From the NCBI GenBank assembly GCA_013202295.1, contig JABMRT010000115.1:1-39343 (forward strand): DNA of 39,343 bases, read 5' to 3'. The position numbers were made by a program, and so were the translations under genes. Source of the DNA: Candidatus Zhuqueibacterota bacterium. Its GTDB lineage: Bacteria; Zhuqueibacterota; QNDG01; JABMRT01. The notes beneath the pieces are model-generated. The model was not told the DNA's origin and searched no databases. It was given only the letters and a program-made list of their open reading frames with translations. Of this stretch, positions 1-39,343 are shown in pieces; position 1 is the stretch's first letter, and each line of letters opens with the position of its first letter.

Positions 1-1
1 T

Positions 2-214
2 ACTCAGTTTAAACTACTCTATCTATTTGCTTCGCAAAGTGAAAATGTATTCTCGAGAAATGACATCCTGAGTAAAGTTTGGGGTGAGAATACTTATGTG
101 ACCAACCGAACAGTGGATGTGCATATTAAAAGATTAAGAGAGAAGTTGGGCGAAGACAAACAACCTTCAAAATATATTCAGACAATTCATGGAATGGGAT
201 ATCGTTTCGCCTAA
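2..214 (+). CDS. OmpR/PhoB-family response regulator, C-terminal part only
   Basis: This is the 3' end of a gene that begins before the window. The 70 visible residues are the winged-helix DNA-binding domain of an OmpR-type response regulator: the recognition-helix stretch TNRTVDVHIKRLREKLG is followed by the wing ending YIQTIHGMGYRF, which is diagnostic of the family. The receiver domain lies outside. It ends 50 bases before the priming transferase of the polysaccharide locus, on the same strand, so it could regulate that locus, but this is inferred from position only. Function as a DNA-binding transcription factor is established for the family; the partner kinase is not visible. Confidence 0.9.
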   Translation, partial: TQFKLLYLFASQSENVFSRNDILSKVWGENTYVTNRTVDVHIKRLREKLGEDKQPSKYIQTIHGMGYRFA

Positions 215-264
215 TCCTGGAATTGAATTTTATCCGGTTTAAATTTGTATGAGTAATTAATTTT

Positions 265-1080
265 TTGTATAATGGAATAGTAAGAAATCATTTTCTTACA
301 GAACTTAAAGGAATACAGGATTTGTCAGGAACAAGTGAACATACGACACAAGTGATTACCGAAAATATGGAGGTCGCATATCCTGTTAAGCAATCCTCGT
401 ATCAAGCAGAATCACGATTGAGGATCAGCCGAGAACAATTGATGTTTCTTCATAAAATCGCAAAACGCATCCTAGATATTAGCTTCTCAATCCTGCTTCT
501 AATTTTTGTTATTCCCATATTTATTACTATTGCCATCGCCATCAAAGCTACATCAAAAGGTCCGGTTTTTTTTCGACAAGAACGTGTTGGATTCAAGGGA
601 AATGACTTTAAAATATGGAAATTCCGGACAATGGTCGTCGAGAATTCCAAGCGGGAGCATCAGCAATTTGTGCAGGATCTTCTGAAAGATGAAGAGAACG
701 AGAAAAGTGAAGAATTACTGAAAGAATATTTAACCTATCTTGATAAGCGCCTCACATCTATCGGACGGATTTTAAGGGCATCCAGCCTGGATGAGCTGCC
801 TCAGCTGTTCAATATTCTTAAAGGTGAGATGAGTTTTGTGGGGCCACGTCCGCATCCTGTATACGAAGTCGATGAATACAAAGAATGGTATAAGAGACGC
901 CTGCATGTGAAACCAGGGCTTACGGGATGGTCAAAGATTAATCTTCGATTGACTCCAAAAAATTATGAAGAAGCAATTCTTTTTGACCTCTGGTATGTGG
1001 ATCACTGGTCATTTCTCCTTGATATTCGCATTATGTTCCTTACTGTCCCCTTTGTTCTTTCAATGAAAGATGCCCACTAA
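265..1080 (+). CDS. Undecaprenyl-phosphate sugar-1-phosphate transferase (priming glycosyltransferase)
   Basis: Bacterial sugar transferase of the WcaJ/WbaP C-terminal domain type (PF02397), 271 aa from the TTG at 265. It starts repeat-unit synthesis by moving a sugar-1-phosphate from a nucleotide sugar to the lipid carrier at the inner membrane. Visible features are KRILDISFS followed by one hydrophobic segment (about residues 72-92), then GPVFFRQERVG, KFRTM, SSLDELPQLFNILKGEMS and FVGPRPH, all hallmarks of the catalytic domain. The large N-terminal membrane region of WbaP is absent, so this is the short form. The start is uncertain: no clear ribosome site precedes the TTG, and ATG 367 or 442 are alternatives that keep the whole domain. 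The roughly 25-residue acidic insertion after KFRTM (ENSKREHQQF onward) is typical of family variation. Confidence 0.9.
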   Translation: MYNGIVRNHFLTELKGIQDLSGTSEHTTQVITENMEVAYPVKQSSYQAESRLRISREQLMFLHKIAKRILDISFSILLLIFVIPIFITIAIAIKATSKGPVFFRQERVGFKGNDFKIWKFRTMVVENSKREHQQFVQDLLKDEENEKSEELLKEYLTYLDKRLTSIGRILRASSLDELPQLFNILKGEMSFVGPRPHPVYEVDEYKEWYKRRLHVKPGLTGWSKINLRLTPKNYEEAILFDLWYVDHWSFLLDIRIMFLTVPFVLSMKDAH

Positions 1081-1100
1081 TTGAAAAGAAGGAGTTCGAT

Positions 1101-2042
1101 TTGAGTTTTAAAGAAAAAAAAATATTGGTTACAGGTGGCGCCGGATTTGTAGGTTCTAATCTGGTTGATCGTTTGGTAGAAGAGGGTGCTGAAGTCATAG
1201 TGCTTGACGATCTTTTTACCGGACGCAAAGAAAATATCACAAATTTTAATTCCATCGAGTTTATCCAGGGTTCCGTGAGTGATATAGAATTAATTGACAA
1301 ACTGATCAAGCGGGTTGACCTTGTTTTTAATCTGGCTGTTCGTAATATAATCGTATCCACAAAATCGCCTCTTCTTGATTTTCAAGTGAACACTGGCGGC
1401 ATAGTAAATATTCTTCTGGCTGCGAAAAAACATGGGATTGAAAGAGTTATCTATACCTCTTCTGCATCCATTTATGGAAACCCACGTTATTTGCCAATCA
1501 ATGAAGATGATTCGCTTTCTACGTTAAATCCCTATGCGGCAAGCAAACTGTCTTCTGAAAATTATTGCCATGCCTTTTTTGAATCCTTCCAGGTGCCAAT
1601 GGCTATTGTGAGGTATTCAAATGTTTATGGTATCAAGCAATCACCTTTAAATCCTTATTGCGGTGTTGTCAGCAAGTTTTTTGAAAGCATTATGAACGGG
1701 CAAGCTCCACAAATTCATGGTGACGGTGAACAAACACGCGATTTTACCTATGTGTCTGATGCGGTTGAAGCTACATTGTTGGCTGCTCTCAAACCCAAAG
1801 CAGAGGGTGAGGTATTCAATGTGGGTACAGGCAAAGAGACCAGCGTCAATGAATTGGTGGAAAAAATAATTCAAATTGTAGGTGTAAAAACAAAACCAAT
1901 TTATATTGACAGACGCGATATCGACAACATCAGACGACGCGTTTTAAATATCGAGAGAAGTCGTAAAGTTTTACGTTGGGTTCCGATCAAAACGCTTCGA
2001 ACCGGGTTGGAAGAAACGTATCAGTGGTTAAAATCGATTTAA
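1101..2042 (+). CDS. NAD-dependent epimerase/dehydratase (extended SDR), nucleotide-sugar modifying
   Basis: A 313-aa extended short-chain dehydrogenase/reductase. The Rossmann motif TGGAGFVG lies at residues 11-18, and the active-site Tyr and Lys are in NPYAASK, with a Ser/Thr partner in the preceding TSSASIYG. The stretch TRDFTYVSDAVEA is typical of UDP-sugar 4-epimerases of the GalE/WbpP type, and the length fits. It most likely epimerises a UDP-hexose or UDP-hexosamine to supply the polysaccharide; the exact substrate cannot be read from the sequence. The TTG start at 1101 has a good ribosome site (AAGGAG) about 8 bases upstream. It lies 20 bases after the priming transferase in the same operon. 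The variant GxVxNLAVRNIIVS in place of the more common NLAAQ is a modest departure. Confidence 0.88.
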   Translation: MSFKEKKILVTGGAGFVGSNLVDRLVEEGAEVIVLDDLFTGRKENITNFNSIEFIQGSVSDIELIDKLIKRVDLVFNLAVRNIIVSTKSPLLDFQVNTGGIVNILLAAKKHGIERVIYTSSASIYGNPRYLPINEDDSLSTLNPYAASKLSSENYCHAFFESFQVPMAIVRYSNVYGIKQSPLNPYCGVVSKFFESIMNGQAPQIHGDGEQTRDFTYVSDAVEATLLAALKPKAEGEVFNVGTGKETSVNELVEKIIQIVGVKTKPIYIDRRDIDNIRRRVLNIERSRKVLRWVPIKTLRTGLEETYQWLKSI

Positions 2043-2083
2043 TATCACAGAAATTACATCTTATTTTAATAAATAATATTTCA

Positions 2084-3367
2084 ATGAAGATGATTCGCTT
2101 TATAATTACTCGATTACGCATGCGTTCGATTAGGCAAATTATCGGTCGCATCACTTCAATTTTATTGCGATATGAAATGAGCACTGAATCGTTTCAATCG
2201 ATTTTAAAATCTTTTGCAATATTCTCTAACCATTTTGGAATCCAACCTACATTTCCTGTAACCGCCACCGTAGTTAAGCGACATCCAGTCATTTTTCAAA
2301 AACTTCAAGCAACCGGAGTTGAGTTTGCTGTGCATGGATTCCGACATGTGGACTATACACAGCTTTCCAATTATCAAATTCAAAGCCATTATCACCAAGC
2401 AGTTCAGATTTTTAAAGATCTGAACTTGAATCCTTCCGGATTTCGGTTTCCATTTCTTCGCAGGAATCAAACAACCCTGAAATTACTAGCTGACTCTAAT
2501 ATAAAATGGGACAGCAGTGATGTTATTGCCTGGACTTTTAACAAGCCTGAGTACACGAATCCATTAAATTGGAAAAGCTATCTCCAAATTCTTGAGACGT
2601 ACCAAGCGCAATTAATTCAAGATTTACCCTCACTACCGCATAAGGATTATGGATTGATCGAGATTCCGGTTTCAATACCGGATGATGATATTTTATTTGA
2701 ACGTCTGAAGGTAATTCCAGCCACTGCCAAGTTAATATGGTTAAATATGCTTAAGGATGTGCGAAGTCGCAGTGAACTACTCACACTACAGCTGCATCCT
2801 GAACGATTCCCACTCTTTAAATATCCACTTCAATCAGTGATTATCAAAGCCAAAAAGTATGGAGATTGCTGGATTGCATCTCTTGGAGAGATTTGCAAAT
2901 GGTGGATTGAAAAAGATCATTTTCAAGCTACATTATCCCAGATTAAAGAAGGTGAATTTAATATTCAATTCACATGTTCTGACAGGGGACAACCGATGTT
3001 AAGGCAAACAGATCCTGATGGGAACAATATCTGGTTACACTGTGAAAAGCAATTAAAAATAAAAAGTGAAAAAAAACCGATTGTTGGTATACCACAATCC
3101 TGCCCAGAAAATCTAAAGAAATTCCTTGCAGATGAGCAGATTATTTTTGAAATTACTGAATGTTCTAAATCAACTAATTTATATATAAATTGGCAGGGTC
3201 CATTCCTGGATATTCAGAAAAGAACATTGCTAAAACAAATACAGAATTGTAAATATCCACTTATTCGATTTAGTCGTTGGCCAAAACCATATACGTTTTG
3301 TTTGGCAATAACCGGTGATATTGACGGAATTGATTTATGGGATTACTGGAGCCGTTTTCATGGCTGA
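2084..3367 (+). CDS. Polysaccharide deacetylase (NodB-like) of an exopolysaccharide locus
   Basis: 427 aa from ATG 2084. The N-terminal half holds a NodB-fold core: PTFPVTATVVKRHP, the metal-site-like HGFRH (residues 84-88) followed by VDY, and FRFPFLRRN. The C-terminal end reads AITGDIDGIDLWDY (about 408-421). Proteins of this design are known in exopolysaccharide clusters and probably remove N-acetyl groups from the nascent polymer. The usual motif 1 (TFDDG) is missing at the front, while an Asp-rich GDID sits at the end. The start is uncertain: the reading frame opens upstream inside the epimerase, and GTG 2024 has a purine-rich site (GGAAGAA) 8 bases before it, whereas ATG 2084 has none; family similarity begins soon after 2084. 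The stop overlaps the next gene by 8 bases. Confidence 0.72.
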   Translation: MKMIRFIITRLRMRSIRQIIGRITSILLRYEMSTESFQSILKSFAIFSNHFGIQPTFPVTATVVKRHPVIFQKLQATGVEFAVHGFRHVDYTQLSNYQIQSHYHQAVQIFKDLNLNPSGFRFPFLRRNQTTLKLLADSNIKWDSSDVIAWTFNKPEYTNPLNWKSYLQILETYQAQLIQDLPSLPHKDYGLIEIPVSIPDDDILFERLKVIPATAKLIWLNMLKDVRSRSELLTLQLHPERFPLFKYPLQSVIIKAKKYGDCWIASLGEICKWWIEKDHFQATLSQIKEGEFNIQFTCSDRGQPMLRQTDPDGNNIWLHCEKQLKIKSEKKPIVGIPQSCPENLKKFLADEQIIFEITECSKSTNLYINWQGPFLDIQKRTLLKQIQNCKYPLIRFSRWPKPYTFCLAITGDIDGIDLWDYWSRFHG

Positions 3368-5570
3368 TTCACAAAACGAAACATTTGTACTAAAAGATAT
3401 TTACCAGCCGATTATAAAATATTGGTGGATGATCTTTTTATCCTTTGTCAGTGTTGTCTCTGTAGTCGTATACATGACAAAGAGCGCTCAACGGATTTAT
3501 GAAGCGAAGGCGACTCTCTATATCCAGCAGGATGGTTCTATCAATGGTGATATTTTCGAATCCAAAGATTACAATGCGCAGCGATATCTTGTTAAAAATC
3601 AGATCCCTATTTTAAAAAGCCGCAGTCTGGCAGCAGATGTTATCCGGCGTCTTCAAAATTCTGTATTTGAAGATTCTCTCTGCGTTCTTGGGAATTGTGC
3701 AATCCTTAAAGATGAAAATAATATATCCATGACATTTCAAGAAAAGGTTGAAATGTTTCGAGATGCCACGCGAGTTATGGAGGCAGTTGAGACCAATGTT
3801 CTTGAAATAAGAGGGCAGGCCTATTCAGCCTGGGAAGCAGCATTGCTCGTGAATATATGGGTAGACGCTTATCGCGATTTTGATTTAACCAATACACAGG
3901 GAGATATTGGGCAAACCAAAGATTTCCTCGGGCAAAAATTGGCAGATATTGATTCCAGTCTGATAGAATCAGAGAATGAACTCACTCACTTCCAAAAGAA
4001 GAATCAACTCATTTCATTATCTGAAGAAACTGAGCAGCTTGTCTTGCAATTATCTAGTTTTGAAGCTTTACATAATGAAGCGCGAACCGATAAAGAAGCA
4101 AACGAACAACAACTTATTTATTTAAGAGCTCAACTTGATGAAAGTCGCAGAAACCTTGTGGATAATATGATTAATCTGTCCAATTCGGTTCTTCAGGAAC
4201 TTCAAAAGCAGATGGCCCAGCTTGTGGCCGAGAAAGCGGCATATGAGGCGCAACTCGTCGGCGCGGGATTATCCACAAGGACTGATAATCGTTTAAGGCA
4301 AATGGAAAGTCGTCTTAATGGAGTTAAAGAGAAGATTGTTGAAGAAACCCAAAAACTGGTCGGGGAAGATATCTCGGCATTTAACCCCCTTGACAGATCG
4401 CAAGAATTGATCACTCAAATTTTGGAAACAGAAACCCATTTAAGATCGATCACTGCAAGAACAGAAACCTTGAAAAAGATCGTGAATGAATATTCTGTAA
4501 AACTTGATCAGCTTCCTGATAAAAGTCTTGAATTGGCTCGTTTGGAACGAGACGTGCAGGTGAAACGAGATATCTATGTGATGCTCAGACAAAAATATGA
4601 AGAAAACCGTATTCGTGAGGTCAGTCATCTGGCCAATATTCGTATTGTGGATAATGCGGCTCCTCCTTTGGATTATATTTACCCGCGCACAAAAATGAAT
4701 ATTACGCTCGCAGGCTTCTTTGGCCTTCTTTTAGGAATAGGCCTTGCATTTGGTCGTGTTTACTTTGAAGTCACGATTCAAAGTTCTTCTGATGTTGAAG
4801 CCATGGATACGAAAGTGATCGAATGTATTCCAGCCGCAAGACCCGGAAAGCGCTCAATGACAAAAGGGAGTGTTGCGAAGGATGAATCTGTTCAACGTGC
4901 ACGTGCAATCTATCCTTTTTTACTCACCAATCAAAATGTAAATCATTTAATTGAAGAAAGCTATCGTTCCATTCGCACTGTTGTTTTTAATCATATTTCC
5001 CCGGATACTTCAGCTGTCATCCTAATTACCAGTCCGAGCGCAGAGGAGGGCAAGTCCACTACCGTGGTGAATCTGGCAATTGCCATGGCCCGAAAAGGAT
5101 TAAAAACGTTGCTCCTTGACTGCGATCTTCGGAAACCGGTTCTTGATGTGCTGCTTACTAATTCGCATAAATCAATCGGCCTCACCTCTTATCTGAATTC
5201 TAAAAAGGATTGGAGAAAACATATCATCCAGACCACAGAGAAGAGTTTGGACCTTATGCCTTCCGGCCCGCTAGTCAAAAATGCGCCAGAGCTTCTGGGA
5301 TCTGCTTCGATGGCCCATCTGCTAAAAGATCTAAAAAAGGAATATAAAATAATTCTTGTGGATTCCCCCCCTGTATTGCCATTGACAGATACCCGTGTTC
5401 TCGCCTCTGTCGTGGATGGTGTACTCTTGACGGCCAAAGCAAAATCTACTCGTAAAGATGATATGAATAATGCACTTAAACAGATACATACCTATTCAAC
5501 CCAACTCTTTGGTGTGATTATTATCGGTGTTGCGAAAAGGCATGCATACGGTTACAGAGCATACACTTAG
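3360..5570 (+). CDS. Wzz/Wzc-type chain-length regulator with BY-kinase domain
   Basis: 736 aa. The N-terminal Wzz domain has a first membrane helix (about residues 25-45, IIKYWWMIFLSFVSVVSVVV), a long coiled-coil periplasmic region, the conserved Pro-rich run before the second helix, and that helix (MNITLAGFFGLLLGIGLAFG). The cytosolic bacterial tyrosine kinase follows: Walker A EEGKSTT (G564, K565, S566), Walker A' LLLDCDLRKP (D587) and Walker B ILVDSPP (D668). The C-terminal tail HAYGYRAYT is a small tyrosine cluster, the expected autophosphorylation site. It controls polymer length and export together with Wzy and Wzx. ATG 3360 overlaps the deacetylase stop, suggesting translational coupling; a longer frame from 3315 has no support. 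The usual partner, a Wza-type outer-membrane exporter, is not in the window. Confidence 0.93.
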   Translation: MADSQNETFVLKDIYQPIIKYWWMIFLSFVSVVSVVVYMTKSAQRIYEAKATLYIQQDGSINGDIFESKDYNAQRYLVKNQIPILKSRSLAADVIRRLQNSVFEDSLCVLGNCAILKDENNISMTFQEKVEMFRDATRVMEAVETNVLEIRGQAYSAWEAALLVNIWVDAYRDFDLTNTQGDIGQTKDFLGQKLADIDSSLIESENELTHFQKKNQLISLSEETEQLVLQLSSFEALHNEARTDKEANEQQLIYLRAQLDESRRNLVDNMINLSNSVLQELQKQMAQLVAEKAAYEAQLVGAGLSTRTDNRLRQMESRLNGVKEKIVEETQKLVGEDISAFNPLDRSQELITQILETETHLRSITARTETLKKIVNEYSVKLDQLPDKSLELARLERDVQVKRDIYVMLRQKYEENRIREVSHLANIRIVDNAAPPLDYIYPRTKMNITLAGFFGLLLGIGLAFGRVYFEVTIQSSSDVEAMDTKVIECIPAARPGKRSMTKGSVAKDESVQRARAIYPFLLTNQNVNHLIEESYRSIRTVVFNHISPDTSAVILITSPSAEEGKSTTVVNLAIAMARKGLKTLLLDCDLRKPVLDVLLTNSHKSIGLTSYLNSKKDWRKHIIQTTEKSLDLMPSGPLVKNAPELLGSASMAHLLKDLKKEYKIILVDSPPVLPLTDTRVLASVVDGVLLTAKAKSTRKDDMNNALKQIHTYSTQLFGVIIIGVAKRHAYGYRAYT

Positions 5571-5808
5571 AGTGTTTTTTCGATTTCTATTCATGAAATT
5601 GTATTGGATGATTCTACAAATTTACACTGAAGTTATCAGATCTCTCAAAGGGGATAATGATGCCGCATATCTCAAGTTAATTGTTTACTTGCCTCAATAT
5701 TTGCAATTGATTTCGTCAGAAATATATTTTTCAAGAATCTGATTTTTCGTCAGTTGATTTCGAGTATTCGTTTTGACAGAGACCAGACAAAAAAAGACAG
5801 GATAAACA
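5571..5808. other. Spacer inside the polysaccharide locus, possible gene remnant
   Basis: This 238-base AT-rich spacer is the largest gap within an otherwise tightly packed operon. It contains a 49-codon frame from ATG 5593 to 5742 with plausible composition but no ribosome site and no recognisable motif. It may be the residue of a lost gene or a leader for the next glycosyltransferase. An AGGA box just before the TTG at 5809 serves that gene. I see no terminator. Confidence 0.35.
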
Positions 5809-7011
5809 TTGTCGGAAAATCAACTCAAAATATGCATGGTTGGATATACGAAATACCTGCATGACGGCCGTTTGCATCGCTATTCACAATCATTGATTCA
5901 GAGTGGACATCTTGTCGACGTAATCGGTCTTGGATTCAAGCATGACACTCGAACTGCAGTGATCGACGGTGTCAGAGTTTTTAGAATTCAAAACCGTGAT
6001 TTTAGTGAGACTGGTCCGTTGTCATATTTCAAAAATCTGTTCACGTATTTCCTTAAATCGATTTATTTTGTCACAAAAATGCAACTAAAAATGCGATATG
6101 ATGTGATCCATTTTCATAATATCCCGGATTTTGGTGTATTCTGCACAATACCCGCAAAATGGATGGGAGCCAAGATTATTTTGGATATCCATGATCTGGT
6201 GCCGGAATTCTATATGAGGAAGTTCAATGTACTGGAAAATCATTTTATCATCCGTCTTCTTCGTGTAATCGAAAAAATATCATGTACATATACTGACCGC
6301 GTCATCACTGTCACGGATCTATGGAAAGAGACGCTCTCCAAAAGATCATTAAATTCTGATAAATGTGATGTGATCATGAATGTCCCAATACCCGACGTGT
6401 TTAAGCCAGTTCCTTATGTACCGCACAAAAAGAATGATCCTTTTCATCTAAGCTATCATGGTAATTTAGCAGAGCAGACAGGTGTGGATCTGCTCCTTGA
6501 CGCAATTGCTCTTATCCAGGATATAATACCCAACATTACACTTCAAATCATAGGAGAGGGACGAGAGCGTATTCATTTGCAGGAAAAAATGCATGATCTC
6601 AGAATTGACGATGTAGTCACTTTTAAGCCGGTTATACCTGTTACTGAATTACCAAACCAAATGAGTGAAATTCATGTTGGTGTTGATCCCAAACGGGATG
6701 GTGTCTATGCAGGCGAAACACTTAGTGTGAAATCCATGGAATATCTTGGAATGCAAATTCCGCTCATTGTATCAAAAACAAAGGCTTCTGAATATTATTT
6801 CGACAAGGATTCTGTATATTTTGTGGAGCCTGAGAATCCTAATGACTTGGCTCATGCGATCATGGATTTATATTCTCATGAAAAACGCAGGAAACAATAC
6901 TATCAAAATGCAGAACGATTCAATAATAGATACAATTGGCAGATGATGAAAGAGAGATATCTTCAAATGCTCAATGACCTCGTACACAATAAATCCAAAA
7001 ATGTATTATAA
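5809..7011 (+). CDS. Glycosyltransferase family 4
   Basis: 400-aa GT-B fold glycosyltransferase. The N-terminal acceptor domain begins KICMVGYTKYLHDGR and contains HNIPDFG and ILDIHDLVPEFY. The C-terminal donor-binding domain has YHGNLAEQTGVDLLLDAI, LQIIGEGRER and the GT4 EX7E-like segment ETLSVKSMEYLGMQIPLIVS. It adds a sugar from a nucleotide donor to the lipid-linked repeat unit on the cytosolic face of the membrane; the sugar cannot be deduced. The start is TTG 5809, preceded by AGGA. It is followed after 5 bases by the polymerase gene, so both are likely cotranscribed. Confidence 0.9.
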   Translation: MSENQLKICMVGYTKYLHDGRLHRYSQSLIQSGHLVDVIGLGFKHDTRTAVIDGVRVFRIQNRDFSETGPLSYFKNLFTYFLKSIYFVTKMQLKMRYDVIHFHNIPDFGVFCTIPAKWMGAKIILDIHDLVPEFYMRKFNVLENHFIIRLLRVIEKISCTYTDRVITVTDLWKETLSKRSLNSDKCDVIMNVPIPDVFKPVPYVPHKKNDPFHLSYHGNLAEQTGVDLLLDAIALIQDIIPNITLQIIGEGRERIHLQEKMHDLRIDDVVTFKPVIPVTELPNQMSEIHVGVDPKRDGVYAGETLSVKSMEYLGMQIPLIVSKTKASEYYFDKDSVYFVEPENPNDLAHAIMDLYSHEKRRKQYYQNAERFNNRYNWQMMKERYLQMLNDLVHNKSKNVL

Positions 7012-7016
7012 AACGA

Positions 7017-8510
7017 ATGCAATTATTAAAAAGACATTGGTGCTTTCATGCATTACAAATAATCTTTGTGAGTTTGATTTCCGGATGGATACTTTACCAG
7101 TCATTCTTTCCGAATAGTACATTAATTATTTCCCTAGCTGCAATTGCATTAATGTTTCTCCCGTTTATTTTTTTATGGTTGAGGTTTTCAAAAAAGGTTT
7201 TAATTGCTATTTTATTCCTCACAATGGCATTTAACATAGATCAGACTTTTTTTATACGGGAACATAATGGTGGAGCAGCGGGGTTGATTGTTTCACTCAA
7301 TGGCCTTGTCGTGTTTATACTCTATTTAATCTATTTCTTTGAAACATACCATAAAAGGGAGTCAAATTTACATTTTTTTACGACCACAGTCTTGTGTCTT
7401 CTAGGACTTGCTATGATGGCAACTATATCCTTGACTAGTGCTCCGAATCGAACACTTGGATTGTTCGAATTGTTAGAACTTGTTAAAATGATTTCAATTT
7501 TTATATATGTTAAATATGCCATTACTCATGAAATTGAATTTAAATTTATATTAAAAATATTATTGGTGGGGATTGTTCTTCAAGGTGCTATTGGGATACT
7601 CCAATTTGTAACTGGATCTTCCCTAAATTTGACCATGTTGGGTGGACAGGCTGATGCCTCAATGCAAATTGCTTCGCATGAAAATATGTCCCGTATTGGA
7701 GGTACACTCGGGGGGCCGAACTCATTTGCCTGGTATCTTGATTTTATTTTACCCATACCATTAGCAATTATTTTGCTTGGCCGAGGAAAAAGAAACCTAA
7801 GTCTCAACTTAATCGCTTTATGTATTGGGTGTATTGTTCTATTTATGACATTATCAAGGGGCGGTTGGCTGGGCATGTTATTTTCAAGTTTCATAGTGCT
7901 TTCTTATCTAATTACAAAGCTCACTCCAATGAAAAGATTTTATACAATTATAATCATGATTCTGCTTGCATGCATCGCTTTTATATTAATGCTGGGAATG
8001 ACTAATCCTGTACGTGATCGATTCCTGGCGGAAGATGGCGGATCAGCATATGTACGTATTCCTCTCATGCAAGTCGCGGTAAATATAATCAAGCATCATC
8101 CGATGACTGGGGTTGGATTGAACAATTACACACTGGTGCATCATAATTATGATAATACAGATGGGCGAGTGTCAACCTATTTTCCATATCCAGTACACAA
8201 TATATTTCTTCAATTGGGAGCTGAAGTAGGAGTGATCGGTCTCATGTTTTTTATCGTATTCCTAATCTGTATTTTATACCAGGCTATTGGGCTTATACGG
8301 GCTAACAACTCCCTTACAACTGCCGTTGCATTGGGATTGCTTGTCTCTCTAATGGGAGGTATGATTCAAGCTCAGGTAGAAAATGCCACGATTGGAAGTG
8401 CGAACCTTCTACCATTATGGATGCTTTCAGGATTAATAGCGGGTCTATGGGAAAAAGAAAAATTGAAGACTAGCGAATATAAGGAAGAAAGCTGCATTGA
8501 AATTGGGTAA
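7017..8510 (+). CDS. O-antigen polymerase/ligase-like membrane protein (Wzy family)
   Basis: 497 aa with about 10-12 hydrophobic segments spread along the protein. The large periplasmic loop after the middle contains RIPLMQVAVNIIKHHPMTG followed by VGLNNY and VHNIFLQLGAEVGVIGL, the signature of the Wzy_C/O-antigen ligase family (PF04932). In this context it most likely polymerises lipid-linked repeat units in the periplasm (Wzy role) rather than ligating them to lipid A; sequence alone does not separate these. ATG 7017 begins 5 bases after the GT4 stop, and its 3' end overlaps the flippase gene by 14 bases. Confidence 0.88.
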   Translation: MQLLKRHWCFHALQIIFVSLISGWILYQSFFPNSTLIISLAAIALMFLPFIFLWLRFSKKVLIAILFLTMAFNIDQTFFIREHNGGAAGLIVSLNGLVVFILYLIYFFETYHKRESNLHFFTTTVLCLLGLAMMATISLTSAPNRTLGLFELLELVKMISIFIYVKYAITHEIEFKFILKILLVGIVLQGAIGILQFVTGSSLNLTMLGGQADASMQIASHENMSRIGGTLGGPNSFAWYLDFILPIPLAIILLGRGKRNLSLNLIALCIGCIVLFMTLSRGGWLGMLFSSFIVLSYLITKLTPMKRFYTIIIMILLACIAFILMLGMTNPVRDRFLAEDGGSAYVRIPLMQVAVNIIKHHPMTGVGLNNYTLVHHNYDNTDGRVSTYFPYPVHNIFLQLGAEVGVIGLMFFIVFLICILYQAIGLIRANNSLTTAVALGLLVSLMGGMIQAQVENATIGSANLLPLWMLSGLIAGLWEKEKLKTSEYKEESCIEIG

Positions 8511-9927
8511 AGAAATAGCAAAGAATACCGCTGCCATGTTATTGGCCACCATCATCCGTATGAGTGCTTCATTCATACTGGTTGTTTTAGTGGCTCGAAA
8601 GCTGGGCTCAACCGGCATGGGTGAGTTCTCTCTGATTTTAAGTCTTTTTTGGATATTCCAGACGATTGCTAGTATGGGCATTCAACCATTATTGATTCGG
8701 GAGATTGCTGCAAAACCCGAAAAAACTGGAGAAATATTTTCAAACGCGGCATTTTTATCTATTTGTGCATCCGTTCTGATGGCCGTATGCATGGTTGGTT
8801 TTTCAGTTATCGCCGGCTACAGCCACAATATCTATCTTGCCACGTACTGGATGAGCGCAACACTGGTTCTTTCCACAGTCTCAATTGTAGTACAAGCGAT
8901 CTTTATTGCATGGGAAAAAGCGGAACTTGTGGTGGTAGGAATGACTTGGGAAAGTGCATTCCGTCTCGGTGTCGGAATTCTTGTCCTCCTAAATGGTCGA
9001 GGATTGATTGCACTGTGTTCAGTGTTTGCGTTTTCCACGATTATTAGCTTAATCATAAATTTATTCCTGGTACATAAATATATTACGCATTTTTATTTTA
9101 GAATTAAATGGACAGTCTGTAAATGGCTGATCCGATTGGTGCCCACTTTTGCCGGAATCTCAATATTTAATACTATTTTCTGGCATGTAGGCATGGTACT
9201 TATGTCAAAATTAACGACGATTGAGCAAATCGGATTATATGGCGCATCAATGCGGATTGCCACTGTTATAAAACTTATATTGCAAAGTTATAAAGTCGCA
9301 ATTCAGCCTGTTGCTGTAAAAACTTTTCAGCAATCCATGGCAGCCTTCAAGTCATTCTGCGAGAGATCCTTAAAATATATATTTTTGCTTACAATCCCGA
9401 TTTGTGCAGGGACATTTATTCTCTCTGAACAAATATTAGAACTGGTTTTCGGTTCTGAATTTGTGGGTTCTGCTGGCATACTTAGGATAGAAGTCGTTAT
9501 CCTTTTAGCTTACGGTGTAACCCTGGTTCTTGCAACTTTTTTGATCGCAAGCCGGAATCAGAAAATCGATTTAAGAGTGAATGGTGTGAGTATGATCGTG
9601 AATATGGTATTGGGGTATATATTAATATCAAGATTTGGAATTCTGGGTGCGGCTATTTCTTTATTAATTGCAATGCATGTTTTTATGTTTCAACAATTGC
9701 ACTTTATAACAAAAAATCTATTCAGGTTAAATATCCTTGTGGATACGATGAAAATTATATGCGCGTCTTGCATGATGGCGGGTTTAACCTGGATACTTTC
9801 ATCTATCCCTGTTCTCCTGAATATATTAATTTCAGCCATGTTTTATATTGCGCTGCTGTTTTTATTCAGAAGTTTGAAACATGAAGATATTCGCGATTTT
9901 ATTCAAATGCGAAAGGTTAACAATTGA
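8497..9927 (+). CDS. Polysaccharide flippase (Wzx-like, MOP superfamily)
   Basis: 476 aa, almost entirely hydrophobic with about 12-14 predicted membrane segments. The N-terminus (AKNTAAMLLATIIRMSAS, then LVARKLGSTGMGEFSL) matches the polysaccharide biosynthesis/Wzx branch of the MOP exporters. It flips the undecaprenyl-linked repeat unit to the periplasm for the adjacent polymerase. The start is TTG 8497, with AGGAAG about 10 bases upstream inside the polymerase gene, giving a 14-base overlap. Its stop overlaps the next gene in the tetranucleotide TTGA. Lipid-linked repeat flipping is family knowledge; the specificity is unknown. Confidence 0.9.
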   Translation: MKLGKEIAKNTAAMLLATIIRMSASFILVVLVARKLGSTGMGEFSLILSLFWIFQTIASMGIQPLLIREIAAKPEKTGEIFSNAAFLSICASVLMAVCMVGFSVIAGYSHNIYLATYWMSATLVLSTVSIVVQAIFIAWEKAELVVVGMTWESAFRLGVGILVLLNGRGLIALCSVFAFSTIISLIINLFLVHKYITHFYFRIKWTVCKWLIRLVPTFAGISIFNTIFWHVGMVLMSKLTTIEQIGLYGASMRIATVIKLILQSYKVAIQPVAVKTFQQSMAAFKSFCERSLKYIFLLTIPICAGTFILSEQILELVFGSEFVGSAGILRIEVVILLAYGVTLVLATFLIASRNQKIDLRVNGVSMIVNMVLGYILISRFGILGAAISLLIAMHVFMFQQLHFITKNLFRLNILVDTMKIICASCMMAGLTWILSSIPVLLNILISAMFYIALLFLFRSLKHEDIRDFIQMRKVNN

Positions 9928-10958
9928 GCATACACACACGTTTGTCCGTGATTATTATCGGAAAGAATGAAGAAAACCATATTAAGCGCTGTATTCAGAG
10001 TGTCATTAAAGCAACTTTCAATCTTAAGGGAACTCAAATTATCTATGTGGATTCAGCATCAACTGATCGGACAATCGAGATTGTGAAAAAATTCCCGATC
10101 ACAATAATCGGTTTAAAACCGGATTGGGATCTGTCTCCAGCTGCGGGAAGGTACATCGGCTATTTGAACAGTCGGGGAGAGTATCTATTTTTTATTGATG
10201 GAGATTCCCTTGTTTATCACGAATGGCTGATTCATGGCATTCATTTTCTTGAGAAAAATCAGGATGTCTCTGCTGTTGCCGGATACGTTCATGAGATATT
10301 TTTGGGGCCTGATGGTTCCATTCGCGGATTCCTGCATGATCGATATAATCAGGGCAATGAACCGTTGCAAACTGTTACACTCGGTGGCATTGCCATGTAC
10401 CGGCGAAGTATTTTGGAGACTGTCGGCCCGTTTAATCCTTACATCCCGGTGGACGAGGAACGTGAACTGGCCATGCGCATTCGGAAAACCGGAACCAAAC
10501 TTTTTCGAATTCCCCAATCCATGGCTATCACGTATGGACCGGAACGGGAAAGCCTGGTGGAAATCATCAGGCGAACCCGGACGCGGCTCTATTATTTCGG
10601 CTGTACTTTAAAATATTGTCAGCAACAGGGCATGGGCAGACAATACCTTAAAGAACGTCTGGGTTTTGTGACTACGTTTATAGTTTCAACAATAGCATTC
10701 CTTTTTATTGTGCTGTCTGCAATTTTAACAGGACGATTTATCCTCCTTATCTTTTTCTTATTTGTCTTAATGGCCTTGTTTGTCCTTATTAAAAAGGGAG
10801 ATTTGTGCACAATTTTTACCAGCCTGTTAAAACGAAATTTTATGTCATGGCTTACAATTTACAGTTATCTGAAAACACGGATTCATGAAGTCGATGAATA
10901 TCCATCAGATGTGATCGTTTATAAAAGTGTTGATAATAGTATGGAAGAATTGCATTGA
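9924..10958 (+). CDS. Glycosyltransferase family 2 with C-terminal membrane anchor
   Basis: 344 aa. The N-terminal GT-A domain opens LSVIIIGKNEENHIKRCIQS and continues with YVDSASTDRT (nucleotide-binding Asp), LSPAAGRYIGY, the metal-binding DXD triad in FFIDGDS (about residue 91), and VDEERELAMRIRKTG, the catalytic-base region. Two hydrophobic segments at about 245-290 likely anchor it to the membrane. It is an inverting transferase using a nucleotide sugar; substrate unknown. The TTG start lies in a TTGA overlap with the flippase, and the next gene begins in another TTGA overlap, so translation is probably coupled. Confidence 0.9.
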   Translation: MSIHTRLSVIIIGKNEENHIKRCIQSVIKATFNLKGTQIIYVDSASTDRTIEIVKKFPITIIGLKPDWDLSPAAGRYIGYLNSRGEYLFFIDGDSLVYHEWLIHGIHFLEKNQDVSAVAGYVHEIFLGPDGSIRGFLHDRYNQGNEPLQTVTLGGIAMYRRSILETVGPFNPYIPVDEERELAMRIRKTGTKLFRIPQSMAITYGPERESLVEIIRRTRTRLYYFGCTLKYCQQQGMGRQYLKERLGFVTTFIVSTIAFLFIVLSAILTGRFILLIFFLFVLMALFVLIKKGDLCTIFTSLLKRNFMSWLTIYSYLKTRIHEVDEYPSDVIVYKSVDNSMEELH

Positions 10959-11935
10959 AAATACTCATGCTCACAAATGTATTTCCAACACTCAAATATC
11001 CGGGTCGGGCGACCTTTATTAAAGGGCAGCTCGACTCACTCGAACGTGAAGGAGTAGAAATCACTCTGCGCTATATTGATGCAATTGATGGCAGATTTGC
11101 CTTTTTAAAAATGGTGCCAAGGATCTGGCTCGATTCCATCTCAGGCCGTTACGATCTGATTCATGCCCATTATGGCACCAGTGGTGTGGTTGCAAGGCTA
11201 CAGTTACGACTTCCCGTTGTGGTTTCATATCTCGGTAGTGATTTGCTCGGCCTTCCCGGTCCGAATGGCAAAAAATCAGTGGCCAGTCGCGTAGTGGCAA
11301 TAATTAGTCGTTTTCTTTCGTACCTGACAGATGTTTCGATTGTGAAATCCCAGGAAATGGCAAACTTACTTCCCAAGGAAGTTAAACCCTACATTATTCC
11401 GAATGGAGTGGATTTTAAATTGTTCCAACCAATTAAAAGAGATGAGGCATGTCGTCAAATTGGCTTGGATCCAAAGAAAAAGTATGTTCTCTTTCCATCT
11501 AATGCAGACTGGCCCAGAAAGTGTTTTTCCACTGCCCAAAATGCTGTGGATATCCTTAAAAAAGAATTCAACAATGTTGAATTGATTAATTTATACGGGA
11601 AACAACAATCCGAAGTACCAATTTATATGTCTGCCTGCGATGCCATGGTCTTAACCTCTCTCTGGGAAGGATCACCCAATGTGATTAAGGAATCCATGGC
11701 CTGCAATCTACCAATTGTTTCGGTAGATGTGGGGGATGTGAAAAATATCATTCAGGATTGTCAGGGCTGTTATTTGGCGGAACGAAATCCTTATGAAATC
11801 TCTGAAAAACTTATGATCGTATTGCAGTCAGGACAACGCACAAACGGGCGAGATAAAATCCGTCATCTTGAGATACAAAAGGTTGCCAAGCGAATCATCC
11901 AAATTTATGGTTCTGTATTAAGGATTGAAACATGA
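10955..11935 (+). CDS. Glycosyltransferase family 4
   Basis: 326-aa GT-B fold enzyme. The front domain has KILMLTNVFPT, YPGRATFIKGQ and HAHYGTSG; the rear domain has YIIPNGVDF, the EX7E-like run SLWEGSPNVIKESMACNLPIVS and VDVGDV. This is a typical capsule/exopolysaccharide retaining glycosyltransferase acting on the cytosolic face. It is somewhat short for GT4 (usual 350-400 aa) but both domains are complete. TTG 10955 overlaps the previous stop by 4 bases and the 3' end overlaps the next gene in ATGA. Confidence 0.9.
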   Translation: MKILMLTNVFPTLKYPGRATFIKGQLDSLEREGVEITLRYIDAIDGRFAFLKMVPRIWLDSISGRYDLIHAHYGTSGVVARLQLRLPVVVSYLGSDLLGLPGPNGKKSVASRVVAIISRFLSYLTDVSIVKSQEMANLLPKEVKPYIIPNGVDFKLFQPIKRDEACRQIGLDPKKKYVLFPSNADWPRKCFSTAQNAVDILKKEFNNVELINLYGKQQSEVPIYMSACDAMVLTSLWEGSPNVIKESMACNLPIVSVDVGDVKNIIQDCQGCYLAERNPYEISEKLMIVLQSGQRTNGRDKIRHLEIQKVAKRIIQIYGSVLRIET

Positions 11936-13029
11936 ACAAACATTATCTGGATACTACATTAAAACTATATGATTTTACATATAATAATCATTGGAACGGC
12001 TCCGCATTAATGGGTCCCGATCCAGGTGTACGATGGGATCGGGTTCTGTTCAGATTTATCAAAAGCATGCTGCCATTCGTCAATTGGAAAGACGATCGCT
12101 ATATGCTCCAGTGTCAGGGATATTGGATTAGAAATAACTGGATACTGTTTGATCTTTTAAAGGATGAAAAATACAAGGAGATTGCGTTAAAAACAACAGA
12201 AACAATTTTATCTCAGCAACAAGCTGAGGGATATTGGAGCTACGCGCTACCCGGTTGGCAGGCTCGGGTTGCGACAGTAGAGGGTGATTATGCTGCTCTT
12301 GGATTACTTGCTTCCTACAAATGGTCTAAAGATGATAAATATCTTTCCGCTGCATTGAAGTGGTATGATTTCCTGAATACAAAAATCGGCTATGGAGATT
12401 ATCAGGGTACTCAATGTATTCACTACTTTGCAGGTGAGGGTGGTGCTTTGGTTCCCAATAACGCCACACTTACTTTAGAATTGTTCGGAGAGTTATTTGA
12501 GGTTACCAGAGATGATAAATATCTAGAGCATTGTTCAAAAATGGTTAATTTTTTAAAAATGGTTCAGCTTGAATCCGGTGAACTTCCATATTCCATCGGT
12601 GTGGATGGGGGGAGTGGCAGAACACATTTTATGTGCTATCAATACAATGCGTTCCAATTAATTGATTTACTACACTATTATCAGGCCACCAGCGATGAGA
12701 ACATACTCGATGTAGTGAAAAAATTGGCAATGTATATATCCACTGGGATTCATGCCGATGGCCACGCACATTATGCATGTTTTAAACCATATCCCGAAGT
12801 TGTCTATTATACAGCGGCTTTAGGCGCGGCACTTTTAAAAGCATCTCAACTTGACGTGGGAAACTATCATTCTTTTTCAGAAAAGGCATATAAGCGTGTA
12901 ATGTGTTATAGAAGATCGGATGGCGGATTCCCATATTCTTTTTATAACTATGGGTTTCTGCGTGATACACGTTCCTATCCACGTTATCTTTCAATGATTC
13001 TGAGACACCTTCTCATGTATATCGAATAA
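11932..13029 (+). CDS. Uncharacterised alpha/alpha-toroid protein at end of polysaccharide operon
   Basis: 365 aa, no signal peptide or membrane segment. The sequence shows repeated helical hairpins with aromatic, Gly-rich turns (EGYWSYALPGWQAR, YFAGEGGALVPNN, SGELPYSIGVDGGSG, DGGFPYSFYNYGF), the pattern of (alpha/alpha) barrels such as six-hairpin glycosidases, C5-epimerases, lyases and terpenoid cyclases. It contains several acidic and Trp/Tyr residues that could bind sugar. The ATGA overlap with the upstream GT4 makes it part of the polysaccharide operon, so a role in modifying or trimming the cytosolic polymer or its precursor is a fair inference; no catalytic family can be named with confidence. 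It is the last gene before a 207-base spacer. Confidence 0.75.
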   Translation: MNKHYLDTTLKLYDFTYNNHWNGSALMGPDPGVRWDRVLFRFIKSMLPFVNWKDDRYMLQCQGYWIRNNWILFDLLKDEKYKEIALKTTETILSQQQAEGYWSYALPGWQARVATVEGDYAALGLLASYKWSKDDKYLSAALKWYDFLNTKIGYGDYQGTQCIHYFAGEGGALVPNNATLTLELFGELFEVTRDDKYLEHCSKMVNFLKMVQLESGELPYSIGVDGGSGRTHFMCYQYNAFQLIDLLHYYQATSDENILDVVKKLAMYISTGIHADGHAHYACFKPYPEVVYYTAALGAALLKASQLDVGNYHSFSEKAYKRVMCYRRSDGGFPYSFYNYGFLRDTRSYPRYLSMILRHLLMYIE

Positions 13030-13140
13030 CCACGGGAACAAACAATACAGTCATTCTGTATGATACCACTGACAACAAGTAGGTATTATTTTCTTTTTTA
13101 TCGAAAGATGTCTTTTTATTAATATATTATAAGTTATTGT

Positions 13141-13173
13141 TAAATTATGGATTATAAAAGCCATAATTTATGG
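13141..13173. promoter_or_regulatory. Operator-like overlapping palindromes before the propeller gene
   Basis: TAAATTATGG (13141-13150) is repeated inverted and perfect as CCATAATTTA (13161-13170), and the right arm is itself part of the palindrome CCATAATTTATGG (13161-13173). There is no T-run, so it is not a classical terminator. The three TTATGG-type half sites lie 64-96 bases before the next start codon, where an operator would be. A stem-loop in the transcript is also possible. Confidence 0.4.
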
Positions 13174-13236
13174 CAGGGAATTTGCTTGTTGAGCAAGCGT
13201 TAACTGTTATGTAAGTCTTTAATAAAGGATAGACGC

Positions 13237-15378
13237 ATGGAAAGAATAAATTATCTGATGATTAGCTTGCTAATTCTCTTTCCGTTGACTTCTGCTTTTT
13301 CTGACGTCCAAGTTATTCGTCATATTGATCTTAGCGCAAATTCAGTGGCCGATCATCGTATGACCCTTGGTGACTTGAATGGGGATGGTGATCTCGAATT
13401 CGTATTCAATGACGGCAGACGCAGCATCAAAGCTTTTGATCAGCAGGGCAACCAGCTATGGCAAATATTCAATCCAAATGATCCAGGTGTCGAGGAGATC
13501 TATCATAATAACACGATCTCTGTCTATGATATTGATCTTGACGGTAAAGCAGAGGTGATATGTTATCTCGAAATCAATAGTGAACATCACCTGGCAATTC
13601 TAGATGGGGAGACCGGACAGGTTCAGACCTCAATTCAAGTTCCGTTTCCTGCGCCGAGAGACCACGAACGATTCGGTCTGGAAAGTTATTACATGCAGGA
13701 CCATATCGCAATCGCCAACCTTCGTGGTTTGGATGTTCCACAAGATATACTTGCTATTCATGCCAGTAAATTAAAGATTGCCGCTTACTCTTATGAGAGT
13801 GGCAGTCTTGTTCAACGATGGTTTTTTATTACGGATCACTGGGGATATTCAAGTGGACATTACGCACCACCCTATGATATTGATGGTGATGGGCGGGATG
13901 AAGTTCTTGCCGGAGCAGATATTCTTGATGAGAACGGAAATCACCTTTGGAGTGTTGGTCTCCTACCATTTAGTCCCGATAATCCTGATTGGGGACTGGA
14001 TCATGTCGATGCCATGACTTGCGCGGATATCGATCCGGACAATCCTGGCATGGAAATTATTGCGGTTGCTATGACAGGTATGTGGCTTTATGCAGCAGAT
14101 GGAACACAGATATGGTTTCTTCCTACAAAACTCACCGATCCTGTTAACGGATATTTTGCGGGTGAAGGGGTTCAAGAGGTGCTAGTCAACGATTTTTATC
14201 CAGATATACCTGGGCTGGAAATGGTAATTTATTCGGAAAGCATGGGGGGAAGCCAATCCGTTGCCATGTTTGATAAATCTGGAAATGTGATCCGATGGGG
14301 AGATCAGGATTATGGACCACGTCGGTGGATTACATGCGCGATGGATTGGGATGGTGATCGGTCCATGGCAGAGATCTACTCAAGAAAAGGAGTTTTTACA
14401 CGCGAATTTTCAAGATTGAATTACTCCATGGATTGGAGCGAAGTACATACAATCGATCAAGATGAATTTCCACCACTTGTCGCTGATGTCTCTGGGGACC
14501 ATCGCGAAGAAATCCTTTGGTATGATCAGGATGAAATTCTTATCCTCCACAATAACAGTACTCTCATTGGTGAAGCTTTGCCTTCACCATGGCAATCACT
14601 GAAATATCGACTACGTTACGCAAATTGGAACCACTGTAGTCCGATGTATTTTGATTGGGGAAATCTTGATTCGGATCCTCCACCTCCACCGCCTCCATCA
14701 GAGGATCATGAACCACCAAACGCACCCAGTAATCTAACGAGTCCCGAACAGACTGAAAATAGCATTATCCTGAACTGGATGGCACCTCCTGTGGCTGCAG
14801 ACGGCGATACAGCATGCGCTTATCAGATCTTTCAAGATGGAGCGCTATTAACAACTATCACAAATTGTCAATTCATAGATAATGGATTAATGGACGACAC
14901 GCCATACTCATATGAAATTTATGCCTGTGATGATGCCGATAATCTCAGCCTTTCAGCAGCTACAGGCACCTATGTTACAGTACCCATATATTTCCCTCAT
15001 GATCCTGATCCTGAAACGTCATCAATTACTGCCAGTGTTGAGATGGATGTGCCAACAGAACAGAACAATCAACGTTTTTTACCGATATCCCTGTCCACAT
15101 CAGAAATAGTTGTACAAGTCCCCAATCCGCTCATTTTACAGGAAAGCGATGGATCTGTTACACAAATTTTGATGCAGGGGAACACACCTGGTACAGAATT
15201 CGTTGGTTCACTTCTTATCACTGAAAATCTGGCTGGGGGAGAAGGATCTTTCCATCTTCATGAGGGTGCTTTGGTGGGCACTGCCGGTGAGACTGGAAAT
15301 GAAATTGATGACGGACGTCAAATCATGATTGATAAGGAACCTCCACCATGTCCGGATTCTTTACAAATATTAAAATGA
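13237..15378 (+). CDS. Secreted FG-GAP beta-propeller protein, PL11-like, with fibronectin III domain
   Basis: 713 aa. A signal peptide (MERINYLMISLLILFPLTSAFS) is followed by a beta-propeller with calcium-loop repeats: LGDLNGDGDLEFVF, YDIDLDGKAEVICY, YDIDGDGRDEVLAG, DWDGDRSMAEIY and ADVSGDHREEILWY, to about residue 485. The last blade and PWQSLKYRLRYANWNHCSPMYF resemble the end of PL11 rhamnogalacturonan lyases. A PPPPPPPS linker (about 487-494) leads to a fibronectin III domain (PNAPSNLTSPEQT onward, to about 590), then a C-terminal beta-rich region without a recognised sorting signal. ATG 13237 has AAAGGA upstream. It is probably exported and binds or cleaves a polysaccharide; catalysis is inferred only. 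Its position after the polysaccharide operon suggests action on that polymer or on environmental glycans. Confidence 0.8.
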   Translation: MERINYLMISLLILFPLTSAFSDVQVIRHIDLSANSVADHRMTLGDLNGDGDLEFVFNDGRRSIKAFDQQGNQLWQIFNPNDPGVEEIYHNNTISVYDIDLDGKAEVICYLEINSEHHLAILDGETGQVQTSIQVPFPAPRDHERFGLESYYMQDHIAIANLRGLDVPQDILAIHASKLKIAAYSYESGSLVQRWFFITDHWGYSSGHYAPPYDIDGDGRDEVLAGADILDENGNHLWSVGLLPFSPDNPDWGLDHVDAMTCADIDPDNPGMEIIAVAMTGMWLYAADGTQIWFLPTKLTDPVNGYFAGEGVQEVLVNDFYPDIPGLEMVIYSESMGGSQSVAMFDKSGNVIRWGDQDYGPRRWITCAMDWDGDRSMAEIYSRKGVFTREFSRLNYSMDWSEVHTIDQDEFPPLVADVSGDHREEILWYDQDEILILHNNSTLIGEALPSPWQSLKYRLRYANWNHCSPMYFDWGNLDSDPPPPPPPSEDHEPPNAPSNLTSPEQTENSIILNWMAPPVAADGDTACAYQIFQDGALLTTITNCQFIDNGLMDDTPYSYEIYACDDADNLSLSAATGTYVTVPIYFPHDPDPETSSITASVEMDVPTEQNNQRFLPISLSTSEIVVQVPNPLILQESDGSVTQILMQGNTPGTEFVGSLLITENLAGGEGSFHLHEGALVGTAGETGNEIDDGRQIMIDKEPPPCPDSLQILK

Positions 15379-15409
15379 AAATGACTTCATTGTTCAATTT
15401 ATACTAGAT

Positions 15410-15438
15410 CGAAAGGCTTGTTTGATACAGGCCTTTCG
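15410..15438 (+). terminator. Candidate terminator after the propeller gene
   Basis: A perfect inverted repeat, CGAAAGGC (15410-15417) and GCCTTTCG (15431-15438), sits 32 bases after the stop codon. The T-tract after it is weak (TATTTAG), so termination may be partial or need help. Confidence 0.45.
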
Positions 15439-15617
15439 TATTTAGAAAACTCCTTAATCATTAAATATTATCTAATAAATAATATCTCTTGCTTTTTCTG
15501 CGAATTATATGTATCTTTACGATCACTAATGGTAGTACACTGTTGTTTGATTGCATTGAAAAGTTCACTCGAATTAGTAAGCTAACATTCCAGTTAGATT
15601 ACTTTAGCATCTAAATC

Positions 15618-15657
15618 AAATGCGAATACTGTGTAGCCAAGCAGTATCGCATTTTTT
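15618..15657 (+). terminator. Terminator-like hairpin in the csp leader
   Basis: AAATGCGAATACTG pairs with CAGTATCGCATTT, leaving one bulged A, and the stem runs straight into six T residues. This is a good intrinsic terminator, but it lies about 70 bases before the cold-shock gene. It may end read-through from upstream, or act as an attenuator if the csp promoter lies before it (for example near 15500-15590). Confidence 0.6.
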
Positions 15658-15662
15658 AATAG

Positions 15663-15702
15663 AGGAACAACAGGTACAAGGTTGTTCCTGCATACGCAGG
15701 AA
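15663..15702 (+). promoter_or_regulatory. Mutually exclusive hairpins in the csp 5' leader
   Basis: AGGAACAAC (15663-15671) pairs perfectly with GTTGTTCCT (15681-15689). The end of that arm also belongs to TTCCTGC (15685-15691), which pairs perfectly with GCAGGAA (15696-15702). The two hairpins share bases and cannot form together. A run of seven T residues and the ribosome site AAGGAAG (about 15717-15723) follow. This arrangement suits a temperature- or factor-dependent switch, known in principle for cspA leaders; the specific mechanism here is inferred. Confidence 0.5.
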
Positions 15703-15728
15703 ATGTATTTTTTTGAAAGGAAGTAACC

Positions 15729-15929
15729 ATGACAACAGGAACTGTCAAATGGTTCAACAACAGCAAGGGATTTGGATTCATCGAAAGAGAAGATGGAGAC
15801 GACGTGTTTGTTCATCATACTGCAATTCAAGGCAGTGGTTTCAAGTCGCTTGAAGAAGGTGATCAGGTTGAGTTTGAAGTTGTTGAAGGTCCCAAAGGTC
15901 TTCAGGCTGCAAACGTATCAAAGGTCTAA
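15729..15929 (+). CDS. Cold-shock protein, CspA family
   Basis: 66 aa, the full length of a single cold-shock domain. It starts [18 protein letters not shown], with RNP1 as KGFGFI and RNP2 as VFVHH, plus the typical [21 protein letters not shown] end. It is an RNA/ssDNA-binding chaperone in the cytosol that melts mRNA structure. The ribosome site GAAAGGAAG is strong. It is monocistronic: structured leader upstream, strong terminator 57 bases downstream. Whether it is cold induced cannot be read, but the leader suggests post-transcriptional control. Confidence 0.97.
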
Positions 15930-15986
15930 TTTAAACTGATCAATATCCCTATTCGTGTATATATGAATAGGAACTTTCGAAATTTC

Positions 15987-16024
15987 AAAACCTGCCGGAT
16001 TATAAATCCTGGCAGGTTTTTTTA
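15987..16024 (+). terminator. Strong intrinsic terminator of csp, REP-like
   Basis: AAAACCTGCC (15987-15996) pairs with GGCAGGTTTT (16011-16020); the stem continues inward with GGATT/AATCC and one bulge, and a run of T follows to 16023. The outer arms are the same AAACCTGCC/GGCAGGTTT arms as the repeats at 33555, 33673 and 36798, so this terminator looks like a member of that palindromic family. Confidence 0.85.
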
Positions 16025-16487
16025 TTGAACAACATGTTGTGAAGGAAATCCATTACCAAAACTGTCTTTAGATACTTAATTTCCCCATTTCATTTTTTAT
16101 AATTACAATACAAAAAATTCTTAAACTCTATGAATCTCACGCCAATTCATTTTCTTTGTGAATTGAGTTTATTAAAACACCTTTTTGTATTGTAATACTC
16201 AAATCGGCAAAAAATTCTATTAGAGAAATATTTTCCCGATACAGATCTTTATTATCATCGATACTCAGAATTTTTCATGTATTACTAATTTATTAAAAAA
16301 CAACGACAAACCATGTTATATGTACTATTAGAAAATGATTGGTATATATTTTGTACAACAATCTGATGAATTGCTTCCAAACCAAGAACCTCAAAAAGCG
16401 AAAGGAGGGTAACAGGAGCACTGGCATTGTTTGAATTGGGTATATAACTTTCATTGGGTTTAAAGAGTTAGAAGAAAGGACTTCATT
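16025..16487. other. Upstream region of the tad operon
   Basis: About 460 bases without a convincing gene. It contains the nested inverted repeat at 16102-16196 and AT-rich stretches. Close to the operon lies a purine-rich leader; a TATATA box at about 16440 could be a -10 element, but no good -35 is seen. I looked for a sigma-54 site around the TGGCA at 16424 and did not find the matching GC 10 bases on. The ribosome site AGAAAGGA precedes the flp start. Confidence 0.4.
16102..16196. repeat. 95-base nested inverted repeat (MITE-like or large hairpin)
   Basis: ATTACAATACAAAAA (16102-16116) has a perfect 15-base inverted copy at 16182-16196. Inside it AAACTC (16123-16128) matches GAGTTT (16165-16170) and CAATTCA (16143-16149) matches TGAATTG (16159-16165). 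The result is one long imperfect hairpin. No target-site duplication is obvious. It could be a small mobile element or an RNA structure before the pilus operon. Confidence 0.6.
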
Positions 16488-16655
16488 ATGTCTCTCATTC
16501 ACTTCCTCAAAGATATTTATCGCAAAGAAGAAGGTCAAACGCTCAGCGAATATGCATTGATCCTTGTCCTCATCGCTGTTGTAGCGATTGTGGCGATTAC
16601 ATTGTTGGGAAATCAAATCTCCACTGTTCTCAGTCAAATCGCCAACGCGTTATAA
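16488..16655 (+). CDS. flp: Flp/Fap-type IVb pilin
   Basis: 55-aa prepilin. The short leader MSLIHFLKDIYRKEEG ends in Gly16, the cleavage point, and mature protein begins QTLSEYALILVLIAVVAIVA with the conserved Glu at +5 and Tyr at +6 of the Flp family. A single hydrophobic helix and a short polar tail follow, as expected for Flp. It is the major subunit of the tight-adherence pilus. ATG 16488 has AGAAAGGA 8 bases upstream. It is the first gene of the tad operon, usually the most highly expressed; the inverted repeat TGGCCG/CGGCCA just after the stop (about 16663-16684) might stabilise its message or attenuate read-through. Confidence 0.95.
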   Translation: MSLIHFLKDIYRKEEGQTLSEYALILVLIAVVAIVAITLLGNQISTVLSQIANAL

Positions 16656-16778
16656 CAATGTCTGGCCGAATAGTTTCGCGGCCACACAAGTATTCTTCGT
16701 ATCTGTTTACCGCAGATCCGACAAGAATCTCTTTTGTGAGGTGCGAACGAAATCGGCGCGGGTAAGAGGGTTGATCAC

Positions 16779-16982
16779 ATGAACAAGCATTTCAAGGGAA
16801 GAAAAGATCAGGGATTGTCTCCCGCGAGTAGTCAGGGGAATCCTATGGTTGAGCATACCCTTCTGGCTGTGTTTCTCTCTGTCGTGGCACTCTTCTGTTC
16901 AGCTGTTTTCCACGATCATGTATCATCCCTCTTATCCCGGATTTCAGACACATTGTCTCAGTTGTCATCCTTTACCAGATAA
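16779..16982 (+). CDS. Small divergent Flp-like pilin
   Basis: 67 aa. A 20-residue basic and polar leader ending SQG is followed by [20 protein letters not shown] and an amphipathic tail [14 protein letters not shown]. This mirrors the Flp layout: Gly at -1, Glu at +5 (Glu25), then a single hydrophobic helix. His26 replaces the family Tyr at +6, and the leader is longer than in Flp. It probably is a minor pilin or pseudopilin processed by the same prepilin peptidase; this is inference from the motif and from its place between flp and the TadE-like gene. A weak purine-rich site lies before the ATG. Confidence 0.65.
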
Positions 16983-17023
16983 CCAATGTGTCTTTCGGTC
17001 AGGCGGAATCCCGGGAGGAAACC

Positions 17024-17419
17024 GTGCGCATATTTACGCAAAAAAATATTCGAAAACAGGATGGACAATCTCTGGTTGAATTCGCACTGGTCATGCCGGT
17101 TTTTATCATCCTTCTGTTTGGTATCATGGAATTCGGGCGTCTTTGGGAGGTTAGTAATATTCTAACCAGCGCGGCCAGGGAGGGAGCACGCGTCGCGGCA
17201 GTGACTGCTCCGGATGTAGAAGCAGTTTCAGGTGCTGTTCAGAATGTCCTGGATGCGGGTCAGATTACAAACGCGCAAATCCAAATCTCGGGTCCGACTG
17301 GATCGAATGAAATCAGTGTCACCTTGACTTTAGATTATGAACCCATGAGTGGTGTCGTCATTCCGGGATTGACTGCGCTTACAATTTCCAGAAGCACCAC
17401 CATGCGTTGGGAGGGGTAA
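17024..17419 (+). CDS. tadE: TadE-like minor pilin
   Basis: 131 aa from GTG 17024. The N-terminus has a Lys/Arg-rich leader, then [20 protein letters not shown], the TadE/TadF/TadG signature with Glu at +5 and a long hydrophobic helix, followed by [23 protein letters not shown] and a beta-rich periplasmic part. The start GTG 17024 is chosen because GGAGGAA lies just before it; a longer frame from GTG 16988 lacks such a site. It likely works as a minor pseudopilin in assembly of the Flp pilus. Confidence 0.9.
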
Positions 17420-17437
17420 TCCCTTGGAGACCAAACC

Positions 17438-18259
17438 ATGTTAAAAATGAAATTTATCATACCATTCGCTGTGCTTTTTGCGACATTAGCTACATACGGC
17501 GTCTATCAACAGATGAAAGATACAGAAACACCTGCAGAAGGTCCCCCTCCTGAAACTCAAATGGTAGTAGTTGCAAAAACTCAATTGGGTCCCGGTCGCA
17601 GGTTAATTGAAACAGATCTAGAAATCCGTGAATGGCCTAAAAATCTGGTTCCATCCGGTTCGTTCGATGCAATGAACAAGATCCTTGGCCGCGTGGTTCA
17701 AGCGACCATTTATACAGGTGAAGCGATCCTCAATCCCAAATTATCAGTGGATGGATCAGAAGGTGGTTTTGTAGGGATCATTCCTCCAGGTATGCGCGCC
17801 TTTACCATAGCGGTGGATACATACAGTGGTGTTAGCGGATTTATCCTTCCGAATACCCATGTGGACGTACTTGTCACAGTGCCGTCTCATGTACGTAAAG
17901 AGGACTCATCAGCTCGAATGATACTCGAAGATGTTCAGGTGTTGGCTGTGGATCAAACCTTTGAGAGAAAAGGGGATGAACCGGTTTCCGTTCAATCCAT
18001 CACTTTGCTTGTGACCCCTCAGGATGCAGAAAAGCTCGCCCTGGCCTCTGCTGAAGGCAATTTACAGCTCAGTTTGCGAAATACTTCCGATCATTCAGTC
18101 ACCAAAACCTATGGAACTCGTCTAAGACAAATGATTGCGTACACGCCCCGTCGAACAACTGTGAATACTGGGTCGGGCCAAAAAACCTCGGATTGGATCG
18201 TTGAAGTTATTCGATCGAATGAACGGTCTGAAGTGACTTTCAAGGAAAAATCCAAGTGA
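17438..18259 (+). CDS. cpaB: Flp pilus assembly protein CpaB/RcpC
   Basis: 273 aa. One N-terminal membrane helix (MKFIIPFAVLFATLATYGVY) precedes an SAF-type domain (VVVAKTQLGPGRRLIETDLEIREWP, then GRVVQATIYTGEAIL) and the RcpC core (IPPGMRAFTIAVDTYSGVSGFILPN followed by THVDVLVT). This periplasmic protein is thought to stabilise or gate the secretin channel. It lies 18 bases after the TadE-like gene and overlaps or abuts the secretin gene, the usual cpaB-cpaC order. Confidence 0.93.
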   Translation: MLKMKFIIPFAVLFATLATYGVYQQMKDTETPAEGPPPETQMVVVAKTQLGPGRRLIETDLEIREWPKNLVPSGSFDAMNKILGRVVQATIYTGEAILNPKLSVDGSEGGFVGIIPPGMRAFTIAVDTYSGVSGFILPNTHVDVLVTVPSHVRKEDSSARMILEDVQVLAVDQTFERKGDEPVSVQSITLLVTPQDAEKLALASAEGNLQLSLRNTSDHSVTKTYGTRLRQMIAYTPRRTTVNTGSGQKTSDWIVEVIRSNERSEVTFKEKSK

Positions 18260-18282
18260 ACTATAAAAAGGAAATTTCACTC

Positions 18283-19401
18283 ATGAACAAGCAATCCAAT
18301 TTCGGGTATTTGTTAAAGAAAATGTCCATTATCTCAGTTTTGATTATTCTCTTTACGGGACCAATGGGTGCAAACGCTTCCCAAACTGTACTGACTCTAA
18401 CCATTGGGGAGTCAGAAGTGCTCGATTTCAAGGATCAGGTTAAACGGATATCAATCACCAATCCAGAAATCGCAGATGCGACCGTGACCTCTCCCAAGCA
18501 AATCGTGGTCAATGGCAAATCCAGCGGAACCACCTCATTAATCGTCTGGGCAGCTGATGAATCCTATAAAAAATATCGTGTAAACATCCTGTCAGAAAGC
18601 AATACCGATCAGGTAATGCTTAAAGTTCGGTTCCTGGAAGTAAACAAGTCCGCATTGAAAGAGTTTGGTTCCGATTTTATAATACACTCCATGGGCTACA
18701 AGAATGACCGTTTTGATGTTGGCAGTTATGGCGGCAAGGTCAATGCACCTTCGGATCCACTGAACCTCGGAAACACGGTGGATCTATTTTTCTCTCTTCC
18801 CACACGCAATTTTTCAATGATTCTAAAAGCACTGCATGAAAACAATCTGGTTCAGATTCTTGCGGAGCCTAACTTGACAGCGGCCAGCGGATCAGAAGCA
18901 CAGTTTCTTGCTGGAGGGGAGTTTCCCATTCCCATTGTATCCGGATCATCAGGCATGCAGACAGTGACCATTCAGTTTAAAGAATTCGGAGTGCGACTCA
19001 ATTTCACTCCGACTGTGCGCGACTCAAACCGAATCCATCTGAAAACCACAGCTGAAGTGAGTAATCTCGATTTTGAGAATGGAATCATTTTAAGCGGATT
19101 TCGAGTACCCGCACTTACCACAAGAAAAGCAACCACAGAAGTGGAATTGAAAGAGGGCGAGTATCTGATTATTGGCGGCCTCTATTCCTCAGAAGTGGCT
19201 GAAACCATATCCAAAATTCCTTTGTTGGGCCATATTCCGTTCCTTGGCAATCTGTTCAGCAGCAAGCGGTTTCAGAACAAGGAGACAGAATTGATCATCG
19301 CGCTTTCACCCCGACTGGTATCGACCTACACAGAAGATCAAATGCCCGATATGAGGTTGAACAAAAAGGAGAAAGACAATGAAACGGTGGATTCAGAATG
19401 A
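18283..19401 (+). CDS. cpaC: Flp pilus secretin CpaC/RcpA
   Basis: 372 aa from ATG 18283. A signal peptide (KKMSIISVLIILFTGPMGANA) is followed by the pilus-type N-domain (ESEVLDFKDQVKRISITNPEIADA then TSPKQIVVNGKSSGTTSLIVW) and the secretin domain (ILAEPNLTAASGSEAQFLAG, EFPIPIV, FKEFGVRLNFTP, LSGFRVPALTTRKATTEVEL and IPLLGHIPFLGNLFSS). It forms the outer-membrane channel for the pilus. It is shorter than many CpaC proteins (about 450-550 aa) and seems to lack a BON domain. GTG 18256, overlapping the cpaB stop, is an equally possible start with its own AAGGA site. Confidence 0.93.
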   Translation: MNKQSNFGYLLKKMSIISVLIILFTGPMGANASQTVLTLTIGESEVLDFKDQVKRISITNPEIADATVTSPKQIVVNGKSSGTTSLIVWAADESYKKYRVNILSESNTDQVMLKVRFLEVNKSALKEFGSDFIIHSMGYKNDRFDVGSYGGKVNAPSDPLNLGNTVDLFFSLPTRNFSMILKALHENNLVQILAEPNLTAASGSEAQFLAGGEFPIPIVSGSSGMQTVTIQFKEFGVRLNFTPTVRDSNRIHLKTTAEVSNLDFENGIILSGFRVPALTTRKATTEVELKEGEYLIIGGLYSSEVAETISKIPLLGHIPFLGNLFSSKRFQNKETELIIALSPRLVSTYTEDQMPDMRLNKKEKDNETVDSE

Positions 19402-20335
19402 AAAGGGCAGTATACTGGTTTTTGCGGCCGCGTTAATCGGTGCAGGAGTTCTGTTTGCAGCAACAGCGATCGATGTGAGTTACATCCTTACTGCAAGAAA
19501 TCAACTTCAGTGTGCCGTAGATGCTTCGGCTCTGGCAGGCGCATCCGGATTAAGAATTGATGAACATGAAGCGATTTCTCAGGCGATAAAAATTGGAAAT
19601 CAGAATACCTGTATTGACCAAATCGTCAGGATAACATCAGAGGAAATCAGCTTTCCCGAGGACGGCCAAATTTGTGTTTCTTATACACAAACATTGAATT
19701 TGTTTTTTGCCAGATTAATCGGGATGAAAACTACAAATGTATCCGCTACAGCAGTGGCAGAACTAAGCACAATTGTTGGAACACCCGGCACTCGCCCTTG
19801 GGCGATACCCGATCTGGGATGGCCTACCGGAGCAACAGTCTTACTTAAATCCGGATCGATTGGTGCTTCAAACACCAATGCAAGTTTTTATTATGCTGTG
19901 GATTACCCTCCAGTGAACAGAGGAACCCCTGTCTCCGGTGCAGATCAATATCGTGAAAATATTGCATTAGGTACGGAACACGATGTTTTTGTGGCTGATA
20001 TCTTACAGATTGAACCCGGAAATATGATCGGTCCAACGAAACATGGGGTTCAGGAATTACTTGCACTTGATCCTAATGCGTATTGGAATGGCCAGGATAT
20101 AGTAAACTCCGATTTTCCGGGGTACTCGAGTCCACGTGTCGTTAAAATTCCATTGTACCCCGACACATTTACGCCGGATCCTGGGAGGAACAATATTGAG
20201 GTAATCGGGCTCGGCTCCTTTTTTCTCGTTGGGCTGCAAGGGAGCGATGTCATGGGAGTCTATATTGAAAAAATGGATCAGGGAACATATGGTGAAGGAT
20301 ATTCTTTTCTTTATGGCGCACGATTAATCGGATAG
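19379..20335 (+). CDS. TadG-like pilus assembly protein
   Basis: 318 aa. The front matches the putative Flp pilus-assembly TadG-like N-terminal domain: NEKGSILVFAAALIGAGVLF, then ATAIDVSYILTARNQLQCAVDASALAGASGL. The remainder is an extracytoplasmic region (AISQAIKIGNQN, later TVLLKSGSIGASNTNASFYY) with no von Willebrand A domain that I can see, so it is shorter than classical TadG. ATG 19379 has AAGGAG upstream and overlaps the secretin gene by 23 bases. It likely anchors or primes the pilus; function in the family is poorly defined. Confidence 0.85.
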   Translation: MKRWIQNEKGSILVFAAALIGAGVLFAATAIDVSYILTARNQLQCAVDASALAGASGLRIDEHEAISQAIKIGNQNTCIDQIVRITSEEISFPEDGQICVSYTQTLNLFFARLIGMKTTNVSATAVAELSTIVGTPGTRPWAIPDLGWPTGATVLLKSGSIGASNTNASFYYAVDYPPVNRGTPVSGADQYRENIALGTEHDVFVADILQIEPGNMIGPTKHGVQELLALDPNAYWNGQDIVNSDFPGYSSPRVVKIPLYPDTFTPDPGRNNIEVIGLGSFFLVGLQGSDVMGVYIEKMDQGTYGEGYSFLYGARLIG

Positions 20336-20350
20336 TATTAAGGATTCTCA

Positions 20351-21559
20351 ATGCCCACACATAATAATATTGTGCTTATCGATCTGGATATACACTCAAG
20401 CCAACGTTTGCAGGTCATCCTTGAGGAAATACCGGGTACAAAAATATTCTCCGAAAACAAGGATTTAAATAGCGGTATTAATCTCATTAGAAAAATTGAA
20501 CCAGTTATCGTGATTTTAAGTCTTTTTCCTTCCGAAGAATCAGCGCTTCTAACGGCGACCAAGATCTCTCAAAAATATCCTGAGGTGACTCTCTTTGTGA
20601 CCGCGCAGCCCACTGATTCTAAAACGATTATACGGGCAATGAGGGCGGGGGCCAGGGAATTTATCGTGCAGCCTGTGAACAAAGAAGAACTAATCACCGC
20701 AGTTAAAAATATCCTTCGATCCAATCAGGATAAAAAATCCGGCAGCAGCCATCAGGGGAAAATGATCAGTCTCATGGGCGCCAAGGGGGGAGTCGGCACA
20801 ACGACTGTTGCGACCAACATCGCGATCGCATTGAAGAAGAACTCAAATAAAGAAGTCCTCCTTATTGATCTGAATCTTCAATTTGGCAATTCGGCAGTGA
20901 TGCTTGATGTCAGACCCAAATACACGCTGACCGATATAGCCAACAGTCTTGAGACACTTGATCCCTCTTTTCTGCGCACGATGCTTGACAAGAATGAAAC
21001 AGGGGTCAAGGTACTAGGAGGCCCCAATAATCCGGAAGACGCAGAAATGATCCAGGGACTGCATATCGAGAAAATGCTGATGCTTTTCAGAAGTTTGTAC
21101 GATTATATTGTGATTGATACCCACATGCTGTTTGACGATGTAACCATCAGGGCCTTGGATGAATCAGATATTGTTCTTCTTCTCTCACAACTCAATGTAC
21201 CTACTGTGGTAAATACAGTCCGCTGTTTGAAGTTGTTCCAGCGTATGGAATATGACAATGATAAAATACGGCTTGTATTGAATCGATATCCCGCAAGCTC
21301 TGATGCAAAAGTCAAGGCCATGGAAAAACTGTTCGATTATCCTGTTTTCTGGAAAATACCGGATCAGAAAGCCGACAACATGAATGAGTCCATCAATCTG
21401 GGTATTCCGATTACAGATTTTCTTCCTGAAACAAAAATCAGTCAGAATCTATTTGATCTGGCAGGACAGGTGAACGGGGGGATATCCAAAGATGGAAAAA
21501 AAGTTATTGGCAAAAACACCCATTCTATTTTTCCCAAATTTATGAAAGTGGTTAATTAA
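20351..21559 (+). CDS. cpaE: Pilus localisation ATPase CpaE/TadZ
   Basis: 402 aa. The first 125 residues are an atypical receiver domain ([20 protein letters not shown], then [19 protein letters not shown]). The second half is a ParA/MinD-type ATPase with deviant Walker A KGGVGTTT (about residue 143-152), [13 protein letters not shown] and DYIVIDTH. TadZ proteins place the pilus machine at the pole or a membrane site. The gene is 15 bases after the TadG-like gene and 1 base before cpaF. The phosphoacceptor region reads PVIVILSL, lacking the standard Asp, so it is probably a pseudo-receiver. Confidence 0.93.
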
Positions 21560-21560
21560 T

Positions 21561-22991
21561 ATGGGATTGCTCAAACGACTCCAGGCCGAGGAACCCAATA
21601 CAGAGGTCGCTGATCCAATTGTTGAATCGGCAAAATCCAAACCGTTTAAAACAGAAAATGTGATTGTCTCCCGTTCTGTGGATGAAGCTCGACATGCTTA
21701 TCATACGCTGAAAGAGAAGATCCACCGAAGGTTGATCGATAAACTTGACCTCACAAAACTGGACAGCATTCCCAAGCATGTTCTGAAAGCGCAGGTTCGG
21801 GAGGTAATTGAAATACTCCTTTCCGAGGAAAACATCACTCCGATTCATTTCGACCGCGATCGATTGACTGAAGAGGTTCTTGATGAGACTTTTGGACTTG
21901 GACCGCTTGAACCCCTGTTGAATGATCCAACCATATCAGATATTCTGGTGAATACACATAAGCAAGTCTTTGTGGAACGCTTCGGCAAATTGAGCTTAAC
22001 CCACACTGTGTTTAAGGATGACACCCATCTACTCAATATCATCGACCGGATTGTGTCAAGAATCGGCCGAAGAATTGATGAATTCAGCCCCATGGTGGAT
22101 GCGCGCCTTGAGGATGGTTCCCGTGTAAATGCGATCATTCCGCCTCTTGCGATTGACGGGCCCAGCCTTTCCATTCGCAAATTCGGTGTGAACAAAATCA
22201 GTATTGCGGATCTGGTCCGTCTTGACACAATTACCGATCCCATTGCACAGGTGATTCAGGCTGCAGTTAAAGCGCGTTTAAATGTGCTTGTCTCCGGCGG
22301 TACTGGATCGGGAAAAACAACACTTCTCAACATCCTGTCAGGATTTATTCCCGACACAGAACGCATTGTGACCGTGGAAGACGCTGCTGAACTGCAATTA
22401 CAGCAGGAGCATGTGGTGCGGCTTGAAACACGGCCTGCGAATCTTGAGGGAAAGGGCATAATTGTCCAACGTGATTTGATTCGAAATGCCCTTCGCATGC
22501 GACCCGACCGCATCATTGTCGGCGAAGTACGTGGTGCAGAGGCGCTGGATATGCTTCAGGCGATGAATACGGGCCATGACGGCTCCCTCACGACCCTTCA
22601 TGCCAATTCACCCCGTGACGCGCTTAGGCGTCTTGAAACCATGATTTTGATGGCTGGTAACAATTTGAGCGATAAAGCCATGCGCGAGCAAATCAGTTCA
22701 GCGATTCATCTGATTGTTCAGGTGGCCCGACTTTCAGACGGATCGCGTAAAATTATGCAGGTCTCTGAAGTCACCGGCATGGAGGGAAGCATTATCACAA
22801 TGCAGGATATTTTTAAGTTTGAAAAAATGGGAGTGCGAGAAGACGGGGTCGTTTTAGGCGGATTCCGCACCACAGGTCTCAGGCCACGATTCGCTGAACA
22901 ACTGGTCGCATCCGGGATTACTCTTCCTGCGGATATCTTTGAGCCCAAAGTGACGATGCCGGCTCAGCCCGATGAGGAATCTGAAAAATGA
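21561..22991 (+). CDS. cpaF: Flp pilus secretion ATPase CpaF/TadA
   Basis: 476 aa type II/IV secretion ATPase. The N-terminal domain is helical; the core has [34 protein letters not shown], Walker [11 protein letters not shown] (about residues 244-253), the Asp box [12 protein letters not shown], Walker B-type [12 protein letters not shown] and the His box [10 protein letters not shown]. It powers pilus extension and retraction at the cytosolic face. It is preceded by cpaE at 1 base and overlaps tadB in ATGA. The length is typical. Confidence 0.96.
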
Positions 22992-23959
22992 CGCTCACAC
23001 TGATCGCTTTCTTCTGTGCCATTTCATTGATCACCGGTCTTATTGTTGCAGTGATTGGGCAACGAATTGCGCATCCACGCAGGGAAATCGCTCGCCGTGT
23101 CAATAAATTCAGTCAGGATAGCGTGGTTGAAAAGCCTGCTGAGAATCCGATTTTAATTCGAAATGATCAATTGAGCGAGATCCCTCTATTGCAACGGATT
23201 CTTGAGAAATTAAATATATCCTCGCGTCTACGTGAATTAATCCGAAAAGCCGGATCAGAAATGAAAGTAGGGGAGTTGGTTCTGCGCATGCTGATTATGG
23301 GTGCGGCAGGTTTCGCAGTTTCATTGCTGCTCCGGAATACCCTGCTGGGCGTCATCCTTACTGTGTTTCTCGGATTCGCGCCACTTATACATCTTATAAT
23401 GCAGGCACAGAAACGGCTGAGATCATTTATCTGCCAGTTTCCTGACGCGCTTGACATGATGACCAGTGCCCTTCGAGCCGGGCATGCCTTAAATCAAGCG
23501 CTTCAACTGATTGGAAATGAGGCTCCCGAACCTTTGGGGCCGGAATTTAAACGGACGTTTGAACAATATAATCTTGGATTGGACTTGCGTGACGCTCTGA
23601 TCAATCTATCCGAACGCATTCCCAGTCTGGATTTAAAACTCTTTGTGACCGCCATTCTTTTGCAGCGCGAGACCGGTGGCAATCTCACAGAAATCCTCGA
23701 AAATATAAGCTATACAATTCGGGAACGGTTTAAGCTGATCGGGCAAATCAGAACCTATACAGCCCAGGGCCGCATGTCAGGATGGATACTCGGATGTCTT
23801 CCGATCATTTTTGTCGTGATCATTTCTTTGCTCAATCCCGAATATCTATCACCACTGTTTGAGGAAAAACTGGGGCACAAACTGATTTTCTCATCTGTCT
23901 TTCTTCAGATTATGGGATTTTATGTGATTAGAAAAATCGTACGGGTTCGTTATCAATAG
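22988..23959 (+). CDS. tadB: Flp pilus inner-membrane platform protein TadB
   Basis: 323 aa. A hydrophobic N-terminal helix, two central ones (about 95-140) and two at the C-terminal end ([33 protein letters not shown]) enclose the T2SSF/GspF domain ([40 protein letters not shown] followed by RERF). It forms the platform with TadC that couples the ATPase to the pilus. The ATGA overlap with cpaF and the 9-base gap to tadC show tight cotranscription. Confidence 0.95.
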
Positions 23960-23968
23960 GATACTCTG

Positions 23969-24907
23969 ATGGACACACAGCTATTATTGGGAATCGTATT
24001 TCTCTCCATTTTGACCCTCATTCTTCTACTGGCAGCCGCACTTCAAAAAAAGAAGGATCCGATGCTGCAGCGCATCCAAAATTTTACGCCTGATTCACAA
24101 AAGAATAAGACGGATTTAAATGAATCAGCGCCTGTGGAGGTGGGTGCGCAGCTCAAATCATCGGTAAACCGGATTCTGGTACAATTGGGCGAACAAACCA
24201 ATCGTAAGGAAAAGAAACGATCAAATCTTCGCCAATTGCTCATTCACGCGGGCATTCGAAGTGATGAAAAGGTCAATCGCTATTTCGGATTCAAACTATT
24301 TGCTGCGGTAGCCTGTTTTGCCATCAGTTTAGGGTTCGGTCTCCTCGGAGAGCAATCTCTGGCGATTGTAATCATGCTTTCCGTGGTGATGGGCGCTGTA
24401 GGCAATCAAATTCCTGAGCTCATACTTAAACAACGTATTCGACGCCGTCAATCAAGTATCGCAGAGGGGCTACCCGACGCGCTCGATTTGCTAGTTATTT
24501 GTGTTGAAGCCGGATTGGGACTCAATGCGGCCATCCTCAGAGTCGGGCAGGATATATCGGATAGATGTGAACCCTTGTCGGAGGAGTTGCTGCGTGTCAA
24601 TCAGGATTTGCGCGGAGGCATTTCGCGTGAGGAATCATTGCGCAGCTTAAGTGAAAGAAACCTTGTGGAAGATTTAAAAATCTTGGTAGGCGCTCTGATC
24701 TTGTCGGACCGGCTCGGAACCAGCATTGCGGACACGCTTCGCTCTCAGGCAGATTCTTTACGCACTCGTATCCGACAGAAAGCCGAGGAGCAGGCCGCCA
24801 AAGCGGGTATCAAGATGTTGCTTCCACTTGTTCTGTTCATTCTGCCGGCATTGATTATCATATTGATGGGGCCAGGTGTAATTGCCGTATTCAAAACGTT
24901 TAAATAA
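23969..24907 (+). CDS. tadC: Flp pilus inner-membrane platform protein TadC
   Basis: 312 aa. A hydrophobic N-terminal helix (LLLGIVFLSILTLILLLAAA), two central helices (about 105-150), a T2SSF/GspF domain (LPDALDLLVICVEAGLGLNA, LILSDRLGTSIADTLRSQAD, EQAAKAGIKMLLPLVLFILP) and a last helix are all standard for TadC. It is the second platform subunit. The gene is followed after 20 bases by the DUF192 fusion, which seems to end the operon. Confidence 0.95.
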   Translation: MDTQLLLGIVFLSILTLILLLAAALQKKKDPMLQRIQNFTPDSQKNKTDLNESAPVEVGAQLKSSVNRILVQLGEQTNRKEKKRSNLRQLLIHAGIRSDEKVNRYFGFKLFAAVACFAISLGFGLLGEQSLAIVIMLSVVMGAVGNQIPELILKQRIRRRQSSIAEGLPDALDLLVICVEAGLGLNAAILRVGQDISDRCEPLSEELLRVNQDLRGGISREESLRSLSERNLVEDLKILVGALILSDRLGTSIADTLRSQADSLRTRIRQKAEEQAAKAGIKMLLPLVLFILPALIIILMGPGVIAVFKTFK

Positions 24908-24927
24908 TCCAATCAGAGAGAAATGCT

Positions 24928-25905
24928 TTGTCAATAAACAATAATACACAAAATACGTCTATTCCTGTTCGTATTCTTCGCGCTGATGGCTTTCTGGCCC
25001 GCTTGACAGGCCTTTTGGGGGCTTCTGAATGGGAATCTGACCATGGGCTTCTTTTTGAACGCTGCCGATCTATCCATACGTTTGGAATGCGGTATCCGCT
25101 CGATATCCTTTTTATTGATTCAACAGGCATGGTCCTGGAGGTCGTGCGGAATGTTGCACCGAATCAGGTGATCAAAGGGCCGAAATACTCCGAATCGGTG
25201 ATTGAATTCAGAGCAGGGGCGCTGGATCATGTTCCCATGACAATCGGGGATCAACTGGTGATTGGAATAGACGGTTTGCACAAGCCTGAGCTGAGCGGAT
25301 TAACCCATCTCTTACATTGGCCCGCAAATGTGCTAATTGCGACGGTTTGGAGCCGATTCGTCTGGAGCGCGCTGAACACCTGGGCAAACACACCCTCAAT
25401 CATTCATTTGGGATTATTGATCCATAATACTCTTTTGCTGATTCTGTTCCTGACACGCAGAGAGAGCAAAGAGTCTTCAAGTAAATTGCAGGATTGGCTC
25501 ATCCCGTTTTTCACGCTTTTATTCACATTGGGATTAAGGTCGATATCCGATCTACAAAACTCATGGATGTCTGTTTCCATCCTTCTACAGGGAATTGGAA
25601 TTGGCTGCATGGTCATTTCTTTGTTCAGCCTCGGACGTAGTTTTGGAATCCTCCCCTCCAACCGCAACATCAAGATCTCCGGTGCATACCGATTGATCCG
25701 GCATCCATTGTATGTGAGTGAGTTGATTTTTTATAGCGGCTTTTTGATGGTCAATGGGTCCATTCGAAATGTGGGCCTGATTTTACTGATTTTAATCGGA
25801 CAAATCTGGCGAGCGGTGATTGAAGAGAACCTTCTGAGCCGGGATCCTGTCTATCTTCGTTATTGTCTGCAAGTGCGATACCGTTTTATCCCCGGTCTCT
25901 ATTAA
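24928..25905 (+). CDS. DUF192 domain fused to ICMT-like membrane methyltransferase domain
   Basis: 325 aa from TTG 24928 (AGAGAGAAA upstream). Residues 1-115 are a DUF192 domain: RILRADGFLARLTGLLGASE, CRSIHTFGMRYPLDILFID and ALDHVPMTIGDQLVIG. Small DUF192 proteins are frequent next to tad loci. The rest is a membrane region with about five hydrophobic segments that ends with the signature of the isoprenylcysteine carboxyl methyltransferase/phospholipid methyltransferase family: FGILPSNRNIKISGAYRLIR, HPLYVSELIFYSGFL and the C-terminal EENLLSRDPVYLRYCLQVRY. The substrate is unknown; family members bind S-adenosylmethionine. The continuous reading frame shows no frameshift, so the fusion is genuine in this assembly. 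It might modify or monitor envelope components of the pilus, which is speculation. Confidence 0.82.
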   Translation: MSINNNTQNTSIPVRILRADGFLARLTGLLGASEWESDHGLLFERCRSIHTFGMRYPLDILFIDSTGMVLEVVRNVAPNQVIKGPKYSESVIEFRAGALDHVPMTIGDQLVIGIDGLHKPELSGLTHLLHWPANVLIATVWSRFVWSALNTWANTPSIIHLGLLIHNTLLLILFLTRRESKESSSKLQDWLIPFFTLLFTLGLRSISDLQNSWMSVSILLQGIGIGCMVISLFSLGRSFGILPSNRNIKISGAYRLIRHPLYVSELIFYSGFLMVNGSIRNVGLILLILIGQIWRAVIEENLLSRDPVYLRYCLQVRYRFIPGLY

Positions 25906-25990
25906 TCAAATTTATTACATATTAAGTTTTGTGAAATTATATGGCTCTATACGGTTTTAAATCGTAGAATTAAACAACAAATATGAATTC

Positions 25991-26113
25991 GCCACGGATT
26001 TTCACAGATGCAAACCGATTAAAAAATATTAGATGCTTACACTCAATTCTATAAAAACGGATCAGATCATAGTTGCTATTAACCATTCCATTCAATCTGT
26101 ATTTATCTGTGGC
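25991..26113. repeat. Imperfect inverted repeat with GCCAC ends
   Basis: GCCACGGATTTTCACAGAT (25991-26009) is matched inverted by ATCTGTATTTATCTGTGGC (26095-26113), whose complement reads GCCACAGATAAATACAGAT: 14 of 19 positions agree, including both ends. About 85 AT-rich bases lie between. It resembles a dispersed non-coding repeat element of the kind seen in many environmental genomes. Confidence 0.5.
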
Positions 26114-26191
26114 ACATTGTATTTGTAATACCCGCTCGATTCCACATAACACCAATTATACCAGATTGAAAAATCCGAGACATAACTCCAT

Positions 26192-26232
26192 AAAAAAAGT
26201 CTGCGCGTGGCTTCCGGACACGCACAGACCTT
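26192..26232 (-). terminator. Intrinsic terminator on the minus strand without an obvious gene
   Basis: Read on the minus strand, GTCTGTGCGTG pairs with CACGCGCAGAC (one G-U pair) around a 9-base loop, and a run of seven T residues follows (26192-26198 as A on the plus strand). Both the wobble pair and the T-tract favour the minus direction. No coding gene lies upstream on that strand before the 26558 gene, so a small RNA or a decayed gene is possible. Confidence 0.65.
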
Positions 26233-26557
26233 AAAATTGGGTTAGAAGAAAGGACTTCTTCTGATCTATTAGAGTTGCAATTAAAATGCCATCTTGCCAT
26301 AACTTTATGCATACATTGTTTTTACGTAAATTAAGCCATTAACGGAATGTCATAATCCAATTATGCAAATTTCATTATGAATTATTTCAAATCGACATAT
26401 TTCAAAATGAACAATTAAAAGTCGGAATTTGGTGCCTATTCTCTCGAATTCACCTTGATTTACTGCCGAGCTTTTGTTATCATGAGTTATCCAAAATACT
26501 CTAACCGCAAGTTCAGTTATCGGATAATTCGACAAAATGCAGGAGGGGACAATTCTA

Positions 26558-27709
26558 ATGAAAACAAATCATTCCAACCTTCACACTATGATCGTCCTTT
26601 TGTGTCTTGCTGCTGTACTCCTGCATACGGCATGCAAGAAAGACAGCGAGATTTTGGCTCCTCGAATACTGGTGGGTAAGGGGCTTTTAACCGTTCTTCC
26701 TTTAAGCCCAGAAGATTTTCACCTTTTTGTAAATCTGGGGCATATGTCACAGCCCGGGCATACTTTTCCCTCAGATCATGGTGGATTTTATTTAACAGAC
26801 TGGCTTATCCGCGTACCCATATTCTGCCCTGCGGATATGATCATCACAAGAGTCGATCGGTCAGAGCATGTGAACCATGGCTATTCTGATTATTCATTAA
26901 TCCTGTCCGTCAATGAGAGTGAATTTCAAATTGTGATTGGACACATCAGCAGCATTCATCCTTACATCCTTGAAAAGATTCTGGATTGGGAGGATGCGGA
27001 ATGCGAATCTTATTCAGTCGCAACTGATACGTTTAGACATTGTATCACGTGGACAAACATTCCCATCTCCGCTGGAGATACGCTGGGAACTGCTGGAGGC
27101 AATCCAGGACAATTCGGATTGGATTTCGGCACCTTTGATCAGAATGTAACGCATGTATTCGCTTCAGACCGGTTTGATGATTATCTGTATCCACACACTG
27201 TATCTCCACTGGATTATTTCACAGATGAAATCAACGCCATTCTGATTCCGAGATGTGGCGATTCATTTTGCGGACTGCCCACCGTGCGCACAAAAGATCC
27301 GGTCGGTGGCACGATCGCGTATGATGTGCCCGGAACCGCGCAAGGGCTTTGGTTTAAACCAGGCGAGCCCCTGTTTCCGGAGACGCCCCATCTTGCGCTG
27401 GTCTATCACAATGTCGATCCTGATGTTCCACAATTCTCTGTGGGAACGTCTCTCCCCGGCCTCATCTCTGGGCCTTATACCTTTGATATCTCGGACACCG
27501 GAACCGTAAACAGCGCATTTGATGAGGTGATCCCTGACGGACAGATCTACCAATACGACATCCGGTATGATTGTTCCACCACTGCGGATATGCGCCATGT
27601 GTTCCTCATGCAACTCCTCGATGAGGAAACTCTGAAAATTGAAAGGCAAGAAGTCTCTGCGGGACCGCCGTGGCAATTCACCGAGAATGCTGTGCTGTAT
27701 GAACGATAA
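26558..27709 (+). CDS. Envelope protein with degenerate M23/LytM-like fold
   Basis: 383 aa from ATG 26558, with AGGAGG upstream. The N-terminus is a membrane/secretion signal (TMIVLLCLAAVLLHTAC) whose Cys26 followed by KKD suggests a lipoprotein, although His at -3 departs from the lipobox. Residues 55-200 follow the order of an M23 peptidase core: GHTFPSDHGG (H68, D73), PIFCPADMIITRVDR, QIVIGHISSIHPYI, ISAGDTLGTAGGNPGQ and GLDFGTFDQ. The metal ligands are incomplete compared with active LytM (no HLH; FGLDFG in its place), so it may bind rather than cut. The C-terminal 150 residues are unrecognised. It is 36 bases before the esterase and may share its transcript. Confidence 0.6.
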   Translation: MKTNHSNLHTMIVLLCLAAVLLHTACKKDSEILAPRILVGKGLLTVLPLSPEDFHLFVNLGHMSQPGHTFPSDHGGFYLTDWLIRVPIFCPADMIITRVDRSEHVNHGYSDYSLILSVNESEFQIVIGHISSIHPYILEKILDWEDAECESYSVATDTFRHCITWTNIPISAGDTLGTAGGNPGQFGLDFGTFDQNVTHVFASDRFDDYLYPHTVSPLDYFTDEINAILIPRCGDSFCGLPTVRTKDPVGGTIAYDVPGTAQGLWFKPGEPLFPETPHLALVYHNVDPDVPQFSVGTSLPGLISGPYTFDISDTGTVNSAFDEVIPDGQIYQYDIRYDCSTTADMRHVFLMQLLDEETLKIERQEVSAGPPWQFTENAVLYER

Positions 27710-27745
27710 TTTTATCAATACAACTCATCTGAAATAGGAGGTAGG

Positions 27746-28651
27746 ATGCTCTTACACAACACATTTAAATCTAATCAATGGATTTGTTTGCTCAAATCCG
27801 TGATCTTTGTGCTATTGCCTGCGCTATTGATCGCCCAATCCGGCAAGGTCTATGACAATCTGTCTGTTAAAAGCAAAATCCTTCAAAGTGAACGTAAGTA
27901 TGCGATTTACCTGCCGCCTGACTATGAAACTTCTGAACGCTCTTATCCTGTTTTGTATCTGTTGCATGGTAGTGGTGATGATCAAACTGGATGGATACAG
28001 TTCGGTGAGGTGCTGCGTATCGCGGATAAAGCCATTTTCGAGGGAACTGCAACCCCCATGGTGATTGTGATGCCCGATGCCAATACGGTTCGAAGAGGAT
28101 ATTCGAACTCCATCCAGAATACATGGCGGTATGAAGATTTTTTCTTTGATGAGTTGATGCCTCATGTCGAAAAGACATTTCGCATAAAAGGAGAAAAAAG
28201 GTACCGCGCTATTTCCGGATTGTCAATGGGTGGGGATGGCACGTTCACGTACGCATTGCATCAGCCGGATCTCTTTTCGTCGGCATGTCCGCTTAGTGCT
28301 GGAACGGGTCCAAATAGTACAGAACGAATTAAAGAACGGATCGAACGCTATGGCGATGATGCGGATCAAATGCCTCCTGATTCACTGATTGAGGCGTATC
28401 TCAAACGTCAGAGTGTGGTCTATATGATGGAAAATCTGGATGTGGAATCAATTAAATCTGTACGATGGTACATCGACTGCGGCGATGATGATTTTCTGTA
28501 TGAGGGGAACTCTCTTGTCCATATTGCCATGCGCAAGCGAGAGATCCCTCATGAATATCGTGTGCGTCAAGGGGCTCACAACTGGACGTATTGGCGTGAT
28601 TCGCTTCCTGAAGTGCTACGGTTTGTTTCTGACGCTTTTCATCAGCATTAA
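27746..28651 (+). CDS. Secreted alpha/beta-hydrolase esterase (esterase D / feruloyl esterase-like)
   Basis: 301 aa. A signal-type N-terminus (SVIFVLLPALLIAQS) precedes an esterase fold: RKYAIYLPPDYETSERSYPV, LYLLHGSGDDQTGW (oxyanion region), VIVMPDAN, the nucleophile elbow GLSMGG (Ser160), the acid in YIDCGDDDFL and the His in GAHNWTYW. This is the layout of the putative esterase family (PF00756) that includes feruloyl esterases, acetyl xylan esterases and S-formylglutathione hydrolase; with a signal peptide a carbohydrate-ester role outside the cytoplasm is more likely. AGGAGGTAGG precedes the ATG. It ends before a palindromic repeat that may stop transcription. Confidence 0.88.
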   Translation: MLLHNTFKSNQWICLLKSVIFVLLPALLIAQSGKVYDNLSVKSKILQSERKYAIYLPPDYETSERSYPVLYLLHGSGDDQTGWIQFGEVLRIADKAIFEGTATPMVIVMPDANTVRRGYSNSIQNTWRYEDFFFDELMPHVEKTFRIKGEKRYRAISGLSMGGDGTFTYALHQPDLFSSACPLSAGTGPNSTERIKERIERYGDDADQMPPDSLIEAYLKRQSVVYMMENLDVESIKSVRWYIDCGDDDFLYEGNSLVHIAMRKREIPHEYRVRQGAHNWTYWRDSLPEVLRFVSDAFHQH

Positions 28652-28674
28652 GAAAACACCTTCCTTATAAGTAG

Positions 28675-28694
28675 GGGCGGATCATGATCCGCCC
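28675..28694. repeat. Palindromic repeat, GGATCATGATCC family, copy 1
   Basis: GGGCGGATCATGATCCGCCC is a perfect 20-base palindrome, flanked by GTAGG on the left. The same core recurs at 32172-32193 and 33456-33475. It lies between the convergent esterase and propeller-sensor genes and could act as a bidirectional transcription stop. Confidence 0.8.
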
Positions 28695-28842
28695 TTTTGA
28701 AATTGGGGATCAACTTAACATTCCTCTTTCTTAGGTATTGTCTGGTGTGAGTGAAAAATAAGAAAATTCCATGCATAATTGTCTCAAAAATACGATTCTT
28801 CATTGCCCAATTGATTATATCTGTAAAAAAATAAAAATAGAA

Positions 28843-31770
28843 TTAATCGCTTCCACAATCACATGATTGATCCTCACCATTGATTATCTCATCAGGAAAA
28901 TATTTGGGTGAACAATCCGGGCAAAGGCTGTGACTGAACTCTACATTTGAGTTTTTACTAATATAGCTTTCCACTTGATGCCAGTAACCCTTATCGTCCC
29001 TGACATTTTTACATGCCGCACAGATTGGCAACAGCCCTTCCAGGTGCTGGACATCATCAAGAGCAGTTTGAAGTTCCTCATTCGCCGCGGCCAGTGCTTC
29101 GGTTCTTTCATGTACCCGGATCTCCAGAAGCTGTTTGCGACGCCGGATGCTTCTGGTGCGTAAGTAATGGATGAAAAGGATGAATCCAATCATCGTTAAA
29201 ATCATGCATGCCTGGAACCACCTTGTCTGCCAGAATGGGGGATGGATTGTAATTAAAAGAATCCGGTTTTCCGGATTCCAGACTCCATCATTGTTTGATC
29301 CCTGCAGCTCAAATTGATATTCACCCGGGGATAGTCTCGCATAAGTTGCCGAATTTTCATTACCTCGATTATGCCAGGCTGTTTCAACTGGTCTCATTCT
29401 GTAACGGTATTGGTTGTTTCCCGGGTCGATATAATTAAGTGCGGCGAACCGAATTTCGAATCCATTTTGTTGATAATTAAGATGGATAGGTTCATGCTTC
29501 TGAGAGGTGCAATGTAGATTGAATTCGGTGGAGTCGTTCAGCAATTGAAATCCGAGGATGACGATAGGGGGGACTAGCGTATTAGATCGGATTTTATCAG
29601 GATGAAAGATATTGAGCCCATTGACACCACCGAAAAAAATCTCTCCGCGGAGGTTTATAAATTGTGCGTGTACGTTGAACTCAAATGCCTGAAGCCCGTC
29701 TGATACTGAGAAATTCTTAACCTGCCCTGTGGCCGGATCAAACCGGCATATTCCATTGTTGGTGCTCAGCCAAAACCGGCCCTTGCTATCTTCCAGAATG
29801 CTGTAAATGACATCATTGCACAGCCCGTCTTGCATGGTATAGCTGGCAAACTTTCCAGTAGACAGGTCCAGCCTGTTCAAACCGCCGCCGTACGTGCCCA
29901 GCCAGATATTGCCGGTTGAATCGTGATGAATATCCATGACATAATCATTTCTGAGGCTTTCACGATCTGACGGATCATGCCTGAAATAGAGCGGCTTTTC
30001 CGGCAGTTCTGAGGGAGTCATACTTTCAACAAGACTAACCGGGATTTGAATGACTCCGTAACCATCTGTACCAGCCCATAAATTGCCTTCATTGTCCTGA
30101 TGCAGGACATGCACATTGTAATTATCGGCGAGGGAATCCGATTGCATCAAATATTTGTAGCGCACAAACCGGTAGGGAAAATCCGACCTTGATTCTAGAT
30201 CGGGATCATAGATTAGCTTGGTCAGGCCCATGTGATAAGTGCTGTACCAGATATTCCCTTTCCGGTCTTCAAACAGGGCCATGATGAATTCATTTTGAAG
30301 GGCTTGATCCTGATCAGGGTCAAATGGAACATGCTGAAATCGGAGCGGCTTGCCGGGCTGAATGACCGAATAATCCAATCCCCAGCCATTTGCTGCCACC
30401 CATAGAATGTTCCGGCTGTCAATCAGCACATCAATGATGTAATTTCCGACAAGACTCTGCGGATTTTGATCGTCATGTATATAGTGGCGTATCTGTTTGG
30501 TTTCAGGAGAATAGACATTCAATCCACAATTGGTGGCAATATATACGTTCTGCTCCAAGTCCTCGCAAATCGCCCAGACATAGGGATTGCTCAGGGAATT
30601 GGGTTCACCGGGCATATGGCGGATATGCTCAAATTGGTTTTGAAATACACTCCAGGTATTTAATCCCTGATCCGAACCAAACCATAGTAACCCGGAACGG
30701 TCCTGATAGATAGATGATATGAAATTGCCCTTCAAACTGCGGACTTGATTCGGATCCTGCTTCCAGATTTCGAAGGTGTTTATTTCACGGTTCATCCGGT
30801 TGAGACCATCTTCTGTGCCGATCCAGAAATCTCCGGAACCATCCTCAATCATGGAAAGCACTGTGTTTGAGCTCAGAGAGTTTCGGGAATCTACTTCATT
30901 CTCAAAATAAACAAATCGGGATGATTTTAATTCCTCCCATTCCTTGATTCCGTCTGGACCCGCATCCTGCTTCATTCGACTCAAACCACCCAGCTCGGTG
31001 CCGATCCAAAGGGTTCCCTCATCATCTTGCATAATACACTTGATGTAATTGCTCCACAATCCGCAGGTATTTTCTTCTGTATAATAAAAATGATGAAATA
31101 ATCCGTTTTCCCGGTTGAATACATTCAGTCCCCAATTGGTACCAATCCAGAGATACCCGGCCTTGTCTTCAAGCAGACAGTTTACCCAATGATAAGAGAG
31201 CCCGGTTGAATCTCCGGTGCCTTCAATGTGAGAAAATTGTATGGCTTCAGTAGTCGGATTAAAAGCGGACAATGAATCCAGTTTGGCCAGATTGACAAAA
31301 TTGAGTCCGTTCGCAGTGCCGACCCACAAAATCCCTTGTGAATCTTCGATAATCGTCCGTACGGAATCATGGCTTAATGTATGCGGCTGGTCCAAATGAT
31401 GTCCAATCCGGATAAAGTCGCCTGAACTGCAACGATACAGATTCAAACCGCCGTCATGGGTCCCGATCCACAACCTGCCTGCATGATCTTCACAAATGGC
31501 TGAGATGTCATTGCCGCCTATGCTTGTGGAATCCCAGGGATCATGACGGAATGTTTTAAATTGATATCCGTCATACCGGTTTAATCCATCCTCAGTGCCA
31601 AACCACATAAAGCCTGTACGATCTTGGAGCATGCATTTGATACTGTTTTGTGAAAGACCATCACTGATATCGAGATGCTGAAATGATAGATCCGAAGCCT
31701 GGCTTATTACGACACCTAGGGTAAGGAGGAAAATCAGGTTTATAAGACGATGTTTTTTACGTATTTTCAT
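28843..31770 (-). CDS. Periplasmic two-component-type propeller sensor with C-terminal Cys-rich module, no kinase
   Basis: 975 aa. A signal peptide (INLIFLLTLGVVISQAS) is followed by many Reg_prop blades (FQHLDISDGLSQNSIKCMLQ, MWFGTEDGLNRYDG, LWIGTHDGGLNLY and others) forming beta-propellers to about residue 735. A Y_Y_Y domain follows (NGFEIRFAALNYIDPGNNQY, YQFELQGSNNDGVW, ILLITIHPPFWQTRWF), a membrane helix (about 849-870) and a coiled coil (about 871-910). The protein then ends with LPICAACKNVRDDKGYW, a Cys pair at 917 and 920 and another at 950 and 953 (SHSLCPDCSPKYFP), plus CDC near the end. This Cys module is known at the ends of PAS and receiver sensors. No His-kinase or HTH domain is present, unlike the usual hybrid two-component relatives. 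Confidence 0.9.
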   Translation of the reverse strand: MKIRKKHRLINLIFLLTLGVVISQASDLSFQHLDISDGLSQNSIKCMLQDRTGFMWFGTEDGLNRYDGYQFKTFRHDPWDSTSIGGNDISAICEDHAGRLWIGTHDGGLNLYRCSSGDFIRIGHHLDQPHTLSHDSVRTIIEDSQGILWVGTANGLNFVNLAKLDSLSAFNPTTEAIQFSHIEGTGDSTGLSYHWVNCLLEDKAGYLWIGTNWGLNVFNRENGLFHHFYYTEENTCGLWSNYIKCIMQDDEGTLWIGTELGGLSRMKQDAGPDGIKEWEELKSSRFVYFENEVDSRNSLSSNTVLSMIEDGSGDFWIGTEDGLNRMNREINTFEIWKQDPNQVRSLKGNFISSIYQDRSGLLWFGSDQGLNTWSVFQNQFEHIRHMPGEPNSLSNPYVWAICEDLEQNVYIATNCGLNVYSPETKQIRHYIHDDQNPQSLVGNYIIDVLIDSRNILWVAANGWGLDYSVIQPGKPLRFQHVPFDPDQDQALQNEFIMALFEDRKGNIWYSTYHMGLTKLIYDPDLESRSDFPYRFVRYKYLMQSDSLADNYNVHVLHQDNEGNLWAGTDGYGVIQIPVSLVESMTPSELPEKPLYFRHDPSDRESLRNDYVMDIHHDSTGNIWLGTYGGGLNRLDLSTGKFASYTMQDGLCNDVIYSILEDSKGRFWLSTNNGICRFDPATGQVKNFSVSDGLQAFEFNVHAQFINLRGEIFFGGVNGLNIFHPDKIRSNTLVPPIVILGFQLLNDSTEFNLHCTSQKHEPIHLNYQQNGFEIRFAALNYIDPGNNQYRYRMRPVETAWHNRGNENSATYARLSPGEYQFELQGSNNDGVWNPENRILLITIHPPFWQTRWFQACMILTMIGFILFIHYLRTRSIRRRKQLLEIRVHERTEALAAANEELQTALDDVQHLEGLLPICAACKNVRDDKGYWHQVESYISKNSNVEFSHSLCPDCSPKYFPDEIINGEDQSCDCGSD

Positions 31771-31938
31771 TCTGAGATTGCATTGATTTAATTATGCAAT
31801 CAAACCTTTCGAATTCACTGTATTTCGGAGGATTTGTTCCAACCCTCGGTGTTGTGCAACCTTTAAACCAGGGTATTGAATGTGACATAATTGCAACAAT
31901 CATGTCAACAGTTTTAATTTCCCTGTGCCTGGTACTCT

Positions 31939-32095
31939 TGTCATTTCGAGGAGTGCAACGACGAGAAATCTCAGAGTAAGATTCTCATGCAAGCACTCCG
32001 CACAACCCCGAGATCTCTCATCGTCCCGCTCAGGCGGAACTCTTAGAGATGATAGGAATGGGAGATAGAGACGAAGAAGACTCCTCAAGATGACA
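31939..32095. repeat. 157-base non-coding element with TGTCATTTCGAGGAGT inverted ends
   Basis: TGTCATTTCGAGGAGT (31939-31954) and ACTCCTCAAGATGACA (32080-32095) are inverted copies with two mismatches. Inside, GAGAAATCTC and GAGATCTCTC pieces form further weak hairpins. No transposase frame is present. The 5' end is repeated nearby at 32110, which shows that it is a dispersed repeat. Confidence 0.65.
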
Positions 32096-32109
32096 GCAAC
32101 TTACACCCT

Positions 32110-32145
32110 TGTCATTTCGAATCCCCGAAGTGAGTGAGAAATCTC
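32110..32145. repeat. Partial copy of the TGTCATTTCGA element
   Basis: TGTCATTTCGA (32110-32120) followed after a variable middle by GAGAAATCTC repeats the left end of the element 170 bases upstream. It lacks the right end, so it is a fragment or a solo end. Confidence 0.55.
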
Positions 32146-32171
32146 TATTTTTCTCTCTTGCATTCTCCGTA

Positions 32172-32193
32172 GGGGCGGATCATGATCCGCCCC
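32172..32193. repeat. Palindromic repeat, GGATCATGATCC family, copy 2
   Basis: A perfect 22-base palindrome with the core GGGCGGATCATGATCCGCCC. It is embedded in a longer repeat: the preceding TTGCATTC and the following CTACCAAATT, TCGATGATTT and CTTGC are shared with the copy at 33456, so about 65 bases are duplicated. Confidence 0.8.
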
Positions 32194-32319
32194 TACCAAA
32201 TTATCGATGATTTCCTTGCATTATTCCCCTAAAAAATCTATCATAGTGTTGTCCATAATTGTTATTATTATCACTTGAAGTTATCATGTCTTTGAAGCAG
32301 ATAATGGAATCCAATTATT

Positions 32320-33390
32320 ATGAACACAATCTACAAACAACTCGCTGAACATCTCGATCAAATTCCCAATGGATTTCCTGCCACAGAAAGCGGTGTGGAA
32401 CTTAAAATCCTGGCTAAATTGTTTTCAGAAGATGAGGCCACAATTGCGTGTCACATGAGCCTCAATCCTGAATCGGCAAAATCCATCGCGGAAAAACTGG
32501 ATCGGGAAGAACGAGAGGTCTCTAAAATCCTGAAATCAATGGTCAAAAAAGGATTGATCGACCTGGAAAAGGGCAAAGGCGGATTTGACTTCAAGCTCAT
32601 CCCTTTTATCGTCGGATTTTATGAACGGCAAAATGGGGCCATCGAAGAAGAATTTGCACAGTTATTCGAGGCCTATTATCAGGAAGCCCTGTACAGAATG
32701 ATGACAGTCAAACCCTCCGTGCATCGCGTCATCCCTGTTGAGAAGACGATTCCTGTCAATATTGATATCATGCCCTATGAACGGGCGTCCCATTATTTGG
32801 AGAATGCACAATCCTGGGGCGTTTTAAAGTGCATTTGTCGGGTGCAGAAATCACTGATCGGTGAAGGGTGTGATCATTCGGTTGAGAATTGTCTGGTATT
32901 TTCATCCCGGCCCGGTTATTTTGACCGGTCTGATCATATTCGTGCGATCAGCAAGGATGAAGCGATTCAAATTCTCGATCAGGCCGAACAGGAAGGGCTG
33001 GTGCATTCCACTAATAATGTACAGGATGGGGTAGAGTACATCTGTAATTGCTGCTCCTGTTCTTGCGGTGTGTTGCGTGGGATTACGGAGTATGGCAGTT
33101 TGAATGGTATGGCGCGATCCGATTTTTATGTGACGTTGGAAGAATCAAACTGTACAGGATGCGGTATCTGTATCGATCGTTGCCAGTTTGGTGCCTTAAA
33201 CATGGGCGCTGACGGGATTGTTGAAGTCGATCTCGCGCGCTGTTTCGGGTGTGGTTTGTGTGTCTCTTCCTGCGCATCTGACGCCCTGGCATTGAGGCAG
33301 AAATCCGGGTCCGAACTCGAAAGTCCTCCTAAGACTGAAGAAGAATGGCGCATATTGCGGATCGAGGGACGGAAGGTGACTGAGTTATAA
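32320..33390 (+). CDS. HTH and 4Fe-4S cluster protein
   Basis: 356 aa. The N-terminal 100 residues look like a winged HTH (LNPESAKSIAEKLDREEREV, SKILKSMVKKGLIDLEKGKG). The middle contains PYERASHYLENAQSWGVLKC, the Cys-bearing CICRVQKSLIGEGCDHSVEN and CNCCSCSCGVLRG. Two bacterial ferredoxin motifs follow, CTGCGICIDRCQFGAL and CFGCGLCVSSCASDAL, each able to bind a 4Fe-4S cluster. Proteins of this design are known in anaerobes and annotated only as 4Fe-4S binding proteins; an electron-transfer or redox-sensing role is inferred. It stands alone, with repeats on both sides, and ATG 32320 has no strong ribosome site. Confidence 0.85.
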   Translation: MNTIYKQLAEHLDQIPNGFPATESGVELKILAKLFSEDEATIACHMSLNPESAKSIAEKLDREEREVSKILKSMVKKGLIDLEKGKGGFDFKLIPFIVGFYERQNGAIEEEFAQLFEAYYQEALYRMMTVKPSVHRVIPVEKTIPVNIDIMPYERASHYLENAQSWGVLKCICRVQKSLIGEGCDHSVENCLVFSSRPGYFDRSDHIRAISKDEAIQILDQAEQEGLVHSTNNVQDGVEYICNCCSCSCGVLRGITEYGSLNGMARSDFYVTLEESNCTGCGICIDRCQFGALNMGADGIVEVDLARCFGCGLCVSSCASDALALRQKSGSELESPPKTEEEWRILRIEGRKVTEL

Positions 33391-33455
33391 AATTTGGCCT
33401 GTCAGGTTCAAAAATCTGATACTTGAGAAAAGAACTCCCTTGCATTCCCCCGCAA

Positions 33456-33475
33456 GGGCGGATCATGATCCGCCC
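33456..33475. repeat. Palindromic repeat, GGATCATGATCC family, copy 3
   Basis: GGGCGGATCATGATCCGCCC, a perfect palindrome, again followed by CTACCAAATT and TCGATGATTTT as at 32194-32214. With the upstream TTGCATTC the shared unit extends from about 33440 to 33502. Confidence 0.8.
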
Positions 33476-33554
33476 CTACCAAATTGTCGATGATTTTCTT
33501 GCTTGTTTATAACAAAAAATGTATTATTCCTCAACCAATTAATTTTATCATTAA

Positions 33555-33583
33555 ACCTGCCAGGTCTCGGAGACCTGGCAGGT
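33555..33583. repeat. REP-like palindrome, CCTGCCAGG family
   Basis: ACCTGCCAGGTCTC and its exact inverse GAGACCTGGCAGGT are separated by one base, giving a 14-base-pair hairpin. The outer arms match the copies at 33673 and 36798 and the csp terminator. Confidence 0.85.
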
Positions 33584-33672
33584 ATGAACATGATTCCCCC
33601 TTGCATGTTTCTCCCGAAAACATTATTATTAACTATTCATTCGATTTGATCTGAAACAAAGTTTACCTTTTA

Positions 33673-33703
33673 AACCTGCCAGGTTTTAGAAACCTGGCAG
33701 GTT
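33673..33703. repeat. REP-like palindrome just before the restriction gene start
   Basis: AACCTGCCAGGTTT (33673-33686) and AAACCTGGCAGGTT (33690-33703) are perfect inverted copies around TAG. The hairpin ends 10 bases before the ATG at 33714, so it occupies the place of the ribosome site; only a weak AAGAGA remains between hairpin and start. Confidence 0.85.
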
Positions 33704-33713
33704 AAGAGACACT

Positions 33714-36700
33714 ATGAAAAATCAGAAAGACACAATTCATTCTCTCGTTGAGAAATTTCAGCATAATCTGAACGAATATAAAAATCCCAAATACAATGAA
33801 ACGCACATTCGCGTGGAGTTCGTGAATCCATTCTGGGAGGCGTTGGGCTGGGATGTCCATAACAAGGCCGGATATTCCATGCAGTACCGGGATGTGATCC
33901 ACGAAGATGAAGTGAAGGTGGGGGGCACGACCAAGGCACCGGACTATTCTTTCCGCATCGGCGGCAAACGTATTTTCTTTATGGAAACAAAAAAACCTTC
34001 CATAGATCTGAAGCACGATCCTGCGCCTGCGTTTCAACTCCGCCGTTACGCGTACAGCGCACGCCTGCCGGTTTCTATCCTGACTGACTTCGAAGAGTTC
34101 ATCCTCTATGACACCCGTGTCAAACCTGCCATCACGGACAAGCCGCATGTGGGCCGCATGCTTTATTATACGTTTGACGAGTATGCCAAACATTGGGACG
34201 AGATTCAATCCATCTTCTCAAAAGAAGCGGTGATGCGCGGCGATTTCCAAAAATTCATCGAGAACAATCAGGGCAAGAAGGCCCGCGCGGAAATTGACCG
34301 CGACTTCCTCAATGATCTCGATAGCTGGCGCGTCCAGCTTGCCCGGAATATCGCGCTGCGCAATCCGGGCCTGTCCGAAAGAGAACTGAACTATGTGGTC
34401 CAGCTTACAATTGACCGGCTGATTTTTCTGCGCATGTGTGAGGATCGCGGCATTGAATCTCAATATCCGTTACGCAACATCCAAAATGGCGAAAATGTGT
34501 ATCCCCGCCTGGTCGAGATTTACTATCGTGCGGATGAACGGTACAATTCCGGCCTGTTTCATTTTGAGGCGAAGGACGGTTCGCATCCTGACGTGATTAC
34601 GCCTCATCTCAAGATGGATGACAAAATCCTCAAAGAGATCCTCGCTTATCTTTATTATCCGAAATGCCCTTATGAATTCAGCGTGCTGCCCGTCGAGGTG
34701 CTGGGCAACGCGTACGAGCAGTTTCTGGGCAAGCGCATTACGCTCACCGAGGGGCATCGGGCGCGCATTGAAGAGAAGCCCGAGGTGCGCAAGGCGGGCG
34801 GGGTGTATTATACGCCGCAATATATTGTGGAGTATATTGTCCGCAATACGGTCGGCAAACTGGTTGAAGGCAAGACGCCGAAAGAGGTGAGCGATTTGCG
34901 GATTTGCGACCCGGCGTGCGGATCAGGCTCCTTCCTGCTCGGCGCGTATCAGTTTCTGCTCGATTGGCATCTTGAACAGTACCGGATCGAATTTGAAGCG
35001 ACCGGCCAATTTCCATCTTCGCCTCCCGCCAAAGGGCAGCGGGCGCGCAAGTCCGATCCCCAGGCCATATATCAGGGAGCTGGCGGCGCGTGGTATCTTT
35101 CCACGACTGAAAAGAAGCGGATTCTCCTCAGCAACATTTACGGGGTGGATATTGACGCGAATGCCGTGGAAGTGACCAAGCTAAGCCTTTTACTGAAGGT
35201 TTTGGAAGGGGAGAACGCCGAGAGTTTGCACAGCCAGATGAAACTGTGGCATGAACGGGCGCTGCCGAATCTCTCCAGCAATATCAAATGCGGCAACTCC
35301 CTGATCGGGCCTGATTTTTATGAGCATCAGCAAGGTTCCCTTTTTGATGAAAATGAAGCGATGCGGATCAATGCGTTTGATTGGAAAGCCGAATTCTCCG
35401 AGGTGTTCGCGAATGGCGGGTTTGATGCGGTCATCGGGAATCCGCCGTACATTCGTATTCAGGCAATGAAGGAATGGGCGCCTGTCGAAGTTGAATTTTA
35501 TAAACAGAAATATAAGTCCGCGTCAAAAGGAAATTATGATATTTATGTTGTTTTCGTAGAAAGAGGATTGACGCTTTTAAATCAAGATGGATTACTTGGT
35601 TTTATTTTGCCGCATAAGTTCTTTAATGCTAAATATGGTGAGCCCTTAAGGAATATTCTTTCACAGGGCAATAATATTGAAAGAATTGTACATTTTGGTG
35701 ATAATCAAATATTTAATAATGCTACTACTTATACATGTCTTCTATTTCTTAATAGAAATTTATCCGCTGAATTCAACTATATAGAAGTTGATAATGTTGA
35801 TGAATGGTTAATGGGTGATGAAGGTTTTCAAGAATTGAAGAGCCAAGAAACATTTTCGGGGAATGAATGGCATTTTATAATCGGAAAGGGAAATCAACTA
35901 TTCGAAAAATTAAATTCAACAAACATTAAACTAAGTGATGTTTCTGATCGAATTTATCAGGGACTGATAACAGGCGCTGATTCAGTATTTATATTAACAG
36001 ATGTTGCAAAAAATAGATTCTTTTCTGATGCTCGACAAAAAGAATATAAACTTGAATCAAAATTACTTCACCCTCTTTGTAAAGGTTCAGTGAACTTAAA
36101 AAGATATTTTGTAAAAAATTTAGAGAAAAGTATTCTGTTCCCATATAAGTATGTAGCAGGCAAAGCAGAATTGATTAGTAAAACAGAATTGCAGAATAAC
36201 TATCCGAATACTTGGAAATATCTTATTGAAAATAGAGCAGCATTAGAAAGTCGAGAACATGGTAAATGGAAACATGATAGATGGTATGCGTTTGGAAGAT
36301 CACAAAATCTGAGTGAAATGGAACAGCTGAAAATTATGACACCAAGTATTGCAATTAGAGCTTCCTTTTCAATTGATGAGAAAAAGGATCTGTTTTTTGT
36401 AGGTAGTGGTGGTGGCGGCGGTGGTGGGTACGGTATTATTGTTAAACCTGGTTTCGAGTATTATCAAATACTTGCACTGTTAAATTCTAAATTGATAGAC
36501 TGGTATATTAAACAAATAAGTACGCCCTTCAGTGGTGGATATTTTGCATATAATCGTCAATATATAGAAAAGATACCAATTGTTGAAATAGCTTTAGATA
36601 AACAGAAAAATATTGTCACTTGTGTAAATCAAATCCTCGACTTGCACAAGAAGTTGGCCGAGGCGCGGGAGCCGCGCACGTGCGAGACGCTGCAGAGACA

Positions 36701-36791
36701 GATTGATGCGGTTGACGCGCAGATTGACAAGTTGGTGTATGAGTTGTACGGGTTGACTGTGGAGGAGGTGCGGGTGGTGGAGGGGGGGTAG
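33714..36791 (+). CDS. Type IIG restriction-modification enzyme (Eco57I/TaqI-like methylase with nuclease)
   Basis: 1025 aa, restriction, modification and specificity in one chain. An N-terminal PD-(D/E)XK nuclease has D77 in APDYSF and E91-T-K93 in METKKP. After a helical region comes the N6-adenine methylase: motif I DPACGSGSFLLGAY (D399 onward) and motif IV GNPPYIR (N576 to Y579). The C-terminal target-recognition part contains the TaqI-like VGSGGGGGGGYG and ends in a coiled tail with VYELYGLTVEEVRVVEG. The enzyme should methylate adenine in its site and cut unmethylated DNA. DNA for residues about 590-970 (35480-36620) is clearly AT-rich, whereas both flanks are GC-rich. The start is overlaid by a REP palindrome and a run of seven G lies just before the stop. 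Confidence 0.93.
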   Translation: MKNQKDTIHSLVEKFQHNLNEYKNPKYNETHIRVEFVNPFWEALGWDVHNKAGYSMQYRDVIHEDEVKVGGTTKAPDYSFRIGGKRIFFMETKKPSIDLKHDPAPAFQLRRYAYSARLPVSILTDFEEFILYDTRVKPAITDKPHVGRMLYYTFDEYAKHWDEIQSIFSKEAVMRGDFQKFIENNQGKKARAEIDRDFLNDLDSWRVQLARNIALRNPGLSERELNYVVQLTIDRLIFLRMCEDRGIESQYPLRNIQNGENVYPRLVEIYYRADERYNSGLFHFEAKDGSHPDVITPHLKMDDKILKEILAYLYYPKCPYEFSVLPVEVLGNAYEQFLGKRITLTEGHRARIEEKPEVRKAGGVYYTPQYIVEYIVRNTVGKLVEGKTPKEVSDLRICDPACGSGSFLLGAYQFLLDWHLEQYRIEFEATGQFPSSPPAKGQRARKSDPQAIYQGAGGAWYLSTTEKKRILLSNIYGVDIDANAVEVTKLSLLLKVLEGENAESLHSQMKLWHERALPNLSSNIKCGNSLIGPDFYEHQQGSLFDENEAMRINAFDWKAEFSEVFANGGFDAVIGNPPYIRIQAMKEWAPVEVEFYKQKYKSASKGNYDIYVVFVERGLTLLNQDGLLGFILPHKFFNAKYGEPLRNILSQGNNIERIVHFGDNQIFNNATTYTCLLFLNRNLSAEFNYIEVDNVDEWLMGDEGFQELKSQETFSGNEWHFIIGKGNQLFEKLNSTNIKLSDVSDRIYQGLITGADSVFILTDVAKNRFFSDARQKEYKLESKLLHPLCKGSVNLKRYFVKNLEKSILFPYKYVAGKAELISKTELQNNYPNTWKYLIENRAALESREHGKWKHDRWYAFGRSQNLSEMEQLKIMTPSIAIRASFSIDEKKDLFFVGSGGGGGGGYGIIVKPGFEYYQILALLNSKLIDWYIKQISTPFSGGYFAYNRQYIEKIPIVEIALDKQKNIVTCVNQILDLHKKLAEAREPRTCETLQRQIDAVDAQIDKLVYELYGLTVEEVRVVEGG

Positions 36792-36797
36792 GTAATT

Positions 36798-36877
36798 AAA
36801 CCTGCCAGGTTTCCAAAACCTGGCAGGTTTGAACAGGCAGGTTTGAACAGGCAGGTTTGAACAGGCAAGTTTGAACA
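36798..36877. repeat. REP-like palindrome plus 14-base tandem array upstream of RAYT
   Basis: AAACCTGCCAGGTTT and AAACCTGGCAGGTTT form a hairpin at 36798-36830. Its right arm runs into four tandem copies of the 14-base unit GGCAGGTTTGAACA (36822-36835, 36836-36849, 36850-36863 exact; 36864-36877 with one change). So half-sites of the palindrome have been amplified. The element sits between the stop of the restriction gene and the RAYT gene. Confidence 0.9.
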
Positions 36878-36909
36878 ACCGGTACGTTCAGGTTGAAATA
36901 AAATTGAAT

Positions 36910-36927
36910 AACCTGGCAGGTTTGAAC
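36910..36927. repeat. REP half-site near RAYT
   Basis: AACCTGGCAGGTTTGAAC repeats the right arm plus the tandem unit from 36820-36835. A degenerate further unit (GACAAGTTTGA) follows at once. It lies 43 bases before the RAYT start. Confidence 0.75.
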
Positions 36928-36969
36928 CGACAAGTTTGATAAAAATAAAATCCAACCGGGATAAAATAG

Positions 36970-37548
36970 ATGTCCTATACGATTCCACTTGTGGCTGGCG
37001 GGTATTATCACATTTTTAACCGTGGGAATAATGGTGAGAATCTGTTTGTTGAAGAGGCCAATTATCACTATTTCCTTGATCAATATACCAAACACGTTGC
37101 TCCAAGAGTCAATACATATGCATACTGTCTGTTGCGCAATCATTTCCATCTGTTGATACAAATTCATGAAAATCAAGAGGATTTTAAAAACCCGGTTTCG
37201 AAATCCTTTTCTAATTTATTCAATGCATATGCACGGGCGTTTAATCAGCGGTATGCCAGACATGGGTCATTATTCGAAAAACCTTTTCACAGAAAGCCCA
37301 TAAAAACCCAGAATCAACTCATCCAGACCGTGTATTACATTCACGCCAATCCGGTCAAACACGAATTTGTAGACGATATAGAAGACTGGCCTTACAGTTC
37401 GTATTCCATTTACTCTTCGGATAAAAAAACCAAACTGTCACGCAAGGAATGTATGTCGTGGTTTGATACGCGGGATGGATTTATGGAGTATCATCGAACG
37501 ATGCGTTTGAATCAAGTGGATCAGGCGCTGGAGTTGGATTTTGAATAG
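36970..37548 (+). CDS. REP-associated tyrosine transposase (RAYT, IS200-like Y1 domain)
   Basis: 192 aa single-domain Y1 transposase. It contains GGYYHIFNRGNNGENLF, the HUH metal motif in LLRNHFHLLIQ (H58, H60), QRYARHGSLFEKPFHRKP, and the catalytic Tyr in TVYYIHANPVKHEFV (Y122 or Y123) followed by DWPYSSYS. These are the marks of RAYTs (TnpA_REP), which nick single-stranded DNA at REP hairpins and are thought to spread REPs without being full insertion sequences. The gene follows directly on a REP palindrome, tandem half-sites and another half-site, as expected of a REP-RAYT unit. ATG 36970 has only a weak GGGATAAAA site. The reading frame is intact. Confidence 0.92.
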   Translation: MSYTIPLVAGGYYHIFNRGNNGENLFVEEANYHYFLDQYTKHVAPRVNTYAYCLLRNHFHLLIQIHENQEDFKNPVSKSFSNLFNAYARAFNQRYARHGSLFEKPFHRKPIKTQNQLIQTVYYIHANPVKHEFVDDIEDWPYSSYSIYSSDKKTKLSRKECMSWFDTRDGFMEYHRTMRLNQVDQALELDFE

Positions 37549-37578
37549 TTCATATACCGCAGAATGATTCTGATCGTC

Positions 37579-37594
37579 CGGGATATCAGTCCCG
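37579..37594. repeat. Short inverted repeat after RAYT
   Basis: CGGGA (37579-37583) and TCCCG (37590-37594) flank a 6-base loop 30 bases after the RAYT stop. No T-tract follows, so it is a weak terminator candidate or part of another dispersed repeat. Confidence 0.3.
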
Positions 37595-37665
37595 ACCGAA
37601 GAAAATAAAAAACCATTTAGCCTCCAATCCACAAAGATAATTCGATAACAGAAAGGATGACCAAA

Positions 37666-37779
37666 ATGGGAGACAAAGGCGGAAAGAAGGATAAGGACAA
37701 ACATAAGAAACAGAAGCAAAGTAAAGAGAATAAAGACACACAAAAGAAAGCTGATAAGCAACCGAAAAGAACCCCATAA
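37666..37779 (+). CDS. Lysine-rich microprotein
   Basis: 37 aa, beginning MGDKGGKKDKDKHKKQKQSK and ending KQPKRTP. About 40% of residues are Lys, the rest mostly polar, with no hydrophobic core, so it is likely disordered and nucleic-acid binding. AGAAAGGA lies about 12 bases before the ATG. Short Lys-rich proteins starting MGDK are scattered through bacterial genomes without known function. It lies between the RAYT and a restriction-gene remnant. A translated gene is likely from the ribosome site and strong bias, but composition alone could mislead. Confidence 0.55.
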   Translation: MGDKGGKKDKDKHKKQKQSKENKDTQKKADKQPKRTP

Positions 37780-37809
37780 AAAAAGCAGGGCTCAAATACA
37801 AGAAGACAA

Positions 37810-37911
37810 TGGGTGCTGAACCAGAGCCGCTATATCCAGCAGATTGACAAGCTGGTTTACGATCTCTACGGGTTGACTGAGGAGGAGGTGCGGGTTGTGG
37901 AGGGGAAGTAG
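37810..37911 (+). pseudogene. Remnant of a second Type IIG restriction gene 3' end
   Basis: In one frame the DNA reads RYIQQIDKLVYDLYGLTEEE followed by VRVVEGK and a stop, nearly identical to the end of the intact restriction enzyme (QIDKLVYELYGLTVEE then VRVVEGG). The DNA is similar too but not identical, so it is a diverged relative rather than a fresh duplicate. Upstream the similarity stops at about 37828, so only the last 28 codons survive. It marks the far side of the RAYT/microprotein segment. Confidence 0.8.
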
Positions 37912-37917
37912 GAATCC

Positions 37918-37937
37918 GAATCCCTCTACCGGGATTC
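37918..37937. repeat. Inverted repeat after the restriction remnant
   Basis: GAATCCC (37918-37924) and GGGATTC (37931-37937) are perfect inverted copies with a 6-base loop, 6 bases after the remnant stop. There is no T-tract on the plus strand. Confidence 0.4.
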
Positions 37938-37944
37938 AGGGGCG

Positions 37945-37966
37945 AAAAAAGTGGGCCAGGGCCCAC
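37945..37966 (-). terminator. Intrinsic terminator of the DUF4412-like gene
   Basis: On the minus strand GTGGGC and GCCCAC form a GC-rich stem (extendable to 7 pairs) and six T residues follow. It starts 11 bases after the stop codon of the minus-strand gene. Confidence 0.85.
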
Positions 37967-37977
37967 CCTGGAATGAA

Positions 37978-38892
37978 CTATTGATTATCCTGCATCCTCA
38001 TATCCATCATAGACCCTTTGGTGAACCCCTCATTTGCACCGGGTATTTTGAACTTGTCTGCCGATGGTTTTTTGTTCTCAATTTTTGTAATCGTTTGAAT
38101 ATCCAGCACAGGGTCGCCCATCATTGAAGAGGTGTATGTGCGCACCTGAACCGGAATTTTCCCCGGAACTGCCTTCCATTCATCCACGTCTTCATCGTCA
38201 TCAGATGGTACCAGCTCTTTCATCTTTTTAGAAACACGATCGACTGCTTTCACGAGTCCAGATTCATCACCAGTTGCCCATATCGCAATCACTTCTTCAT
38301 CTTTATTAATACGATATTCCTCGCAGTTAAAGCCATACAGGTTCATTTTCTTGCCAGTCGATTGAACATCATATTCAGCCGGTGATGTGTTTTTTTCCAG
38401 TGCCATTTTAGATTTGATTTGTTCGCGCATTTCAGGCGAAAGATTTTCCATCATTTTATCAACTGCGGCCTGGGATTTCGCAACCATTTTTTCTATATCT
38501 CCCGGATTCACCTCAATGATTTTACTTTGGGACCACATGATAATGACCAACACACCGGTTTTCGCATCCGAGACCATTGTGACTTTACCCTCATCCTCAG
38601 AAACGGTTTCAACTGCAAAGTTATCGCCATCGATATAAATCGTTGATTTTTCTTCCGTAATTTCGCTGCCTTCAGCCAAAGCAGCCTGTTTTAGTTTGCC
38701 TTCCGGAATATCAAGAAAGAAATTGATCTCATCTTCCTGCGATTCAAATTCAGCATCTTCAGGTATGAGTTCATAGCTTATTGGAATTTCATATTCAATC
38801 TGTTCAATGATATATTGCGCATTCAGACGACCTGAAGAAACAAGAAATACGATCATTAAAAATGTTCTGAAAATGAAATTGAGCGTGTTCAT
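37978..38892 (-). CDS. Secreted DUF4412-like protein
   Basis: 304 aa. The signal peptide (FRTFLMIVFLVSSGRLNAQ) is followed by a beta-rich domain: STIYIDGDNFAVETVSEDEG, IMWSQSKIIEVNPGDIEKMV, a helical MMENLSPEMREQIKSKM, GKKMNLYGFNCEEYRINKDE, EVIAIWATGDE and the acidic PSDDDEDVDEWKAVPGKIPV. The order matches DUF4412 proteins, periplasmic or surface proteins of unknown function common in Bacteroidota and relatives. AAAGGGAG precedes the ATG on the minus strand, and a clear terminator follows, so it is monocistronic. Confidence 0.82.
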   Translation of the reverse strand: MNTLNFIFRTFLMIVFLVSSGRLNAQYIIEQIEYEIPISYELIPEDAEFESQEDEINFFLDIPEGKLKQAALAEGSEITEEKSTIYIDGDNFAVETVSEDEGKVTMVSDAKTGVLVIIMWSQSKIIEVNPGDIEKMVAKSQAAVDKMMENLSPEMREQIKSKMALEKNTSPAEYDVQSTGKKMNLYGFNCEEYRINKDEEVIAIWATGDESGLVKAVDRVSKKMKELVPSDDDEDVDEWKAVPGKIPVQVRTYTSSMMGDPVLDIQTITKIENKKPSADKFKIPGANEGFTKGSMMDMRMQDNQ

Positions 38893-39119
38893 TTACACTC
38901 CCTTTAAAGAGATTGGATTCTCACTGATCTGAAACAACGGATCAATGTAAAATATTAATGGATCATTTGAAAGGGGTAATTATTTTGATAAGCAGTGAAA
39001 CAATGTGATTCCTACCTGGTAATTTGCCGTTTTACCCCGGAACGCGCTATCTATCCCTGGCATGGCTCGGAGGATGGAATAAAAATCTTTAAAGCCGGTG
39101 TGAATGCAGTAAAATAAAT

Positions 39120-39152
39120 TGTAGGTCGGGTTGAACAACGTGAAACCTGACA
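39120..39152. repeat. Dispersed hairpin repeat, GTCGGGTT family
   Basis: GTCGGGTT (39125-39132) and AACCTGAC (39144-39151) are inverted copies with one mismatch around GAACAACGTGA. Hairpins of this look, starting TGTAGG and ending GACA, are familiar dispersed repeats in several bacterial phyla. Only one copy is in this window. Confidence 0.5.
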
Positions 39153-39176
39153 TAAATTAACCATTTTCAAAAATTA

Positions 39177-39222
39177 AACCGGGGGCTGCTTGGTTCAATA
39201 GCTGTCTCTCCATTCCCCGGTT
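39177..39222 (-). terminator. Candidate terminator for the partial minus-strand gene
   Basis: On the minus strand AACCGGGG and CCCCGGTT pair perfectly across a 30-base loop, then TAATTTTTG follows. It begins about 20 bases after the stop at 39242. Confidence 0.5.
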
Positions 39223-39241
39223 ATCATCATTAGGAGTTGAA

Positions 39242-39343
39242 TCAGGCTTTCGGCCATTTGCTCTCAAACAGAGCGAGATGCACGGGATCATTCTCAAAGC
39301 CCAGCCTGCCCACCCGGTTGATTCGAATGATCGTATCATACAA
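39242..39343 (-). CDS. Unknown protein, C-terminal 33 residues only
   Basis: A minus-strand frame is open from the window edge to TGA at 39244-39242. It reads YDTIIRINRVGRLGFENDPV followed by HLALFESKWPKA. Codon choice looks natural and a terminator-like hairpin follows, so this is probably the end of a real gene entering from the right. I do not recognise the family; a competing short frame at 39157-39339 runs through the hairpin and is less likely. Confidence 0.45.
   Translation of the reverse strand: MYDTIIRINRVGRLGFENDPVHLALFESKWPKA

Follow-up and report, generated by a model that had tools for sequence, protein, structure and literature searches.

A compact, atypical REPIN-RAYT unit without a GTAG tag in a Candidatus Zhuqueibacterota genome

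The window, i.e., the whole stretch of 39,343 nucleotides analysed here, carries a gene for a REP-associated tyrosine transposase (RAYT) that is preceded by a short palindrome and by repeats of one of its arms. The features are:

36970..37548, plus strand: RAYT (REP-associated tyrosine transposase) gene, 192 amino acids, HUH at residues 58-60, Tyr123
36798..36830, no strand assigned: REP doublet (REPIN-like), a 33-nt nested palindrome with 15-bp arms and a 3-nt loop
36822..36877, plus strand: 14-bp tandem half-site array, 4.0 copies of GGCAGGTTTGAACA (TRF, 97% matches)
36909..36923, plus strand: extra half-site TAACCTGGCAGGTTT
33553..33585, no strand assigned: REP doublet, intergenic
33672..33704, no strand assigned: REP doublet, 11 bp upstream of an Eco57I-like restriction-modification gene
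15987..16019, plus strand: degraded doublet with a one-base deletion, after a csp gene

The initial annotation described a perfect CCTGCCAGG palindrome before the RAYT gene. The doublet reads more exactly AAACCTGCCAGGTTT-cca-AAACCTGGCAGGTTT, a perfect inverted repeat with a DNA fold of -17.1 kcal/mol (z -7.9), and each 15-nt arm is near-palindromic in itself (CCTG-N-CAGG). The four 14-base tandem half-sites and the further half-site beyond them are present as annotated, the array units being the RAYT-proximal arm in direct orientation, and the copies placed at 33555 and 33673 are the two doublets listed above. Arms of the palindrome had also been noted in the csp terminator at 15987; they form the degraded doublet, which still folds as a hairpin, is followed by a T-run and likely serves as the csp terminator. 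The window holds 8 matches to AAACCTGNCAGGTTT with at most 2 mismatches, against 0.14 expected by chance.

The encoded protein has an intact HUH motif (H58-F59-H60) and catalytic Tyr123, as annotated, and H58, H60 and Tyr123 are invariant in 25 relatives. The NCBIfam model NF047646 (REP_Tyr_transpos) matches it at 7.6e-21 and 74.5 bits, slightly under the cut-off of 80, and Pfam Y1_Tnp is borderline (22.9 bits vs 23). REP_Tyr_transpos is matched by all 25 relatives in A1, while the IS200 model is touched by 2 of the 25. The sole PDB sequence match is 4er8, E. coli TnpA_REP, which is also the best structural match of the AlphaFold model (pLDDT 90.8; TM 0.74 by target), followed by the IS608 and ISDra2 transposases. 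The window protein is thus a Y1 HUH protein nearer to TnpA_REP than to IS200 TnpA. The E. coli residues W94, Q95, E100, H101, and R104, which have been connected with the reading of GTAG (PMC6006769), align with F102, E103, R108, K109, and K112 of the window protein.

The initial annotation proposed counting the palindrome in the whole genome, and this was done by pattern searches with the reversed pattern as control in the MAG from which the window comes (5.15 Mb, 303 contigs, 96% complete). The half-site core ACCTGNCAGGT occurs 41 times vs 3 for the control, and the doublet 15 times vs 0. The doublets are intergenic, many of them between tandem or convergent genes, with one exception on contig C21 that lies within an 80-aa ORF, probably spurious; matches within long genes are single half-sites in about the number that the control predicts. 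The RAYT gene is therefore flanked by REP sequences repeated in the genome, and the repeat has the make-up of a REPIN, i.e., two inverted REPs that a short spacer separates and that can fold into a hairpin, in dispersed intergenic copies. A second RAYT, on contig C71, has 82% amino acid identity to that of the window and the same palindrome on both sides, and at a dN/dS of 0.21 these two diverged paralogues are under purifying selection. A third RAYT (C300, 42%) has a related palindrome (CCCTGNCAGGG; CCCTGACAGGG). The fourth (C40, 34%) has CCTCCCGAAGG, and its 29-nt doublet was found only at its own two flanks and nowhere else in the genome at up to 3 mismatches, so that amplification of the repeat is not a feature of all RAYTs. 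G001 and G002, the nearest relatives, had neither doublets of the family of the window palindrome nor a RAYT orthologue.

Pairing between gene and palindrome was followed in 71 related RAYT loci, which were picked by similarity to the window RAYT so that the percentages hold for that sample. Inverted repeats with arms of at least 12 and a loop of at most 5 were present at 53 of 142 flanks (25 upstream, 28 downstream) vs 1 of 120 control segments taken 455-700 bp away, and their modal length was 33 nt (25 of 53). Where both flanks carried a palindrome, the upstream and downstream copies shared at least 13 nt in 17 of 18 loci, whereas about 5% of mismatched upstream/downstream pairs shared at least 10 nt; the exception, L021, has the same family with another central base. 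The comparison with the RAYT phylogeny, also suggested earlier, revealed co-variation, as palindrome similarity tracks RAYT identity (Mantel r=0.40, 0 of 5000 permutations, p<0.0002). The CCTGNCAGG palindromes fall within one RAYT clade, to which a Flavobacterium belongs, and other families such as AAGGTTACCTT and CCTTGCGAAGG would be non-cognate to the window RAYT. Four families keep to a core of 29 nt (11-7-11) nearly without exception, and the control gave no matches; the arms are self-complementary across 17 distinct families (Wilcoxon p=3e-5). As the RAYT relatives have their own matching hairpins, the pairs look co-evolved. No conserved guide or cleavage motif was seen outside the palindrome, and in 30 outward flanks neither a conserved base past the 33-nt core nor the GT[AG]G foot of the canonical GTAG REP was present. 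The doublets of one genome, G018 (L098-L100), share longer flank similarity (TTTAAGGCCGCAC...), as though they lay within a larger repeat.

Palindromes also occur inside RAYT genes. In five relatives (L028, L029, L030, L082, and L079) a 33-nt palindrome, i.e., 11 codons, lies in frame after the HUH motif, beginning at amino acid 65-71, and L079 has three copies, the further ones at 86 and 110. These in-frame palindromes are without GT[AG]G and belong to the same family as the flanking ones wherever flanks were found (L028, L029, L030, L079). In two Collierbacteria RAYTs, L111 and L112, CCTGCAGGGCCAGGCCCTGCAGG palindromes flank the gene and are also found in frame within it, twice in L111 and once in L112.

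Between the doublet and the start codon, the RAYT-proximal arm was significantly repeated in direct orientation in 10 of 24 loci, by a test devised after the window and a few relatives had been seen, and in a few of the 10 the repeats are further whole doublets. Half-site repeats of this kind are also seen near the RAYT start of relatives whose palindromes differ. The array of the initial annotation is real, but the idea that it is unique to the window was rejected; of this recurring feature it is the longest case found.

The proposal that one repeat family is tied to one mobiliser does not hold strictly, as the palindrome accompanies two RAYTs in the own genome and a related one accompanies a third, and as G018 has 18 CCTGNCAGG doublets although its assembly yielded no RAYT of this clade. 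Similarly, G037, G045, and G061 have 14-26 CCTTGCGAAGG doublets each, and together with G018, G069, and G001 they make six assemblies in which 7-26 doublets of one family occur and a RAYT of this clade is lacking; as most of the genomes are fragmented, the absence of the gene is uncertain. Doublets are nevertheless commoner in genomes with a CCTG-clade RAYT (3 of 4 vs 8 of 95; Fisher p=0.004), i.e., the link is enriched but not exclusive. RAYTs resembling subclass 2.6 were rejected as the source of the doublets in G018, G037, G045, and G061 because those genes are not flanked by them. REPINs persist in E. coli genomes without the RAYT (PMC8049555), which makes it plausible that the RAYT was lost from genomes such as G018.

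Populations without a RAYT of this clade would also be expected if the palindromes were bidirectional terminators or mRNA stabilisers that spread or converged independently of the RAYT, which just landed among them. In line with this, many copies immediately follow a gene or separate convergent genes, and a T-run comes after the csp copy. This explanation is nonetheless improbable, as it fails to predict that upstream and downstream palindromes are shared at each RAYT, that their sequence tracks the RAYT phylogeny or that they enter the RAYT coding frame, and a terminator scan left the doublets near 33.5 and 36.8 kb unflagged. Equally unlikely is a second alternative, in which the RAYT and the palindromes on its two sides form an IS200-like mobile element (or TIRtron) whose ends have left remnants as the dispersed palindromes. 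In its favour, the palindromes near both gene ends resemble subterminal hairpins, two RAYT copies are present in one genome and the flanking pair is all that was found for the C40 RAYT, but the two copies are diverged and under purifying selection, unlike active IS copies, the relatives match the RAYT model rather than that of IS200, and the dispersed copies are 33-nt doublets with no further conserved flank.

The REP-RAYT identity is well supported by the match to REP_Tyr_transpos, the structural match to 4er8, the enriched intergenic palindrome, the cognate flanks and the co-variation. The preferred reading, with a probability of about 0.8, is that the locus is a REPtron, i.e., a domesticated single-strand HUH transposase with the 33-nt hairpin of two inverted, approximately 15-nt REP half-sites as its candidate substrate. 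Binding, cleavage and movement by the RAYT would follow from its homology to TnpA_REP. The hairpin most likely extrudes in single-stranded DNA, e.g., the lagging-strand template, where the RAYT would bind it in its folded form and Tyr123 would make the cut, at the hairpin foot or close to it; rejoining of the cut hairpin elsewhere would then seed intergenic copies at a low rate. As the GTAG-reading residues are changed in this clade and the repeats are tagless, recognition probably rests on the symmetric stem and the fixed length. The half-sites by the RAYT start, for which the initial annotation suggested repeated cleavage or slippage, probably arose through slippage from the REPIN arm, and they may in addition serve as RAYT binding sites and regulate the gene.

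The unit is an atypical REPIN-RAYT: compact, without a GTAG tag and with arms that are palindromic in themselves. With E. coli TnpA_REP/REP (Bertels group 2; subclass 2.2) it shares the HUH Y1 fold, with 4er8 as best match, and inverted REP pairs that flank the gene and are dispersed in intergenic DNA, but it has neither the GTAG tag nor the bulged stem, and the GTAG-contact residues are replaced. As in the REPINs of Pseudomonas fluorescens SBW25 two inverted REPs form a hairpin and clusters adjoin RAYT genes, but those units measure about 70-110 bp and number hundreds of copies, compared with 33 nt, a 3-nt loop and tens of copies here (PMC3116915). The published motif table of Quentin et al. 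(2018) was the only basis for comparison with subclasses 2.4, 2.6, and 2.1, and none of them fits cleanly. In-frame REPs in tnpA between HuH and Y, reported as unique to subclass 2.4 (Bertels group 4), and symmetric double-foot REPs are found here too, but the REPs of that subclass have GT[AG]G and C[TC]AC feet and its members are without the SS tail, neither of which fits (PMC6006769). Subclass 2.6 (Bertels group 5) likewise has atypical structures without GT[AG]G, copies elsewhere in the genome, an SS tail and a mostly Bacteroidetes distribution, but its motifs are NH[LIV]H/WQ/YIH[QN]NP vs NHFH/LFE/YIHANP here and its HuH-Y spacing is about 82 vs about 65 (PMC6006769); genes resembling 2.6 occur separately in the same genomes as this RAYT clade. 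Placement in 2.4 or 2.6 was discarded because the motifs differ and the tag is missing. TIRYT/subclass 2.1 (PMC3733652, PMC6006769) has the motifs NH[YF]H, F[QE], and YIHxNP and some self-complementary TIRs in moderately abundant families, but its proteins have a C-terminal HTH and a median length of 238 aa, and REP-like repeats were not found there; here the length is about 190 aa and repeats are abundant. To judge from sequence motifs and repeats, this RAYT would thus resemble 2.1 in its motifs, 2.4 in its in-gene insertions and 2.6 in its tagless structures. The 18-nt repeat of Caldithrix abyssi is also a short perfect palindrome, with 38 intergenic copies, many of them convergent, and no RAYT is linked to it in the available part of the source (PMC5317091).

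It is tempting to speculate, at somewhat less than even odds, that a RAYT clade over several phyla uses tag-free, two-fold symmetric recognition, with a 33-nt nested palindrome of fixed 18-nt centre-to-centre spacing whatever its sequence, and with the same unit, of exactly 11 codons, inserting in frame into the RAYT gene after HUH. If true, this REP recognition strategy would differ from both of those already characterised; RAYT biochemistry, as far as was found in the literature, has used GTAG-tagged REPs. The large natural set of tagless RAYT-hairpin pairs, with constant geometry and freely varying sequence, makes RAYT-REP recognition and co-evolution directly testable by pair swaps. The set likewise widens the range of REPIN-like populations to little-studied phyla, and some of these populations outlast, or do without, a RAYT of this clade.

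A small, conserved lysine-rich ORF of about 40 aa (MGDKGGKKDKDK...) lies at 37657-37779 of the window, downstream of the RAYT, and again in the own genome (G000) at C71:7358-7468, there upstream of the RAYT, and at C21:26791-26901, each copy within about 0.9 kb of a CCTGNCAGG doublet. Its candidacy as a REPtron part is weakened by homologues in other genomes, three of which were examined and had no RAYT or palindrome doublet evident nearby. Two REP doublets (33672-36830) enclose the Eco57I-like restriction-modification gene, at distances of 11 bp from its start and 8 bp from its stop. The 3' end of this gene is duplicated (36719-36792 and 37839-37912, 86% over 74 bp), so that homologous gene ends lie on either side of the RAYT and the small ORF.
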